DNA from: Candidatus Geocrenenecus dongiae
GTDB taxonomy: Archaea > Thermoproteota > Nitrososphaeria_A > Caldarchaeales > Wolframiiraptoraceae
Length of the DNA: 64,000 nucleotides
Assembly: GCA_023267855.1 (NCBI GenBank)
Contig: JALNLN010000009.1
Coordinates: 1-64,000, forward strand
Direction: 5' to 3'
The position numbers were made by a program, and so were the translations under genes. This document shows positions 1 through 64,000 of this stretch, in pieces. The notes beneath the pieces are model-generated. The model had not been told where the DNA came from, searched no databases, and was given only the letters and a program-made list of their open reading frames with translations. Each line of letters starts with the position of its first letter. The first letter of the stretch is position 1.

Positions 1-255
1 AAGTTCAACTTTTACAGTATTCTCTATTTCTTTCTGCTTCCATTCTTCAAGTTTCTGCTCAAAAGTCTTCGCCAGTTGCTCCCGCTCTTTCTCAAGTTTA
101 GCTACAGCCTCTTGAGTAAGCTGAAGCTGGATTTCAGCGACCTTACGTGAAAGCTCTATTTGGAAAACTTTCCTCACCTCTCTTAACTTTGTCAGAGTAA
201 TTATCAAAGCGATGAAGAGAAAGATTACTAATATCCAGGGGATCCATTCCAGCAA
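1..255 (-). CDS. Membrane-anchored coiled-coil protein, 3' part cut by the window edge
   Basis: This open frame runs off the left edge, so the ORF track omits it. From a TTG at 255 it reads LEWIPWILVIFLFIALIITL, a single N-terminal membrane segment, followed by a highly charged helix rich in E, K and Q that continues to the edge. The frame stays open upstream to about 325 without an ATG, so the start is uncertain. A membrane anchor plus coiled coil is how archaeal Holliday-junction-resolvase-like endonuclease proteins begin, but the catalytic part would lie outside the window, so that identity is only a guess. Confidence 0.45.
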   Translation of the reverse strand, partial: MLEWIPWILVIFLFIALIITLTKLREVRKVFQIELSRKVAEIQLQLTQEAVAKLEKEREQLAKTFEQKLEEWKQKEIENTVKVEL

Positions 256-496
256 GGTTTCTAGCCAGAATAAAGTTGAACCAACGTAGAGATAAGCTTT
301 ACGTAAAATGTTCTTCTATGATATGATAAAGATAAAAACTCCGACGATCTATGTAAAACCATAAAACATAATTTAAACATAACTGTTTAGAGAACATTTC
401 TCTTAGAAATTATTAGATAAATAACTCAACGATTGAGTACTAGAGAATATATGTGATTTAAAAATTCTTAGGTAACCTCACTCAATATAGAAAGAG

Positions 497-1822
497 ATGT
501 GGATGATGGAAAAATCATTTATCCTTTTCATGACCACACTATTATTTCTAATGAATATTGTAGGTATATTTGGTTTACATGATTTAGAAGAGACCAAAAT
601 AAATCGTATAATTATAGTACCTTATGATTACCAAACTATTCAAGAAGCTATTAGGTCGGCAAGTACAAACGATATCATATATGTGAAAAAAGGAATATAT
701 AAGGAGAACATAATAATTGATAAAACATTATGGTTAGTAGGTGAAGATCCAGAGAAAGTGATCATAGATGGGGGAGGTCGTGATTTCACTATAATTGTTA
801 AAGCAGAGAGAGTCATTATTACGAGGGTTACTATTACTGGAGGGGGTTTAAAAGAAGGATTAATAGGTAGAGGAATTGGTTTAGAGCTACATAGAGCTCA
901 TGGGTCAAGGATAATGAAGAATGTGATTAAAGAAAACAGGATGGGCATATACCTCCACTCTACGTATAATGCTGTCGTAGCAGACAATATCATAAAAGAT
1001 AATAGAGAAGGAGTATACTTATACAACTCGATTAATAACCATATATTAAACAACACTATCTCAGACAATGAATACTTTGCAATTCAATTATTTTTATCAA
1101 CTTTAAACAATCTAATGAATAACACTATATCTCGGAACAGTATAGGGATTTACTTTTATAGACACTCAACTGAAAATATGGTTAAACATAATAAGGTAAA
1201 AGATGGTGGAATCTTCATCATAGACTCAATAAATAACAAGTTCTTAGATAATATCTTAGAGAATAGAGGGTTATACATAACAGAATCAAGTAATAAAATT
1301 GAGAACAATATTCTTAATGGAAAACCATTAATTTATCTGGAGGAAGCATCAGACAGAGTAATTGAAGATGCTGGACAAGTCATACTCTTCAAGTGCAGTA
1401 ACATAACCTTAAGAAATCTAAGAATCGAGAAAGCTGGAATCGCAGTTATCCTGTGGAATACAAATTCTAGCAGGATAATAAATGGAACATTGAGTATGAA
1501 TGAAGTAGGCATATATCTTCATATATCATCTAATAATAACGTTACTGGTAACATCTTATCTAGCAATATCATAGGCATACGTACCTACATGTTAGAGAAT
1601 AGCATTATCTACGGAAACAAGATCATAGGTAATCGTTATGGGATAGTTTTAGAAGAATCATACGATAATCAAGTAATTAGAAATATGTTAGCCTACAATA
1701 TGAACTATGGGATGTTAATCCTCCATTCATCTAGAAATAGTATTAACAGTAACGAGTTCTATAATAACTCATTTAACATCTTCGCTTACAATTCAACTAT
1801 TGAAGATAATACTAAACAATAG
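497..1822 (+). CDS. Secreted NosD-like right-handed beta-helix protein
   Basis: The 441-residue product starts with a hydrophobic signal segment (about residues 5-25). It then carries the opening motif of pectate-lyase-like/NosD proteins, YQTIQEAI, followed by IIYVKKGIYKENIII. After that come many short repeats of the type N-x-I-x-x-N-x-x-G-I-Y-L, each likely one coil of a parallel beta-helix; two repeat blocks are separated near residue 280. Proteins of this fold act outside the cell, often binding polysaccharide or metal. No catalytic residues can be assigned, so enzymatic function is unknown. Three Met codons (497, 503, 506) are possible starts. It stands alone, with no operon partner. Confidence 0.7.
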   Translation: MWMMEKSFILFMTTLLFLMNIVGIFGLHDLEETKINRIIIVPYDYQTIQEAIRSASTNDIIYVKKGIYKENIIIDKTLWLVGEDPEKVIIDGGGRDFTIIVKAERVIITRVTITGGGLKEGLIGRGIGLELHRAHGSRIMKNVIKENRMGIYLHSTYNAVVADNIIKDNREGVYLYNSINNHILNNTISDNEYFAIQLFLSTLNNLMNNTISRNSIGIYFYRHSTENMVKHNKVKDGGIFIIDSINNKFLDNILENRGLYITESSNKIENNILNGKPLIYLEEASDRVIEDAGQVILFKCSNITLRNLRIEKAGIAVILWNTNSSRIINGTLSMNEVGIYLHISSNNNVTGNILSSNIIGIRTYMLENSIIYGNKIIGNRYGIVLEESYDNQVIRNMLAYNMNYGMLILHSSRNSINSNEFYNNSFNIFAYNSTIEDNTKQ

Positions 1823-1842
1823 AATGCTGAGACTTGTTTTGA

Positions 1843-3153
1843 TCAACCGGTAGCTACTTCTCTTACAGATTCTTCTAAGATATCTAATGCTTTTGAGAGT
1901 AGTTCTTCTTCGATTGTTAGTGGTGGGTGTAGTCTTATTACGTTTAAGTGGAGACCTGCCCGTAATAGTAGTAAGCCTTTCTCTCTCGCTTTACTAATCA
2001 CATTGAGAGTTTCTTCTACTGCGGGTTCTTTTGTTTTACGATCTTTAACTAATTCTATTGCTTGCATTACACCAAGCCCTCTAACATCACCTATCAAATC
2101 ATACTTTTCATACATCTCGTTAAGCCTCTTTCTAATTATCTGTCCTAAAACTTTAGATCTCTCTGATAGCTTATCTCTCAGCATTATCTCTACGACTTTT
2201 AATGCTACTGCGCAGGATACAGGGTTACCTCCATAAGTTCCTCCGAAACTTCCAGGATAAGTTTTCTCCATTACATCTTTTCTACCTACTATGGCTGAGA
2301 GGGGTAGACCATTAGCTATAGCTTTTGCAGTAACCATGATATCTGGCTCTACATCGTAGTGTTCTATAGCCCACATCTTTCCAGTCCTACACCATCCACA
2401 CTGGACTTCGTCGTCAATAAGTAGTATAGAATGTTTTTCGCAGAAGTTCTTAAGTTCTTTTACGTATTCTCCTGGAGCTACTACGAATCCACCTTCACCT
2501 TGAACCATCTCTATCAATACTCCTGCAATTCTTTCTGGAGGCACTCTACTATGAATAAACCACTTCTCAAGATACTCTAAACATGTTAATCCACATCCAG
2601 GATACTCTTGTTTAAATGGGCATCTATAACAATATGGGTATGGAATAAACTCTACTCCGGGTACCAGTGGGTCGAAACCAACTTTGTAAGGTTTATATTT
2701 TCCAGTAGCTGATAAAGCGTATCCATATGTTCCCCTACCGTGAAATGAGTTCTCGTATGAAACTATGTATGTTCTACCAGTAACTTGTCTAGCAATCTTT
2801 ATTGCATTCTCAACAGCTTCTGAACCACTATTCTGTAAGAGTACTTGTTTCTCAGAATTACCAGGAGCTATTTCAGCAAGCTTCCGAGCAAGTTCTATGT
2901 ATGGTCTATAACTTACAACCATAAAACACATATGCCAAAGTTTCTTCAATTGTTCTATTGCAGTATCTACCAGCTCACGGTTTGCATGACCTAGACTGGT
3001 TACGCCTATACCACAAGTAAAATCAATATAACTTCTACCATTAACATCATATAAAACAGCGTTCTCACCCTTCTCCACAACTATTGGATGGAACAGAGCA
3101 ACACCTTTCATAACATACTTTTCACGTAAACTTAAATAATCTTCACAACCCAT
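1843..3153 (-). CDS. Class III PLP-dependent aminotransferase (GabT/acetylornithine type)
   Basis: This 436-residue fold-type I enzyme probably transfers the amino group of an omega-amino acid (4-aminobutyrate, ornithine or acetylornithine) to 2-oxoglutarate, or racemises an amino acid. Visible features are NSGSEAVENAIKIAR (cofactor phosphate region), SFHGRGTYG, the metal-like aspartate stretch LLIDDEVQCG, and the PLP lysine in TAKAIANGLPLSA. A cysteine-rich insert (CYRCPF ... CGLTCLE, about residues 168-190) matches a subgroup of archaeal and actinobacterial GabT-like proteins and may bind metal. The substrate cannot be fixed from sequence. It is monocistronic and convergent with the NosD-like gene. 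Confidence 0.82.
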   Translation of the reverse strand: MGCEDYLSLREKYVMKGVALFHPIVVEKGENAVLYDVNGRSYIDFTCGIGVTSLGHANRELVDTAIEQLKKLWHMCFMVVSYRPYIELARKLAEIAPGNSEKQVLLQNSGSEAVENAIKIARQVTGRTYIVSYENSFHGRGTYGYALSATGKYKPYKVGFDPLVPGVEFIPYPYCYRCPFKQEYPGCGLTCLEYLEKWFIHSRVPPERIAGVLIEMVQGEGGFVVAPGEYVKELKNFCEKHSILLIDDEVQCGWCRTGKMWAIEHYDVEPDIMVTAKAIANGLPLSAIVGRKDVMEKTYPGSFGGTYGGNPVSCAVALKVVEIMLRDKLSERSKVLGQIIRKRLNEMYEKYDLIGDVRGLGVMQAIELVKDRKTKEPAVEETLNVISKAREKGLLLLRAGLHLNVIRLHPPLTIEEELLSKALDILEESVREVATG

Positions 3154-3352
3154 ACCATTATGAAAATTAAAGCGGGATATTAACTTTATAAGAATAAGAG
3201 ATAGAATGATTGTTCATCCATTCAGAATTTATCAGAATTAATCGAGATTTCCGAATAATTCATCATTATTTCTTTTATGAATTTTAGCCTTAATTATTAG
3301 GTGTTTTCTCATATATTTTTAGGAAATGATGGAGAATGTGGGGTAACTTATT

Positions 3353-4450
3353 ATGGGTAGAGTTTTTTGGGTTGTTATGGTAGTGTTAATTATACTGTTA
3401 TCTATGGCTAACATCTATACCTACATGGTATTCAGTCGTGAGAACTTAGAGTTGAAGAACAAGTATATGTTGAAACTCGATGAGTATAGTAATCTAGAAA
3501 GAAGTTATTCGTCTCTACAGGACATATATAAACAGTTAAAGGAAGAAAATGAAAAGCTAGTTAAATTGAATGAAAATCTAACGTTAAGAACTTCAGAAGC
3601 AGAAGCGAGATTTCAACGTCTCATCAATAGTTACAATGAGGTTCTCAAAGCTAATAAAGATCTAGCCCAAGTACTAGAATTCATTGCTAACAAGCTCATC
3701 GTACCATGCAATTACACGGTTGTAGGTGGATCACCATGCATAAACTATAGTTTCACATTAATGGGGTTCTATGAATTCTTAGAAAAATACATTTATGCAT
3801 ATGATGAAGAAATGGTGAAGTACGTGTATAACATTACAGGTGGATGGGATGGAACTGAGGAAGACTTCCAATCTGATCTGTACAGGATATATGAAGCGTG
3901 GAGAAATGATTTTAGCTATGTATCACCATCACCAGCCCAGGAAAATCTCACATTCATAATGGTGGGTACATGGTGGTATTCACAAACAGAAGTAGGAGAC
4001 CACTTTTTGAAAGAAGTAAGACATTATGGTATAACTAATTCTACGGTTTGGAGTGCTCAGGTAAGCTTTCAGCGTAAGGCAGGCACATGCTGGGATTATG
4101 CAACAGTTTTAGTAACCTTGTATTATGTATACTATGATATTGTTGGAAGGAATCTACCAACTGGATACCTGTCTATAGGCTTCATGGATAAAGGAGGTCA
4201 TCATGGATGTGTGATTATAAAAGAACATGGAGATAGAGTAGCGATTATAGACTGGGATGTAATAACTAGAGAAGGAAATAAAATAATATTCCTACCGTTT
4301 GAGGAAGCAAAGAAACTACATGAAGAATATTGGAGCTCCGCTATCAGTTATGATGGCATCTTTATGAGAACAGCAACATCCCCTTATCTAATAAAAAACT
4401 TTTCTTCAAATGAAGAATTCTACAATTGGCTCATACAAGAATTCAATTAA
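3353..4450 (+). CDS. Membrane-anchored transglutaminase-like protein
   Basis: Residues 4-26 form a membrane anchor and about 30-110 a coiled coil. The C-terminal part resembles a transglutaminase-like/papain-type domain: a cysteine in GTCWDYATVLVTLYY (about residue 248), a histidine in GGHHGCVIIKEH (about 285) and an aspartate in AIIDWDV (about 302). These could form the Cys-His-Asp triad. The orientation suggests the enzyme domain is outside the cell, acting as a protease or peptide-modifying enzyme. An AT-rich leader with a stretch resembling a TATA element (near 3310-3320) precedes it. Family assignment is reasonably sure; the substrate is unknown. Confidence 0.68.
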   Translation: MGRVFWVVMVVLIILLSMANIYTYMVFSRENLELKNKYMLKLDEYSNLERSYSSLQDIYKQLKEENEKLVKLNENLTLRTSEAEARFQRLINSYNEVLKANKDLAQVLEFIANKLIVPCNYTVVGGSPCINYSFTLMGFYEFLEKYIYAYDEEMVKYVYNITGGWDGTEEDFQSDLYRIYEAWRNDFSYVSPSPAQENLTFIMVGTWWYSQTEVGDHFLKEVRHYGITNSTVWSAQVSFQRKAGTCWDYATVLVTLYYVYYDIVGRNLPTGYLSIGFMDKGGHHGCVIIKEHGDRVAIIDWDVITREGNKIIFLPFEEAKKLHEEYWSSAISYDGIFMRTATSPYLIKNFSSNEEFYNWLIQEFN

Positions 4451-4795
4451 CCTTCAACCAAATAAAAATTTATGAAACGGTAGTTAGAGTGGATATTTTA
4501 AAGTAGATTGTTGAAGTTAAGATAAATAACGAATTAGGAAGAAAGATGTAAAGGTAGTAGTTATTATCAATACATGCATCTTGGCCAAATGAATTATTCT
4601 CTTAAATTCCAAGAACACTACTCAACTCTCGACATTTTCACTAACTTACTCTTCTCTATTTTTACTAGATGAAAATTCTTAAGAAACAACGTCTATAATA
4701 ATCTATAGTACTATGTACATACAAATGGAAGAGAACTAATCAATATTAAGTACTCACTATAATGTTTATATATAGTTAATTCTCTTTTTAGAGCT
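4451..4795. other. Intergenic region, promoter only
   Basis: These 345 bases between the transglutaminase-like gene and the TRAP transporter are very AT-rich and have no long open frame on either strand. The only feature supported is the TATA box at the right end. No tRNA-like or GC-rich structured segment was seen. Confidence 0.6.
4765..4774 (+). promoter_or_regulatory. TATA box of the TRAP transporter operon
   Basis: The sequence tttatatata is centred about 26 nt before the ATG at 4796. This is the spacing expected for an archaeal leaderless transcript starting at or next to the start codon. Confidence 0.65.
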
Positions 4796-5974
4796 ATGAG
4801 AAATATGTTAAAAAGGTGTTTTCCGGTAATTCCTAGTAGGGGTAGAAATGCGATTTCGAAAGGAGCTGTAGTTGCGATTGTGGTAGTGCTTATTATTGCT
4901 GTTGTGGGAGCAGTTATTTATTCTATTACTGCACCGCCACCAGCTCCAACTCCTACTATACTTACCACTACTATCGTTACCACTGTTTCAACTCCTGCTC
5001 CAACTCCGATACTGACTACACAGGTAGTTGTTACTACTGTAACAGCTCCTGTAACTATTGTTACTACTCCTGCGACACCTGAGTTAATTAAACTTACTAT
5101 AGTATCTGCAAGTACTGGTGGAGGTGGATACCTAAGTACTTCAGCAATAATATCGGCTATAGGGTATCTAGAAAACATAGTGTTAGTTCATCAAGCTGGA
5201 GCTGGAACACTTGGAATCTCCCTGCTCGCAGAAGGTAAGTGTGATATCGGGTTAGGATATACAGGAGATGCTATCGAGCTATATCAAAAAGGATTTAAGA
5301 ATATACGTGTAATGTTCCCTGTAGGAGTTTATCCAGGACAGTTATTTACTAGAGCTGATTCAGATATTAAGAGTTGGAGAGATCTTAACGGGAAGGCGAT
5401 AAGTATCGGTAGCCCAGCATTTGTAGCTAACAAGATGTTTAAAGAGATAATGAAGGTGCTGGATATCAAACCGAGAGAAGTTAAAGAACTAGGACATGAA
5501 GATTCATTCAATCTCTTGGTTACAGGGGCGATTGACGCCTATTTCCTGACAGCATTACCTAACCCAACTGCACAAGAGATAGCTATGAGATTCCCCCTCA
5601 AAATAGTACCACCATCTCCAGAAGAACTCGCAATAATTAAGGAGAAGCTTCCACAATTCCCAATATTTAAAGTAGATGTTAGTAAAGGAAAAGTTTACCA
5701 AGGAATAGACTTGGTCTATGAGTCGCCTAGTGATTTCGGCTGGCTATTTGGAACCGATAAAATACCTCAGGAGATAGGTTACAAGCTGTTTAAAGCATAC
5801 TGGGAGAACAGAGCTTCAGTAGCAGCGAAACTTTATCCACAGCACGGATGGTGGACTCTTGGAACGATGCTTGAAACAGGTGGAATACCACTACACGCTG
5901 GAGTCGTTCAATTCTTACTAGAGAAGAATGTAACAGTTCCACAGAACCTGATACCTCCAGAATTCAAAGGTTAA
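4796..5974 (+). CDS. TAXI-family TRAP transporter solute-binding protein
   Basis: This 392-residue extracellular receptor likely captures a dicarboxylate or similar solute for the membrane subunit encoded next. The N-terminus is not a normal Sec signal. A charged stretch ending in SKG is followed by an uninterrupted hydrophobic helix, which fits an archaeal class III (pilin-type) signal processed by a PibD/FlaK-type peptidase. Residues about 45-95 are Pro/Thr/Val-rich, a likely glycosylated linker. The TAXI domain follows, with SASTGGGGYLSTSAI and the receptor motif LAEGKCDIGLGYTGDA. The TATA box position supports a leaderless start at 4796. The ligand is unknown. Confidence 0.85.
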   Translation: MRNMLKRCFPVIPSRGRNAISKGAVVAIVVVLIIAVVGAVIYSITAPPPAPTPTILTTTIVTTVSTPAPTPILTTQVVVTTVTAPVTIVTTPATPELIKLTIVSASTGGGGYLSTSAIISAIGYLENIVLVHQAGAGTLGISLLAEGKCDIGLGYTGDAIELYQKGFKNIRVMFPVGVYPGQLFTRADSDIKSWRDLNGKAISIGSPAFVANKMFKEIMKVLDIKPREVKELGHEDSFNLLVTGAIDAYFLTALPNPTAQEIAMRFPLKIVPPSPEELAIIKEKLPQFPIFKVDVSKGKVYQGIDLVYESPSDFGWLFGTDKIPQEIGYKLFKAYWENRASVAAKLYPQHGWWTLGTMLETGGIPLHAGVVQFLLEKNVTVPQNLIPPEFKG

Positions 5975-5997
5975 CCATTCTATTCTTTTCTAATTTT

Positions 5998-7977
5998 TTG
6001 ATTGGTGATATGTGGATGTCTTCTGAGAGAGTAGGTCTTGAAAAGAAGATTCATAGAATTTTGTCATTCATACTTGTCTTGACGATAATCGTTATTCTAT
6101 CTGGAGTTTTATCATTACTTTATATTACCAATGAGTATTTCATACCTGTTGCATTAGCTTTAGTATTCCTACTAGCTTTCCAACTCTATCCTTCAGGCCC
6201 CCACAGCAATAAGAAATATCTCCTCCTAGATTGGAGTTTGGGTCTCATAGGATTTATCATAACAATCTATGGGGTGCTCGCTGTAGATATTTCTCGTAGA
6301 CTGCCTAGAGTTGGCTTATACATGCCTTTCCACGAAATAGTCTTCGGCATAATTATAATGATCCTCCTACTAGAATTGGTGAGAAGAGCTTTTGGCGTTA
6401 CATTTATGGGGCTTCTACTTGGCTTCCTAGCGTACCTATTCATTGGCCCCTACATACCAGTTGAGTGGACACATAAACATATAGATCTAGAATACTTCTT
6501 CCACTTCTTCTATCTTGGAAGTACCTATTACGGAGCAAGTGAAGGGGTTTTTGGACGTCTAGCAGTACTAGCGATAACTGTTATCGCAGGATTCCTAATC
6601 TTCGGTGCAGTGATGGAGGGAACCAAAATATCAGATTTCCTGATAAAAATGTTTACATCGCTAACTGGATGGATGATTGGAGGTGTTGGAAAAGCAACAA
6701 TATGGGCTAGCATACTTTTCGGAACAATAACGGGGAGTGCTGCAGCTGAAGCTGCTGCTATAGGTTCTGTTACTATACCAGCTTTAATTAGAAGTGGTTT
6801 TCCACCGAATATTGTTGCAGGGATTGAGGGAGCGGCCGGTACTGGAGGAGATCTGGTTCCACCGATAATGGGCGCTGGAACCTTCATAATAGCTGAAGCA
6901 CTTGGTAGAAGGTATATCGAGATAGCTATAGCGGCTACAATTCCATCGCTACTCTTCATGTTCGCACTATACATGTCGATACATTACTATGCGATGAAGC
7001 ATAAGATTGGAGGTCTACCTAGACATGAGCTACCACGTTTTAGAGACGTGATGAAAGAGGGGGGCCACCTCTTGCTACCACTCATATTCTTGATATTGTT
7101 TCTACTCTGGTTGCCTAGTCTCAGTTTAGCGGCTTTCCTAAGTATAATCATAGCGCTAGTAATCCCAAATATTGTGAAAACTACTAGAGTTAATTACAGA
7201 ACTGTACTAGAGAAACTGATCGAAGCTGCTAAAACAATTATAATGATATCTATCATAATTATTGCATGTGATATAGCGAATGCTGTTCTTGTTCAAACTG
7301 GTTTAGGCTTAACAATTACAAGAATTTTAACAATGCTAGTTAAAGAGAACCCATTAGCTGGACTTGGTCTCACAGCTGCAGGTGATTGGGTAATCGGCTT
7401 AATACTTCCTACTACAGCATGCTATATTCTATCAGCTGCCTTATTCGCACCACCTCTCATAGCTGGTGGATTCGACCCTCTCGCAGTCCATCTATTCATA
7501 TACTATTTTGCTATGATGGCACCTCTAACACCGCCTGTTGCTATTCCAGTGTTTGTCGCATGTAGTATTGCTGAGAGAGCAGGTTATAAAACAGATTTCT
7601 GGAAAGCAATGTGGTATGGTACGGCTTTCGGAGCTCTAGGATATATTATTCCATTCGTTTTCATGTTTGATCCCTCATTACTAATACTGGGTGCTGAGCC
7701 CGGTTTAAAGTTGGGTTACGATGTAGTACAGATACTGGCTAGAACACTCTTTACAGGATTTGCAACACTTCTCTTAGTTGCAACAATTTTCGGATTCTAT
7801 GTAAAACCATTGAATATCTTTGAAAGAATAATCACTGGCGTAGCTTCAGCTCTATTATACATTCCAGATCTAACATATACATGGAACTTTATTGGATGTG
7901 CTGTAGGTTTAGCTACCTACCTGTATCTTAAAATTGTAGCTAAGCCGAAATTGATAACTAGGATACCAGCTTCTTGA
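5998..7977 (+). CDS. TRAP transporter fused permease (DctQM-type)
   Basis: The roughly 650-residue polytopic membrane protein fuses the small and large TRAP permease domains, as is usual with TAXI receptors. It works as a secondary transporter driven by an ion gradient. Motifs include GSAAAEAAAIGSVTIPALIRSG and GGDLVPPIMGAG, typical of the large (M) domain. The ORF track begins at TTG 5998. However, GGTGAT at 6004-6009 is spaced correctly for the ATG at 6016, making that the more likely start. It sits 23 nt after the receptor gene, so the two are cotranscribed. Confidence 0.87.
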   Translation: MIGDMWMSSERVGLEKKIHRILSFILVLTIIVILSGVLSLLYITNEYFIPVALALVFLLAFQLYPSGPHSNKKYLLLDWSLGLIGFIITIYGVLAVDISRRLPRVGLYMPFHEIVFGIIIMILLLELVRRAFGVTFMGLLLGFLAYLFIGPYIPVEWTHKHIDLEYFFHFFYLGSTYYGASEGVFGRLAVLAITVIAGFLIFGAVMEGTKISDFLIKMFTSLTGWMIGGVGKATIWASILFGTITGSAAAEAAAIGSVTIPALIRSGFPPNIVAGIEGAAGTGGDLVPPIMGAGTFIIAEALGRRYIEIAIAATIPSLLFMFALYMSIHYYAMKHKIGGLPRHELPRFRDVMKEGGHLLLPLIFLILFLLWLPSLSLAAFLSIIIALVIPNIVKTTRVNYRTVLEKLIEAAKTIIMISIIIIACDIANAVLVQTGLGLTITRILTMLVKENPLAGLGLTAAGDWVIGLILPTTACYILSAALFAPPLIAGGFDPLAVHLFIYYFAMMAPLTPPVAIPVFVACSIAERAGYKTDFWKAMWYGTAFGALGYIIPFVFMFDPSLLILGAEPGLKLGYDVVQILARTLFTGFATLLLVATIFGFYVKPLNIFERIITGVASALLYIPDLTYTWNFIGCAVGLATYLYLKIVAKPKLITRIPAS

Positions 7978-8039
7978 AAGAGGTTTTCAACTCTACCTTA
8001 AATTTTTCTGAATTTGATGCTGTTTCTTTTTAGTTATCT

Positions 8040-9161
8040 TTATTCTATGTAGTATGCAGTGCCTGACATAAGCTTTCTTGCAGTTCTACCTATAGTTGCG
8101 GTTTCGATGACTGTTTCTTCATTGATCTGCTTAGTCTTTATTTTTACATCTATTAAGCCTTTTGGATGACCTATCACCACAAGTTCACCACGGTCTTCTG
8201 ATAATTCATTTACTATGGTTCCAGGAATTTTTGCTGCAGAAGCTGTACATATAGCTCCTGTAACAGGATAGGCGTGATGCATTTGCTGTAGTGAAAAGAG
8301 TCTAGCTAGAACTGTGTAATCTTCCTTCTTTACGATCTTCCCCTGCACGGTAACATAATCTTCTTTTTCACTCACTACCGCTATGAAGGGGAAGTGTGGG
8401 CTCTTGACTGTTGCTTCTTCTGCCTTCTCTACAAGTCCACACATTTCTGCAGCCTTCGATCTTATCTTCTCAAGTTTCTCTAGAATTTTCTTATCTACTT
8501 GATTAGGCAACTCTGTGCCCTTCAGCCCGACGTCTTCCGCTCTCAAAAATACTGCTGGATTGGCAGCATCCACTATACTTACTTCTATCTCTCTTCCATC
8601 TACTACTATTACTTCTTTCTTCTTTCCAGTAGGTAGTAACCCTCTGGTCGTAGTTCCTCCAGGATCATGCCATACTAGGTCTATTCTACTTCCAGGCCTT
8701 GGAACACCGTCTATCATGTAATCTCCATTATAAACTATCTGACCATTCTTCACAGGTATCACTACGTCAATCCTCTTATTTGTGTTAACATTATACATTC
8801 TAACTACTGTTAGTGGTTCTGTAGGTTTTATGAGACCGGACTCGATTGCAAAACATCCAACAGCGGTCGTTAAGTTACCACAGTTTCCAGTCCAATCTAT
8901 GTGCCATTCTTCAATACCTACTTGACCAAACAAGTATTCAACATCTACATCACTTCTACTACTCTTCCACACGATCATAACTTTACTAGCTACTGTTCTT
9001 GAACCACCCAGTCCGTCTATCTGGAAAGGATCACCACTTCCAAAAATCTTCAAGATCACTTCATCTCTAATCTTCGGATCGCTAGGCAGATCTTCTCTCT
9101 TAAAGAATACGCCTTTACTAGTTCCACCCCTCATCAAAATACATGGAATACCTTTCAACAA
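8040..9161 (-). CDS. PrpF-like isomerase (methylaconitate/oxalomesaconate isomerase family)
   Basis: The 373-residue protein belongs to the PrpF/DUF453 family with a diaminopimelate-epimerase fold. Its start, PCILMRGGTSKGVFF, is the family signature, and GGSRTVASKVMIV and DWTGNCGNLTTAVGCFA are further conserved blocks. The conserved cysteine in NCGN and the lysine in TSKG are candidate catalytic residues. Family members shift double bonds in methylaconitate, methylitaconate or oxalomesaconate. It follows sdhB by 58 nt on the same strand, so it may be cotranscribed with succinate dehydrogenase, which fits C4/C5 dicarboxylate or propionate metabolism. The exact substrate is not determined. Confidence 0.82.
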   Translation of the reverse strand: MLKGIPCILMRGGTSKGVFFKREDLPSDPKIRDEVILKIFGSGDPFQIDGLGGSRTVASKVMIVWKSSRSDVDVEYLFGQVGIEEWHIDWTGNCGNLTTAVGCFAIESGLIKPTEPLTVVRMYNVNTNKRIDVVIPVKNGQIVYNGDYMIDGVPRPGSRIDLVWHDPGGTTTRGLLPTGKKKEVIVVDGREIEVSIVDAANPAVFLRAEDVGLKGTELPNQVDKKILEKLEKIRSKAAEMCGLVEKAEEATVKSPHFPFIAVVSEKEDYVTVQGKIVKKEDYTVLARLFSLQQMHHAYPVTGAICTASAAKIPGTIVNELSEDRGELVVIGHPKGLIDVKIKTKQINEETVIETATIGRTARKLMSGTAYYIE

Positions 9162-9219
9162 TTAAAATCAACCTCAGCAAACACACATAAACACACTAAT
9201 ATTTAATGTTGAACGATTA

Positions 9220-10017
9220 TTATTGTAGAATCTTGGAAGTTGGAGAAGATAAAAATTTTCTAATATTTATCTCAGGCTTTTCATATCGTGTTATCAGCAG
9301 TACGTTTTTGAAATACTCTTTCTTTAGTTTCTGAATACATTCTGCAACTTCTATGTTCTCTGGACACACTCTGCTACATGAACGTATATAGTGGCAACTA
9401 ATTATGCCTTTACCATTCCCTACAGTTTTCTCTATCAACGATTCCTTCATACCGATTCTAGGATCTAAGTAGTATCTGTACATGCTGAGGAGCACATATG
9501 GTCCTAGAAATTCATCGTTGAATGATACCGTCGGGCATGCGGCCATACATAATCCACAATTAATACATCTTGCATAAACACTAATTTTTTCTTGAACTTT
9601 AGGTGGTATTATGAATTCTCCTCGAGGAGATATTAATTCATCAAATTCACAGTTTATCTTTAAGAGAGGTTGAATCTTATAGTATTTCTTGAACATAAAT
9701 TCTTCTTGATCAACTACGAGATCTTTGATAACTGGGAAGTTGTAGAGTGGACGTATTATTATCTTATCCTTTTTTAGAGATAGTACCTCAGTTTGACATG
9801 CTAAAACAGGTTTTCCATTTACAACAACACCACATGAACCACAAGATCCCATTTCACATTGATATCGGAAAGCTAGGCTACCATCTATATTCTTCTTGAC
9901 GTATTTTAGAATATCTAGTATCGTAGTGCCTTTAGTAACTTCAACTTCAGCGTCCAGAAACTTCTTTATCTGAGGTCTATATATTCTAATTAATACTTTC
10001 TTTCCACGGGCTTCCAT
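9220..10017 (-). CDS. sdhB: Succinate dehydrogenase/fumarate reductase iron-sulfur subunit
   Basis: This 265-residue electron-transfer subunit links the flavoprotein to the membrane anchor. The N-terminal ferredoxin domain has CEMGSCGSCG plus a later C for the [2Fe-2S] centre. The C-terminal domain has CINCGLCMAACP ([4Fe-4S]) and CHYIRSCSRVCPE with the remaining ligands for the second and third clusters. It overlaps the end of sdhA by 28 nt, so translation is coupled. Whether the complex oxidises succinate or reduces fumarate in vivo cannot be read from the sequence. Confidence 0.92.
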   Translation of the reverse strand: MEARGKKVLIRIYRPQIKKFLDAEVEVTKGTTILDILKYVKKNIDGSLAFRYQCEMGSCGSCGVVVNGKPVLACQTEVLSLKKDKIIIRPLYNFPVIKDLVVDQEEFMFKKYYKIQPLLKINCEFDELISPRGEFIIPPKVQEKISVYARCINCGLCMAACPTVSFNDEFLGPYVLLSMYRYYLDPRIGMKESLIEKTVGNGKGIISCHYIRSCSRVCPENIEVAECIQKLKKEYFKNVLLITRYEKPEINIRKFLSSPTSKILQ

Positions 10018-11741
10018 TTCGTAATCACCACTGGAGAATAAGAAATTTCAGGACCATCTACAGAGTATTTTACTAGAGTATGGTATAACCATTTTTCATC
10101 ATCTCTATTTGGATAATCGATTCTATAATGGGAGCCACGGCTCTCCTGTCTCAATAAAGCACATGTAGCTATTAACTCAGCTATCTCTACCATATTCTCA
10201 AGTTGTAAATAATCTACAAGCCATGTATTGTAGATCTTATCCTTGTCATCTACAGTAACTTTGCTTAGAGAACTCTTTATCTCTCTAATCTTCTTTAACG
10301 CATTCTTTATATCTCTTTCATTACGGAATATTCCTACATTGTTCTCCATCGTCTCTCTGAGGTTATCCATTAATTCGTACACAGAGTATTCTCCACCCTC
10401 CCTGCCATATATCTCATCATATATCTTCTTCACTGTTTTTCTATATGCTTCTCTATCAATTTCAGGATACCCTGGATCATGTTTAACTAGGTACTCTATT
10501 GCTTGTTCTCCGACTACGCCTCCATATACTAAACAATCTGCCAGAGCGTTTGTACCTAGCCTGTTTGCACCATGTATACTTACGCAAGCTACTTCTCCAG
10601 CAGCGAAAACTCCTCTAACATCGGTATTTCCAAACATATCTGTATGGATACCCCCCATCATATAGTGGAGAGATGGTCTGACAGGTATTAGGTCTTGTGT
10701 AGGGTCAAGACCGAGCTTCTTCTTAACTAGTTTAGATATAAACGGTAATCTTTCTTCGATAAGATTTTTTCCTAGATGACGTAGGTCGAGCATCACGTGT
10801 TTAACTCCAAAAGATTCATATCCATTTCCTTTTTCAATCTCCCACATTATCGCTCTAGTAACTATGTCTCTTGGAGCTGTCTCCATACGGTTTGGAGCAT
10901 AATGTTTCATAAACCTCTCTCCATGCCTGTTTAGTAAGTATCCTCCTTCACCTCTAGCAGCTTCTGAGATCAATACTCCTGAAGGTACGAGTCCTGTAGG
11001 ATGCCATTGAGTGAACTCCATATCTTTCAAACGTAAGCCTGCTCTATAAGCAATAGCCATACCATCAGCAGTTACGCCAGCTGCACATGTAGTAGTCTTA
11101 TATATTCTGCCTAGACCTCCTGTTGCAAATATTAGTACTTTAGATAGGAAGTACACGAGCTCAGAGTTCTTCATATTGAGGGCAATTAATCCTCGATACT
11201 CATTATTCTTAACACTTATCGCACAAGCAAAATACTCATTATAGAAGTTTACATTTCCGTCAGCTATAGATAGTAGGTAATCAAATAGGGAACGCATTAT
11301 GTAGTGACCTGTCTTATCTCCGGCAAATACACCTCTTGGGAAACTGTGCCCACCCATTCTCTGACTCTGGAAAAGTGTTCCATCCATGTTCCTTAACCAA
11401 GACATGCCAACATGTTCGAGGAAGAGAACTTCTCTAGGAATTCTTTGAACAAAAAACTCTACAGCATCTTGATCACATAAGAAATCTCCACCTTTCACGG
11501 TATCCCAAGCATGAAGTTCAAAACTATCACCTTTATCGATCGATAACACGACACCCAGCCCACCTTCTGCAGAAACTGAGTGAGATCGAAGAGGATGTAC
11601 TTTCGATATTATTCCTACTGAAATTTTCTTGTTAAGTATGAGAGATTTATGCACGATCTCTATGGCAGCTCTCAGACCAGTGATACCTGCTCCTAAAACT
11701 ATGATATCATGCTGTACTACTTCCACTTCCTCTTCACCCAT
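9990..11741 (-). CDS. sdhA: Succinate dehydrogenase/fumarate reductase flavoprotein subunit
   Basis: The 583-residue FAD subunit interconverts succinate and fumarate. Visible features are the dinucleotide fold VLGAGITGLRAAIEI, the covalent-flavin histidine in RSHSVSAEGG, the substrate/proton-shuttle region HPTGLVPSGVLISEAARGEG, and the C-terminal FAD segment GANRLGTNALADCLVYG. Length is normal for the family. It overlaps the anchor gene by 8 nt upstream and sdhB by 28 nt downstream, giving a tightly packed C-A-B operon. Confidence 0.94.
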   Translation of the reverse strand: MGEEEVEVVQHDIIVLGAGITGLRAAIEIVHKSLILNKKISVGIISKVHPLRSHSVSAEGGLGVVLSIDKGDSFELHAWDTVKGGDFLCDQDAVEFFVQRIPREVLFLEHVGMSWLRNMDGTLFQSQRMGGHSFPRGVFAGDKTGHYIMRSLFDYLLSIADGNVNFYNEYFACAISVKNNEYRGLIALNMKNSELVYFLSKVLIFATGGLGRIYKTTTCAAGVTADGMAIAYRAGLRLKDMEFTQWHPTGLVPSGVLISEAARGEGGYLLNRHGERFMKHYAPNRMETAPRDIVTRAIMWEIEKGNGYESFGVKHVMLDLRHLGKNLIEERLPFISKLVKKKLGLDPTQDLIPVRPSLHYMMGGIHTDMFGNTDVRGVFAAGEVACVSIHGANRLGTNALADCLVYGGVVGEQAIEYLVKHDPGYPEIDREAYRKTVKKIYDEIYGREGGEYSVYELMDNLRETMENNVGIFRNERDIKNALKKIREIKSSLSKVTVDDKDKIYNTWLVDYLQLENMVEIAELIATCALLRQESRGSHYRIDYPNRDDEKWLYHTLVKYSVDGPEISYSPVVITKWKPVERKY

Positions 11742-12081
11742 AAATCATGTAAAGTGCAGATACACCGAATAACCATATGACAATACCTATTATGAAGAAA
11801 ACTACGTTTAGACTAATAGTTCTACTTAAACCGTAGCCCCACTCAGCGAGAACAGTCTTCAAACCGTTTAATGCATGATAAACACCTGCACTTAGAAGAA
11901 TTGAGTAAAAGATAAATGGGTTTGGAGGTATACGTTCCACAGTAAAAGCTATGTATAGTATATGTATAGCACCACACACAAACAATATGATTGCGGTAAC
12001 CCTCTGTAACAGCCAGCCCAGATAACCATTCTCAATAATTCTATTAAACATATCTAAAAACTTATAGATTTTCGAGGACAT
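11734..12081 (-). CDS. sdhC: Succinate dehydrogenase membrane anchor, single short subunit
   Basis: The 115-residue protein has three membrane helices (about 24-46, 57-79 and 87-112). The second helix holds YHALNGLKTVLAEWG, the histidine-containing segment that usually ligates heme b in SdhC/SdhD. It is the first gene of the operon. No second anchor gene (SdhD) is present on either side, so the complex may use this one anchor alone or as a pair. Assignment rests mainly on context plus the His-x-x-x-G segment. Confidence 0.8.
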   Translation of the reverse strand: MSSKIYKFLDMFNRIIENGYLGWLLQRVTAIILFVCGAIHILYIAFTVERIPPNPFIFYSILLSAGVYHALNGLKTVLAEWGYGLSRTISLNVVFFIIGIVIWLFGVSALYMIYG

Positions 12082-12236
12082 TTATCATTCAGCAAAATAT
12101 TATAGAAGAGATTTATTTAAAGATAATTATTTCTCTTAATCTTACATCTGTATTAGAATTAGAAGAGAGAAGTCTGAATCTCAAATTACTTAAAACATTA
12201 TCTTTATCTAGAACATATGTTACCATTAAAATCGTT

Positions 12237-13391
12237 ATGCAATCTGTCATATATCTCATAATATCAATGGTATTGATTTTCATCTTAATCTTTAAGAAAG
12301 TTAATGCGGGCATAGCACTACTTGTTGGAGCATTCCTGTATGGTATCTTGATCCACGGTTTCAAAGTTCTAAACATTATGCTAGAAGCATTCGATCTAAG
12401 TATGTTGAATACTGTACTAACATTCATATTAGTAATTTTCATAACGGAGGTGATGAGGTTGAAAGGGGCCACAGTGAAGATTGTAGAAGGATTGAATATG
12501 CTAGGAGCTAGAATAACGGCGATAATAGCACCGTTGGTCATAGGGTTACTTCCAATGCCGGGAGGCGCATATGTTTCTGCAGCTATAACTAAACCTGTAT
12601 TCGATAAATTGAATCTGAGACCTGAAGAAGAAACTTACATTAATTACTGGTTTAGACATGTGTTTACTATGACGTGGCCTCTCGTTCCAGGAGTGATAAT
12701 GGTAGCTGGGATAATAGGTACCGAACCCTATCTAATAGCTAGATATACTTGGCCGATACCCATAGCATCCATTGTAGCAGGTTTAATCTTATCTTTACCT
12801 ATGCTTAGAACATCTCAGACTCTTAGAAAAGATGTTAGAGGTCTAGTGTACTTATGGCCAGTAATCACGATAATAACTCTAGCCTTGCTGACCAGAATAT
12901 CTATGATGTACATCTTAATCTTGACATCTATTCTATACGTGATGATTTCTAGAACTAGTTATAGAGAATTTAAGGAAGCAATTAAACGTGCTTTAAATCC
13001 AACGATAATAATGGTTGTAGTAGTTGCATTCATCTTCAGTAAGTTTATACAGATTAGTAGTGTTGGAACTGAGATGTTTAGTATTCTTAAAGGATTAGAA
13101 GCATTCATCTCATTTCTAATCTCCTTCATAATTGGAATTGTAATCGGGATTGAATCTGTTAGCATGGCTCTATGTTTCTCAATATTAGCAACTTCAGTAC
13201 CAGCTCAAGTATACATCTACGCTTTTCTAGGAGTATACGTAGGCCACCTTCTCAGCCCATCCCATCCATGCTTAGTTATGACAGTAGAATACTATAAATC
13301 CGAGTACCCTAAGACTTACAAGTATATCGTTTTATCAGGAATCTTAACAATGTTATTAACAATTTTCCTCATAATACTATTCTATGTCTAG
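12237..13391 (+). CDS. DUF401-family integral membrane transporter
   Basis: The 384-residue protein has about ten hydrophobic helices and the conserved block LLPMPGGAYVSAAI with a following TWPLVPG segment, characteristic of DUF401. This is a relative of the gluconate/citrate-type ion transporter superfamily. It probably moves an organic anion across the membrane. It is divergent from the sdh operon, with only 155 nt between start codons. The overlapping minus-strand ORF at 12113-12541 is a shadow. The substrate is unknown. Confidence 0.75.
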   Translation: MQSVIYLIISMVLIFILIFKKVNAGIALLVGAFLYGILIHGFKVLNIMLEAFDLSMLNTVLTFILVIFITEVMRLKGATVKIVEGLNMLGARITAIIAPLVIGLLPMPGGAYVSAAITKPVFDKLNLRPEEETYINYWFRHVFTMTWPLVPGVIMVAGIIGTEPYLIARYTWPIPIASIVAGLILSLPMLRTSQTLRKDVRGLVYLWPVITIITLALLTRISMMYILILTSILYVMISRTSYREFKEAIKRALNPTIIMVVVVAFIFSKFIQISSVGTEMFSILKGLEAFISFLISFIIGIVIGIESVSMALCFSILATSVPAQVYIYAFLGVYVGHLLSPSHPCLVMTVEYYKSEYPKTYKYIVLSGILTMLLTIFLIILFYV

Positions 13392-13639
13392 AAATCACTA
13401 CAACCAGAAAATCATGAATGCAATGATCTTTTCGTTTCTCAACCTATGAAAATTCTTTGTAATCCCAAATTAAATTTTCCATTAGACTAAGCATCTTTAC
13501 CTGTAGCTAAATTAATAGACTTCTGTACGTTGTGTAACTCCAACTACTAGTTCGAGAATATAAGTTTATAGTCTTGCGGAAAAAGACACTAAATTTTGAG
13601 TTTTAGATATTTCGTACTAGATGTTTTTTCTTCCAAAAT
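13392..13639. other. Intergenic region without a visible gene
   Basis: AT-rich sequence between the DUF401 gene and the promoter of the ABC transporter operon. No open frame of note or structured segment was seen. Confidence 0.5.
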
Positions 13640-13650
13640 CTTTATATTTT
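13640..13650 (+). promoter_or_regulatory. TATA box of the nucleoside-type ABC operon
   Basis: The ctttatatttt stretch predicts transcription starting near 13671. That leaves a leader of about a dozen nt with a GTGAGG Shine-Dalgarno-like sequence just before the ATG at 13684. Confidence 0.55.
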
Positions 13651-13683
13651 CAGTGAAATTGTAAATGGTTCAGTGAGGAAAAA

Positions 13684-15213
13684 ATGAAAAATGGTACTCC
13701 GATTTTAGAGGTTAGAGGTATTACGAAAAGGTTTCCCGGAGGTGTTGTCGCTCTAGATCATGTAGATTTTGAAGTAAGAGCAGGTGAAGTGCACGCTATT
13801 TTAGGAGAGAATGGTGCTGGAAAAACAACTCTGATGAATATTTTATTTGGAGTTTTACAACCTGATGAGGGAGAGATATACGTCTATGGAAAGAGAGTTA
13901 AGTTTCGATCTCCACTCGATGCAATGAATCTAGGTATAGGAATGGTTCACCAAATTCGAAAATTGATACCCGCTCATACAGTTCTTGAGAATATAATTCT
14001 CGGTCATCCGAAAACTGGGACCATTATAAATATGAAGAAAGCTAGAGAAGAAGTTAAAGCACTTTGTGAAAGATATGGTTTTAAGATAGATCTAGATGCG
14101 AGGGTTTGGCAACTTTCTGCTGGTGAACAACAACTTGTAGAGATATTGAGAGCGCTTTACCGTGGTGCAAAAATACTCATACTTGATGAACCAACTTCTG
14201 TTCTAACACCTTTAGAAATAGATTCATTCTTAAATTCTATGAAATCTATGGCCAAAGAGGGGATAGCTACTATACCTTTCGTCACCCACAAACTACCTGA
14301 AGTATTTGCTATAAGTGATAGAATTACAGTACTGAGAAGAGGAAAAGTAGTAAAACGTCTTGAAACGAGAGAAGCTACAATGAAGGCTTTAGCAGAGTAT
14401 ATGGTTGGAAGAGAAGTTCTCTTTACACTAGAGAAACCTAAAGTAAAGATAGGGGAAGAGATATTGAGAGTAGAGAATGTTTCGGCTCTAAATGATAAAG
14501 GAGTTCTAGCTCTTAAAGGAGTATCCTTCTCTATAAGAGAAGGTGAGATTTTTGGAATTGCAGGTGTTGCTGGTAACGGTCAGCAAGAACTAGCTGAAGT
14601 CATAGCAGGTCTCCGAAAACCAATAGGAGGAAGAATATTCTTTAAAGGCCGAGATATAACCAATACTTCTGTTCTCGAGAGGATGAAGATGGGGATAGGG
14701 TACATCCCACCAGAACGTTTGGGAGTAGGTGTAATAGGAAACTTCTCGCTAGTCGACAACATCTTGATGGGTATCTATTTTGATCCAGAGTTTTCTAACA
14801 AAGGATTCTTAAATTATAAGAAAATCCGAGATTACGCTAAAAAGTATATTTCTGAATTCGAAGTAGTAGCTCCAAGCATTGATACGAAGGCAGCACATCT
14901 TTCAGGAGGAAATCTACAGAGATTGATTTTAGCACGTGTTATTCCCAGAACTTCGAAACTCCTCATTGCCAACTCACCTACCGTTGGACTTGATATTGCT
15001 GCGACTGAAGCTGTTAGGAGTAGAATACTTGCATGTAAAGAGAAGGGGATGGGTGTCCTCCTCATCTCCGAAGATCTCGATGAAGTTCTACAGTTAAGTG
15101 ATAGAGTTGCACCAATTTATGAAGGAAGATTTGTAAAGATCTTATCAGCTGAGGAAGCTAAGAAAGAAGTAGTTGGAGCGATGATGGCTGGTGCACTTTC
15201 AGGAGGTGTCTAG
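13684..15213 (+). CDS. ABC transporter ATP-binding protein, duplicated (BMP/nucleoside type)
   Basis: The 509-residue protein carries two fused ATPase domains, as in RbsA- and NupO/YufO-type importers. The first has an intact Walker A (GENGAGKTT), a signature LSAGEQQLVEIL and Walker B LILDEPTS. The second has a degenerate P-loop (GVAGNGQQE), signature LSGGNLQRLILAR and a Walker B in which the usual acidic residues are replaced (LLIANSPT). That asymmetry is normal for this family. It powers the two permeases encoded immediately downstream; the partner binding protein is likely the BMP protein at 17288-18685. Confidence 0.9.
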   Translation: MKNGTPILEVRGITKRFPGGVVALDHVDFEVRAGEVHAILGENGAGKTTLMNILFGVLQPDEGEIYVYGKRVKFRSPLDAMNLGIGMVHQIRKLIPAHTVLENIILGHPKTGTIINMKKAREEVKALCERYGFKIDLDARVWQLSAGEQQLVEILRALYRGAKILILDEPTSVLTPLEIDSFLNSMKSMAKEGIATIPFVTHKLPEVFAISDRITVLRRGKVVKRLETREATMKALAEYMVGREVLFTLEKPKVKIGEEILRVENVSALNDKGVLALKGVSFSIREGEIFGIAGVAGNGQQELAEVIAGLRKPIGGRIFFKGRDITNTSVLERMKMGIGYIPPERLGVGVIGNFSLVDNILMGIYFDPEFSNKGFLNYKKIRDYAKKYISEFEVVAPSIDTKAAHLSGGNLQRLILARVIPRTSKLLIANSPTVGLDIAATEAVRSRILACKEKGMGVLLISEDLDEVLQLSDRVAPIYEGRFVKILSAEEAKKEVVGAMMAGALSGGV

Positions 15214-16299
15214 ATGGTTTACATACAGCTTCCAAAACTAAAACGTGAAAGAGTAGTAGTATTAACGGGAAGAGAAGCCGTCACCATATCTATTCTCTCA
15301 TTAGTTGTAGCCTTCATTATCTTCAGCGGCTTCCTAATGCTTGAAGGAGCTTCACCTATTGAAGCATATGGACATATCTTTACGTTTGCTTTCAATCCCG
15401 AGCTAGGACTTTCCACAACACTTCATAGAGGATTCTTCATACTATTCTCAACTCTCGCATTTATAGTTCCAATGTCAGCAGGGCTCTGGAATATTGGAAT
15501 GGAAGGTCAATTCTATCTAGGAACAATTGGAGCTTTTGCAATCGCATACAGTTTTCCTAATCTCCATCCCGCTCTCCTAATTCCATTAATGCTAATTGTC
15601 GGAGCGCTCTCCGGCGCAGGGTATGGAGCACTAGCAGGATTCTTAAGAGGAAAATTGAATGTTAACGAAGTTGTAGTAACCTTAATGTTGAATAATATTG
15701 CTTTCTGGCTTGTCTACCTATTGACTGTTGGAGGCCCATGGGCTGGCATCGCAGAATCTACAAGTAGACCTTTACCAGCTTCTGCTCATGCACCTATTGT
15801 CTGGAATATACCTTTCACAAGTTTCCTAGCAATTGGGATAGCCGTGATCCTCTATATCTTTCTCAAGTACTCAGTACTCGGATACCAAATTCGTGTTTTG
15901 GGAAATAGTCCAGTTGTAGCTAAACATATAGGTATAAATGCAACTAAAATTACGATTTTAGTAATGGCAATTGGTGGAGCTATTGCTGGGCTTTCAGGAT
16001 ATCATATGTGGGCTGGAGACCCTGCTTTCCGACTGATCCCGAGACCTGAAGCTTACAAAGCTATAGGTGATCTTACATACTGGGGGATACTAATAGGATT
16101 GATCTGTCTTCTCAATTCTATAGCTACAATACCGTTCTCTGTTTTCATTGGTTCAATAATAGTTGGATCTACGGTTCTAGTTAGAAGACTACGACTACCC
16201 TTCGGTTTAGACGTCCTCTTCCTAGGAGTAATCTCTCTAACATTCGTCGCTTTCCAATTCTTCCACCATTATAGAATTAAAAGAATTAGGAGGGGATAG
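15214..16299 (+). CDS. ABC transporter permease, BMP/nucleoside family (NupP-like)
   Basis: The 361-residue polytopic permease has the family segment GLWNIGMEGQFYLG and the cytoplasmic loop IRVLGNSPVVAKHIGIN that contacts the ATPase. The start codon lies directly after the stop codon of the ATPase gene, so translation is coupled. It pairs with the next gene to form the membrane channel. Confidence 0.88.
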   Translation: MVYIQLPKLKRERVVVLTGREAVTISILSLVVAFIIFSGFLMLEGASPIEAYGHIFTFAFNPELGLSTTLHRGFFILFSTLAFIVPMSAGLWNIGMEGQFYLGTIGAFAIAYSFPNLHPALLIPLMLIVGALSGAGYGALAGFLRGKLNVNEVVVTLMLNNIAFWLVYLLTVGGPWAGIAESTSRPLPASAHAPIVWNIPFTSFLAIGIAVILYIFLKYSVLGYQIRVLGNSPVVAKHIGINATKITILVMAIGGAIAGLSGYHMWAGDPAFRLIPRPEAYKAIGDLTYWGILIGLICLLNSIATIPFSVFIGSIIVGSTVLVRRLRLPFGLDVLFLGVISLTFVAFQFFHHYRIKRIRRG

Positions 16300-16303
16300 A
16301 AGT

Positions 16304-17182
16304 ATGTGGCCTTTCATAGTTAGATCTCTTGAAGTGGCCACAATCCTTCTACTTGCAGCTATCGGTGAACTGCTTAACCAGAGGTCGGGCGTCCTCAACG
16401 TTGGTATAGAAGGATTAATGCTTCTAGGAGCTGCTTCAGGATTCATAACAGCTATGTTCTTGGGTGTTATTCCAGGATACATTGTGGGAATGTGTTTAGG
16501 AGCTCTCTTCGGCCTTTTACACGCTTTCTTCTCTATAAGCTTAAGAGTGAATCAAGTAGTAAGCGGAATGGGGATATGGCTCTTCGCAATGGGTTTTGTA
16601 ACCTACTGGGCAGATAGATACTCAGGTCCGCTGCCTCCGGGTGTAGTCTCTATACGGATTTATGGTCTTTCGCCAATCTTCTTCCTAGCAGTAGCTGTAG
16701 TTCTTATAATCTGGTTCATACTGTCAAAAACACATCTAGGATTAAAGATAAGATCAACAGGAGAAAATCCTTTTGCAGCCGAAGTATCTGGAGTAAGAGT
16801 TATAAGAATTCGTTATCTATGTACGATTATCGGCGGTGCATTAGGAGGTTTAGCAGGAGCATTCCTATCTCTAACATACCTAGGAACGTGGAGTCATCTT
16901 CCAACAAAAGGATTAGGATGGATAGCGCTCGCTCTCGTCATGTTCTCTTTGTGGAGACCTTTAATACTTCTAGGCGGTGCTTTACTATTCGGTTTTGTAT
17001 GGCAGTTCGCTATTTCTCCAGAAACAATATACGCTGGAATTCCAGCCCCACTTCCAGTACTAAGAATGCTTCCATTCATTATTACAATCATACTGCTCGT
17101 CATAATCTCTTCCGAAAGATTTAGAAGAAGATGGTGGTTAGCTAAACCAGAAGCACTAGGAGTACCTTACATAAAAGAATAG
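16304..17182 (+). CDS. ABC transporter permease, BMP/nucleoside family (NupQ-like)
   Basis: This is the second, 292-residue permease of the importer. It has the conserved QRSGVLNVGIEGLMLLGA motif and the ATPase-contact loop KIRSTGENPFAAEVSGV. It begins 4 nt after the previous gene, behind a strong Shine-Dalgarno sequence (aggagggg). It ends the ATPase-permease-permease operon. The frames listed at 16819 and 16894 are shadows. Confidence 0.88.
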   Translation: MWPFIVRSLEVATILLLAAIGELLNQRSGVLNVGIEGLMLLGAASGFITAMFLGVIPGYIVGMCLGALFGLLHAFFSISLRVNQVVSGMGIWLFAMGFVTYWADRYSGPLPPGVVSIRIYGLSPIFFLAVAVVLIIWFILSKTHLGLKIRSTGENPFAAEVSGVRVIRIRYLCTIIGGALGGLAGAFLSLTYLGTWSHLPTKGLGWIALALVMFSLWRPLILLGGALLFGFVWQFAISPETIYAGIPAPLPVLRMLPFIITIILLVIISSERFRRRWWLAKPEALGVPYIKE

Positions 17183-17287
17183 AAAATATATTCTTCTCTA
17201 ATATCTAATTATTTCAAAATACTTTAGAAACGTTCTCAATATTTTAGTGTATGAAATAAAAAGAAAAATATAGAAAAATTATTTTAT

Positions 17288-18685
17288 TTACTTGACAAGA
17301 ACTATGCCGTCTAGTTGGAAGTTAAGTTTTCCGAGGAGCCAATCATCTGTCGGCATTACTCCCGCTGGCTTGACTACGGTTCCTTTGGGTGGTACTTCTA
17401 GTCCTAGCTCTGGTATAGGTACTCCTTCTCCACTACTAACGAGTGCGTATTCACAGAATGGGTCGAATGCACCTAAAAGCATCTGGTTTCTTCTTCTTTC
17501 AATTAACTTGAGCATATCTTCTGAGATTAGACGCTTTGCTTTCGGGCTAATTGCATCAAGCCCGATTTTATTATCATTCTGAAGATCGACAGCTGGTAAG
17601 ATTGTTTGTCCAGGTACCCAGGGATTATCAGATGGAAGAGGTATATGGTGGTTCATTCCTAGAAAGACTATTCTGTCAGGATATCTTGTACCTGCTAGAT
17701 ACTCTTTCAATATATGGTAGAAGAGAACCTCCCATCTTGTATCGAATGAGACTGCTACTGTATCTGTAGTTCCCCATCCATAGAGCCCAACTATATCTGA
17801 ATCTTTCCCTACAAACCATATTCCTCTTTCTTCAGCAACTTTGAGAGGTTCAACAGAATCTGTGTAATGTGTTAAAACATCGACTCCTAGATCGACTAAA
17901 GCATGTGAAACTTCTCTCTCCTTCGGTGGATCATACCATTCTCCAACATACTTGATGTATAGAGTAGCATTCGGATTAGCTTCTTTTATACCTAGATAGA
18001 AGGCTGCCATCCTCCTCCAATTCTGTACACATGCTGGACCTACCGCAATCCCAATCTTGTTGGTCTGAGTTATTGCTCCAGCCACCAACCCTTCTAGATA
18101 CATAGCTTGATACTGTCTTATGAAAACTCTTATGAAATTCCTTCGAGAAGATATGTCGCTTCCAACTATTCCTAGGAAATACACATCTGGATATTCATCT
18201 GCTATTGTATGGAAGGCGGGTATCGCTGCTGGTTCCCAACTGCCAAAGACAATGTTTGCTCCACTAACCTTTATCAAGTCTCTAGCAGAAGAAATTGGGT
18301 CTTTACCCTTCAATACAACACCTTCATCGTAGACATAATCAAACCACGGGTAAAGTTGTTTTAATCGTTCGACAGCTTTTATCTGTCTTCCATCCCACGT
18401 TGAACCCTCGACATAACCACCTAAAACCATTCCCATGACTACTTTTAACCCCTTTACTACTTCCACTGTTCTAGTCTGTGTTATTGTTGTTGGTACAGTT
18501 ACTGTTGCAGCACCTACAGTTACAGTTTCCTTCACAGTTGCAGGGGCAGCGGCCATGCTTCCTGCATAGTATCCTCCGAGACCTCCTATTACTCCAGCTG
18601 CAACAACACCTACAGCAACTTTACCAGCTGTTGAGAGAGCTTTTCTCCGAGTAAGATTTTTAGTTAATACGTTTTCTTTTGTCAT
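17288..18685 (-). CDS. BMP-family (nucleoside-type) substrate-binding lipoprotein-like receptor
   Basis: The roughly 465-residue receptor has a twin-arginine motif followed by a hydrophobic helix (TRRKALSTAGKVAVGVVAAG), so it is probably exported folded by the Tat system. A Val/Thr-rich linker follows, then the BMP/PnrA domain (PDVYFLGIVGSD, GLVAGAITQTNKIGIAVG). Relatives bind purine nucleosides. The ORF track starts at 18700, but the TATA box at 18706-18716 is centred 26 nt from the next in-frame ATG at 18685, which I prefer as the leaderless start. It is convergent with the permease operon rather than leading it, an unusual arrangement. Confidence 0.85.
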   Translation of the reverse strand: MTKENVLTKNLTRRKALSTAGKVAVGVVAAGVIGGLGGYYAGSMAAAPATVKETVTVGAATVTVPTTITQTRTVEVVKGLKVVMGMVLGGYVEGSTWDGRQIKAVERLKQLYPWFDYVYDEGVVLKGKDPISSARDLIKVSGANIVFGSWEPAAIPAFHTIADEYPDVYFLGIVGSDISSRRNFIRVFIRQYQAMYLEGLVAGAITQTNKIGIAVGPACVQNWRRMAAFYLGIKEANPNATLYIKYVGEWYDPPKEREVSHALVDLGVDVLTHYTDSVEPLKVAEERGIWFVGKDSDIVGLYGWGTTDTVAVSFDTRWEVLFYHILKEYLAGTRYPDRIVFLGMNHHIPLPSDNPWVPGQTILPAVDLQNDNKIGLDAISPKAKRLISEDMLKLIERRRNQMLLGAFDPFCEYALVSSGEGVPIPELGLEVPPKGTVVKPAGVMPTDDWLLGKLNFQLDGIVLVK

Positions 18686-18705
18686 ACGTAGAATAAACAT
18701 TCTGA

Positions 18706-18716
18706 ATTATATAAAG
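18706..18716 (-). promoter_or_regulatory. TATA box of the BMP receptor gene
   Basis: On the minus strand this reads ctttatataat. Its centre is about 26 nt from the ATG at 18685 but only about 11 nt from the ATG at 18700, which decides the start in favour of 18685. Confidence 0.6.
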
Positions 18717-18800
18717 TTTAAGATTAAGAATATAACATAAATTGCATTCTTTACATAGTTGTAGCGTTGTATTTAAATATTAGTTATAATGCTCGGATAG

Positions 18801-19712
18801 TTGTGTATAGGTATGCTTTTACTATGTCACTGTGTAGTAAATGTTAATTCTAGAGCTCCTGGAATTGCTCGTTGGAGTAATGTTGTCCATCCTGTCTGGG
18901 ATATTATTAAACTGAAAAACCTTCAGTTTATCCAGCTTCCATGTCCAGAAACAGTATACCTTGGTTTAAGGAGATGGTGGTTTGTTAAAGAACAATACTC
19001 TAACGTTCTGTTCAGAGAACTTTGTAGAAAGATGGCCATCGGTATCTCGGAGATTCTAGTAGAGAATAAAATTAGAGAATTTAAATTAATTGGTTTAGGA
19101 ATAAGTCCGAGTTGTGGTTATAGAGAAACTCAAAGTGATCCTTCATGGGGTGGGAGACCTAGAGAAGTTGATACAGAAAGCAACATCACCTCAGGTTTAG
19201 GAGTATTAATAGAAGCTCTAGATAAAATATTTAGAGAATACGGATTCATATTCAAGATCTATGATCTCCCACCTTCCTTAATATATCCTGACGAGAGAAC
19301 TGGAATTAAAAAATATCCGAGAAGTTTTGAAGACTCAGTTAAAGAATTATTTGAATTCCTAGAATTTGATTATGAGTTATCTAAACTACATGAATACAGT
19401 AAAGATGTAGATTCAGATATCAGATCTCGTAAAATCTTAATATGTCCATTTGAAATACTGTCAGAAAAATTTGAAACCATAGAAGAGTATATTAGAAATA
19501 AATATGGATTAATATTGATTCCGAAATCAGATAATTTGACTCCTCAGAAAGAGGAGCTCGTAAACATGTTTGCTATGCAAGTAGAAAACCATCTAGAAGT
19601 TGGACACCATATCGAATTGTACAGATACCGTGAACATTCCTCACTTTTTAAAAGATTTATGAAAATCTTGGAAGACAGAGGACTACTAAAAAATATACAT
19701 ATAGTGTATTGA
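18801..19712 (+). CDS. TudS-related putative desulfidase (CD3072-like)
   Basis: The roughly 300-residue protein has the three conserved cysteines of the TudS/DUF523-like group: LLCHCVVNVNSRAPG, QLPCPETVYLGLRRW and GISPSCGYRET. In TudS these hold a [4Fe-4S] cluster that takes sulfur from 2-thiouracil. The C-terminal half (after about residue 165) is not recognised. It is divergent from the BMP receptor and close to the nucleoside-type importer, so a thiolated base or nucleoside is an attractive substrate, but that is inference. The start may be TTG 18801 or ATG 18813; a tatttaaata box near 18771-18780 predicts transcription from about 18801. Confidence 0.68.
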   Translation: MCIGMLLLCHCVVNVNSRAPGIARWSNVVHPVWDIIKLKNLQFIQLPCPETVYLGLRRWWFVKEQYSNVLFRELCRKMAIGISEILVENKIREFKLIGLGISPSCGYRETQSDPSWGGRPREVDTESNITSGLGVLIEALDKIFREYGFIFKIYDLPPSLIYPDERTGIKKYPRSFEDSVKELFEFLEFDYELSKLHEYSKDVDSDIRSRKILICPFEILSEKFETIEEYIRNKYGLILIPKSDNLTPQKEELVNMFAMQVENHLEVGHHIELYRYREHSSLFKRFMKILEDRGLLKNIHIVY

Positions 19713-19845
19713 GTATTAGTATAGAGAATTTATACATCGAATTGTTTCTTAGAAAAGAATGTTATGAAGATAGTTTCATCTATCTTGAAATTTGAATATA
19801 CAGGAAAGCCAAAAAATAAAAATAGGATGGGATTAATTCACAGAA

Positions 19846-20661
19846 TTATTTTTCATTTGCGAAGGCTACGATTCTTGCGAAAGCTGATTCACCATCCTGG
19901 AATTTGAATGGGAATGCTCCTATTATACATCTTCTATTTACTACTTTGCTTATTTCTCCTCCTAGGTTCTCAGCATGTAGTATCATGTGGGGGAAGAGTT
20001 TGAGGTGCATGAGCTGATAGTTTTGAGGCCACGGCATTAATTCATCTATCTTCTTACCCCACTTCTTCTCTGCTTCAGCTACTAAATCAGGTCTAGCTCT
20101 TCTAATTACAGTATTGAGTGGATGGTCTGCAGACATTGCATCTACACCTATCCATTTTATTTTCATTTCTATACACCATTTCGCGAAACTTTCATCTGGT
20201 CCAGGATGTTTAACCATGTATCTTACTTCATCTGGCTCGGTTCCACACCAAGCATATTTATGATATCCAGTATGAATTATAAGTATGTCTCCTTTCTTAA
20301 TTTCTACTCCTCCATCTTTCGCTGCTTTCTTTATGGTCTCAGAAGTATAGATATCATAGTCTCCGACGTACGGAGAAATGTCTACTATAACTCCCTCGCC
20401 GACTAGGTAGTCTTCTAGTGGTAAGCTTGCAACATCTTTTCCACCTGTTACGAAGTGTAGCTGGCTGTCGAAATGAGTTCCAAAGTGTAGTGATGTTTCT
20501 ATGAATTGAGCGTTTACTCCATGTTCTCCAAGAGTCTTAATCCAGTAAACTTTCATTGGAGGATACCACATGAACGGTGGCTGCTTCCAGCTAGTCGGTT
20601 GAGATAAGTCATATATCTTAACTCTGCTCCAATCTACCACCTTACTCCAATCCATAACCAT
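19846..20661 (-). CDS. Cyclase-family metal-dependent hydrolase (kynurenine-formamidase fold)
   Basis: The 271-residue protein has the metal-binding motif HFGTHFDSQLHF, a variant of the family H-x-G-T-H-x-D-x-P-x-H signature in which the usual proline is replaced. It also has the KGDILIIHTGYH block. Members hydrolyse N-formyl or cyclic amide bonds. A histidine near IKWIGVDAMSADHPLN is also typical. Its setting between a nucleoside-type importer and a molybdenum hydroxylase suggests work on a cyclic amide such as a degraded base, but the substrate is not known. Confidence 0.78.
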   Translation of the reverse strand: MVMDWSKVVDWSRVKIYDLSQPTSWKQPPFMWYPPMKVYWIKTLGEHGVNAQFIETSLHFGTHFDSQLHFVTGGKDVASLPLEDYLVGEGVIVDISPYVGDYDIYTSETIKKAAKDGGVEIKKGDILIIHTGYHKYAWCGTEPDEVRYMVKHPGPDESFAKWCIEMKIKWIGVDAMSADHPLNTVIRRARPDLVAEAEKKWGKKIDELMPWPQNYQLMHLKLFPHMILHAENLGGEISKVVNRRCIIGAFPFKFQDGESAFARIVAFANEK

Positions 20662-20810
20662 ATTTGTTCACATGATATGCTACTTTATTACAAAATATAA
20701 ATCTATTTTTTATACAGCATATGAGTTGTATGATGAAAGATACTAATAATGAAGTAGTAGAAGTTAATTAATTGATAATGCTTATTATATAGGAACTGAA
20801 ATTATTAGAC

Positions 20811-21251
20811 ATGAAGCTCGAAGGTAAAATATTCTTAAAATCTCGGAGAGAAGATGTCTGGAATTTCATATCGGAACCTGTCAAAGTTATAGAGTGTATA
20901 CCAGGTGTTCAAGAATATTCGGTAACTGAGGGGAAGAGAGTTACAGCGAAAGTTAAGGTAAGTATAGGTTTCATTAAGGGGATCTTCAATGCGTCCAGCA
21001 ACGTAATTGAAGAAGACCATGAAAACTATTTCGCTAAACTGAAGTTGAGTGGATCTGGAGCTGGAAGTGGTTTCGATGCATTAGTAGAAGTAAAATTAAA
21101 TGAAGTAGATTCTGGAACAGAGTTAGCCTGGACAGCTAATGTTAATGTTTCAGGCCCTCTTGGAAGTCTAGCTAAACCAATGTTAGAAGGATACGTTAAA
21201 AAAATCGTTAACCAGTTCTTTGACTGTATTAAGTATAAGCTTACGGGTTAA
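20811..21251 (+). CDS. CoxG-like SRPBCC protein
   Basis: The 146-residue protein has the carbon monoxide dehydrogenase subunit G pattern: an N-terminal EGKIFLKSRREDVWNFISEP, then VIECIPGVQEY and a C-terminal LAKPMLEGYVKKIVNQFF helix. CoxG-type proteins have a hydrophobic pocket and, in bacterial CO dehydrogenase systems, help anchor or mature the enzyme. It stands 51 nt upstream of the molybdenum hydroxylase large subunit and probably serves that enzyme. Confidence 0.82.
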   Translation: MKLEGKIFLKSRREDVWNFISEPVKVIECIPGVQEYSVTEGKRVTAKVKVSIGFIKGIFNASSNVIEEDHENYFAKLKLSGSGAGSGFDALVEVKLNEVDSGTELAWTANVNVSGPLGSLAKPMLEGYVKKIVNQFFDCIKYKLTG

Positions 21252-21302
21252 GTATTTAAGAAATATATTTAAATAAGTTAATAGTTTGTCATAGCGCAGG
21301 AG

Positions 21303-23708
21303 GTGGAAAAACTGACATTTAAGTATATTGGTAAACCCATTCCACCCTACGATGGTTTTTACAAAGTTACTGGAACTGCAGAATATACTTTCGATATAGA
21401 GCTTCCTGGAATGTTGTATGCTAAACTAGTCACAAGTACTGTACCTCATGCTAGGATTAAGAAGATAGATTTCAGTAAGGCCTTGCAGATTCCCGGGGTG
21501 GTCAAGGTTGTGACAGGTAAAGATTTTCCATATAGAGTTGGGATGTATGCAGGAGATAGAGATCTTTTAGCTATAGATAAGGTAAGATGGGTTGGCCATC
21601 CAGTTGCGGCTGTTATTGCTGAAAGCTTGGAAGCAGCTGAAAAAGCAATTGATTTAGTTGATGTTGAATACGAAGAGCTACCTGCAGTTTTTGATCCGCT
21701 AGAAGCTCTTAAACCTGATGCACCTTTAATTCATGAAAAGATGGAAGAATATCGGCATTCACCTGCATTCAACCCTATACCTGGAACAAATATTGCTAAT
21801 AAGTTTACTCTTGTTAGAGGTGATGTAGAGAAAGGGTTTAGAGAAGCGGATGTAATTATTGAAGAACAGTTCTACATACCTCACGTAAGCCACTGCTATA
21901 TGGAGGTCCAGAACGTCGTAGCTCATTATCATCTAGATGGGACTGTTGAAATCTGGACAAGCTGGCAGAATGTTGCACCTATCAGGCAGATTATGGCTTT
22001 ATCACTTGGAATACCCCACAATAAAATTATTGTGAGAATTCCATATGTTGGAGGAGGGTTCGGAGGGAAAGCTGGACTTGGATGGGAAGCCTTGGTAACT
22101 ATACTTTCTAAGGAAGCTGGATACCGTCCCGTAAAACTTGTCTTATCGAGGAAAGAACAGTTCACCGTAGCTGCTGTTAGAGAAGGATTTTACGGATTTG
22201 CGAAAGCAGGATTCAGGAAAGATGGAAAGTTCATAGCATATGATGTTAAATTCATTTTAGATGCTGGAGCTTATGCAGACTATACTGTAAATGTAGGTAG
22301 AGCTGTCGGCTACTCTGCAGATGGATGCTACGAGATACCAAACATAAGAGTAGAATCTTTAACAGTGTATACGAATAAGATTCCAACAACTGCTTTAAGA
22401 GGGTTCGGGTATCCTGAAAGCCATTGGGTTCTTGAGCAGATAATGGATAGAGCTGCGAAGAAGATTGGAATAGATCCTGTAGAGATTAGGAGGATTAACT
22501 TGGTCAAGCCAGGTATCTCTGAAACATGTACTGGTGAAAGGCTTAGAGAAGATGCTGGAAATCCTGAAAAAGTACTTCAGACTCTACTAGAAGAGATTGA
22601 ATGGAATACTCCACCTGAGAAACTGAGAGAACCTTGGAAAATAAGATCTAAAGGTTTAGCTTTATTTGTTAAGGGTCCAGCCCAACCTCCGAATGCCGCT
22701 GCATCAGCTATCTTAAAGTTTAATGAAGATGCAAGTGTAGATCTTTTAATTGCTACTGGAAATTTCGGGCAAGGAACTATAACTGCATTGATACAGATTG
22801 TAGCAGAAGAATTCGGCCTACCCCTAGAGAAAGTTAGGGTAGATTATATTAAAGATACTCATAAATCAGCTTACACTTGGCAGACGGTTGGAAGCAGAGG
22901 TTTATTTACTGATGGAATAGCTATATTGAAAGCGATTGAAGATGCTAAGAGGCAGATATTTAGAGTTGCTTCAGAAGTGTTGAGGTGTCCAGAAGACCAT
23001 TTAGAGCTTGTTGATGGAGAAGTGAGAGTGAAAGGTAAACCTTGGATGAAGATACCTCTCCAAGACATAGTTATGGGTTATACGTATCCTAACGGCAATT
23101 CTATTGGAGGTCCAGTGATCGGTAGAGGGGTATTTATGTCTACCCATACAACATATCTTGATCCTGAGACTGGTCAAGGAAATCCAACTATCTTCCATAC
23201 GTTTGGAGGTGCGGCGGTTGAAGTAGAGATAGACTTGCTTACGGGAGAAATTAAAGTCTTGAAAGTCGTTCAAGCATTAGACTTGGGGAAAGTGATAAAC
23301 CCATTGTTGGTTAAACAACAAATGAACGGGGGGTCCTTAATGGGTTTGAGTATAGGGTTGTATGAACAGATAAAATTTGATGAAAGAGGATGGGTTGTGA
23401 ATCCGAATTTCACGAACTATTATCTAATTAGGATAAAGGATATTCCTAAAGAAGTTGTCAGGAAGACAATTGAGACACCTCAATCCGATGGACCATACGG
23501 TGCGAGAGGTATAGGTGAATTAACTATGATAGGTATTGCTCCAGCAATAGCCAATGCAGTATATAGAGCTACAGGTGTGAAGATAAACCAGCTCCCGATG
23601 AATCCAGAAAACTTGTGGAAGGCATTGAAAGAACAGAGACCAGACCTATTCGATGAAGCGTTAAAGAAGTTCATAGAATCTAAGAAGTTAGCAGAGGTGA
23701 GAGCATGA
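21303..23708 (+). CDS. Molybdenum hydroxylase large subunit 1 (xanthine dehydrogenase family)
   Basis: The 801-residue catalytic subunit holds the molybdopterin cofactor. Visible features are VRWVGHPVAAVIAES, the cofactor loop VGGGFGGKAG, TALRGFGYPE, and the C-terminal GARGIGE with the catalytic glutamate. The true CO dehydrogenase loop AYRCSFR is absent, so CO oxidation is unlikely. A purine, aldehyde or other heterocycle is more plausible. The GTG start at 21303 lies inside a strong Shine-Dalgarno-like stretch (aggaggtgg), and no ATG is available upstream. A TATA-like stretch at 21261-21275 fits a short leader. It overlaps the medium subunit gene by 4 nt. Confidence 0.88.
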   Translation: MEKLTFKYIGKPIPPYDGFYKVTGTAEYTFDIELPGMLYAKLVTSTVPHARIKKIDFSKALQIPGVVKVVTGKDFPYRVGMYAGDRDLLAIDKVRWVGHPVAAVIAESLEAAEKAIDLVDVEYEELPAVFDPLEALKPDAPLIHEKMEEYRHSPAFNPIPGTNIANKFTLVRGDVEKGFREADVIIEEQFYIPHVSHCYMEVQNVVAHYHLDGTVEIWTSWQNVAPIRQIMALSLGIPHNKIIVRIPYVGGGFGGKAGLGWEALVTILSKEAGYRPVKLVLSRKEQFTVAAVREGFYGFAKAGFRKDGKFIAYDVKFILDAGAYADYTVNVGRAVGYSADGCYEIPNIRVESLTVYTNKIPTTALRGFGYPESHWVLEQIMDRAAKKIGIDPVEIRRINLVKPGISETCTGERLREDAGNPEKVLQTLLEEIEWNTPPEKLREPWKIRSKGLALFVKGPAQPPNAAASAILKFNEDASVDLLIATGNFGQGTITALIQIVAEEFGLPLEKVRVDYIKDTHKSAYTWQTVGSRGLFTDGIAILKAIEDAKRQIFRVASEVLRCPEDHLELVDGEVRVKGKPWMKIPLQDIVMGYTYPNGNSIGGPVIGRGVFMSTHTTYLDPETGQGNPTIFHTFGGAAVEVEIDLLTGEIKVLKVVQALDLGKVINPLLVKQQMNGGSLMGLSIGLYEQIKFDERGWVVNPNFTNYYLIRIKDIPKEVVRKTIETPQSDGPYGARGIGELTMIGIAPAIANAVYRATGVKINQLPMNPENLWKALKEQRPDLFDEALKKFIESKKLAEVRA

Positions 23709-24583
23709 GCTTCGGATCCCCTTACTTCACTTTACCAGACTTCACCTACCATAAGCCGAAGACTCTTAGAGAAGCTTTAGAACTATTAGAAAAGTATGGT
23801 GATGAAGCAAAGATTCTTGCAGGCGGAGTCGGGCTGATCGCATTCATGAAAGAAAGACTAGTCTCTCCAAGTCACGTCATAGACATAAAAGGAATACCTG
23901 AACTCAAGAAACTCGAGTATAGGAAAGGTGAAGGGCTAGTAATTGGGGCTACAGTAACTTTCTCAGAACTAGAATCATACCAGGTGATAAGAGAAAAGTA
24001 TAGAGCATTGTATCAAGCGGTGAAATTGGCCTCAGATAGCATAATAAGGAATAGAGCAACATTGGTAGGTAATATTTGTGAAGCCATACCTTGGGTTGAC
24101 GGGCCACCTCCACTAATAGCATATGGTGCAGAAGTTGAGATAAAGAGTTTGGATAAAGTTCGAAGAGTTCCAGTAGCAGAGTTCATTAAGGGACCCGTAG
24201 AGATAGATTTAGAACCTGGAGAGATCGTTACATCTATACACATACCAGACGTTCCCAGTGGGGCGAGAAGCGGATTTGTAAAATTTAACGTAGGTTCTGA
24301 GTTCGCTTTAGTAAATCTTGCAGCCTACCTCTCATTGAATGAGGAAAAGAAAGATGTAAGACTCGTCTATGGGGCTATTTCTCCAAAACCTGTTAGAGCA
24401 TTAGAAGCTGAAAAGATTCTTTCATCTGAAGGCGATATGAGAACACTCATAATATCAGCAGCTGTGAAAGCATCTGAAGAACTAGAAGTGATCTCAGATG
24501 TTCTAGCTTCAGAAGACTTTAGAAGACATCTCATCAAAATCCTCACTATGAATCTCTTAACAGAACTAGTGGAAGGTGGTTAA
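23705..24583 (+). CDS. Molybdenum hydroxylase FAD-binding medium subunit 1
   Basis: The 292-residue FAD subunit passes electrons from the iron-sulfur subunit to an acceptor. It has the FAD pyrophosphate motif KILAGGVGLIAFMK, a second FAD motif ATLVGNICEAIP, and a CO dehydrogenase flavoprotein C-terminal domain. In the second motif, the acidic/aromatic stretch IPWVDGPPPL replaces the usual small-residue sequence found in the paralogue (ASPAADSAP). It overlaps the large subunit by ATGA and precedes the small subunit by 2 nt. Confidence 0.87.
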   Translation: MSFGSPYFTLPDFTYHKPKTLREALELLEKYGDEAKILAGGVGLIAFMKERLVSPSHVIDIKGIPELKKLEYRKGEGLVIGATVTFSELESYQVIREKYRALYQAVKLASDSIIRNRATLVGNICEAIPWVDGPPPLIAYGAEVEIKSLDKVRRVPVAEFIKGPVEIDLEPGEIVTSIHIPDVPSGARSGFVKFNVGSEFALVNLAAYLSLNEEKKDVRLVYGAISPKPVRALEAEKILSSEGDMRTLIISAAVKASEELEVISDVLASEDFRRHLIKILTMNLLTELVEGG

Positions 24584-24585
24584 AC

Positions 24586-25059
24586 ATGGTCCGTAAGATA
24601 TCTCTAACGGTAAATGGATATAGGAAAACTGTTGAAGTAAAAGATAATGAACTACTGATAGACGTATTAAGAGATAAATTAAAGATTAAAGGTGTGAAAG
24701 CAGCCTGCTGGCGGGGAGAATGCGGTTTATGCACTGTCTTATTGAATGGGGAGCCTGTGAAGTCTTGTCTTGTTCTTGCTGTTGAGGTTGATGGTTCTGA
24801 GATTGTTACTGTTGAAGGTTTATCTAGGGATGGTGAACTTACACCAATACAGAAAGCATTCATAGAACACGGAGCACTACAATGCGGATTCTGCACACCA
24901 GCATTCGTACTCGCATCCCATCAATTACTACTGGAAAATCCTAACCCTACAGAAGAAGAAATAAAAGAGAAACTGAGCGGCATACTGTGTAGATGCGGAA
25001 CATACTATGAGATTATTGAAGCAATCAAGAGTGCATCAAAATTTTATCAAAAGAAATAA
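24586..25059 (+). CDS. Molybdenum hydroxylase [2Fe-2S] small subunit 1
   Basis: The 157-residue subunit has the plant-type ferredoxin ligands CWRGECGLC ... C and a second cluster domain with CGFC and CRCGTYYEI. The last motif departs from the usual CRCTGY found in its paralogue at 34740-35210. Bases 24724-24909 are identical, base for base, to the reverse complement of 34884-35069 inside that paralogue, while both flanks differ strongly, so this is a mosaic gene. Codon choice inside the shared block (many T-ending codons) looks different from its flanks. Confidence 0.9.
   Translation: MVRKISLTVNGYRKTVEVKDNELLIDVLRDKLKIKGVKAACWRGECGLCTVLLNGEPVKSCLVLAVEVDGSEIVTVEGLSRDGELTPIQKAFIEHGALQCGFCTPAFVLASHQLLLENPNPTEEEIKEKLSGILCRCGTYYEIIEAIKSASKFYQKK
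24724..24909 (+). repeat. 186-bp perfect inverted repeat, left copy
   Basis: Compared base by base with 34884-35069 read on the minus strand, all 186 positions agree. Mismatches begin at the first base on both sides (TGC versus TGT upstream; TACTC versus TAATA downstream). The repeat is coding in both copies and covers the end of the first [2Fe-2S] domain and the start of the second. Confidence 0.97.
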
Positions 25060-25065
25060 AATGAT

Positions 25066-25239
25066 TTATAATAGTTTCTCCAATTTCTCTTTTAATCTTC
25101 TTTCTAGGCTTGGTGGAGGCTGCCAACTGATTTGAACCACTTCTACTGCCTGGTCTTTAAGAGAGCGGTAGAATATTTCTAAACCTATATTCGCTACTTT
25201 TAATTCTTCTCTAAAAAGCTTCTTTACTTTTTCACTCAT
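25066..25239 (-). CDS. 57-aa FdrA-related small protein
   Basis: This gene is not in the ORF track. The translation starts MSEKVKKLFREELKVANIGL and includes a WQPPP segment near the middle. The pattern (basic helix, then NIGLEIF, then VVQISWQPP) matches the short protein or N-terminal domain that accompanies FdrA in bacterial fdrA operons, where the core reads like KVINxGLxxF...VVxVxWRPP. A strong Shine-Dalgarno sequence (ggaggg) lies in the 11-nt gap after fdrA, so it is translated as the last gene of this operon. A structural role in the FdrA complex is inferred. Confidence 0.8.
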   Translation of the reverse strand: MSEKVKKLFREELKVANIGLEIFYRSLKDQAVEVVQISWQPPPSLERRLKEKLEKLL

Positions 25240-25250
25240 CTTTATCCCTC

Positions 25251-26882
25251 CTAAACATCTAGGAACTCTTTATACGCTTTTCTCAGCTTCTCATCTGATA
25301 TCTTACAACGTTTCACAACTAGAGCTGATGCAAAAACCATTAATGCATTTGTTGGAAAGACAATAACCCCCAAGTTCTTCAACTTCTCTTCTTGTATTGA
25401 AGAGTTCTGGGGATCAGCTTCTGTACCACATACATGAGCCATCATTACGATTTCTCTTGAATCCTTCTCAGCTATTCTCTTAGCTTCAATTATTGCATCT
25501 TGCATAGCCCCAACAGGATCAGGGTTTGCTCCATATCCTAGAACAAAGTCTAATGTTATCACAGCTACTTCAGGATCTCTAGCCTCCTCTATCAATCTTA
25601 TCTTTCGGATTGTTGGATCTATCATTGGGTGGGCTCTGCCAGCTGTAAATTCTTCTTCTCCCAGATCTACTACTGTATGCATATAGCTTTTGTAAGGATC
25701 TTCCAACTTATATCTTGGGTCGAGCGGAGCGTTACTATAAACATCTTTACCTATCAATTCACGGTATATCAATAGAGATTCATACATTAATGTTCCACCT
25801 GTGTAGAGAGCTCTTAGATATTTCTGTCCCGGTTTCAGATTTTTTGAAAGCATTTTGCATGACTTCTTCAATTCTGAGAGTTTAGGAGAGAGACTCGTCT
25901 TAGCATCTTTATATTTTTCCGGATTTATGAATTTCACCATATCGAGTACAGCTGCATGGAGACTTCTACATGAATGTATCCGTTTAGCTAATTTCTTTGG
26001 AGGAACATATTTCTTAGTACCTAGGAAACATAGGGTAAATGGTTTCTTAGTTTCTTCTTCAATGAATTTTATGATCTTCTTTAATACAGGGGTATCTGGG
26101 GGTTTTGATACAACCATTATAGCTTTGGTTTCTTCGTCTTGTTCAAGATACTTGATACAATCAATAGTCATTATGCCTCCGACACTTTCTTTCACATCGT
26201 TTCCTCCGACGCCGAGACCTTGAGAAATTCCTAGACCAACTCTATCTAAGAGTACACTAACTTCTTGTAGCCCGGTGCCGGCGGCTGCAACTATCCCAAT
26301 AGGTCCTCTCCTAACTTTGTTGGCAAATGCTATAGCTTTTCCATTAATGATTGATGTTCCTGCACCTGGTCCTAAAACTAGTAGACCCCGTTCACTTGCA
26401 TATTTTTTCAGTTCTACTTCATCTTCTATTGGTACATGGTCACTAAATATGTGGATGTGTATTCCTTTCTCCAGCAATTTTAGAGCTACTTCTTTAACAT
26501 GTTGTCCTGGTATAGATATAACCGCCAGATTAATATTAGGTACATCGTCTAAAGCAGATTCAACGGTATAGTATGTTTTATCTATGGTTGGTTGAAGACT
26601 TGTCACAGGCCTCATCAACATATCCTCCACAACAGGAATTATCCTTGATAGTAAGCTTTCATCTCTTACTTTAATAGCTAGGATTAAATCATTTGATGTT
26701 GCCGCTTTCCCCTCGCTTGTTAGAAGATTTAATCTCTCTAGGATCTCTTTATTTGTATCTGTGCCCATTACTAAAGCTGCATCAAGTACTCCATCTATCT
26801 TCTTAACTTCTTCAGACAACTGCATAAGTTGTAGCGAATCTCTGAAGAAGTTCATTTTTACTAAATTCTTAACTATCTCCAT
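25251..26882 (-). CDS. fdrA: FdrA-family acyl-CoA-synthetase-like protein (AllF-like)
   Basis: The 543-residue protein has FdrA architecture: an N-terminal region of about 115 residues, then two succinyl-CoA-synthetase-like domains (LGPGAGTSIINGKAIA, then GIVAAAGTGLQEVSVLL and LGVGGNDVKESVGG, later DFVLGYGANPDPVGAM). In E. coli, FdrA with a DUF1116 and a DUF2877 protein forms oxamate carbamoyltransferase (AllFGH), which interconverts oxalurate plus phosphate with oxamate plus carbamoyl phosphate. Both partners are encoded just upstream here, supporting the same role. No carbamate kinase gene is in the window, so the energy-yielding last step is not seen. Confidence 0.85.
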   Translation of the reverse strand: MEIVKNLVKMNFFRDSLQLMQLSEEVKKIDGVLDAALVMGTDTNKEILERLNLLTSEGKAATSNDLILAIKVRDESLLSRIIPVVEDMLMRPVTSLQPTIDKTYYTVESALDDVPNINLAVISIPGQHVKEVALKLLEKGIHIHIFSDHVPIEDEVELKKYASERGLLVLGPGAGTSIINGKAIAFANKVRRGPIGIVAAAGTGLQEVSVLLDRVGLGISQGLGVGGNDVKESVGGIMTIDCIKYLEQDEETKAIMVVSKPPDTPVLKKIIKFIEEETKKPFTLCFLGTKKYVPPKKLAKRIHSCRSLHAAVLDMVKFINPEKYKDAKTSLSPKLSELKKSCKMLSKNLKPGQKYLRALYTGGTLMYESLLIYRELIGKDVYSNAPLDPRYKLEDPYKSYMHTVVDLGEEEFTAGRAHPMIDPTIRKIRLIEEARDPEVAVITLDFVLGYGANPDPVGAMQDAIIEAKRIAEKDSREIVMMAHVCGTEADPQNSSIQEEKLKNLGVIVFPTNALMVFASALVVKRCKISDEKLRKAYKEFLDV

Positions 26883-26992
26883 TTTCCGTCAATTTAGATA
26901 GTTTTATTCTATGAAATAAATCTTTCTGATTTGTGGAAAGTTACAGAGTAGCCACTCTATGTGAAAACGAATGGTAAGTTTTGATAGATAGC

Positions 26993-27286
26993 TTATCCTC
27001 CTCCTATGATCTCTACTAAATCTATTACATCGATCGACACATTATCATTTTCTGTAAGTGGTGTCTCAACACCTTTCAGAAGTTTAATACTGTGTCCATT
27101 CACCAATATTACTAAATTATCTCGTAATCTTCCTTCTTGGTAAACTGCTTTCTTAAAGTTTTCTCCAAGGGTTTTTGAAATAGTTTCTATAAGTTCTCCG
27201 ACGTTTCTGGGAACTTGATCCAGTATTATCTCGTCTTTGCCAACAATCTCTCTTAACCTTGAATACAATCTAACCTTTATGCCCAT
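26993..27286 (-). CDS. MoaD/ThiS-like ubiquitin-fold protein
   Basis: The 97-residue protein starts KVRLYSRLREIVGKDEI and ends VDVIDLVEIIGGG-like, the C-terminal Gly-Gly tail typical of MoaD/ThiS/SAMP proteins. Such proteins carry sulfur as a C-terminal thiocarboxylate or are conjugated to proteins. It could be the MoaD for molybdopterin synthesis, since two molybdenum enzymes are nearby. However, its position between the DUF2877 and fdrA genes is odd and suggests a more specific task. No E1-like activating enzyme is visible in the window. Confidence 0.8.
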   Translation of the reverse strand: MGIKVRLYSRLREIVGKDEIILDQVPRNVGELIETISKTLGENFKKAVYQEGRLRDNLVILVNGHSIKLLKGVETPLTENDNVSIDVIDLVEIIGGG

Positions 27287-27331
27287 TCTATCTCTTATTT
27301 TCGATAACCAGTATAAATATCTTCTAGTTTA

Positions 27332-28249
27332 CTAAGAAATGTTAAGAATGTGATTTACTAATTTCTCAGTCAAGTTCTTACATTTTATGTTATCTATGAT
27401 TGAAGCTAATCCAGTTAAGACTCCTAGAGAAACATCTAGACCAGAAGTATGACCTCTTCTTGCAAGTTGGAGAATAGAATTTGTGAAATCTACTTCATTT
27501 CTTAAAGATATAGATTTCAGCAACCCGTATACGTCTTCGTCATAATATCCACGCTGAGCATATTTTAGAAACATTGCACTAACCCAGTTAGTATAATTGA
27601 GTAGGAATTCATCTTCTAACGTTATTCTAGGTAATTGGAATTTTTCATCCAGTAAGTTTAAGATACTTAAGAAGCCTAGTAGGAAATCATCACCAGAAGG
27701 TGTGAAACCTTCACCAACCCCGAGTAGTATTCTGTAATTCTCAGCATTCCTTACAACTTCAACATCTCTCTTTGAAAAAGGATATACTACATTCTCTAAA
27801 AATTCTCTAAATTCATTCAACCTAAAAATCGGCATACTACTTAAAGAAACGGAGTATAGTATCAAAAGCATATTCAACCCTCTTAAGTACATTTTTTCAA
27901 GTATCTCATCTAGACTATGGATTTTATCTATTCTTGGTTGAGAGTAGTACTCCGCATTCTTTAATTCGATCTCAATATCTCCGATATACATATGGAAATT
28001 TTCTACCCATACACTGTCTCCAACTTTAACGTGAAAATGAAAAGAAAAAGAATTGATTGAAGTATCTTGAAAAATATTTATGGTATGGGGAGAACGGTTA
28101 TTTTTCCGACTTATGATGATCATATCTTTGCCTGCTTCGAGATATATTGTACTGGTGAAGACATGTCTAATTTTGATTTCATGTTTAAACTTATCCAACG
28201 TCTTTTTACATCTTTCTCCGATAGTTGAAGCGTTAAGCCTATATGCCAT
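27332..28249 (-). CDS. DUF2877 protein (AllH-like)
   Basis: The 305-residue protein has the family signature LGVGEGFTPSGDDFLLGFL (about residues 172-190) and a later RRGHTSGLDVSLGVLTG segment. In E. coli the homologue (YlbF/AllH) is one of three subunits of oxamate carbamoyltransferase. It overlaps the end of the DUF1116 gene by 11 nt, so the two are translationally coupled. Most of the N-terminal 150 residues are weakly conserved and not diagnostic. Confidence 0.82.
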   Translation of the reverse strand: MAYRLNASTIGERCKKTLDKFKHEIKIRHVFTSTIYLEAGKDMIIISRKNNRSPHTINIFQDTSINSFSFHFHVKVGDSVWVENFHMYIGDIEIELKNAEYYSQPRIDKIHSLDEILEKMYLRGLNMLLILYSVSLSSMPIFRLNEFREFLENVVYPFSKRDVEVVRNAENYRILLGVGEGFTPSGDDFLLGFLSILNLLDEKFQLPRITLEDEFLLNYTNWVSAMFLKYAQRGYYDEDVYGLLKSISLRNEVDFTNSILQLARRGHTSGLDVSLGVLTGLASIIDNIKCKNLTEKLVNHILNIS

Positions 28250-29507
28250 ATTCTTCTACGTATGCTTCAAAAGCTTTCTTGAAGACTTCGAAGGGGAAGG
28301 ATACTATTCCTGCACCTATTTGACCTATTCCTGCTTCTTTATGAGCGATACCTGTGTTGATCGTAGGAACTATCCCTGTTTTTAGTATCTTTCTTATATC
28401 TATACCTGTCGGGGTTCCCTGAAAGTTCAAGTAAGGTATCTGGAAATACTTATGTTTAGTATACGTTATCTCATACATCTTATTAGTTATTTCAATTGCT
28501 ATTTGAACGCTTCCTCCAACCCATGAAACAATTGCTGGAGCTGCGGCCATGGCGAATCCACCGAATCCAGCTGTCTCGGTAATTGAGCTATCTCCTAAAT
28601 CTGGATTAGCATCTGATTCAGAGTATCCTGGGAACCATACACCTTTAGGTATAGGTGCTGGAGCTGTAAACCATCTGTCTCCCAACCCGCTGACCCATAC
28701 GCCGGTTTCAGTACCATTCCTAGACATAACAGTTACAATAGTGCTATACTTAATATTGTGTGCGGCTAGAGTCATAGCTTTTGCTGCGGCCATACCTAAG
28801 TTCAAAGTTGTAAAATTGTTTCCAGCTAGAAAATTGTATACTTCTTTTAATGTTTGTACATCGAACCCTGTAGTTATCATATATGGTGTGATTTCTTTGA
28901 GGAGAAGACCTGTAGCTGCATTGTATCTGTTGTGACAATCATCGCCCATCTGTAATGCTTGGGCGATAATGCTTTTTAGAGATACGCCTCCCTTATCTTT
29001 TACTATCTCTCTAATAGTTGCTTGAAGAACTGGTGAAAGTGTTGATTCCATCCATCTAAGCCTATCTATCACTTCCTTACTGTATGCTCCATATCTTAGA
29101 ACTTTCCCGATACCTTCATTGAAGTTGGAATATGTTCTGTTACCGTATTTCTTATCGTAAACTTCGTATACAGGCATTCTAGGAGATATTATTCCAGCCA
29201 TCGGTCCAACAGCATTATGGATATGGGTAGGTTCTAAGACAACTTGACCTGAAGTAACTAGTTTCTCAGCCTCTTCAGGGGTATCTGCCCATCCTTCATA
29301 AATTATCGCACCAATTATTGCTCCCTTCATCGGACCGCTTGCTTTTTCCCATGTTATAGGTGGACCAGCATGAAGTAGTAGATAGTCTTTCATTCCAGGT
29401 ATTTTTTCTTTTGCTACACCGACATCAACCCATAGTGGATCAGACTCCATCATTCTTTCAACAGCTTCTCTATTAGCTTTCTCAATCTCATCTCTTACTG
29501 AAGACAT
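28239..29507 (-). CDS. DUF1116 protein (AllG-like)
   Basis: This 422-residue first gene of the operon has the DUF1116 landmarks LLHAGPPITWEKASGPMKGA, QMGDDCHNRYNAATGLL and VMSRNGTETGVWVSGLG. The E. coli homologue (YlbE/AllG) is the second essential subunit of oxamate carbamoyltransferase. On the minus strand a weak TATA-like gtttttaagt lies about 30 nt before the ATG. The overlapping frames at 28549 and 28750 are shadows. Confidence 0.86.
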   Translation of the reverse strand: MSSVRDEIEKANREAVERMMESDPLWVDVGVAKEKIPGMKDYLLLHAGPPITWEKASGPMKGAIIGAIIYEGWADTPEEAEKLVTSGQVVLEPTHIHNAVGPMAGIISPRMPVYEVYDKKYGNRTYSNFNEGIGKVLRYGAYSKEVIDRLRWMESTLSPVLQATIREIVKDKGGVSLKSIIAQALQMGDDCHNRYNAATGLLLKEITPYMITTGFDVQTLKEVYNFLAGNNFTTLNLGMAAAKAMTLAAHNIKYSTIVTVMSRNGTETGVWVSGLGDRWFTAPAPIPKGVWFPGYSESDANPDLGDSSITETAGFGGFAMAAAPAIVSWVGGSVQIAIEITNKMYEITYTKHKYFQIPYLNFQGTPTGIDIRKILKTGIVPTINTGIAHKEAGIGQIGAGIVSFPFEVFKKAFEAYVEEYGI

Positions 29508-29825
29508 ACATACTCAACTTACAAAGATCACAACTACTTAAAAACTTTAACTATCTGATTTACAGGTGATGTGTCAATAAAGAATTGCTCTCCTGAAGTA
29601 AAACTTACAACAATAGTGGAAGTTTTCCAAGAAGATTTTTCCAGATATCTTTCCAACTTTAATCGCTACGTTCTATGAAGTTTCACCAAATATCCATTTA
29701 CCTAGTGATCTTTACCATCCATCTCATTAATACAGAAAACAGAATGTTAACGTTAATATTGAAAATTCCAATTCTCAATGCATCTTTAAATACTTCTAAT
29801 TCTGAAGAAATATCTGTGAAGATGA
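29508..29825. other. Divergent intergenic region
   Basis: These 318 bases separate two divergent operons. A TATA-like gtttttaagt faces the DUF1116 operon, and a tttaaata near 29785-29793 faces the carboxyltransferase gene. No open frame, repeat or structured RNA was recognised. Confidence 0.5.
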
Positions 29826-31409
29826 ATGGGTGAGAAAGGTTATAAATCTACTGAAGAACTGATCCGCGAATTGGAAGAAATGCGGAAAAAAGCTCTTCTC
29901 GGCGGAGGACTAGAAGCTATTGAGAAACAGCATCAAGCAGGGAAATTAACAGCGAGAGAGAGAATAGAGTTACTGCTCGATAAAGATAGTTTCGTGGAGC
30001 TGGATGCTTTTATGGTTCATCGAGCTACTGAGTTTGGAATGGATAAAAGAAAAGTTCTAGGAGATGGAATAATTACAGGTTTAGGGAGAATAGATGGTAG
30101 GTTGGTGGCAGTATATGCTCAAGATGCGACTTTCATGGGAGGGTCTATAGGAGAAGTCCATGCAAACAAGATCTCTAGGATTCTTGATAGAGCTATGGAG
30201 CTTGGAGTACCGATCATAGGTTTAAATGATTCTGGAGGTGCGAGAATTCAAGAAGGTGTTGCTTCTCTCCATGCTATAGGAGAATATTTTGCGAGAAATG
30301 TTAGAGCTTCAGGTGTAATTCCACAGATCATAGTGATTATGGGGCCATGTGCAGGCGGGGCAGTCTACTCTCCAGCCTTAGGAGACTTCATCATAATGGT
30401 TGAGAAGACTAGCTACATGTTCATCACCGGACCAAGAGTAGTAAAAGCAGTAATGGGTGAAGATGTTTCTTTTGAAGAACTAGGTGGGGCTGAGGTCCAC
30501 GCAAAACTTTCGGGGGTCGCTGACTTCACTGCACCGAACGATGTTGAAGCATTGAATCTAGTAAAAAGACTACTATCCTACCTTCCATCAAACTGTCTTG
30601 AAGATCCACCTTTCATAGATACTGGAGATCCACCAGATAGAGTAAATGAAGAATTGAATTACATGATACCTGATGATCCACGAAAGAGCTATGATATAAG
30701 AAACATAATTAACGTAGTCTTCGATAAAGGTTCATTCCTAGAAGTTAAGAAAGATTTTGCACCAAATGCTGTTGTGGGATTTGCGAGACTGGCCGGTTTC
30801 ACTGTTGGGGTTGTAGCTAACCAGCCGGCTGTACTAGCTGGTGTATTAGATATAGATTCTTCTGATAAGATTGCTCGGTTCGTAAGATTTTGTGACTGCT
30901 TTAACATACCGATTATAACGTTTGTAGATGTTCCTGGATATCTCCCTGGAACAAAGCAAGAACATGGTGGCATTATAAGACATGGAGCAAAAGTTATTTA
31001 CGCTTACTCTGAGGCAACAGTTCCGAAGATATCTATTATCGTTAGGAAGGCATATGGTGGAGCATATATAGCTATGTGTAGTAAGAGTCTAGGAGCAGAT
31101 GTCGTCTTTGCGTATCCTACGGCTGAGATAGCTGTTATGGGTCCTGAAGGTGCGGTAGAAGTAATCTATAGGAAAGAAATAGAGTCTGCTGAACCTTCTA
31201 AGAGAGAGGAAATCATATCTCAACTGATTAGAGAATATAGAGCGAAGTTTGCGAATCCATATGTAGCGGCAGGTCTCGGATACGTTAATGCAGTAATAGA
31301 ACCTAAAGAGACCAGACCTATACTTGCCAAAACTTTAAAGATGTATATGAAGGGTAAGAGAAGTCTGCTCTCTAGACTTCCAAGAAAACATGGAAATATT
31401 CCACTATAA
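29826..31409 (+). CDS. Methylmalonyl-CoA-type carboxyltransferase subunit
   Basis: The 527-residue protein is of the PccB/MmdA carboxyltransferase type. It starts EEMRKKALLGGGLEAIEKQH, and the two crotonase-like halves include NDSGGARIQEGV, GPCAGGAVYSPAL, and DVPGYLPGTKQEHGGIIRHG with RKAYGGAYIAMCSKSLGAD. It moves CO2 between an acyl-CoA and biotin. Membrane-subunit genes of a sodium-pumping decarboxylase lie convergently next door and no biotin carboxylase is seen. A decarboxylase role (methylmalonyl-CoA to propionyl-CoA) is therefore more likely than a propionyl-CoA carboxylase role. It overlaps the convergent beta-subunit gene by 6 nt. Confidence 0.9.
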   Translation: MGEKGYKSTEELIRELEEMRKKALLGGGLEAIEKQHQAGKLTARERIELLLDKDSFVELDAFMVHRATEFGMDKRKVLGDGIITGLGRIDGRLVAVYAQDATFMGGSIGEVHANKISRILDRAMELGVPIIGLNDSGGARIQEGVASLHAIGEYFARNVRASGVIPQIIVIMGPCAGGAVYSPALGDFIIMVEKTSYMFITGPRVVKAVMGEDVSFEELGGAEVHAKLSGVADFTAPNDVEALNLVKRLLSYLPSNCLEDPPFIDTGDPPDRVNEELNYMIPDDPRKSYDIRNIINVVFDKGSFLEVKKDFAPNAVVGFARLAGFTVGVVANQPAVLAGVLDIDSSDKIARFVRFCDCFNIPIITFVDVPGYLPGTKQEHGGIIRHGAKVIYAYSEATVPKISIIVRKAYGGAYIAMCSKSLGADVVFAYPTAEIAVMGPEGAVEVIYRKEIESAEPSKREEIISQLIREYRAKFANPYVAAGLGYVNAVIEPKETRPILAKTLKMYMKGKRSLLSRLPRKHGNIPL

Positions 31410-32504
31410 ACCAAAATGTATTGGGAGTAGAGATAATACGATGGCCCCAGCAATTACAGAAGTTATCTGACCTCCAGTATTAGCTGCTATTGCATGCATT
31501 AGTATCCAGTTATCGGGGTCTTCCTGTCTCGCAATTAAGTGGGCTGTCCTCGCAGCCATTGGGAAAGCAGATATACCTGTTGCTCCAATTAGAGGATTTA
31601 TTTTTCCTCCCGTTAAGTAGTAGGCTAGTTTAGCTGCAAGAAGACCGCATGCTAAATCTGCGAAGAAAGCAAATAAGCCTAGTGCGAAGACTATTAACGT
31701 TGCGATGTTTATGAATTTTTCTGCTATCATTGTCCCACCAATAGTTATTCCTAGTAAGAGTGTTACCACATTAGACAATTCATTCTGAGCTGCTCTCGAC
31801 AATCTTTCAACAACACCACATTCTTTTAAGAAGTTTCCAAACATTAACGCTCCTATCAATGGAATACCTTTAGGAGCAATAATACCTATTATAACTGTTA
31901 CCAGTATTGGAAAGACTATTTTAAGAGTTCTCGGATACACTCCTTCCTTGTACTCCATTCTTGTAAGTCTTTCTTTTCTGCTTAAAAGTAGTTTTGATGC
32001 AGGCACCTGTAAGATAGGTACCATAGATATGTAGGCATAAGCTGAAACAGCGACAGGTCCTAGTAGATCTGGTGCGTATTTCGAAGTTACGTAGATGGCT
32101 GTCGGTCCATCCATTGCACCAATTATACCTATACTAGCAGCTTCACCTGGACCGAATCCTAAAGATAAGGCTAAGAGCATAGTTAAAGGGATTCCTAGAT
32201 GTGCAGGTATAGTAATTAGGAGAACCCAGGGTCGCTCGAATAGGGGGCCAAAATCTATCATAGCTCCGATACCTATGAAGACCAATATTGGGAGAAGCTC
32301 TGTAAGTATTCCATAATCATATAGGTATCTGAGAAATCCTCCTACTTCCATTAGTTCTCCGTAGGGTATGTTTACTAAGATTGCTCCAAAACCTATCGGT
32401 ACTAGCAATAGAGGTTCGTAGCCCTTCTTAATCGCTAGATAGATAAGTAGAGCTCCTACAGCAATCATTATAAAGTTACCTACGTATGTTGTCAGCAGGT
32501 CCAT
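31404..32504 (-). CDS. Sodium-pumping decarboxylase beta subunit (OadB/MmdB type)
   Basis: The 366-residue polytopic membrane protein has the family segments GIGAMIDFGPLFERPW, IGIIGAMDGPTAIYV (with the aspartate used in sodium translocation) and TGISAFPMAARTAHL. It decarboxylates carboxybiotin and pumps sodium outward. The genes for the biotin carrier and small delta-like subunit lie directly upstream in the same operon; the carboxyltransferase is encoded convergently. Length is normal for the family. Confidence 0.92.
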   Translation of the reverse strand: MDLLTTYVGNFIMIAVGALLIYLAIKKGYEPLLLVPIGFGAILVNIPYGELMEVGGFLRYLYDYGILTELLPILVFIGIGAMIDFGPLFERPWVLLITIPAHLGIPLTMLLALSLGFGPGEAASIGIIGAMDGPTAIYVTSKYAPDLLGPVAVSAYAYISMVPILQVPASKLLLSRKERLTRMEYKEGVYPRTLKIVFPILVTVIIGIIAPKGIPLIGALMFGNFLKECGVVERLSRAAQNELSNVVTLLLGITIGGTMIAEKFINIATLIVFALGLFAFFADLACGLLAAKLAYYLTGGKINPLIGATGISAFPMAARTAHLIARQEDPDNWILMHAIAANTGGQITSVIAGAIVLSLLPIHFGL

Positions 32505-32516
32505 TAGAGTTCACCT

Positions 32517-32915
32517 TTACTCTATCTCAATCAACAATTGTCCTGCATTAACAGATGATCCTTCTGAAACATGTATCTTCTTGACTCTACCTGATGTAGG
32601 AGAGTAGATCACATTCTCCATCTTCATACTTTCCAAGACTAGTATAGGGTCTCCGGTTTTAACTATATCACCTTCTTTACATTTTATAGAAACAATTGTT
32701 CCAGGAATTGGTGCTTTAACTAAACCTGGAGCTTTAGCTACCTCAGCTTTGACTTCTGGTGTTGGAGGTGTAGTAACCTTCTTCTCCTCTTTAGGAGCTA
32801 CTACGGTTGTAGGAATAGTAGGTGTAGGCGCTGATGATACTTCTTCTACGCCGATCTCTTCGACCTCAACTTCAAAGACCTTTCCGCCTACAGTAACTCG
32901 GAACCTTCTCTTCAA
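32517..32915 (-). CDS. Biotin carboxyl carrier protein of the decarboxylase
   Basis: The ORF track start at 33044 is too far upstream. The real start is probably the TTG at 32915, which lies 1 nt after the stop of the preceding gene with GGAGGG at a suitable distance. This gives 132 residues: a short N-terminal domain (RFRVTVGGKVFEVEVEE), a Pro/Thr/Val/Lys linker (about 27-62) and a biotinyl domain. The domain carries LESMKMEN, the lysine (residue 98) being the biotin site. The usual alanine of EAMKM is serine here. It carries CO2 from the carboxyltransferase to the beta subunit. Confidence 0.88.
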   Translation of the reverse strand: MKRRFRVTVGGKVFEVEVEEIGVEEVSSAPTPTIPTTVVAPKEEKKVTTPPTPEVKAEVAKAPGLVKAPIPGTIVSIKCKEGDIVKTGDPILVLESMKMENVIYSPTSGRVKKIHVSEGSSVNAGQLLIEIE

Positions 32916-32916
32916 C

Positions 32917-33243
32917 TTAACCACCCTCCCATAATCTTGAAGAATACAGTATACTCGAGATCTTCCATAAAGATGTAGAAGGCTGCGGCATCTCCACCCT
33001 ATAACTGATTTCCGTAGGTTTAGAAAGTGTAGCAAATACTGCACTTAATCCTGCCACCAGTTCAAGATCTTCTCCTGTTACTTCTTCTAATTCAGCTTTT
33101 TCTTCAAGTTCCTTAGGTTTAGTAGATAAGACTCGTCGAATAATGTATGTCACCAGCAGTAGTAGGAGAACGCCGCCCGTCAAAAACATCAACCAGTATA
33201 GAGTAAAGACTAATCCCAAGCTTATATTTTCTATCAAGACCAT
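32917..33243 (-). CDS. Small membrane subunit of the decarboxylase (OadG/MmdD-like)
   Basis: The 108-residue protein has one N-terminal membrane helix (about 9-36), a charged linker, and then EEVTGEDLELVAGLSAVFATL, the segment shared by gamma/delta subunits of sodium-pumping decarboxylases. These subunits hold the peripheral carboxyltransferase to the membrane part. The C-terminal part (about 75-108) is of the type seen in these subunits and overlaps the upstream extension of the biotin carrier ORF. It is the first gene of the delta-gamma-beta operon. Confidence 0.75.
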   Translation of the reverse strand: MVLIENISLGLVFTLYWLMFLTGGVLLLLLVTYIIRRVLSTKPKELEEKAELEEVTGEDLELVAGLSAVFATLSKPTEISYRVEMPQPSTSLWKISSILYSSRLWEGG

Positions 33244-33370
33244 GTGATATAATGTTAAGAATGCACTATTTTAATATTATACTCTTAATTCTCAACATAT
33301 CTAGATTCTGTAATTCTTCATTACAACTATAAGGGGAACCTTAATTAATAGACCTGGGAGTTATTTAGGT

Positions 33371-34126
33371 GTGGGAGAAGTAGTTAGATTGGGAGATTTC
33401 GATATTTATTTTTATGATTTCGTTGATTCTACTCAAGATTTAGCGAGAAGTCTTGGAGAAGTTAGAGAATTTACTACTATCGTAGCTAGAGTACAACGTA
33501 AAGCTCGTGGAAGATTTGGTAGAGAATGGTGTTCTCCTCAAGGTGGATTATGGTTTACCACAATTCTTTATCCTAAAACTTCTGTATCAACTTACGCTAT
33601 CCTTTGTTTACTCACTTCGTTATCTATCGCTAGAGCAATTGAAGACGTTACTAGACTTAATGCATCAATTAAGTGGCCTAACGATGTGTATGTAAATGGG
33701 AAAAAGATTGCGGGAGTCCTGATAGAATCAGATGTAATCAACAATATTGTTGAGAAAGTTTTAGTGGGGGTAGGGTTAAATCTTAACTTCAGAATAGACG
33801 CTCTACCCGAAGAATTAAGAGGTAGAGCAACTACACTTTTAGAAGAATATGGTAAGCCCGTAGACTTAGAATTTTTTCTCCTAAAGATTCTCCATGAATT
33901 AAAGAAGAACTATGAAGAGTATAAAGCTGGATCTCACTATAAATTGATTGAATCCATTAAGAGTAGGATGGAAATTCTCGGCAAACTTGTTTTCATACAT
34001 CTAAGTTCTGGAAAATTAATAGGGGTAGTAAGAGATCTTGAAGTTAATGGTGATCTTGTTGTAGAATCTTCAGATACGAAGTTTATTCTTAATCCTTCAG
34101 ATATCAGAAAACTGGAAGTTATTTAA
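33371..34126 (+). CDS. birA: Biotin-protein ligase without DNA-binding domain
   Basis: The 251-residue enzyme activates biotin with ATP and attaches it to the lysine of the carrier protein encoded nearby. It has the biotinyl-AMP loop GRFGREWCSPQGGLWFT, the core IKWPNDVYVNGKKIAGVL and a small C-terminal SH3-like domain (GVVRDLEVNGDLVVES). It lacks the N-terminal winged helix of bacterial BirA, so it is not a repressor. The start is a GTG at 33371 behind an aggt sequence. It converges on bioY with a 4-nt overlap. Confidence 0.9.
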   Translation: MGEVVRLGDFDIYFYDFVDSTQDLARSLGEVREFTTIVARVQRKARGRFGREWCSPQGGLWFTTILYPKTSVSTYAILCLLTSLSIARAIEDVTRLNASIKWPNDVYVNGKKIAGVLIESDVINNIVEKVLVGVGLNLNFRIDALPEELRGRATTLLEEYGKPVDLEFFLLKILHELKKNYEEYKAGSHYKLIESIKSRMEILGKLVFIHLSSGKLIGVVRDLEVNGDLVVESSDTKFILNPSDIRKLEVI

Positions 34127-34686
34127 GCTCTGGCCCTGATTATTATCTGTAGAAATTCTTTTCTCTTGAGAAGATATAGTATGATCGCAATCTTCAATCC
34201 ATCTCCTGGTAGAAATATAAGCATCCCCATTATTACAGCTCTACTAACTGCTTCAGAAAGCATTAATCCTGAAAAATTAGTGAACCAGAGAATTAACCAT
34301 GGAACACCTAAACTGTATATTACTATCTCAGCCAAGATACATGCTAATAATGCTTTAATTATAGATCTACTGCTCACTGGATTGTATATTAGGCCAGCAA
34401 TAGCTGCGGCTATGGGGAATGATAATAAGTATCCAGCCGTTGGTCCGAGAAAAACCATGTAGCCACCCTTAAAACCTGCAAATACTGGTAAACCAGCTAG
34501 ACCAACCGCTAGATATATTAACTGGGATAATAGACCCACTCTAAATCCTCCAACAAATCCTGAAAGTATTACGAAAAGAGTTTGTAAAGTTATTGGAACA
34601 GGGCCAATATAGAAAGCAAACTGTGCTCCGAGAGCTGTAAAGACTGCGAAGATACTAGATAAAGCAATTAGCCGTGTTTTAATCAT
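34123..34686 (-). CDS. bioY: BioY biotin transporter substrate-binding membrane subunit
   Basis: The 187-residue membrane protein has six hydrophobic segments and the BioY landmarks ITLQTLFVILSGFVGG and YLAVGLAGLPVFAGFKGG. It also has LGPTAGYLLSFPIAAAIAG. It captures biotin, alone or with an ECF energy-coupling module; no ECF ATPase is in the window. Its position beside birA and a biotin enzyme indicates the cell imports rather than makes this cofactor. Confidence 0.9.
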   Translation of the reverse strand: MIKTRLIALSSIFAVFTALGAQFAFYIGPVPITLQTLFVILSGFVGGFRVGLLSQLIYLAVGLAGLPVFAGFKGGYMVFLGPTAGYLLSFPIAAAIAGLIYNPVSSRSIIKALLACILAEIVIYSLGVPWLILWFTNFSGLMLSEAVSRAVIMGMLIFLPGDGLKIAIILYLLKRKEFLQIIIRARA

Positions 34687-34739
34687 ATACAGGATTTAAA
34701 AATCTTATATCTTAAAAATTTTTTGGAGGTTCAGGTATT

Positions 34740-35210
34740 TTACTTTCTCTTTTTAGCTACATCTAGTATTGCTTCTATTATTGGTCTGTAGCCTGTACAT
34801 CTACATAGAACTCCGTTTAAAGCTTCTACTACTTCTTCTCTTGAAGGATTTGGATTACGATTGAGAAGCCAGTGACCAACTATTACGAATGCTGGTGTGC
34901 AGAATCCGCATTGTAGTGCTCCGTGTTCTATGAATGCTTTCTGTATTGGTGTAAGTTCACCATCCCTAGATAAACCTTCAACAGTAACAATCTCAGAACC
35001 ATCAACCTCAACAGCAAGAACAAGACAAGACTTCACAGGCTCCCCATTCAATAAGACAGTGCATAAACCACAGTCCCCTCTTTCACATGCTTTCTTCGTT
35101 CCTTTCAGTTTAAGTACTTCTCTGATAAGCCATAGAAGTGTCTTGTTCGGTTCTACTTCAACAGTCTTCTCTACACCATTTATCTTAAAAATTATTTTCT
35201 TCTTCTCCAT
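34740..35210 (-). CDS. Molybdenum hydroxylase [2Fe-2S] small subunit 2
   Basis: The 156-residue subunit has CERGDCGLC ... C in the first cluster domain and CGFC plus the canonical CRCTGYRPI in the second. It starts directly after the medium subunit gene with no gap. The central 186 bases (34884-35069) are identical to part of the paralogue at 24586-25059, although the first 45 residues and the last 50 are clearly diverged. Confidence 0.91.
   Translation of the reverse strand: MEKKKIIFKINGVEKTVEVEPNKTLLWLIREVLKLKGTKKACERGDCGLCTVLLNGEPVKSCLVLAVEVDGSEIVTVEGLSRDGELTPIQKAFIEHGALQCGFCTPAFVIVGHWLLNRNPNPSREEVVEALNGVLCRCTGYRPIIEAILDVAKKRK
34884..35069 (-). repeat. 186-bp perfect inverted repeat, right copy
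   Basis: Reverse complement of 24724-24909 at every position checked. The two copies face each other across about 10 kb holding the AllFGH-like operon, the decarboxylase genes, birA and bioY. Confidence 0.97.
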
Positions 35211-36071
35211 CTACACCACCTCCACAATCTGTTTTAACAATCTTCTTGTTAAGACTTTCACTAAATGTAGTCTATACTCTGCACTTCCTCTAACATCAGA
35301 TATAGGTGAAACCTTTTCTGCAGCTATCTGAACCGCTCTCTCTATTTTTTCTTCAATCGTTCCAGGCTTCAAGAAGGCTTCTTCTGCTTCTCTTATTCTT
35401 AGAGGTGTTGGAGCAACACTAGAATATGCGAGTCTAATCTTTACATCTCCTCCTTCTCTATATCCTAAACCGGCGACCCCTACTACGGATAAATCTTCAC
35501 TCATAACTCTCATCATCTTAAGATATCTTCCAAAGTGATTTCTCGGAGGCTCGGGAACAAATACTTCTTTCACTATCTCCCACGGTTTCAGTATAGTTTT
35601 CTTAACACCTGTAAAGAAGTTCTCTATGGGAACTTCTCGGAAACCTTCCCTACTCAAGATCCTTACTTTAGCTTCCAAGATCAGTAGAGCTGGTGCACTG
35701 TCAGCTGCAGGACTTGCATTACATATGTTTCCAACTAGGGTTGCTCTATTCTTCAAGATCATATCTCCAATGGTTCTTACAGCTTCCCATAAAACTGGAT
35801 ATCTTTCTTTAACTACTCGGGATTCTAGAATCTTTCTGAGTGTAACTGTAGCACCTATTACGAGTCCTTCTCCTTCTCTATACTCAAGTTTCTCTAATTC
35901 TTTGATCTTCTTAATATCTACGATATGTCTAGCTTTCTCTATTCTATCTCTTAACGAGACTAGTAAATCTGTACCTCCTGCAAGGACTTTCGCTTGTTCT
36001 TTATACTTCTCTAAGATCTCGAATAATTCTTCAAGAGTTTGAGGACACGAATACTCAATTTTTGGAAGCAT
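35211..36071 (-). CDS. Molybdenum hydroxylase FAD-binding medium subunit 2
   Basis: The 286-residue FAD subunit has KVLAGGTDLLVSLRDR and ATLVGNICNASPAADSAP, the two canonical FAD-contact motifs, and a C-terminal CO-dehydrogenase-flavoprotein domain. It follows the large subunit gene by 4 nt. It is the closer match of the two paralogues to the standard family pattern. Confidence 0.9.
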   Translation of the reverse strand: MLPKIEYSCPQTLEELFEILEKYKEQAKVLAGGTDLLVSLRDRIEKARHIVDIKKIKELEKLEYREGEGLVIGATVTLRKILESRVVKERYPVLWEAVRTIGDMILKNRATLVGNICNASPAADSAPALLILEAKVRILSREGFREVPIENFFTGVKKTILKPWEIVKEVFVPEPPRNHFGRYLKMMRVMSEDLSVVGVAGLGYREGGDVKIRLAYSSVAPTPLRIREAEEAFLKPGTIEEKIERAVQIAAEKVSPISDVRGSAEYRLHLVKVLTRRLLKQIVEVV

Positions 36072-36075
36072 TTTC

Positions 36076-38394
36076 TCACCTCTTCTCCTTCAACGCTTTC
36101 CAGATATTTTCAAATGATAATGGTAGGTTATTTATGTTTACTCCTGTAGCATGGAATATGGCATTAGCGATGGCTGGTGGAACTGATAACATAGATAGCT
36201 CCCCTACACCTCTAGCTCCATATGGACCATCTTTCTGAGGATTCTCTATTATTACTACTATGTGTTCTTCAGGTATGTCTCCTGCTCTAGCTATCTTGTA
36301 ATCTGTTAGGTTTGGATTAATCATCCTACCATTTTTATCATATTTGTATTCTTCCCACATGCCTAGACTTATAGATTGAACGCATCCTCCAACTATTTGT
36401 CCTTCAACAAGCATTGGATTGATAGCTTTCCCGACATCAAATGCTGAAACAAGTTTTAATATCTTTATTTCACCTGTCTCGGTATCTAGTTCAATTTCTA
36501 CGGCCTGGGCCCCGAAAGTCCATTTGAGAGCAGGATACCCTTGACCTGTTTCTGGATCGAGATATGTTAATCTACTTCCTACATAGTATCCACGACCGAT
36601 TATAGGTCCGCCGATAGTGTTTCCATTCGGATACACGTATCCAGCGGCTATGTCCTTCAACTGAAGACTCCATTCAGGTCTACCTTTCACATATACTTTT
36701 TCATCTTCAATTTCGAGATCGTCTTTGGGAACTCTTAGAACTTGTGAAGCTACTTCAAGTATCTGTTCTTTAACATCTCTTGCAGCCCTGATAACTGCTC
36801 TACCCTCCATGAATAGATTCCTACTTGCAACGGTTTGCCATGAGTATGGTGTTAGATCAGTGTGTCTGAAAGGCACCACCTTTATCTTCTCTACTGGAAC
36901 ACTGAGTTCTTCTGCAACTATCTGAGCTAATGCTGTAACTGTACCCTGACCTATCTCTGTTACTCCTACAGATAACAGAAATGTTCCATCTTCATTTAAC
37001 TTGATTATTGCTGAAGATGCAGCATTGGGAGGCATTGCAGGCGCTTTCCATAGAGCAGCAATCCCCTTCGCTCTAATCTTGTTTGGAGTAATTTTCACTG
37101 GTGGAGTGCCCCAGCCAATCTTTTCAGCTACAGCTTTAATACATTGATCTATTCTGCCTGCATCTTCTCTTAGCTTTTCACCTGTGGGGGTGGTGAGCCC
37201 TGGTAGGAGAGCGTTCTTTAATCTAAACTCAATTGGATCCATACCTATCTCTGCTGCTACAATCTCCATCTGTCTTTCTATAGCCCAGAGAAACTCGAAG
37301 TGTCCAAACCCTCTGAAAGCAGTTCCCCAAGGATGATTTGTATAAACAGTTAGAGATTCACCTTCTAGATTTGGAACATAGTATGGTCCAGTACATGAGT
37401 ATCCAGCAGCTCGACCAATATTTACTCCATAATCTGCGTAAGCTCCAGCATCAAATACATACAGAATCTTCTCGGCCATTATCTTTCCATCCCTCGTTAC
37501 GCCTGTCTTTATTTTACCGTAGAATCCTTGTCTAACAGGAGCAACCATAAATTGTTCTTCACGGGTTAACTCTAACTTAACAGGCCTATATCCAGCCTTT
37601 TTAGATAAGAGAACTACTAATGGTTCAAAGTTTATTCCTGCTTTTCCACCGAAACCTCCCCCGACATATGGAACATATACCGATATCTTGTGAAGTGGTA
37701 CTCCAAGCGAGTAACCAAGTATGTATCTAATAGCGAATGGGCTTTGAGCAGATGTCCATATTTTTATACTTCCATCCTTCATATATTGGCCAATGCATGT
37801 GTGAGGCTCCATCGGAACATGGGAGACTTGAGGCATCAAAAACTCGTTCTCAACTATTACATCACTCTTCTTGAAACCTTCCTCAACGTTTCCTTTCTTA
37901 ACAACAAATCTATTAGCTATATTTGTTCCAGGTATAGGGTTGAAAGCTGGAGAATGAGCATATTCTCCAAGTTCTTCATGAACTAGGGGGGCGTCAGGTT
38001 TCAAAGCATCTCTAACATCTAATACAGGTGGTAGAGGTTCATAGTCAACTTTTATCAACTCAATGGCTTCTTCTGCAGCTTCAAGATTCTCTGCAACTAC
38101 TGCAGCGACAGGTTCTCCCACCCATCTAACTTTCTTCCTTGCCAGTATATTCCTATCATTCACATATAATCCAATTCGGAAAGGAAAATCTTCTCCAATA
38201 GCTATCGTTATTACTCCAGGTACTTTCAATGCATCACTAAAATCTATCGATTTAATCTTTGCATGAGCATATGGACTTAAAAGTAATTTTGTATACAACA
38301 TTCCAGGAAGTTCTATGTCTCCAGCGTATTCAGCTGACCCAGTCACTTTCTCGAATGCATCAATTCTCTGAATAGATTTTCCTACGTATTTCAT
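36076..38394 (-). CDS. Molybdenum hydroxylase large subunit 2 (xanthine dehydrogenase family)
   Basis: The 772-residue molybdopterin subunit has VRWVGEPVAAVVAE, the cofactor loop VGGGFGGKAG, TAFRGFGHFEFLW and the C-terminal GARGVGE carrying the catalytic glutamate. Like its paralogue it lacks the CO-dehydrogenase AYRCSFR loop. The two large subunits share long stretches (for example HSPAFNPIPGTNIAN) but differ around the substrate pocket (GTAFRGFGHFEF versus TTALRGFGYPES). They probably oxidise different, related substrates. The gene order large-medium-small equals that of the first locus, in opposite orientation. Confidence 0.9.
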   Translation of the reverse strand: MKYVGKSIQRIDAFEKVTGSAEYAGDIELPGMLYTKLLLSPYAHAKIKSIDFSDALKVPGVITIAIGEDFPFRIGLYVNDRNILARKKVRWVGEPVAAVVAENLEAAEEAIELIKVDYEPLPPVLDVRDALKPDAPLVHEELGEYAHSPAFNPIPGTNIANRFVVKKGNVEEGFKKSDVIVENEFLMPQVSHVPMEPHTCIGQYMKDGSIKIWTSAQSPFAIRYILGYSLGVPLHKISVYVPYVGGGFGGKAGINFEPLVVLLSKKAGYRPVKLELTREEQFMVAPVRQGFYGKIKTGVTRDGKIMAEKILYVFDAGAYADYGVNIGRAAGYSCTGPYYVPNLEGESLTVYTNHPWGTAFRGFGHFEFLWAIERQMEIVAAEIGMDPIEFRLKNALLPGLTTPTGEKLREDAGRIDQCIKAVAEKIGWGTPPVKITPNKIRAKGIAALWKAPAMPPNAASSAIIKLNEDGTFLLSVGVTEIGQGTVTALAQIVAEELSVPVEKIKVVPFRHTDLTPYSWQTVASRNLFMEGRAVIRAARDVKEQILEVASQVLRVPKDDLEIEDEKVYVKGRPEWSLQLKDIAAGYVYPNGNTIGGPIIGRGYYVGSRLTYLDPETGQGYPALKWTFGAQAVEIELDTETGEIKILKLVSAFDVGKAINPMLVEGQIVGGCVQSISLGMWEEYKYDKNGRMINPNLTDYKIARAGDIPEEHIVVIIENPQKDGPYGARGVGELSMLSVPPAIANAIFHATGVNINNLPLSFENIWKALKEKR

Positions 38395-38502
38395 TAATAA
38401 CCACTCTCCACATTAACATACACGTTACTAAACTTCAAAAACCAACATATATTTTTTTCTTCTGTACTATAAAATAAAAATTTTGAGAAAGTGGATATGT
38501 TT

Positions 38503-39243
38503 CTAGAATTCTATTTCGAATTTTGAAGTTGGTTTTAATGGAATAGTCTTCTTAAGCATGTCTTCTGGAACTGGTCTCTCACCCATTAAGCCAATTGATG
38601 TAATATAGGGTTTCACCGACTTATTCCACTGTTCTCTAGTTATGTAGTATACCCTCGCTCCTCCAAGTTCATGTTGTACTTGAGGCCACGGTTTCGTTGT
38701 ATGTTGAAGTCTGAAGCCCATTCTAAATCCGAATGGGCTCTCAAAAGTAGCCCACCACTCATTTACACCAACCACGTCAAAAGCGTGCTCAATTTTAGCA
38801 GCGTAAAGAAAGAGTCCAAGTCTTTCAGCTCGTTTGAAAACAATCGTATGGAGACTTATACAGATCTCTTCATTTACGAATCTATGATTAACGAGCCCCA
38901 TTAGTTCTCCTTCTGTATTGGTAGCTACAATCACGTATCCATCTTTTAACCTATTCTGTGCCCATGCTAAAATCTCTGAGTATGTTCTGACAGCCACTAG
39001 ATGATAGAAGTCTTTATCATATTTAGGATCGATAAGTTGTCTTAGTGTCTGGAGCATGGCTGGTGCTTCATCTTTAGTAGCGGGGCGAACTATTATCGGT
39101 TCACCACTCTTTAATCTATAGATTTTAGGTGGGAAAGGTTTCTGGAACCGTTCATCAGGCGGACCTCCTCTTAAAAACTCTTCTATCTCATCGACCGAGA
39201 ACTTAAATTCTTCAAAAGATATGGGAACAGCTGGCTTAACCAT
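38503..39243 (-). CDS. GNAT-like acyltransferase upstream of molybdenum hydroxylase 2
   Basis: The 246-residue protein shows a GNAT-like core from about residue 50: IIVRPATKDEAPAMLQTL at the start, then YVIVATNTEGELMGLVNH (central strands) and later ATFESPFGFRMGFRLQ. The classical acetyl-CoA loop Q/R-x-x-G-x-G/A is not obvious. It lies 108 nt upstream of the large subunit on the same strand and may be cotranscribed. No substrate can be proposed. Confidence 0.5.
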   Translation of the reverse strand: MVKPAVPISFEEFKFSVDEIEEFLRGGPPDERFQKPFPPKIYRLKSGEPIIVRPATKDEAPAMLQTLRQLIDPKYDKDFYHLVAVRTYSEILAWAQNRLKDGYVIVATNTEGELMGLVNHRFVNEEICISLHTIVFKRAERLGLFLYAAKIEHAFDVVGVNEWWATFESPFGFRMGFRLQHTTKPWPQVQHELGGARVYYITREQWNKSVKPYITSIGLMGERPVPEDMLKKTIPLKPTSKFEIEF

Positions 39244-39420
39244 GTTGAAAACTTATTATCGTGGAGAATAAATACTTATCTCAAATAACTTTATCAGAAT
39301 ATTTAGGTTTATTTCCCTCTTAGAGAAATCAAAATATTTCCATTCGCCGATTTCAATCACGAAATCTATTAGTACATTTAACGTGTAGTAGATAGTTCTA
39401 GTTTTTCAAATAATGACTTA

Positions 39421-39430
39421 ACTTTATTTA
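39421..39430 (+). promoter_or_regulatory. TATA box of the amidohydrolase gene
   Basis: The actttattta box is centred about 27 nt before the ATG at 39454, consistent with a leaderless transcript. Confidence 0.5.
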
Positions 39431-39453
39431 CATCGTTATTTCAAATTATATCT

Positions 39454-40680
39454 ATGGTTGCTGATATAATTGTTAGGAATGCTTTTCTGAGAAGGTATGG
39501 AAGAATATGTGATATTTCCATCACGGATGGTAGAATAGTTGAGATAGGGAAGGTGGATGAAAGAGCAGAACTAGAGATAGACGCTGAGGGAAAACTTGTT
39601 ACAGAATCTTTTGTGAACCCCCATCTACATCTATGTAAGGTTTACACTTTTCCAACTATAGGTGAGGAGGCTTTAAAGTATTATCATGGGGGAATAATGG
39701 GCGGTGCCATGACAGCGATAGAGGTTGCGTCAAAGATTAAGGAGAGATACCATGAGAGCTGGATATATGAGAACGCTAAGAAGGCTATTCTAGAAGCTTT
39801 GAAACATGGATGTACACATATCCGTGCATTCGTAGATACCGATACGAAAGCAAAACTTGAAGGTGTGAAAGCTATCTTGAAGCTTAAAGAAGAATTCAAA
39901 AACATTCTGACCATTAAGGTTACTGCTTTTCCGCAAGATGGAGTCGTAAGAGATCCTGGTTCAGAAGAATTTGTTTGGAAAGCAGTTGAAATGGGATGTG
40001 ATGAAGTTGGAGGAATACCTTGGATAGAATATACTGAAGAAGACTCACGTCTCCATATAGATAAAATGTTTGAGATAGCTAAAAGATACAATAAAGATGT
40101 TGCTATGCTTACAGATGATGCAGGAGATCCATCACTGAGAACTACTGAAATGCTTGCAGTAAAAGCTATTAAAGAAGGATGGGTCAGCAAGGTGACGGCG
40201 TGTCATGCTAGGGCTATGCAACTTTATCCTGAACCATACTTTAGAAAATTAGTATATCTATTAAAGAAGGCTGATATGAGCATAGTTTCCGATCCCCATA
40301 CAGGCCCACTTCATGCAAGAGTTAGAGATCTAGTATCTCATGGAGTGAATGTAGCATTAGGACAGGATGATATAGCTGATGCCTACTATCCTTACGGTAG
40401 AAACAAGATGCTTGAAGTAGCGTTCATCAATTCTCACATACTATGGATGACGAGTCCAGCCGATATGGACATGCTTTACGATATGATAACAGTAAGAGCA
40501 GCGAAAGCTATGAATATAAGAAACCATGTATTAGAAGAAGGAAACATTGCAAACATTGTAGTTCTTAATGCTAGATCGGTTTATGAAGCTATCTGGTTTC
40601 AAGCAGAACCATTATACGTTATTAGTAATGGAAGACTAGTGGTAGAGAATGAAGAAAAAACAATCTTCCATATTAAGTAA
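39454..40680 (+). CDS. Amidohydrolase, cytosine-deaminase-like
   Basis: The 408-residue protein is a metal-dependent TIM-barrel hydrolase. It has the strand-1 motif FVNPHLHLCKVYTF (His-x-His), a conserved ITACH-type histidine in VTACHARAMQLYP, and the strand-8 aspartate in VALGQDDIADAYYPYGR, which is characteristic of cytosine deaminase/isopropylammelide-type enzymes. Likely substrates are cytosine, creatinine-like or s-triazine-like rings; cytosine is only a guess. It fits the base-degradation theme of the neighbouring genes. Confidence 0.85.
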   Translation: MVADIIVRNAFLRRYGRICDISITDGRIVEIGKVDERAELEIDAEGKLVTESFVNPHLHLCKVYTFPTIGEEALKYYHGGIMGGAMTAIEVASKIKERYHESWIYENAKKAILEALKHGCTHIRAFVDTDTKAKLEGVKAILKLKEEFKNILTIKVTAFPQDGVVRDPGSEEFVWKAVEMGCDEVGGIPWIEYTEEDSRLHIDKMFEIAKRYNKDVAMLTDDAGDPSLRTTEMLAVKAIKEGWVSKVTACHARAMQLYPEPYFRKLVYLLKKADMSIVSDPHTGPLHARVRDLVSHGVNVALGQDDIADAYYPYGRNKMLEVAFINSHILWMTSPADMDMLYDMITVRAAKAMNIRNHVLEEGNIANIVVLNARSVYEAIWFQAEPLYVISNGRLVVENEEKTIFHIK

Positions 40681-40771
40681 TGGTAAATTAAGATGTCTAA
40701 CATCCTAGACATTTTCCGTCAGCATAATCTTACACTATCTTAATCTTACGAATACTTATTATCTCGAAAAC

Positions 40772-41632
40772 ATGATATTATGCTTAAACTATATATCATG
40801 CTTTTCTAGATTATTTATCGGAGTGGGTATTGATCCGTATGTTCCAGAGCAGATAAGAGATTATTTTGAATCAATATCTGGATTAAAATCTTCTATTCGA
40901 GGCAGCTTCCTCTACTACCATAATAGAGACACTATCGTACTGGTTGGTTATCCAATCATAGGTGAATTTAGAGAAGAAGAGTTTGTAGAAGTTTTAGAAA
41001 AGCTTAGGTTGGATGTTAGAGGAAGGCTGGTCGTGATAGCTCCGAAGCTTCCTTCTATCTTTACTTTTGAAAATGTGAAGAAGGATAGTTATTTTAGAGT
41101 TAAGCTTCCATTAGTGCTTAAAAGTAAGAAGTTGAGGTATATGGTTTCTAGAGCTGAGAGAGATCTAGTTATAGAAGTTGGCAGATCCTTATCTAGAGAA
41201 CATTTTAACTTGGTGAACATTTTTCTTAGTAGGAGTGGTGTTGAAGAATACATGAAGTTCGTTTGTAGTAGGCTTGACAGGTATCTAGCAAGTTCCCAGA
41301 CAGCTTATGTAATAAATGCTTACAACAAGTCTGGTAGACTAATCGGCTTTGATATAGTAGATTTCGCCTCCACTAGATACTCTTTCTACATGTTTAATTT
41401 TATCGACAGAGGGGAAGGATATGTTCCAGGTGTTTCAGATATACTATTCTATAAACTTGTACAGTTATCTCAAGAGTATGGGAAACAGTACGTGAATATG
41501 GGCTTAGGAGTGAATGAGGGAGTTAGGAAGTTTAAGCTGAAGTGGGGGGCAGAAGAATTTTTACCCTATTTTTATGGAGAGATTACAAAAAAGAAACTTG
41601 TAGATTTATTTGAATTTTTCCTGAGGTTTTGA
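40772..41632 (+). CDS. Uncharacterised protein with C-terminal GNAT/FemAB-like region
   Basis: The 286-residue protein is not recognised with confidence. The C-terminal 110 residues (TAYVINAYNKSGRLIGFDIVDF ... YVNMGLGVNEGVRKFKLKWG) look like the second half of a GNAT or FemAB-type acyltransferase, in which an aromatic/Asn-x-G segment followed by FKxKWG is common. The N-terminal half has no clear motif. It ends 7 nt before the convergent S27ae gene. Confidence 0.45.
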   Translation: MILCLNYISCFSRLFIGVGIDPYVPEQIRDYFESISGLKSSIRGSFLYYHNRDTIVLVGYPIIGEFREEEFVEVLEKLRLDVRGRLVVIAPKLPSIFTFENVKKDSYFRVKLPLVLKSKKLRYMVSRAERDLVIEVGRSLSREHFNLVNIFLSRSGVEEYMKFVCSRLDRYLASSQTAYVINAYNKSGRLIGFDIVDFASTRYSFYMFNFIDRGEGYVPGVSDILFYKLVQLSQEYGKQYVNMGLGVNEGVRKFKLKWGAEEFLPYFYGEITKKKLVDLFEFFLRF

Positions 41633-41639
41633 AAGTTTT

Positions 41640-41810
41640 TCACTTTCTCCCAGATTTGAATTGTGTATAATGGCAGTTTCCACAGTAGTATCTATCTTCA
41701 TGGTCAGCCATGATGTATCCTTCACCACATCTTGGACAGAACACAACATTCTTCACGATCTTCCCATCTTTAATAGAATACTTCTTCCATAGACTAGCTT
41801 GCTTTCCCAA
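41640..41810 (-). CDS. rps27ae: 30S ribosomal protein S27ae
   Basis: This 56-residue gene is absent from the ORF track. It reads MGKQASLWKKYSIKDGKIVK, then FCPRCGEGYIMADHEDRYYC and GNCHYTQF, the four-cysteine zinc ribbon (C-x2-C ... C-x2-C) of archaeal S27ae. The start is a TTG at 41810 inside the end of the S24e gene (17-nt overlap), with a GGTGGG-like sequence just upstream, so translation is coupled to S24e. S27ae follows S24e in many archaea. Confidence 0.93.
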   Translation of the reverse strand: MGKQASLWKKYSIKDGKIVKNVVFCPRCGEGYIMADHEDRYYCGNCHYTQFKSGRK

Positions 41811-42108
41811 CTTTCCCACCTTCTAACGGTATAGCTGAATGTTTCTTTAATATATGCTTAGGCTCAAATCTCTTTACGTATTCCACACTATCGTATATGT
41901 GGGCATGTACTCTTGCTTTCAAAGATCCAAATAAGTTGATTATCTTGCATACAACAATTCTTTCTGGAGGTACACCATACTGGTTTGCGAGAAACTCAAC
42001 AATATCTTGACGTTTCGGTGTAGAGGAATCGAAAGAGATTATGAATTCCAGCTCTCTCCTATTAAGTAGCTTATTGTACCAGTCTCTCACTACCTCCACC
42101 ACCTTCAC
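41794..42108 (-). CDS. rps24e: 30S ribosomal protein S24e
   Basis: The 104-residue protein has the S24e pattern: NKLLNRRELEFIISFDSSTP, then PPERIVVCKIINLFGS and HIYDSVEYVKRFEPKHIL. A GTG start at 42108 lies 9 nt after a GGGAGG sequence. It lies between S6e and S27ae in a ribosomal operon. Confidence 0.93.
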   Translation of the reverse strand: MKVVEVVRDWYNKLLNRRELEFIISFDSSTPKRQDIVEFLANQYGVPPERIVVCKIINLFGSLKARVHAHIYDSVEYVKRFEPKHILKKHSAIPLEGGKVGKAS

Positions 42109-42162
42109 TCCTTTAAACCTCCCGGTTCTTAAATATATAGAATCTTCCCTTATTTTTTATGT

Positions 42163-42573
42163 TTATGAAGATTGTGGTATTAGTATTGCATTTATCTGGG
42201 CTATAGCTTCACTTATAGTATTTCCTCTAACTGTTTTTCTTTTTCTAAGTCCTTTTTTCTTTCTTTTGAGCCTACGTTTCTTCTTTTTTGATGCTGGCTT
42301 TTCTCTTGGATGAAATCCAACTCCACCCGATAGTAGTATTCTTACTTTTCTAGGTCCACTAACATCCGGTCTCATAGGAAATCCATCACGATCTGTTCCA
42401 CCAGTTATCTTTATCTTATATCCCTTGTATCCAATTATAGATCCATCTATCTCATCTCCAATCTTCTTTCCTATGAAGAGTTGGAAGACCCTGGGTTCGA
42501 GTACGATAGTCTTGGCCGTACCATCAGCTGGATTTGAGAGTACTAGTTTTGGAGCAGCAGCTTTCTCAGACAT
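42163..42573 (-). CDS. rps6e: 30S ribosomal protein S6e
   Basis: The 136-residue protein has VLSNPADGTAKTIVLEP, then GKKIGDEIDGSIIGYKGYKI and ITGGTDRDGFPMRPDVSG, all S6e hallmarks. It ends in a very basic tail with RKTVRGNTISEAIAQIN. Length is typical of the archaeal protein. It leads the S6e-S24e-S27ae group. Confidence 0.95.
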   Translation of the reverse strand: MSEKAAAPKLVLSNPADGTAKTIVLEPRVFQLFIGKKIGDEIDGSIIGYKGYKIKITGGTDRDGFPMRPDVSGPRKVRILLSGGVGFHPREKPASKKKKRRLKRKKKGLRKRKTVRGNTISEAIAQINAILIPQSS

Positions 42574-42619
42574 CTAGTGATAATCGTTTTCCTCTACTAT
42601 ATAACTTCTTATTGGCTAG

Positions 42620-42811
42620 CTAAGACTCAAGCTCTCTGATCTTCTTCTCTATAGTGAAGAACTTAAGCTTGCTTGGGTTTGAGCCTAGCCTTCTAGAGAT
42701 TCTAAACATGTAATTGTTCTGACACTCCACCTTGAACTCCCTGCATCCCAGACCAAGTTCAACGTAAAGTCGGTCCAACATATGCTTATATTCCTTCTCA
42801 TACCTCTCCAC
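42620..42811 (-). CDS. Small charged protein of unknown function
   Basis: The ORF track extends this frame to 42886, but the first 25 residues span a TATA-like element (ttatatat, 42826-42833). The real start is probably the GTG at 42811 (63 residues) or the ATG at 42781 (53 residues). The product (EYKHMLDRLYVELGLGCREF ... KIRELES) is charged and probably helical, with two cysteines. No family is recognised. It lies just upstream of S6e on the same strand. Confidence 0.4.
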   Translation of the reverse strand: MERYEKEYKHMLDRLYVELGLGCREFKVECQNNYMFRISRRLGSNPSKLKFFTIEKKIRELES

Positions 42812-42882
42812 TCTAAAAGAGAGGGATATATAACTTATAAAAATGATAAAATACATAAAGGATTCATAATTTATCATCATTG

Positions 42883-43082
42883 TCACTTTATATGCCTAAT
42901 AACATCGTTTATCAAATATTCTATCACATCTACCACCATTCTCCAGAATACTTCACCGTCAAGCAGTATATCTTTAGCAGTCTCTAAGACTTCCAAATCC
43001 GCTCATCCATTAGCTCAACCCTCAATCGTCCAGCACCATACAGTACATCTTCTCCTGTAATCTCAATTGCTACATCATACAT
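42883..43082 (-). pseudogene. Frameshifted small gene
   Basis: From an ATG at 43082 the frame reads MYDVAIEITGEDVLYGAGRL and then VELMDE before ending at a TAG (42984-42986). A second frame continues with DLEVLETAKDILLDGEVFWR to a TGA at 42883-42885. Restoring one base near 43004-43008 would join them into a compact helical protein of about 66 residues. It looks like a small gene broken by a single-base deletion, or a sequencing error. No family is recognised. Confidence 0.4.
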
Positions 43083-43118
43083 ATATTACTAGAGGTATGA
43101 TCAATATCTATTTTCAGC

Positions 43119-43298
43119 CTACTCTACAATTCTTTTATCTAAGATCATGATCATATAGTCATTGATGAATTTGCTGAGTACTTGGATAATCAATTGTGGT
43201 GAATATATGAGATTGGTGATTGGTTTTCCATTTATTCTGCTGTATCTAGGAATATTCTTCTTCACGATATCCGTCATACTATACGGAATATACGCCAT
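43119..43298 (-). CDS. Possible small protein of unknown function
   Basis: The ORF track starts at 43373, which would overlap the recombinase gene. An ATG at 43298 (MAYIPYSMTDIVKKNIPRYS) is better, with a weak TATA-like aatatac about 25 nt upstream. The 59-residue product has a mixed, protein-like composition ending in IMILDKRIVE. It lies 36 nt upstream of the frameshifted small gene on the same strand. No homologue is recognised. Confidence 0.35.
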   Translation of the reverse strand: MAYIPYSMTDIVKKNIPRYSRINGKPITNLIYSPQLIIQVLSKFINDYMIMILDKRIVE

Positions 43299-43323
43299 AA
43301 CGAATGATTGGAGATGATGTATA

Positions 43324-43785
43324 TTGACTAACACTACTGGTATCAGAATTGTTTTTGTCGATACTGCAAACAATTCTAGAAATCATTGTTGCTACGACCC
43401 TATTGGGGATAAGTTCTTCGAGGTTGAGAGTCTCATAGAGTTAGAAGGTTATGATGAAGTATATCTGGATTCATCGATATTCCAAAATATGTGGAGTGAG
43501 ATAGGAGAGCTTATAAGGAATGGTAGAAGAGTATTCTACTTTAGGAGACCGTGGAAGTGGAGAGAGCTGAGAAGCAAATTCGCTAAAGAATTAAAAGAGA
43601 GATTCGGTAAAAAGAAGACAGATTTTGGAGATGCCTACATTTTATCGAAGATTCCTAGAAGCTGGAAATGGTTTAGAGAGATAACACCAATCGATGTCGA
43701 GATAAAACCATTACTGACATTAGAGAAAGCCTACTACAAAAACTATCAGAGATTACTGAAGTTAAAGGTGTTGATAGAGATATAG
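43324..43785 (+). CDS. IS110-like DEDD recombinase, N-terminal RuvC-like part
   Basis: The 153-residue frame carries the acidic motifs of an IS110-type DEDD domain: IVFVDTANNSRNH (first Asp), YDEVYLDSSIFQNMW (acidic residue of the second motif) and GKKKTDFGDAYILSKI (the KTDxxDA motif). The TTG start follows a GGAGATGAT sequence. Downstream coding sequence resembling the C-terminal transposase domain continues in the -1 frame. A C AAA AAC heptamer at 43737-43743 lies where the frames overlap (43677-43785). Either a -1 frameshift joins them or the gene is broken. Confidence 0.6.
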   Translation: MTNTTGIRIVFVDTANNSRNHCCYDPIGDKFFEVESLIELEGYDEVYLDSSIFQNMWSEIGELIRNGRRVFYFRRPWKWRELRSKFAKELKERFGKKKTDFGDAYILSKIPRSWKWFREITPIDVEIKPLLTLEKAYYKNYQRLLKLKVLIEI

Positions 43786-43808
43786 GTGAAGTAAGAAACA
43801 GGATATCA

Positions 43809-44183
43809 ATGATACGTAGTAGAGTTGTGGAGAAGGCTAAAGAGATTATACCGATGTTCGATGAAATCTATAGAAGGTTAGGATTGGATGGAAATGACGT
43901 TAACGGATTATACGGTTTAGTTGGCGTACTGGTATATCTCGGATGGCCGAAGATTGTGATACCATACCACTACTCACTAAGATTCCTTGGATTATACAAA
44001 GCAAAAAATGATAGAGCTAGAAGGTTTAAGCATGTACAGGGGAACTGTAGAAGACTCTTCCAAATACTCACTGAAGCAATTGTAAAGAAGAGAAGTAAAC
44101 AATGGCCACCAAAACTAAGAGATCAAAGAAAGCTACTAAGAGAGTTGATCCATCTACTACAAGAGATTAAGGGGCCTGCCTGA
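43809..44183 (+). CDS. IS110-like recombinase, C-terminal part
   Basis: This frame is open from 43677, with the first ATG at 43809, and encodes a helical linker (GEVRNRISMIRSRVVEKAKE). It is followed by GLYGLVGVLVYLGWPK, then YSLRFLGLYKAKNDRARRF and HVQGNCRRLFQILTEAI. This layout recalls the IS110 C-terminal domain (GL-P ... SG ... KxGNxxLR). The serine of the usual SG motif, which acts as nucleophile in IS110 recombinases, is not evident. The piece may therefore be inactive or a diverged subgroup. Similarity is by pattern only. Confidence 0.5.
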   Translation: MIRSRVVEKAKEIIPMFDEIYRRLGLDGNDVNGLYGLVGVLVYLGWPKIVIPYHYSLRFLGLYKAKNDRARRFKHVQGNCRRLFQILTEAIVKKRSKQWPPKLRDQRKLLRELIHLLQEIKGPA

Positions 44184-44332
44184 GAGCTGGAGCAAAAAAC
44201 CAGGCTGGTCTGTTCTAGTTTAGCGCTCAGGTAGGCTTCTTGGAGTCTACCGTGCAGTCTGCTACTATATGGTGCCGCTGGGTTGCTTAAACAGCTTTCA
44301 GGTAGCCCCCACCTCCACTTTTTATTCTTGAT
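44168..44332 (-). ncRNA. Unidentified GC-rich structured RNA candidate
   Basis: This is the only GC-rich noncoding block in the window. It folds well in either direction. On the plus strand, 44174-44187 can pair with 44223-44236 (one mismatch, one G-U), 44230-44236 with 44245-44251 as an alternative hairpin, and 44261-44265 with 44302-44306. The motif CTACCTGA occurs twice on the minus strand. A minus-strand TATA box (44355-44362) predicts a start near 44332, so I annotate the minus strand. The alternative is a plus-strand bridge RNA of the IS110-like element. It lacks the signatures of SRP RNA, RNase P RNA, tRNA or box C/D RNA that I looked for. Confidence 0.5.
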
Positions 44333-44354
44333 TGAAACTTACATGGTCCCAAAA

Positions 44355-44362
44355 TATATAAA
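44355..44362 (-). promoter_or_regulatory. TATA box facing the structured RNA
   Basis: Reads tttatata on the minus strand. It lies after the aIF5B stop codon, so it cannot serve that gene. Its spacing predicts transcription from about 44332 into the GC-rich block. Confidence 0.5.
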
Positions 44363-44398
44363 CTAGCACGTATTTTACTTCTATCTTTCTTGTTCCCT

Positions 44399-46189
44399 TC
44401 ATCTTGCCCATAGAGGGTTCTGTGAACGTTTAATCTCAACTATCTCATTTAAAGTCTTCCTCGAGTTTTCGTCTAACATATCGTTGTATTCTTTTAGAAG
44501 TAACCTTGCATCTTGTTCAGGTATCGCTGTATAAAGTATCTCACCTTCTCTTACATGTCTACCGATTACAGGCTCTTTCATAGAGATTGCTACTTTCAGA
44601 CCTGCTTTAGCTTCTGGGATACTTTGACCTCTATCTTGTATCTGAGATATCGTTCCAACAATCTTGCCTTTAACATTCATCAACTGGTATCTAGGCTTAA
44701 TGATTCCTGAAATTACTTCTACACCTACTATCGCAGGTTCGCTTCTCCTAAAAACGTATCCCTCCATTATCTTTATCTTACCTGGCTTTACTAGGGATTC
44801 AAATGTTTTTAATCTCTTCATAGTTGTTTCTTTCTCAACCCATTCTAAGTAAGCGTTTACGAGCCTAAAGAGTACTGAGTCCTTGAATATTCTAATACCT
44901 TTACTGTTTGCTTCAACTTCTAGATCTGGATCTATTTTAACGTTGAATGCAAGCACTACTCCTTTTAATTCATCTTTCATTCTAACTATCTCTGCTTCGA
45001 CTATATCTCTCTTGCTCACTTCTCCTATATCTGCTCTCCTAATAGGTACACCTCTTTCTCTAAGATATAGCATGGCTGCTTCTAGCGAACCAAGAGTATC
45101 TGCTTTTATAACAACACCTATTTTGTCTGTACTTATGATTATATCCTGTACCTCGCTTTTTACTTTCTCCATTATCTCTTGTTCTTTCTCTGGGGATGGG
45201 ATAACGTATAATGGTGATCCTGCGAGGCATTTCTCTAAATCTTCTGCAACAATTTTTACACCTACAGCAGCTACAACATTCTCAACTCTCTTAAACCTAT
45301 CTCTAGGATCTCTCATTTCATCTAGAGGTTTAGGCATCAGTAATGCTTTAACACGTGTAGTGAAGGGGCCGTCTAAACCCATTAAAGCTATTCTATCACC
45401 AACTTTCAAGACCCCGTTATCTATGATAGCATTCACTGTATGTCCCAATCCTTCTTCCTCCATAACTTCTAGAACTACTCCTTCGGCTGGACCAGTTGAA
45501 AGTTTTAGTTTATCTGTCATGTATGCTTGTGCCAATCCTAAAAGTACTAAGAGTAGGTCTGGTATACCTTCACCTGTCTTAGCACTCACAGGTATTATGG
45601 CCAGAGTTTTCGTAAAATCTCTTATACGGGTGTATAGATCAGCTCTAAAACCATAGAAGGATAGTTCTCCAATCAGTTCGTAGATTCTTTTCTCAAGTTC
45701 TTCTTGAGTATACTTATTTTGGAGTTCGAAGGTCTTCGTGAAGGGAGCTAGCTCTCTCTGCTTCCATCCTGGAATTAAGTCAATTTTGTTGGCAGCTACA
45801 ACGAATGGTGTACGTCTAGATTTTAATAACTGTATGCATTCTCTCGTCTGCTCTTGTACACCTTGTATTATATCTATAACTAGTATTGCTAGATCTGCTA
45901 CCGATCCACCCCTCTTTCTAAGATTAGCGAATGCTGCGTGTCCAGGTGTATCTATGAAAAGTAGTCCAGGTATCTTCAGTTTCTCTATTTTCACTTCTCC
46001 TAGTAGAGTTCTACATGTTTCTATAACTGCATCGAGTGGGAAGAGGCTTGCACCTATGTGTTGGGTAATTCCACCTGCTTCTCTCATAGCAACCAAGGTA
46101 CCCCTCATCTTGTCTAGTAGAGATGTTTTACCATGATCTACGTGTCCTAGAACAACTACAATCGGCTGTCTTAAGTTAGCTGACAACAC
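44399..46189 (-). CDS. infB: Translation initiation factor aIF5B
   Basis: The 596-residue GTPase promotes ribosomal subunit joining. G motifs are visible: GHVDHGKT (residues 15-22), DTPGHAAF (G3) and NKIDLIPG (G4). The archaeal/eukaryotic-type domains follow (PAEGVVLEVMEEEGLGHTV for domain II, and a C-terminal domain ending in KSLNEIVEIKRSQNP-like sequence). Length is normal for an archaeal protein, which lacks the long N-terminal extension of eukaryotic eIF5B. No intein is present. Confidence 0.96.
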   Translation of the reverse strand: MLSANLRQPIVVVLGHVDHGKTSLLDKMRGTLVAMREAGGITQHIGASLFPLDAVIETCRTLLGEVKIEKLKIPGLLFIDTPGHAAFANLRKRGGSVADLAILVIDIIQGVQEQTRECIQLLKSRRTPFVVAANKIDLIPGWKQRELAPFTKTFELQNKYTQEELEKRIYELIGELSFYGFRADLYTRIRDFTKTLAIIPVSAKTGEGIPDLLLVLLGLAQAYMTDKLKLSTGPAEGVVLEVMEEEGLGHTVNAIIDNGVLKVGDRIALMGLDGPFTTRVKALLMPKPLDEMRDPRDRFKRVENVVAAVGVKIVAEDLEKCLAGSPLYVIPSPEKEQEIMEKVKSEVQDIIISTDKIGVVIKADTLGSLEAAMLYLRERGVPIRRADIGEVSKRDIVEAEIVRMKDELKGVVLAFNVKIDPDLEVEANSKGIRIFKDSVLFRLVNAYLEWVEKETTMKRLKTFESLVKPGKIKIMEGYVFRRSEPAIVGVEVISGIIKPRYQLMNVKGKIVGTISQIQDRGQSIPEAKAGLKVAISMKEPVIGRHVREGEILYTAIPEQDARLLLKEYNDMLDENSRKTLNEIVEIKRSQNPLWAR

Positions 46190-46294
46190 TCTTCCCTAAC
46201 AAATAGAAGAATGTAAACTATGTTAAAACCCTTACTTAAACTCTAAATATCTTTCAATAAAGAGCTAAATTCACAGTAAAGTTTCTGAGAAACT

Positions 46295-47287
46295 CTATTT
46301 AAGAATCTCTACGTCTTCTCTTGGTTTAAAGTTCTCCGGCTTGTAGTATGGTTCTCTAAGTTTAATAGCTTCTATAAACAATTTCTCTATCTCTCCATCA
46401 TCTGCACCCATCCTCATCGGTGTTAAGAAATCTACTAGGTTTTCATCTGTCATAAGACATGGCTTGAATCTTCCATCATGTGTTATACGTATTCTATCAT
46501 CACTCATACAGAAGTGGGGGCCGCTTAAAGGTCTAACAATCTCTATCCATATGTTGTTAGGCAGTAGGTATTGTTTCCTTTTATGTAGAGATCTCGTAAT
46601 AATTTTTAATGCTTCTTTCTCAAATCTATCTTCAAGATCTTTTAAATTGTAATAATATTTCTGGAAGAAGCTTCTGTCAGTCAGCCCTTCTTCTACTAGC
46701 TCGATTAACTGGAGTATAACTTTACCGTTGAAGCTTCCAGCGAAATCTATCATTCTATCTATTTCATCATCATTGACTCCCTTCATGACTACTACATTTA
46801 GTTTTACTGGATCTAATCCAGCTTCTACAGCAGCTCTTATAGCGTCTACAGTATACTCATATCTAGTTTTAGAAGATTTCTGGGAGAGACCAGTTATCCA
46901 GCAATACTTCTTTTCATCTAGCGTGTGGAGACTTATATTTACTCTCATCAACCCAGCTTTCCTAAGCTTCTTTGCGAGTGAGACTAAACGTGTACCATTT
47001 GTAGTCATAGCGAGATCCGATAAACCTAATCTTCCAAGTCTCTTAACTATTTCAAGTATATCTGATCTAAGCATAGGCTCTCCTCCCGTCAGCTTTACTT
47101 TATCAACACCATATTTGTAGAGTATCTTAACTATCTTCTCAATTTCTTCAGGATTCATGATTGTGTCCTCATGTTCCAACACACCTTCCATATGGCAGAA
47201 TACACATCTAAAATTACATCTATAGCTGGGGGTTAAAGATATCCTGACACCTCTAACCAGTCTCCCATAACGATCAATTATCTTCAA
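46295..47287 (-). CDS. moaA: GTP 3',8-cyclase MoaA (radical SAM), second cluster motif altered
   Basis: The 330-residue enzyme makes the first molybdopterin intermediate from GTP. The radical-SAM cluster motif is CNFRCVFC (about residues 24-31), followed by LTGGEPMLRSDI. In the C-terminal second [4Fe-4S] site, the usual FCxxCxRxR reads FCMSDDRIRITHDG followed by PCLM. The middle cysteine is replaced, leaving two of three expected ligands. The rest matches MoaA rather than another radical-SAM family. It fits the two molybdenum hydroxylases and MoaD-like protein in the window. Confidence 0.85.
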   Translation of the reverse strand: MKIIDRYGRLVRGVRISLTPSYRCNFRCVFCHMEGVLEHEDTIMNPEEIEKIVKILYKYGVDKVKLTGGEPMLRSDILEIVKRLGRLGLSDLAMTTNGTRLVSLAKKLRKAGLMRVNISLHTLDEKKYCWITGLSQKSSKTRYEYTVDAIRAAVEAGLDPVKLNVVVMKGVNDDEIDRMIDFAGSFNGKVILQLIELVEEGLTDRSFFQKYYYNLKDLEDRFEKEALKIITRSLHKRKQYLLPNNIWIEIVRPLSGPHFCMSDDRIRITHDGRFKPCLMTDENLVDFLTPMRMGADDGEIEKLFIEAIKLREPYYKPENFKPREDVEILK

Positions 47288-47359
47288 GAAGCTCTCTACC
47301 CAACTCTATTAAAGGAAAGGGAAGAACTACTTAATCTATTTTAATTATCTAATCTAAAT

Positions 47360-48379
47360 GTGTTTCGTAGGATGACTTCTGGGGAGAAGATAGTTCTTGG
47401 GATAGAGTCTACAGCTCATACTTTCGGTGTAGGGGTGGCCACGTCTAAAGGTAGGATACTTGCAAATATTAATAGAACGTATACTCCGAGATCTGGAGGG
47501 ATACATCCGAGAGAAGCAGCTCAACACCACTCCTACATAGCTCCCGAGACTATCAGGACAGCATTAACATCTGCAGGAATATCTTTAAAAGAAATAGATG
47601 GTGTAGCTTTCTCCGTAGGTCCTGGTATGGGGCCATGTCTTAGAGTTGGTGCGACAATAGCTAGAGCTTTATCTCTTAAACTTAACGTGCCTTTGATAAC
47701 TGTAAATCATGGTGTCGCTCATATAGAGATTGGTAGGCTTACTACTGGATGTAGAGATCCAGTTGTACTCTACGTTGCTGGAGGGAATACTTTGATAACA
47801 GCGTACAGGGATGGTAGGTATAGAATATTCGGTGAAACGCTTGATATAGCTGCTGGAAACTGTTTAGATGTTTTTGGAATAAAGGTGGGAGTAGGTCCTA
47901 TGCCTAATCCTGAGATCAAAGCTTCTGAAGGAGAGAAATTCTATGAACTACCTTACAGGGTTAAAGGTATGGATGTATCTTTCTCAGGAATATTAACAGC
48001 AGCTCTAAAGCTTGTGAAAAGCGGTGTTAGAGTGGAAGATGTATGTTACAGTATCGTTGAAACTGTCTACAGCATGTTGGTGGAAGTTACAGAGAGGGCG
48101 CTCGCGTATACTGAGAAAAGGGAGGTCTTGATTGTTGGTGGACTTGGTAGAAGTAAGAGATTGAGAGAAATGATGTCTGAGATGGTTAAGATACATGGTG
48201 CAGAAGCTTATGTTGTCGAGCCAGAGTATGCAGGAGATAACGGAGCAATGATCGCATGGACAGGTGTATTACAATTAATTTCGGGGCAAACAACAAGTGT
48301 GGAGAATAGTAGTGTGAAACCAAGGTACAGGATAGATGAAGTAGAAGTTAAATGGTATGAATACAATCCTCTGGATTAG
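47360..48379 (+). CDS. kae1: tRNA N6-threonylcarbamoyladenosine synthase subunit Kae1
   Basis: The 339-residue protein is the catalytic subunit of the KEOPS complex, which transfers threonylcarbamoyl to A37 of ANN-decoding tRNAs. It has VLGIESTAHTFGVGV, the metal motif HGVAHIEIG, and YVAGGNTLITAY plus GMDVSFSGILTA. It is not fused to a Bud32 kinase domain. The ORF track starts at GTG 47360; the in-frame ATG at 47372 is equally possible. It is divergent from moaA. Confidence 0.95.
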   Translation: MFRRMTSGEKIVLGIESTAHTFGVGVATSKGRILANINRTYTPRSGGIHPREAAQHHSYIAPETIRTALTSAGISLKEIDGVAFSVGPGMGPCLRVGATIARALSLKLNVPLITVNHGVAHIEIGRLTTGCRDPVVLYVAGGNTLITAYRDGRYRIFGETLDIAAGNCLDVFGIKVGVGPMPNPEIKASEGEKFYELPYRVKGMDVSFSGILTAALKLVKSGVRVEDVCYSIVETVYSMLVEVTERALAYTEKREVLIVGGLGRSKRLREMMSEMVKIHGAEAYVVEPEYAGDNGAMIAWTGVLQLISGQTTSVENSSVKPRYRIDEVEVKWYEYNPLD

Positions 48380-48413
48380 ACTAGACATTTTATATTATAA
48401 TTATTCTATTATG

Positions 48414-49559
48414 TTAGGTGTTTTTCAGAGCGTTGTCCAAGTCTTCTTTTAGGTCTTCTGGATCTTCTAGTCCTACTGATAATCTAACTAGATCTTCTGT
48501 TATTCCAAGCGTTTTCCTAAGATCTTCAGGCATGGTCATAGCGGCGCTTATAATTGGATAGGTTAAGATAGATTCAGCTCCGCCAAGACTTGGAGCAGGT
48601 TTGATAATCTTCAAATTATTCATAAGTTTTACGACTTCGCTTTCTCCACCTTTTATCCTAAATGTTATTACCCCTCCAAAACCATTCCTAAAAAGTTTCC
48701 GTGCTACTTCATGATACCTATTATCTGGTAAACCTGGATAGAGTACTTCTCTTATCTTTGGATGTTCTCTCAAGAATTCAGCTATAATTTTAGCATTACT
48801 ACAATGTCTATTCATTCTCAACTCGAATGTCTTTAAACCTCTTATTACGAGGAATGCTTCGAAAGGCTGCATAATGTTTCCCAACATCCTCCTCCAATCC
48901 CACATCTCTAAAATCTTTTCTCTACTAGAGATTACAGCTCCACCTACAACATCATTATGACCTGCAATATACTTTGTTAAACTGTAGACAACTATCTCTA
49001 CACTATCTTTAATTGGTTTGTAAAGGTATGGTGTTGCGAAAGTATTATCTACTACGAGTATTGCTCCATATTCTTTGCAAACCTTCGATATTTCAGGTAT
49101 ATTGAAGACTCTTAGAGTTGGGTTAGTGATAGTTTCAACCAGCACCAGTTTCGTACTCTTATCTATGGACTCAATTATCTTCTCAGTCTCGGGCCATGAA
49201 ACAACTACTTCTACACCTAAGTCTCTAAGCTTTCCTCCCAACTGTAGTGTTGTACCGTAAGATTCTGCAGACAAGATGAGTTTATCATTTTTCTTCAAGT
49301 TAGATAGATATATTGTTGAGATTGCAGCCATACCGCTTGAGAAACAGAGAGAATCTCCCCCTTCTTCCAATTCTGTAAGTATGTTTTCTAATGCTCTAAC
49401 GGTAGGGTTCTCTTCTCTACTATACTTAAGATCTACACCTCTATCGCTTTTCCTAGTCCATCCAGGTTGCTCAAAGACCGCAGTCTGGTAGATAGGAGGT
49501 ATGAAGACTCCTAGTTCTGTATCCCTATACCTATGACCATGAATAGATCTGGTCTGCAG
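48414..49559 (-). CDS. Cystathionine gamma-synthase/lyase-family PLP enzyme with non-canonical start
   Basis: The ORF track begins at a TTG (49370) inside a conserved region. The same frame continues upstream with TRSIHGHRYRDTELGVF, IPPIYQTAVFEQPGW and KYSREENPTVRALENIL, the normal N-terminus of Cys/Met-metabolism PLP enzymes (whole length about 382). Downstream are SSGMAAIS and the PLP-lysine region VYSLTKYIAGHNDVVGG. No ATG, GTG or TTG occurs in frame between the upstream TGA and 49370. The best candidate start is a CTG at 49559, just downstream of a TATA box. Reaction: gamma- or beta-replacement/elimination on a sulfur amino acid. Confidence 0.82.
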   Translation of the reverse strand: MQTRSIHGHRYRDTELGVFIPPIYQTAVFEQPGWTRKSDRGVDLKYSREENPTVRALENILTELEEGGDSLCFSSGMAAISTIYLSNLKKNDKLILSAESYGTTLQLGGKLRDLGVEVVVSWPETEKIIESIDKSTKLVLVETITNPTLRVFNIPEISKVCKEYGAILVVDNTFATPYLYKPIKDSVEIVVYSLTKYIAGHNDVVGGAVISSREKILEMWDWRRMLGNIMQPFEAFLVIRGLKTFELRMNRHCSNAKIIAEFLREHPKIREVLYPGLPDNRYHEVARKLFRNGFGGVITFRIKGGESEVVKLMNNLKIIKPAPSLGGAESILTYPIISAAMTMPEDLRKTLGITEDLVRLSVGLEDPEDLKEDLDNALKNT

Positions 49560-49587
49560 TTCTGTAAAAGAATCAGTGAAACAGTAG

Positions 49588-49600
49588 TTTATATATTTTA
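49588..49600 (-). promoter_or_regulatory. TATA box of the cystathionine-synthase-like gene
   Basis: Minus strand taaaatatataaa at the end of the upstream desulfurase gene, predicting transcription from about 49568. This shows the enzyme gene has its own promoter and places its start codon near 49559. Confidence 0.55.
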
Positions 49601-49607
49601 CTTTGGA

Positions 49608-50837
49608 TCAAGTAATATCCACAATCTCATGTAAAGCTGAAATAAATTTATCGATTTCCTCGAATGTGTTGTAGAGATAGTAACTTACTCTCACAGTACC
49701 TTCTTGGTTGATTTTTTTGTGGAGGATGTGAGCACAATGCTTTCCTGTTCTGACAGCTATACCATAGCTATCTAGAAGTGTACCTACGAGATTAGAATCT
49801 AAATTCTTCAAGTTAAATGATATTATCCCCCCACGTTTAGATGTATCCAGAGGACCGTAAACTTCAATCATATCTTCAACTTCTTCAAATCTCTTTAACG
49901 TATACTTGGTTAGTTCTTCTTCATGTTTCCTAACATTCTCTAATCCTACTTTTTCTAGATACTCTATAGCTACTCCCAACCCTATAGCTCCAACAATATT
50001 CGGGGTGCCAGCTTCGAATTTATGAGGCGGTTCAAGATACTCAACTCTTTCAGTATCTACTTCTCTTACAGCTCCTCCTCCATATCTAAATGGTTTCAAT
50101 TCTTTAAGCAGATCTTTCCTAACCCATAAGACACCTATTCCAGTTGGGCCAAGCATTTTATGACCGCTGAAGGCTAGAAAATCTATCTCTAGATCTTTGA
50201 CGTTTGTAGGCATGTGTGGTACAGATTGTGCTCCATCTACAAGTATTACACCACCCATCTCATGAACTTTCCTCGCTATACTCTTCACATCAACTATGGT
50301 TCCGAGAACATTAGACATGCCTGTTACAGCAACTATCTTCGTCTTCTCTGTGATCTCGCTCTCCAATTCTCTATAATCAAGATCACCATCACTAGTTATA
50401 TCCGCAAACTTTACTTTAGCTCCTGTCATAGATGCAATATTAATCCAGGGAAGAATATTGCTATGATGTTCCATCACTGTTAACAATATTTCATCTCCTT
50501 CTCTTAGATTGCTTAAACCATAACTGTATGCAACCATGTTTATTGAATCGGTTGCGCCGTAAGTGAAGATAACTTCTTCAAAACTTTCAGCATTTATGAA
50601 CTTCCTAACCTTCTCTCTAGCATCTTCATATCTCTCTGTAGCTTTCTGGCTTAATGTATAGACTCCTCTGTAAATGTTGCTGTATTCATACATGTAGAAT
50701 TCTCTGATAGCTTCAACTACCTGGATTGGTTTAAGAGAAGACGCAGCATTATCAAAGTATATGATCTTCCTACTTTTAACATCTCTTTCTAGTATCGGGA
50801 AGTCTTTACGGATTTCTCCAACATTAAGATAAGACAT
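49608..50837 (-). CDS. SufS-type cysteine desulfurase
   Basis: The 409-residue PLP enzyme takes sulfur from cysteine. It has YFDNAASSLKPIQV, the PLP lysine in SGHKMLGPTGIGVLW (about residue 224) and the active cysteine in AVRTGKHCAHIL (about residue 362), the group II/SufS pattern. It lies 37 nt after the TusA-like gene on the same strand. With the IscS-type enzyme upstream, the locus encodes two desulfurases of different type. Confidence 0.91.
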   Translation of the reverse strand: MSYLNVGEIRKDFPILERDVKSRKIIYFDNAASSLKPIQVVEAIREFYMYEYSNIYRGVYTLSQKATERYEDAREKVRKFINAESFEEVIFTYGATDSINMVAYSYGLSNLREGDEILLTVMEHHSNILPWINIASMTGAKVKFADITSDGDLDYRELESEITEKTKIVAVTGMSNVLGTIVDVKSIARKVHEMGGVILVDGAQSVPHMPTNVKDLEIDFLAFSGHKMLGPTGIGVLWVRKDLLKELKPFRYGGGAVREVDTERVEYLEPPHKFEAGTPNIVGAIGLGVAIEYLEKVGLENVRKHEEELTKYTLKRFEEVEDMIEVYGPLDTSKRGGIISFNLKNLDSNLVGTLLDSYGIAVRTGKHCAHILHKKINQEGTVRVSYYLYNTFEEIDKFISALHEIVDIT

Positions 50838-50874
50838 CTCGTATAACTGAGAGATAGTAGAATATAAGAATGTC

Positions 50875-51120
50875 TTAAGTATCTTTAGAATAAACTACTG
50901 TTATCTTTGTATCATCTCTCTCTAGGAGAATAATCTTTAACCCTCTTTTCTCTGCAAGCTTCTCGAGGACTTTTAATGGTATCTCTCTTTCATCTGAAAC
51001 TACTTTTAATACTGCGTTACCTTCTTCCACTCTCGACAATAATTGTGAAAGCCTAACTACAGGGTTCTCAGTACATCCAGGCTTTTTCTCAGTTAAATCA
51101 ATAAAGTATTCTTTTATCAT
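50875..51120 (-). CDS. TusA-like sulfur carrier
   Basis: The 81-residue protein fits the TusA/SirA fold in length and pattern: an N-terminal IDLTEKKPGCTENPVVRLSQ, where the single cysteine replaces the usual CPxP position, then GNAVLKVVSDEREIPLKVLE. It overlaps iscU by 4 nt (ATGA). It likely accepts persulfide sulfur from one of the two desulfurases. The extended motif makes this a divergent member. Confidence 0.68.
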   Translation of the reverse strand: MIKEYFIDLTEKKPGCTENPVVRLSQLLSRVEEGNAVLKVVSDEREIPLKVLEKLAEKRGLKIILLERDDTKITVVYSKDT

Positions 51121-51614
51121 GTAACTACACCATACTTTTTATACATTCTCTCTATGAGCTCTTCTTCTTCTAATGCTTGTCTTTCTTCTTTACTCAGATC
51201 TTTCGGAAGCCATTCAGGTTTCTCTCTTTTTATTTCTTCAAAATATTTTCTAATAGCTCTCTTCAATCCTCCTACCGCTAGAATACTACAGTGATATTTT
51301 ATTGGAGGAAGACCGCCAAGCTCGTTTGCAACATCCTCCCAAGTTAGATCCCAAGCTTCCTTCAAAGTCTTCCCCTTAATCATCTCCGTCAAAATACTTG
51401 CAGCAGCTATATTCGCTGCACATCCATAACTCTCGAAAGATGAATCAATTATCTTATCTCCATCTATCTTTAAGTATATTGTTATTACGTCTCCGCATGC
51501 AGGGCTTCCAGCTTGAGATACAACACTTGCATCATTCATCCTACCTAGATTCTTAGGATTCTTGAAGAGTTCTAGTATCTTAGGAGAATAAGCTAAAGGT
51601 GTTCTAGTACTCAT
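51117..51614 (-). CDS. iscU: IscU/NifU-type Fe-S scaffold protein
   Basis: The 165-residue scaffold has the three conserved cysteines: SPACGDVITIYLKI, SYGCAANIAAASIL and YHCSILAVGGLKRAI. It assembles [2Fe-2S] clusters using sulfur from the desulfurase encoded upstream. The ATGA overlaps on both sides show coupled translation in an iscS-iscU-tusA-like operon. Confidence 0.93.
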   Translation of the reverse strand: MSTRTPLAYSPKILELFKNPKNLGRMNDASVVSQAGSPACGDVITIYLKIDGDKIIDSSFESYGCAANIAAASILTEMIKGKTLKEAWDLTWEDVANELGGLPPIKYHCSILAVGGLKRAIRKYFEEIKREKPEWLPKDLSKEERQALEEEELIERMYKKYGVVT

Positions 51615-52864
51615 GCATACACCTCCTTCTCATCAATACTTCTCTTAGACTGTTTTGCTAGTGGACTAATCTCTCTAAGTCTCTCGATAGCTAGAGGTAT
51701 CTGGGAGAGAACGTACTCTATATCTTCTCTAGAATTGTATCTGGATATCTTGAAGAGTATGCTTCCATGTGCTTCTTCATGTTTTCTACCGATAGCTAGT
51801 ATGACGTGACTTGGCTCTAGAACTCTACTGGTACATGCACTACCACTTGAGACATAGATGCCTCTCAAGCTTAATTCAATCGTTATAGATTCACCTTCAA
51901 CATGCAGGAAGCTTACATTAACATTATCTGGAGCTCTCTTCTCTCCCCTAGGACCGTTTAGTAAAGTATCGGGAACAGTCTCTAGTATTCCATCAATAAG
52001 CATATCTCTAAGATTCTTCATCTTCTCAACATTTCCTTCAAAATCTCTAAATGCTAATTCTACTGCTTTTCCGAAGCCAGCGATAGCTGGAACATTTTCT
52101 ACGCCTGGCCACATTTTCTGAGTACTCAAAGCACCGTATAGTATCGGGCTTATTTTTAATCCTTCTCTAACATATAATACTCCAACACCTTTAGGACCAT
52201 GAATCTTATGACTGCTGAGAGTCAGCATATCTACACCTAGATCTTCAACGTCTATCTTCAACCTTCCATAAGCGTCTACAGCATCTGTGTGGAATATTAT
52301 TTCACTATCTACATCTTTAACTACTTTTACTAACGTCTTTAAGTCTTGTATCGTTCCTATCTCATGATTAACCATCTGTATGCTAACTAGTAGTGTTTCA
52401 TTATCTACTAACATGCTGAGTATCTCTGGATTGACAAAACCCTCCTTATCAACAGGTACTGTGACAAACTTGAAACCACGTTCTTCAAGAGTTCTCGCAG
52501 GAAAAAGTACACTCATATGCTCTATAGCAGATACAACAATCTTCCTTCTCTTACCTTTATTAGCAGCAAGAGCTGTACCAAGTATAGCTAAGTTATTTGC
52601 TTCTGTTCCACTATGAGTTAATACAAGTTCTCCACTTCTTATGTTGAGGGTCTTCTTAACTAGTTCTAAAGTTGATTCTACTACTTCGTATGCTTCCCAT
52701 CCAGGTAGGTTCGTTATCGAGGGGTGACCATAACCTTTCTGGTTAAAATATGGAAGCATAGCTTCAACGACTTCAGGTGGGACCCATCCAGAGTTTTCAT
52801 TATCTAGATAAACTTCTCTAGAAGGTTTACCATGTTGTTCTAAAAGTTCTGATATCTTGACCAT
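51611..52864 (-). CDS. iscS: IscS/NifS-type cysteine desulfurase
   Basis: This 417-residue first gene of the operon is a PLP enzyme with YLDNENSGWVPPEVVEAM, LTHSGTEANNLAILG, the PLP lysine in LSSHKIHGPKGVGVLYV and the active cysteine in VSSGSACTSRVLEPSHV, the group I pattern. The N-terminal DNEN in place of DNAA is unusual but does not touch the catalytic residues. It supplies persulfide to IscU and TusA-like. Confidence 0.92.
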   Translation of the reverse strand: MVKISELLEQHGKPSREVYLDNENSGWVPPEVVEAMLPYFNQKGYGHPSITNLPGWEAYEVVESTLELVKKTLNIRSGELVLTHSGTEANNLAILGTALAANKGKRRKIVVSAIEHMSVLFPARTLEERGFKFVTVPVDKEGFVNPEILSMLVDNETLLVSIQMVNHEIGTIQDLKTLVKVVKDVDSEIIFHTDAVDAYGRLKIDVEDLGVDMLTLSSHKIHGPKGVGVLYVREGLKISPILYGALSTQKMWPGVENVPAIAGFGKAVELAFRDFEGNVEKMKNLRDMLIDGILETVPDTLLNGPRGEKRAPDNVNVSFLHVEGESITIELSLRGIYVSSGSACTSRVLEPSHVILAIGRKHEEAHGSILFKISRYNSREDIEYVLSQIPLAIERLREISPLAKQSKRSIDEKEVYA

Positions 52865-53014
52865 ATTCCTATAACACAGTTATAAAACTCACATATAAAT
52901 CTATCAATTCAACTCGATACTGGAATAAATCCATTAAAATAATCAAAATACATGTCTAGAGATGGGAATCACAAAAATTAATGTTAAAATAAGCTAATGC
53001 AACCTAAGAGTGTA

Positions 53015-54124
53015 CTATATCTCTGTTTCGGTTACATCTATCTTCGCTACGTTTATGCTTCCTCCCTGAGCTGGTGAAACGTATATTTTATCAGGGAATC
53101 TTATAGCTAAGCTGTTAAATACGTCATGTATCGTTGAGAGCGTTGCATATGCTTTCTTCTCTAGAAGTAGCAGAGATACAATCTTTTCTAAGAAGTCTAA
53201 TCTTATAGGTCTAATATTGGAATTCTCAAGTTTATTATATGCTTCTATGATGGTCTTCGAGATCTCGTATCTACCTGCACTCCTATAACTACTAAAGAGG
53301 ATTTTAGATATATCTTCAAATACGGCTTCCTCTACTTTATGTACATTCATTTTTGGAAGTTTTATTAGTTTCTCAATATTTCTCACTAACTGATCGTCCG
53401 TAGAATATTTTCCTCTCCCATTTCTCTTAAGTATTCCTATATCTACTAACCATTCGAGTCTAGGTGGAGCGATATGTCTATACTTAGCGTACTGGCTACT
53501 CCTAATCCATTCAGACTTATTCTTTACAGCAAGTCTATTTTCTCTAAATTTTTCTGCTTCAGCTATTTCCTCCTCCATGTGTCTTCTCTTCTTCTCAGGC
53601 AATGTTTGAAGTATCTTCTTTAACGCTGATGGGTAAGCTTCCTCCATTATATAGTTCATTGCTTCTTGACGTGTAAATTTTTCTTTTTCTACGGCCCATG
53701 AGATTATGAGTTGGATGAACGGGTAGTCAGCTATAGAGATAACCCATAGGAAGAATAGTTTTTCTGCATCATTCAATGTTATTAAATCTTTAAGAGATAT
53801 GCTGCCTAGACCTTGAACGAAATTTCTAAACATACTGCTAGAATTCATCGTGAGGTATACTTTACCATAAACCCCAATCTTCTGAGTTTTCCTATCAATC
53901 AACCCTATCTCTGCACCTAAGGTTACATAGTTTCTCGCATTAACATTTCTAGTAATTAATCCAACTAGATTCTTGTTTTGGTAATCGCCGTTTAGATTCG
54001 ATACGAGTTCATATAGTATGTTTGAGAGAAAATCGAAACTTCTAGGTTCTTCATCCTCCATTATGCATGGCAGTAGTTTCAAGTATCCGAGTCTACATGT
54101 TTCTCCATGTGTTTCAAGTATCAC
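53015..54124 (-). CDS. Uncharacterised protein coupled to a DNA methyltransferase
   Basis: The 369-residue protein is not recognised. Residues about 215-255 (QYAKYRHIAPPRLEWLVDIG, then LKRNGRGKYSTDD) look like a winged-helix unit, and EKFRENRLAVKNKSEW is a charged helix. No nuclease motif (PD-ExK, HNH, GIY-YIG) is evident. The 4-nt overlap with the methyltransferase gene indicates the two proteins are made together. It may be a specificity, regulatory or highly diverged restriction partner. Confidence 0.55.
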   Translation of the reverse strand: MILETHGETCRLGYLKLLPCIMEDEEPRSFDFLSNILYELVSNLNGDYQNKNLVGLITRNVNARNYVTLGAEIGLIDRKTQKIGVYGKVYLTMNSSSMFRNFVQGLGSISLKDLITLNDAEKLFFLWVISIADYPFIQLIISWAVEKEKFTRQEAMNYIMEEAYPSALKKILQTLPEKKRRHMEEEIAEAEKFRENRLAVKNKSEWIRSSQYAKYRHIAPPRLEWLVDIGILKRNGRGKYSTDDQLVRNIEKLIKLPKMNVHKVEEAVFEDISKILFSSYRSAGRYEISKTIIEAYNKLENSNIRPIRLDFLEKIVSLLLLEKKAYATLSTIHDVFNSLAIRFPDKIYVSPAQGGSINVAKIDVTETEI

Positions 54125-55341
54125 GTTACAATCACCTCTCTTCTAACGATTTGGTTAATTACAGACGTTGGTTTAACGTGGCTCCAGTCTATCTCTACAT
54201 TATTTACCGAAACTTCTCCTTTGGCCAACACCAATATCACTTCCTTACTTACTCCCTGTTCCTCATCTAGATAGTATAGGTACTTACTCGACCGTGGTAT
54301 ACTATCAGAAATTATCGAAATTACATTGAAACCTATCTCTTCAGCTATCGGAGCTACTTCTTCAGCCATATTCACAATTCTACCATTCAGCTTGACCGCA
54401 CCTAGAACAATTACAGCGGCTTTATCCATCTTTAATACTCTGTAGAATTCTGTTAGACAATCTTTGATGAATTCCTTAAATTTCTGTAGAGAGTTTGTGT
54501 GGAAGAGTTTCTTCCCGATTTCTTCGTAATCGTATCCTAAGAACCATAGTCTAAGCCAGTTGTCCCAAGCATAAGTCTGCATATTGAAGTATGGTGGTGA
54601 TGTTACTACTAGGTCTATGGATTCGTCTTCAAGTGGGAGATGTCTAGCATCACACATGTAGGCCTGACCTCTAACTGCAGGTATACCGTCAAAGAGAACT
54701 CTCTCAGCTTTAGCTAACAGAGATTTAAAAACATCTCTCTTAGGTTTCTTTAAACCATTCTTTAAAGCGTATTTCTTGATGTAGTTAGGAGACATTGAGA
54801 AAGAATGTGAACAACTTATGCTTAGATGTAGTTTGGATGGGCCGTGGAGTATTCCAAGCATTAAGGCTTTCATAAAATTTGATATATCATCATCACGATC
54901 CATTAGTAGATCTCTTACAGCCATTATCTGTTTTAGAGTATAATCACTGTAGAATACTCTTACTCTATCATCCACTTCTTCTAGATCGTAATCTCTAGGT
55001 ACTACTCTACGCTTCGCCCACTCTACCCATTCTAGAACCTCACGGTAACCAATAGGTCTAATCTTAGCTTTCGTTAAAACGTATGCTTCTGGAGATAGAT
55101 CATTCCCGATACCTATCCTACCGTTTAAGCATGCTTCTAATGGGGCTGTACCTTTACCACTAAAAGGGTCTAAAACCTTGTCTCCAGTTTTAGAGTATTT
55201 TATTATAAAGTAGTATGCGAGAGATGGTGGAAATGATCCAGTTCTAGAGCAGATTCTATGTAAGCTTACACCCCACTTACCATCAGCATATTTCCATGAA
55301 TCTCTTATACTGTAACTATTGATGTACTTGTATCTGCTCAA
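54121..55341 (-). CDS. DNA N4-cytosine/N6-adenine methyltransferase
   Basis: The 406-residue protein has SAM-binding motif I as LDPFSGKGTAPLEACLNGR (about residues 57-75) and the catalytic motif IV as VTSPPYFNM (about 258-266). The SPPY form points to N4-cytosine methylation, although N6-adenine cannot be excluded. Motif I precedes motif IV with about 190 residues between them, unlike the common beta-class order (IV first). A C-terminal KEVILVLAKGE strand closes the fold. The gene downstream overlaps by 4 nt. Confidence 0.82.
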   Translation of the reverse strand: MSRYKYINSYSIRDSWKYADGKWGVSLHRICSRTGSFPPSLAYYFIIKYSKTGDKVLDPFSGKGTAPLEACLNGRIGIGNDLSPEAYVLTKAKIRPIGYREVLEWVEWAKRRVVPRDYDLEEVDDRVRVFYSDYTLKQIMAVRDLLMDRDDDISNFMKALMLGILHGPSKLHLSISCSHSFSMSPNYIKKYALKNGLKKPKRDVFKSLLAKAERVLFDGIPAVRGQAYMCDARHLPLEDESIDLVVTSPPYFNMQTYAWDNWLRLWFLGYDYEEIGKKLFHTNSLQKFKEFIKDCLTEFYRVLKMDKAAVIVLGAVKLNGRIVNMAEEVAPIAEEIGFNVISIISDSIPRSSKYLYYLDEEQGVSKEVILVLAKGEVSVNNVEIDWSHVKPTSVINQIVRREVIVT

Positions 55342-55538
55342 TGCATCGGCGTGTCAATCATAACATGTTTTAATCATTCTCTTTAAAATCAGTGAGAATA
55401 CTTAGCCGAGTAGTTTAATAGTAGTAACATGAGATGATGTTCTAAGCCTACATGTTTTTGATGGAGATGTAAGTGTGGTGAAGGATAAATTTAATTATTA
55501 GGAATGTTTTTCTTTTCATGTCCCTGTGGTGGTAATAT

Positions 55539-56108
55539 ATGGAGGATATCGCATTCCTCCCATACACTGGTCAAGAATATTACGAACTTGATATTCAAGG
55601 TTTTAAGAGAAGATTACCTATGGTTCAAGTAAATGAAGATCTATGGATCGCCTATTTCGATAGTCTCGGCGATAGAGAATTCATAACGCATTGTGCAAAC
55701 ATATTGACTGAATACCTGAAAGATACGGAAGTATTGATGACGGCTGAGAGTAAGGGGATAGCCCTAGTACATGAAGTTTCTCTAAAACTAGGTCACCCAT
55801 ACTACATAGTCTGCAGGAAAGAAGTAAAACCATTCATGAAAGATCCTATAGTTGTTAAGTATAAGCCAATAACGAGTAAACATGAACTAGTACTCTGTAT
55901 AGATGGAAGATACAGAGAGAGGATAAAAGGTAAGAAAGTAGGGATAGTAGATGATATTGTAAGTACAGGTGAAACAATAACAGCGATGAAGAAGATAGCT
56001 GAAGAAGCTGGAGGAATAGTTACGAAAGTAGCAGCCATATTAGTTGAAGGAGAATATAGAAAAGATGTTTACCATCTCGGCATACTACCCCTCTTCAAGA
56101 AGAAATAA
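55539..56108 (+). CDS. Purine phosphoribosyltransferase (APRT/HPRT-like)
   Basis: The 189-residue enzyme has the PRPP-binding motif VGIVDDIVSTGETITAM (about residues 137-153) and MTAESKGIALVHEVSLKLGH. It salvages a purine base to its nucleotide. Archaeal members of this group are annotated as adenine or hypoxanthine/guanine enzymes and the base cannot be settled from sequence. A GGTGG sequence lies just before the ATG. Confidence 0.85.
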   Translation: MEDIAFLPYTGQEYYELDIQGFKRRLPMVQVNEDLWIAYFDSLGDREFITHCANILTEYLKDTEVLMTAESKGIALVHEVSLKLGHPYYIVCRKEVKPFMKDPIVVKYKPITSKHELVLCIDGRYRERIKGKKVGIVDDIVSTGETITAMKKIAEEAGGIVTKVAAILVEGEYRKDVYHLGILPLFKKK

Positions 56109-56266
56109 CTAAACAAAAACTTAGACACCGCAAAACTTTAAAAAATTCAATTTATTTACACTATCATCTTTAAGAATCTTTGAAGTTATCAAAAAGAATG
56201 ATAAATACATGGTAAGCTCAGTAAAGAGAAACATTTTATATAGTTCTAAGACTAGATGTATATAAC

Positions 56267-56953
56267 ATGAGTAGGAGTTATAAATGGATTGGTGGTATTG
56301 GTTATATCTTAACACTAATACCGTACGTAGGATTTGTTGGAGAATTCCTTGTAGGGCTCGCATGGTTTATGGCTGGAAGGGATACTAAACAAAATATCTT
56401 TAAGGTGGCTGGAATATTTATGATGCTTTTAACTATACTGATGATAGCATTCGTGTTCTACATTTTCACATTCTTATCTTATTTAGGTTTAGGAGGATTA
56501 ATACCGATGGCTGTAGGGAGGAGGATTCTATCAATACCTTCAGCCCAGATAACCGAGTTAATGGAGATACTGGGGCCAGTCATAGTTATTTTAGCTGTTT
56601 TCATCTTGGTTGGTCTAGTAGCCTTCATACTTGAACTTATTTCACATTTCAGAGCTGCAAGTGTGTATGGGGTTAAGTGGTTTAGGAGAGCTGGTTTAAT
56701 GAGAATAGCGACAATAATAATCTTCATAATTATTCTGGCGATAATATTCTATCTAGCGATAACTACACCATTCTATACATTATTCTTCACACGGCCTGAA
56801 GGAATATTTTCAATAATTCTCGGTTACCTATCTTTAATCATAGTCCCAGCAATATTCTCTATTATCTCAGTGATCTTCTCGGCCATCGCATTCTTCACAA
56901 TACCTGAAAAAATACCTGAAGTATTTTATCCACCACCTCCGCCACCACCCTAA
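56267..56953 (+). CDS. DUF996-family membrane protein
   Basis: The 228-residue protein has five or six membrane helices. It starts WIGGIGYILTLIPYVGF, the pattern of the archaeal DUF996 family, and ends in a run of seven prolines after FY. A charged segment with the aromatic-rich SVYGVKWFRRAGLM separates the helix groups. Function is unknown. Confidence 0.7.
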   Translation: MSRSYKWIGGIGYILTLIPYVGFVGEFLVGLAWFMAGRDTKQNIFKVAGIFMMLLTILMIAFVFYIFTFLSYLGLGGLIPMAVGRRILSIPSAQITELMEILGPVIVILAVFILVGLVAFILELISHFRAASVYGVKWFRRAGLMRIATIIIFIIILAIIFYLAITTPFYTLFFTRPEGIFSIILGYLSLIIVPAIFSIISVIFSAIAFFTIPEKIPEVFYPPPPPPP

Positions 56954-56992
56954 CAAAGACTTAAACATAAGTAAGATAAGGAAGTAGAATAG

Positions 56993-57622
56993 ATGATCCA
57001 AGTTAGAATAAATCCTAGTTTGAGTGAACGTTTCCCAGATATATATTTGTCTTCAAGAGAAAAATTTGTAGAAGTAAGACAATCGAAGAATCTTGAGGAA
57101 CATGTTTCAAAGATTAGAAATTCTATAAACTATACTCTGGAAAACATTAAGGATCATCCAGTAGTTAGAGCTTTCCGAGATTTCTATTGGGAGATCGGTA
57201 TAGATCCAACAAAGATTAGACCTGCGAGTGAAGCACTCGTTAGAAGAATTTTGAGTGGTTCATCTCTACCAGAGATTAATAATGTTGTAGATGCAGGTAA
57301 TCTAGCTTCTCTAGAAACACTTATACCTATAGGGATATACGATTTAGACAAAATAGTTGGAGTACCAGTTCTTAGATTCGCTAAACCTGGTGAAGAATTT
57401 ATAGATATTACTGGGAAAGTAAAGAAACTTGAACCATATAATATAGTCCTTTCAGACGATGTTGGGATAATACATATCTTCCCACACAGAGATAGTTTGA
57501 GAACAATGATTGATTGGGATACTAGGAGAGTGCTTATAATAGGATGTGGTGTTAAAGGTGTCCCGAGAGATCTAGTAGAATACGCTGTTGATAGAGTTCT
57601 ACACTATCTAGAAATACTTTAA
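56993..57622 (+). CDS. B3/B4-domain protein (tRNA-editing-like)
   Basis: The 209-residue protein has HPVVRAFRDFYWEIGIDPTK, then IRPASEALVRRILSG and NNVVDAGNLASLETLIPIGI, the pattern of the B3/4 domain found in phenylalanyl-tRNA synthetase beta and as free-standing proteins. The free proteins may hydrolyse misacylated tRNA or related esters. No synthetase gene is nearby. Confidence 0.8.
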   Translation: MIQVRINPSLSERFPDIYLSSREKFVEVRQSKNLEEHVSKIRNSINYTLENIKDHPVVRAFRDFYWEIGIDPTKIRPASEALVRRILSGSSLPEINNVVDAGNLASLETLIPIGIYDLDKIVGVPVLRFAKPGEEFIDITGKVKKLEPYNIVLSDDVGIIHIFPHRDSLRTMIDWDTRRVLIIGCGVKGVPRDLVEYAVDRVLHYLEIL

Positions 57623-57688
57623 TAATCTCACGAAAAGAAGATATAGATTATTATCTCACCTCTAGCACAATATCTTTAGGATGAGAAT

Positions 57689-58963
57689 ATGTTTGATTTA
57701 AGCTATGGTAGGGTTTCCATAACAAGTACCGAGATGGCTATTGTAGATGAGAATTCCGAGTGGCTCGGTGTTCCAAGATTATTGTTAATGGAGAATGCTG
57801 GAGCTGCAGTTGCTAGAGCTGTAGCTAACTGGCTTGGAGCTACTGTGGGGGTAGAAGTTGTAGTAGTATGTGGCGTAGGGAATAATGGTGGAGACGGGAT
57901 GGCGGCCGCCCGCCATCTGGCATCTATGGGTGCCAAAACAACAGTAATTCTAGTTGGATCAATAGATAAAGTGAGAACTCGTGAAGCAGTATTAAACTTA
58001 AATGCTGTAAGATCTATGAAAGAATCCATAAAATTCTACAACGTTGTAGATGTAGATCAACTACTAGAACTTAAACCGATAATTGATAGAAGTGAAGTAG
58101 TTATAGATGCAGTATTTGGAACAGGTGTAAAAGGAAAGATAAAAGAACCTTGGAGAACAGCTATACAGCTTATCAATTCTTGTAAAGGGTTTAAGCTAGC
58201 TGTAGATATACCGTCAGGTTTAAACCCAGATACAGGGGAAGTAGAAGACATAGCTGTTAGAGCCGATATGACAGTAACATTCCATAGAGTCAAGAAGGGA
58301 ATGTTAATTTCACCTGAGATCTGCGGAGAAGTAGTGATAGCGCCTATAGGAATACCACCTGAAGCAGAGATAATAATGGGTCCAGGAGACGCTAGGCAAA
58401 CACTAATCTCAGTAAGTAGACAGAGTGGAGAAGTAGTTTTACTCGAAGACCTAAGCAATGAAGCAAAAGATTTCATGAATCTTCTTGGAGCAAGTGTTAA
58501 GATGTCTGGGAATGGTCAAGTAGTTTATATAGGTAAAAGATCTAGAGAACAAAATGTATCAGGGAGAAAAATCGTTGGCTTTGATCTAGACATAGGAAGA
58601 GAAGGCGTCTCGATAATAACCTTCAAAGAAGCGGCCGAGAAATATAAGATAGATATCACTGGAGATCTACATCAAAAAATATCTAAACTTTCTAGAATTT
58701 CTTCAGAAATAGAACATCCAATCTACGTGGTTGGAGATAACGTGGATCTACTTATAGGAGCTTCTAGATGGAAGATGAGCTGGATAGATAGACCTCTAAA
58801 TGAACTTGGATTAAACATCTTGATAGCCACCATCTTAGCGTTACTAGCAAGAGGAGCTGATACTTTTGAAGCAGCTTCGGCAGCGGGGTATCTGGCTGGA
58901 GTTGCTTCAAGCTCAGGTTACCCTACAGTCCTAAATGAACTAAGAAGACTTATGGAGAGATAG
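57689..58963 (+). CDS. NAD(P)HX epimerase with a degenerate C-terminal dehydratase-like domain
   Basis: The N-terminal 230 residues form a YjeF_N domain: LLMENAGAAVARAVANW, GVGNNGGDGMAAARHL and AVDIPSGLNPDTGEV, which interconverts R- and S-NAD(P)HX. The C-terminal part ends in LARGADTFEAASAAGYLAGV, which closely echoes LAKGADTFEAATTGAWINGK of the dehydratase at 61523-62443. It lacks the GTGDVLTG active-site loop and the ATP-binding motifs, and is shorter than a full domain. The fused domain has probably lost catalysis, with the free-standing enzyme taking over. Confidence 0.85.
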   Translation: MFDLSYGRVSITSTEMAIVDENSEWLGVPRLLLMENAGAAVARAVANWLGATVGVEVVVVCGVGNNGGDGMAAARHLASMGAKTTVILVGSIDKVRTREAVLNLNAVRSMKESIKFYNVVDVDQLLELKPIIDRSEVVIDAVFGTGVKGKIKEPWRTAIQLINSCKGFKLAVDIPSGLNPDTGEVEDIAVRADMTVTFHRVKKGMLISPEICGEVVIAPIGIPPEAEIIMGPGDARQTLISVSRQSGEVVLLEDLSNEAKDFMNLLGASVKMSGNGQVVYIGKRSREQNVSGRKIVGFDLDIGREGVSIITFKEAAEKYKIDITGDLHQKISKLSRISSEIEHPIYVVGDNVDLLIGASRWKMSWIDRPLNELGLNILIATILALLARGADTFEAASAAGYLAGVASSSGYPTVLNELRRLMER

Positions 58964-59027
58964 ATATCATTCTTAGACTGAGACACTCTTCCGCTATTTC
59001 AAGCATATTTAGTATTTTCGTTGATAG

Positions 59028-59906
59028 TTATGGAGGAATGTCTTTAAACTTATCTAATGTTTCAAGTATTTGTTTATCTAAAGGTTTATGGATTTTCTTT
59101 CTCCTAATTTTGTATATGTATGGTCCTATATTTGTGAATGCTTTCTCAGCTAGCTCGTCTCCCTCTCCTATTTCACAATTTCTCCAAGATTTATCATGCT
59201 TAAAGTTCTTCGGGTCTGTCCAGCTTAAATCGAATGTTCTCAGTTTGTCTGGATTTATGCAGACTACTACTCGGTCTAGTTTTCTGTGAAGGGAAAGTGG
59301 GCATGTGAAAACTCTGGAAAGATCTATCTTATTCTCTATCTTCACATCACTCACAATCTTCATTCTCCTTATAACATACTCTGTAACTGAGTATGCAATA
59401 TCTAGTGGATCTATCCTTCTGTATATCTCTAAGCTGAAAGCATTTGGATGTATGTGGATGTGCATACCCCTGCCACTCCACTTAACTATCAGAGATTTAG
59501 AAATATTATTTTTCTCTAGAATGGAGATTATTTCTTCAGCTACTTCCACAATCTTCTCAAAATCACCTGTAGATGGATCTATGTCCCAGGTAGGTGTAGA
59601 CCCTATGATATTCATTCTATCGAGAACGTCGTCTCTAAACTCAATCTTCCTATAGATGTTTATTGAAGCATAGAAACTTCTAGGTCCATAATCTCTAAGA
59701 ACTTTAATGATTTCTTCAAAATCTTCTCTCGAATCTATTTTTAATGGTTTCCTGTTTTTTGGATGATACCTAAACATTAGCTGTCTTTCATCTTCTTCAG
59801 ACATTACGTGGACTGACACCCATTTGCCTTTAGAGTATTCTACAATCTCTTCTACAACATCTTCTCTAGAATAATGCTTGAATATCTCTTCTAGCTCCAT
59901 CTTCAT
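59028..59906 (-). CDS. Primase small-subunit-like (AEP superfamily) protein
   Basis: The 292-residue protein resembles archaeo-eukaryotic primases. An acidic pair lies in STPTWDIDPSTGDFEKIVE (about residues 103-121), and the later VKWSGRGMHIHIHPNAF recalls the primase SGRGxH motif. A basic, helix-rich tail follows. It is too short to be the main replicative PriS and lacks a clear zinc motif. It overlaps the upstream KaiC-like gene by 4 nt, pointing to a joint role in DNA repair or priming. AEP membership is quite likely; activity is not shown. Confidence 0.7.
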   Translation of the reverse strand: MKMELEEIFKHYSREDVVEEIVEYSKGKWVSVHVMSEEDERQLMFRYHPKNRKPLKIDSREDFEEIIKVLRDYGPRSFYASINIYRKIEFRDDVLDRMNIIGSTPTWDIDPSTGDFEKIVEVAEEIISILEKNNISKSLIVKWSGRGMHIHIHPNAFSLEIYRRIDPLDIAYSVTEYVIRRMKIVSDVKIENKIDLSRVFTCPLSLHRKLDRVVVCINPDKLRTFDLSWTDPKNFKHDKSWRNCEIGEGDELAEKAFTNIGPYIYKIRRKKIHKPLDKQILETLDKFKDIPP

Positions 59907-60706
59907 GGAATCTCTTCTTCTGCCTTTTTCTTAGCTTCAAGAATTTTTCTAACAACTTCTGAAGGTAGGCTTAGATCTTCCTTTCTCCTCTGTACAGGAC
60001 CGATTATAGTTAATCCTCTACCATCCACTACATCTATCTCGTGGAGATATCTATCGTGGTTCGTTTGCCTCATCTTTTCTATTATAATGAACCTCTTCAA
60101 CTCTCCACTCCTCACAGCTCTCCTGAATCTTATTATCCCATCTGCTATGTGTTCTATACCCCATCCAAATGCTTCCGAAGTACTTATAGCATACTGACTT
60201 ACAGCAATAGTTGTAAAATTCCATTTTGATAAAACCTTCTTAACGTAGTATGAGTATCTTCTAGCCATAGCAGGTTTATCGAGCCAGAAAGCACTTATAG
60301 AATCTATCGCTACTCTAGCTCTACCATACCCAAGCTCTTTCTTTGCCTCAATAATCTTTCCGACAAGTGCTTCTATATCTAGACTCTGCAAACTCCACTT
60401 ATCTTCTCTACCCATCAATGCATCTATAACGATAAGCTTACCTTCATCAATAGCTTTCTCAAAATCCATGCTAAACTGAGATGCTTGTCTTATTATCGAT
60501 TCACGGCTTTCTTCCGTCGTGACGTATATGGATTTGTCTCCATCAATTACACCTTGATATATGAAGTGTATTGAGAATATTGTCTTACCGCATCCAGGTT
60601 CACCTGTAACTGCAACGAAGAAACCTTCAGGTATCCCTCCCTGTATAAGCCTATCTATACCTTCAACACCAGTTCTAAGTCTTCTTATCTCCAAATCTCT
60701 CCACAA
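59903..60706 (-). CDS. KaiC/RadA-like RecA-superfamily ATPase
   Basis: The 267-residue single-domain ATPase starts RRLRTGVEGIDRLIQGGIPEG and has Walker A GEPGCGKT (residues 35-42). ARVAIDSISAFW serves as Walker B, followed by a KaiC-type catalytic region (YVTTEESRESIIRQA). It lacks the N-terminal helix-hairpin-helix domain of RadA. It is the first gene of a pair with the primase-like protein. Confidence 0.85.
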   Translation of the reverse strand: MWRDLEIRRLRTGVEGIDRLIQGGIPEGFFVAVTGEPGCGKTIFSIHFIYQGVIDGDKSIYVTTEESRESIIRQASQFSMDFEKAIDEGKLIVIDALMGREDKWSLQSLDIEALVGKIIEAKKELGYGRARVAIDSISAFWLDKPAMARRYSYYVKKVLSKWNFTTIAVSQYAISTSEAFGWGIEHIADGIIRFRRAVRSGELKRFIIIEKMRQTNHDRYLHEIDVVDGRGLTIIGPVQRRKEDLSLPSEVVRKILEAKKKAEEEIP

Positions 60707-60784
60707 GTATCTAATAGGTAAGCTTGTATGATAAAGACTTCTCCGACAATATTTAAAAATACTTACATGGGTTATCTTCTTAGA

Positions 60785-61519
60785 TTACCCTGAGATTAAT
60801 ACTAAAAATTTGAAGAAATAATACGTTATGTCTCCCAGGATTATGTAGTAGATAAAGCCTGCTGTGATGAAGATGAGTAATGGTATCCCAGGAGTAACCC
60901 ACACATCATCTCTATCGATCGCATTCAAGTCTAAAGAGAATAGATTGAACTTGAATCTTCTAACAGAGTCTTTCTCTTCTTCCATCATGAACCAAAACTT
61001 TCTTCCCTTCGATCTCTTAAGCCTAACACCGAACATTAATGCTAAAAATTTTCTTAAAACATTTTCATGTTCAAAACCTTCAAATATCTTGTTTCCCCTA
61101 GATAGCTGGTATAAATTGTAGCAGGCCAGACATAGAGGGAGCGTTAACGATAATATGAGTCCATTTGATAGTGTTGATAATCCTGTGAATGGGTGGATTT
61201 GGTTTTGATGTTTATAAACTGGGAGGCCTAGAGAGACTACAAGTATAGCTTTTGCATCTGCACCACCATAAAATCCGAGAAAATAAAATAAGAATGCAAG
61301 ACCAGACGATAACCCTATAGATAAGAGGCACACATAGACATATTCTAGAGTAAGATTGAAAAAGACTAGGTCGAGGATTGTTAACACTAGTAGTATAGAT
61401 CCAGAGAGCATCCATACACGATCATCCACTTCCCTAAACTTCCAGTCTAGGTAAGATGAATATAGAAGAGTTGTTGAGATTATACTTATACGGATTAATT
61501 GAAGAACTTGTTGGAACAA
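60785..61519 (-). CDS. Prepilin/prearchaellin peptidase (A24 family)
   Basis: The 244-residue membrane protease has two catalytic aspartates in YSSYLDWKFREVDDR (first) and FYGGADAKAILV (the GxGD-like motif, here GGAD). It cleaves class III signal peptides of pilins, archaellins and some binding proteins. The TAXI receptor encoded at 4796-5974 has such a signal and is a candidate substrate. A charged cytoplasmic loop (about 135-190) is longer than in bacterial homologues. It ends the nnrD operon, 3 nt after it. Confidence 0.85.
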   Translation of the reverse strand: MFQQVLQLIRISIISTTLLYSSYLDWKFREVDDRVWMLSGSILLVLTILDLVFFNLTLEYVYVCLLSIGLSSGLAFLFYFLGFYGGADAKAILVVSLGLPVYKHQNQIHPFTGLSTLSNGLILSLTLPLCLACYNLYQLSRGNKIFEGFEHENVLRKFLALMFGVRLKRSKGRKFWFMMEEEKDSVRRFKFNLFSLDLNAIDRDDVWVTPGIPLLIFITAGFIYYIILGDITYYFFKFLVLISG

Positions 61520-61522
61520 TTC

Positions 61523-62443
61523 TCACTCCACCACTACATCAAATTTCTTCATAACCTTTGGTATACAGTCTATAACATCAGTAGCTACTATGTGTAAACC
61601 GTATATTGATGCAGCTTCTTCACCTGCTTTCCCATTTATCCATGCGCCTGTTGTGGCAGCCTCAAAAGTGTCAGCACCTTTAGCAAGTAGTGCAGCAACT
61701 ATGCCTGTCAATACATCTCCAGTTCCACCTGTAGTCATGGCAGGTGTTCCAGTCTTATTTACAGCTATCTTCTCTCCATTAGAAATAACATCCACCATAC
61801 CTTTCAAGAGTATAGTGATGTTATACTCCTCCGCTTTCTCTTTCACATTTTTTATTCTTTCTTCAATAGTATTTCCAACCTCAACACCAAACATTCTCTT
61901 AAATTCTCCTGCATGAGGTGTAACAACAACTTTTCTCCCTTTTATCCTCGATAGTATTCCAGGATAGAGTGCGGTTGCATCAAGTACAATCTTCTTATCG
62001 AGTGCTAGAGATTCCTGGACAACATACTCTATACCTTTCTCACTACCTTGAGCTAAGCCTGGACCTATCACTAGAGCATCTACGGTTTGGAGAACCTTCA
62101 TTATTCTTCTAGAAGCACCTCTAGTGAGCTTAAGATCTGTTAGAGGAATAACAATAATATTTGGTGAAAGTGCTCTAATGGCGGTAGCGATCTTCTCAGG
62201 TGCAGCTACATAAGATAAATCTACACCCGATCTTAGAGCAGCCATAGCTGATAGAAAAGGTGCACCATGATACATCCAGCTTCCTCCAACTACTAATACT
62301 ACACCATTCTGACCTTTATGTGATGAAGCTTTCCTAGGCTTGATAACTCTCCTAACAAATTCTTCATCAACTTCAATAACATCCATAAATACATCAATAA
62401 TCTTATATGGTTTCGAATATATAAACTGACGATCGTTTTCCAT
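61523..62443 (-). CDS. nnrD: ADP/ATP-dependent NAD(P)HX dehydratase
   Basis: The 306-residue YjeF_C protein repairs hydrated NAD(P)H. It has VVLVVGGSWMYHGAPFLSAM, DALVIGPGLAQGSEKG, VVTPHAGEFKRMFG and the catalytic loop TTGGTGDVLTGIVAALLAKG. In most archaea it is fused to the epimerase; here the two are 2.5 kb apart on opposite strands. The N-terminal extension of about 20 residues may be an incorrect start. Confidence 0.9.
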   Translation of the reverse strand: MENDRQFIYSKPYKIIDVFMDVIEVDEEFVRRVIKPRKASSHKGQNGVVLVVGGSWMYHGAPFLSAMAALRSGVDLSYVAAPEKIATAIRALSPNIIVIPLTDLKLTRGASRRIMKVLQTVDALVIGPGLAQGSEKGIEYVVQESLALDKKIVLDATALYPGILSRIKGRKVVVTPHAGEFKRMFGVEVGNTIEERIKNVKEKAEEYNITILLKGMVDVISNGEKIAVNKTGTPAMTTGGTGDVLTGIVAALLAKGADTFEAATTGAWINGKAGEEAASIYGLHIVATDVIDCIPKVMKKFDVVVE

Positions 62444-62455
62444 AAAATATATCGT

Positions 62456-62857
62456 CTAAGTCTTCTTCCATGTTAAAGCAAGTATTCCTGAAACTAGTCC
62501 AAGGATCGCTCCTACTACGAAGCCTCCGCCACCTAGTAGGCTCAACACTGAAAAGATTATTACCAGTATTCCCCAGAACTGTATATTTTGAGGGCGTATG
62601 TAGGCCATATAACCACCTAAAAGAATAATTACTCCAGATACTAGAGTTAACGTTACGAACGGTATGAAGAAAAACCAGTTAAACCAGCCCATCATCCATC
62701 CACACATCGGGCACCACATAGGTCTATACCAGCCAGTAAACGGATAGAAAAACCACATTAACAAGCTATAGATACTTGAAACAACCATAATTAATCCTGA
62801 CACCAACGCTAAGACAAAGATAGCTAAAGGCTTCTCAGAAGAATTTAACATCTCCAT
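62456..62857 (-). CDS. Four-helix membrane protein of unknown function
   Basis: The 133-residue protein has four membrane helices and a Trp/Met/Cys-rich loop (WCPMCGWMMGWFNWFF) between the first two. It ends in GLVSGILALTWKK. It resembles small glycine-rich archaeal membrane proteins annotated only as DUFs. The CxxC pair could bind a metal. It lies 12 nt upstream of nnrD on the same strand. Confidence 0.6.
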   Translation of the reverse strand: MEMLNSSEKPLAIFVLALVSGLIMVVSSIYSLLMWFFYPFTGWYRPMWCPMCGWMMGWFNWFFFIPFVTLTLVSGVIILLGGYMAYIRPQNIQFWGILVIIFSVLSLLGGGGFVVGAILGLVSGILALTWKKT

Positions 62858-62960
62858 AGTCTTTCATGTAAGAGGTATCCCACTAAATTAATAAACCAAT
62901 CCATCCTACTCAAGAGGTATTCACCTAAGAAAGGATTTAAAAATAAATAAAGTAGAGGTT

Positions 62961-63284
62961 TTACTTCTTCTTGCTGGATGCTGATGATGTTGCAGACGTT
63001 GGTGGTGCTAAGACGATTTCGATGATGCTGACGTTTCTTGGTCTACCATCACTTCCAACTCTTCCTTCTTCTGTACCTATCTTCACATTCTCTACTTGGA
63101 CATCTTTAACAAATCTTCTCCTAACTACTTCAACTACATCTACAGCTTTACTTATCGCTCTTCCACGTGCTTTTACTACAACTTTTCTTCCTTCATTGAG
63201 AGGTAGGGTCGTCGCCAGAACATAATTCATTGTTGGTTTTCTTCCAATGAGGACGATGGCTTCGCCGGACGGACCTAGACTCAT
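62961..63284 (-). CDS. alba: Chromatin/RNA-binding protein Alba
   Basis: The 107-residue protein has [37 protein letters not shown] and NVSIIEIVL, the Alba fold. It replaces the usual GxKP motif with GRKP, keeping the DNA-contacting lysine. A low-complexity tail rich in Ser, Ala and Thr with three terminal lysines is longer than usual. It compacts DNA and binds RNA. Confidence 0.94.
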
Positions 63285-63404
63285 CTACATCACCCTCGAT
63301 TATACAGCATAGATAGAGAGGAAACTCTTAAAAAACTTTTCCACTAGAAAACAACTCCTAACACTCTAAAAATAATAGACCATTGTTGTGCAGTATTGTT
63401 TTTT

Positions 63405-63791
63405 CTACATGCTTTTTTCTAGTGAGAATGGTTTTCCTTCTGTAAGAATCTTCTCTGGCGTCTTATTCTTCCATCTAGCCAGGAATTCGAGATCTTCATT
63501 CTTATTTCTTAGATGGTCTGGAAGCATTCTCGGAATCTCTTCTTCTACAGGATACCATCTGCCACATTCTTCACATATTATCAAAGCATCCTTAATCTCC
63601 ACTCCATAACATTTAACACATTCAGGGTTCCTATCTGTCTTCGTCAAATCTATATCGTGGAAAGAACAGTACAGTTCGCATCTAGAAATCTTTTCAGATG
63701 GTTTTATACTGAATTCTGTAAAAACGATTAATTTTAATGGAAATTTCTTGCAGATCGGGCATGCTAGAAGATCCATTAACCTATACTTCAT
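63405..63791 (-). CDS. Trm112-like zinc-ribbon protein
   Basis: The 128-residue protein has MDLLACPICKKFPLKL at the N-terminus and ALIICEECGRWYPVEEEIPR, the two halves of the Trm112/UPF0434 zinc ribbon and beta fold. A CVKC pair and further cysteines lie in the insert between them. Trm112 activates several RNA and protein methyltransferases. Residues after about 100 are an extra tail. Confidence 0.82.
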   Translation of the reverse strand: MKYRLMDLLACPICKKFPLKLIVFTEFSIKPSEKISRCELYCSFHDIDLTKTDRNPECVKCYGVEIKDALIICEECGRWYPVEEEIPRMLPDHLRNKNEDLEFLARWKNKTPEKILTEGKPFSLEKSM

Positions 63792-63870
63792 TTCTAGAGA
63801 GAGTTTAGGGAAAGCTTTTAGATATATTTTTTTCTAAAAGATTAGAAATAGTTTAATCTTTCCTTCTCCT

Positions 63871-64000
63871 ATGATTTTATTAAGATTGAGTTTGGAGACG
63901 ATTAAAATTAATAGATTCTCTAACTATATACCAATACTCTCTACAATCTTCTTAACATGGCTATTTGCAAGTATGATAATATATGTAGATATTAGGCCTG
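63871..64000 (+). CDS. Start of an unidentified membrane protein, cut by the window edge
   Basis: From ATG 63871 the frame stays open to the edge (43 codons) with MILLRLSLETIKINRFSNYI and a hydrophobic LSTIFLTWLFASMIIYV segment. TTG 63886 is an alternative start. The single hydrophobic stretch looks like a membrane helix; nothing more can be said without the rest. Confidence 0.4.
   Translation, partial: MILLRLSLETIKINRFSNYIPILSTIFLTWLFASMIIYVDIRP

Follow-up and report, generated by a model that had tools for sequence, protein, structure and literature searches.

Introduction

A common origin has been proposed for the IS110 bridge-RNA recombinases and the TIGR-Tas nucleases (PMC12045711). In IS110 and IS1111 elements (IS621, ISCro4, ISEc11), the recombinase is accompanied by an adjacent noncoding RNA, the bridge RNA or seekRNA, with two guides that address opposite strands around a 2-bp core. 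In IS621, residues D102 and S241 act jointly and both are essential (PMC11208158). The RuvC-Nop nuclease TasR operates with a tandem-spacer tigRNA; the two spacers of about 9 nt have symmetric roles, each is directed to a different strand, and the catalytic serine is not needed (PMC12045711). In TasR loci, many guide units form an array. A further group of related systems comprises homing endonuclease elements and the TnpB/IscB OMEGA systems, which are specific for an uninterrupted site that is destroyed by insertion. The guide of TnpB is read from the flank of the element.

Here, we analysed a stretch of DNA of 64,000 nucleotides from Candidatus Geocrenenecus dongiae, referred to as the window. 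It contains a gene for a RuvC-like protein and a noncoding RNA that is located downstream of it, as in IS1111. Like the RNAs of IS110 and IS1111, it carries two guides for opposite strands around a 2-bp core, and like a tigRNA it combines two short guides, one for each strand, in symmetric roles. In contrast to the TasR arrays, a single guide unit resides in a mobile element, and its guides are directed at the site into which this element is inserted. The element shares with homing endonuclease elements and TnpB/IscB the specificity for an uninterrupted site; it differs from them in that the protein is RuvC-Nop-like and is combined with a dual-guide hairpin, and from TnpB in that the guides lie inside the RNA.

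A structured RNA overlaps the 3' end of a RuvC-like protein gene

The protein gene is located on the plus strand and is split into two reading frames. The N-terminal, RuvC-like part (43324..43782), which begins with a TTG start codon, is 80% identical to the intact homologue L012, a protein of 328 aa from Ca. Geocrenenecus huangii (genome G005). The C-terminal part of the same gene (43783..44183) continues in another frame, and in comparison with L012 about 13 nt are missing near 43765-43780. Judged from this alignment, the window protein is probably broken by a frameshift, and this copy is thus probably inactive alone. Searches of Pfam, NCBIfam and the PDB with the protein sequence yielded zero hits above cut-off.

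The RNA (44172..44318, plus strand) forms a long hairpin and is directly followed by a run of T at 44319-44323. A T-run 3' of an RNA is a typical archaeal terminator. An earlier note on this DNA had described a GC-rich, noncoding block with several stems at this position. The GC content is 0.475 at 44100-44299, compared to about 0.31-0.42 across most of the surrounding 5 kb. The plus strand of 44168-44330 folds with -69.2 kcal/mol (z -4.47; 0 of 200 shuffled sequences were as good), whereas the fold of the minus strand is ordinary (z -0.86 versus shuffles). The outer stem is present, and the motif CTACCTGA (that is, TCAGGTAG on the plus strand) is repeated within the block. The GC-rich structure is therefore confirmed; however, the block is not noncoding throughout, because the last codons of the second reading frame, with the stop codon at 44183, lie within it. 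The earlier note had matched the block to no known RNA class, and this agrees with the Rfam covariance models: zero families match at the gathering threshold, and none beyond chance at permissive thresholds. A housekeeping RNA (RNase P, SRP, tRNA, box C/D or H/ACA) was rejected, as there was no match in Rfam and no tRNA was detected.

In a set of 398 genomes from across the phylum, the protein family occurs in one order only, which we take to be the Wolframiiraptoraceae/Caldarchaeales group; the exceptions are three marginal matches. When the named genomes were scanned for close relatives, copies were found only in Ca. Geocrenenecus huangii; viral contigs contained zero close relatives, and the window copy is the only one found in the Ca. 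Geocrenenecus dongiae genome. Every copy read that has an intact 3' end possesses a GC-rich hairpin at the homologous position, overlapping or adjoining the end of the gene. Its scaffold is conserved and its inner loop is variable, and there is one guide unit per element in the relatives read.

The consensus structure of sixteen of these RNAs is one long hairpin of 44 pairs, with 95.6% of the cells paired. Compensatory changes were found at 13 of the 44 pairs; the covariation is above that of all 500 shuffles, and the signal is lost if the pairs are slid. The covariation among homologous loci, which the earlier note had named as a check, is thus present, the result covering the set of sixteen RNAs, with the window's own subfamily outside it. 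The two guides form the opposite strands of the loop that separates the apical from the closing helix. A second variable loop or a loop matching the element ends was not seen in these RNAs, and the ends vary between copies with the same scaffold.

The element splits the rpS6e promoter

In four congeners (L115-L118), the genes of rpS6e and aIF5B are neighbours and are separated only by an intact rpS6e TATA box; CCTACTATATAAACCAG is an example of this empty site. In the window, CTACTATATAA is found beside rpS6e and TATATAAACTAG beside aIF5B, with about 1.75 kb between them. This comparison delimits a mobile element at about 42602..44356 (plus strand), which is inserted into the rpS6e promoter and flanked by shared TA/TATA bases. 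Limits of 43310-44329, which mark the end of DNA homology to L012, were replaced after the empty sites had been compared. The left half of the target, on the side of the rpS6e TATA box, lies at 42594..42604 and the right half at 44355..44366 (both plus strand). The copy in the window is probably a decayed member of its family that resides in the rpS6e TATA box.

As proposed in the earlier note, the loops of the RNA were compared with the insertion site, and each half of the split site is matched by one guide. Guide 1 (TTCTAGTTTA, 44213..44222, plus strand) is complementary to the right half; its part CTAGTTTA and, within the target, the stretch TAAACTAG form the complementary region. Guide 2 (CTACTATAT, 44262..44270, plus strand) is identical to the first 9 nt of the left half and pairs with the bottom strand. 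For the window alone, the probability that both matches occur by chance is near 0.009. As this is a modest value, relatives were needed for testing the guides.

The empty site also bears on a second proposal of the earlier note, namely an independent RNA that is transcribed from the minus strand and has its own promoter at 44355-44362. A TATA-like sequence does exist at these positions, but it is one half of the rpS6e promoter of the congeners, severed as part of the target site of the element, rather than a promoter for another RNA. Moreover, the minus strand folds like a shuffled sequence, and in the homologues the hairpin structure stays on the strand of the gene whatever the neighbourhood. 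An independent minus-strand RNA is thus highly improbable.

Guides of related copies match their own insertion sites

The complete genome G024 (1,680,938 bp) contains five copies that are 86-96% identical. Their RNAs differ mainly at two stretches of 6 nt, which are embedded in the frame TATGAC-N6-TTTGACG ... ATGAC-N6-TAAGACG; the sequences TATGAC-N6-TTTGACG and TATGAC-N6-TAAGACG are repeated on both sides of the RNA in the G024 copies. By using guides defined by the structure, it was found that both guides of copies 122, 123, 124 and 125 match their own two flanks in 9 of 9 nt. For copies 119 and 126, the match is exact on one side and shorter on the other. In a fixed-window test in G024, 10 matches were obtained with each copy's own guides and 0 after guides had been exchanged among the copies. 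When the variable bases were shuffled, the mean was 0.19 matches and 0.0005 two-sided matches (seven elements). Scanning whole RNA regions automatically for matches to the flanks proved too noisy, because the borders of the RNAs are ill-defined, and was dropped.

Empty sites were predicted by joining the flanks of each element and were checked in the sister genome G025. All six predicted sites (copies 119 and 122-126) are contiguous in G025. They agree with the prediction in 16 of 16 nt for copies 122, 123 and 124, in 15 of 16 nt for copies 125 and 126, and in 15 of 15 nt for copy 119. The sites CAGGGTTAAATAATGC, TCACGATTTATACCGT, CTAACCTAAATAAGCT and AAACTCTTATAGAAG are identical to the predicted ones; CATACTTAAATAATCT and GCTTGATTTATGGGTT contain one difference each. 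Joining the flanks of copy 123 furthermore restores the end of a reading frame that presumably codes for a dTMP-kinase-like protein. One-sided guide matches of 10-12 nt were found in L012, L013, L017 and L021. The opposite half-site was found neither in these four f1 copies nor in G024 copy 120, and no empty site of L012 was recovered in congeners, whose flanks are too diverged.

The bases shared at the junctions vary by copy. In the frame of the RNA, their common part is the dinucleotide TA; copy 119, in which the left core is changed, is an exception. Around the TA, insertion was found in both orientations. Guide 2 is on the left in class I (copies 119, 122, 124, 125 and the window copy), and guide 1 is on the left in class II (copies 123 and 126), to which L012, L013, L017 and L021 were assigned from one-sided matches. 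The occurrence of both orientations is compatible with a core that is palindromic and with guides that are equivalent.

It is therefore very likely, as far as can be deduced from sequences, that the RNA serves as the guide in an RNA-guided mobile element of the IS110/Tas superfamily. The earlier note had considered a bridge RNA of an IS110-like element. Of this idea, the plus strand, a guide associated with a recombinase, and loops that match the split insertion site have stood. The canonical form of a bridge RNA did not: there is one guide loop, a donor loop and fixed ends were not recognised, the element occurs in two orientations, and the protein has no IS110 catalytic serine.

Guide identity among the five close G024 copies is 37%, with 26% expected by chance, whereas the scaffold reaches 93%. 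In addition, three pairs of copies, L119/L120 (G024) as well as L127/L130 and L128/L132 (G035), have guide 2 in common or differ in it by one base, but have unrelated guides 1, as if guides were changed one half at a time.

Predicted fold and active site of the protein

The AlphaFold models of the G024 protein and of L012 have pLDDT values of 93.6 and 86.3, respectively. The predicted fold comprises a RuvC-like DEDD domain, a coiled coil and a Tnp domain (Foldseek matches to IS621/ISCro4, E 1e-7 to 1e-5). The best PDB matches of the G024 protein are ISCro4, TasR and IS621 with E values of about 1e-7; sequence identity to the IS110/IS1111 proteins is 14-16%, and the TasR structure 9mty is matched with E 3.8e-7. 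In contrast, the model of L012, which belongs to the subfamily of the window, matches only IS621/ISCro4, and TasR is not among the matches.

Residue correspondences were deduced from sequence motifs and the predicted structure. On this basis, aspartates are kept at the places of IS621 D11, E60 and D105 in the 33 homologues where the sequence is complete; the place of E60 is thus a D. The place of D102 is occupied by D in 16 of 33 homologues and by A, G, S, H or T in the remaining 17. The full acidic DEDD set of IS621 (D11, E60, D102, D105) was accordingly not found in the 33 homologues. The catalytic serine of the motif G--P----SG is present in 0 of 33; an incidental SG/TG occurs elsewhere in the loop in 3 of them, and in several, G--P and the glycine are retained while N, D or K takes the place of the serine. 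A tyrosine closes the loop in 29 of 33 homologues; it is replaced by I or V in the subfamily to which the window copy belongs. The profile PF02371 has zero matches in six genomes of the order. The joint decay of D102 and the serine suggests either an ordinary RuvC nuclease site or a different nucleophile.

The element is not a canonical bridge-RNA IS110, and it lacks defining features, among those tested, of both the IS110 and the TIGR family. Unlike IS110/IS1111, it has a protein without the catalytic serine that is not matched by PF02371 and has often lost the third acid, as well as one guide loop, unconserved ends, both orientations, and guides that vary between near-identical copies.

Ends and arms of the elements

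The ends of sister copies share zero sequence beyond the conserved core, and their lengths differ by hundreds of bp. The elements are 1.3-2.5 kb long and have mosaic arms. Two host loci are represented by copies of 67 nt and 415 nt in the right tail of copy 123, both beginning with TTTATA; we take the longer one to be gatD-like. Two 79-nt host fragments are located in the right tail of copy 124 and one 50-nt host fragment in the left arm of copy 125. The left arm of the window element (42602..43312) is likewise mosaic, and 70-83% identical fragments occur elsewhere in Ca. Geocrenenecus dongiae and in a congeneric genome. Former TATA-box insertion sites that were carried along and repair filler would both explain the host fragments.

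Mode of insertion

The guide RNA would be transcribed together with the gene of the RuvC-like protein, whose end it overlaps. The two guides would pair with opposite DNA strands, guide 1 to one side of the TA and guide 2 to its other side; jointly, the guides would read about 16 bp (N8-TA-N6). The complex of protein and RNA would locate this site, and the element would end up inserted at the TA. Because insertion at this position splits the site, the occupied locus no longer matches the guides. We infer that the complex would cut the empty site in a TasR-like manner and that host repair would copy the element, along with adjoining or filler DNA, into the break, which would make it an RNA-guided homing element.

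RNA-guided cutting with repair-mediated insertion is favoured over serine-free recombination, and its probability is put at about one half or slightly above, because it explains the unconserved ends, both orientations, the filler DNA and the lost serine. The serine-free loop, the replacement of the third acid in 17 of 33 homologues, the unseen donor loop, the unconserved ends, the two orientations, and arms with host fragments, several of which start with TTTATA, were counted in its favour. An argument against homing is the presence of five near-identical copies at different sites, a pattern that resembles transposition more closely.

A divergent IS110-type recombinase would excise a circle and exchange strands at the TA core, with a tyrosine as nucleophile and the donor read by another part of the RNA. 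The fold and the gene-RNA layout are those of IS110/IS1111, the guides address both strands around a 2-bp core, the copies are dispersed like an insertion sequence, and a palindromic TA core would permit both orientations. This explanation is conceivable, if somewhat less than probable: the ends of sister copies are unrelated and hundreds of bp apart in length, a second variable or end-matching loop was not seen, and the proposed tyrosine is missing in 4 of 33 homologues and, with I or V in its place, in the subfamily of the window copy. Furthermore, the serine and often D102 are lost, both of which are required in IS621 (PMC11208158).

In a third scenario, another enzyme would move the element, and the RNA-guided nuclease would act as a retention device similar to TnpB/IscB by cutting only the re-formed empty site. 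Although the guides match the empty site exactly and the active site is nuclease-like, such a device is unlikely, since the elements showed no further transposase gene and neither conserved ends nor terminal repeats.

The change of guides between copies is explained neither by homing nor by recombination, and a new question is how near-identical copies in one genome acquire guides that differ from each other and fit their respective sites exactly. Returning to RNA-guided cutting and repair, we tentatively propose a third Nop/RuvC RNA-guided kind beside IS110 and TIGR-Tas. It would be an archaeal homing element with a single tandem-guide RNA that is renewed for each site, with insertion at TA either way and unfixed ends, and it would carry fragments of neighbouring genes from former sites. 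No account of such archaeal elements was found in the literature searched, outside of which lay most subscription papers and preprints. The family joins traits of IS110 (mobility, gene-linked RNA) with traits of TasR (one dual-guide unit, serine-free active site), and the step from nuclease to recombinase becomes testable through it. Practical use of a compact thermophilic RNA-guided protein with about 290 aa, one 150-nt RNA and a TA core may be possible.

Further segments in arms and upstream regions

A conserved ORF of about 111 aa, whose transcription is directed to the left end, is located in the left arms of L122 (1662-1997, minus strand, in recombinase-oriented coordinates), L123 and L126, all from G024; it has no match in Pfam. 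A short ORF in the left arm of the window element (42620-42886, minus strand) was rejected as a homologue, since the two have zero homology.

The 150 bp upstream of the recombinase gene of the window are 82-84% identical to the upstream regions of different genes at L207 (G000:C31, about 9.0 kb) and L204 (G005:C12, about 267 kb). It appears as if two kinds of mobile genes had one promoter region; the products of the genes at L207 and L204 presumably resemble homing endonucleases of an HTH plus LAGLIDADG type. L010, L013, L019, L023, L027 and L034, which belong to different subfamilies (G015/G016), possess a common upstream region with short ORFs, for example DNVFEFCRFYARWLGSPLMERLRHEIYELLEEA. 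This region could represent an accessory gene or a further captured segment.

In the sole full copy of G025 (L145/L178, G025:C2, about 212 kb), a gatD-like fragment follows the RNA, as in G024 copy 123. This may be due to shared descent or to repeated use of the same site.
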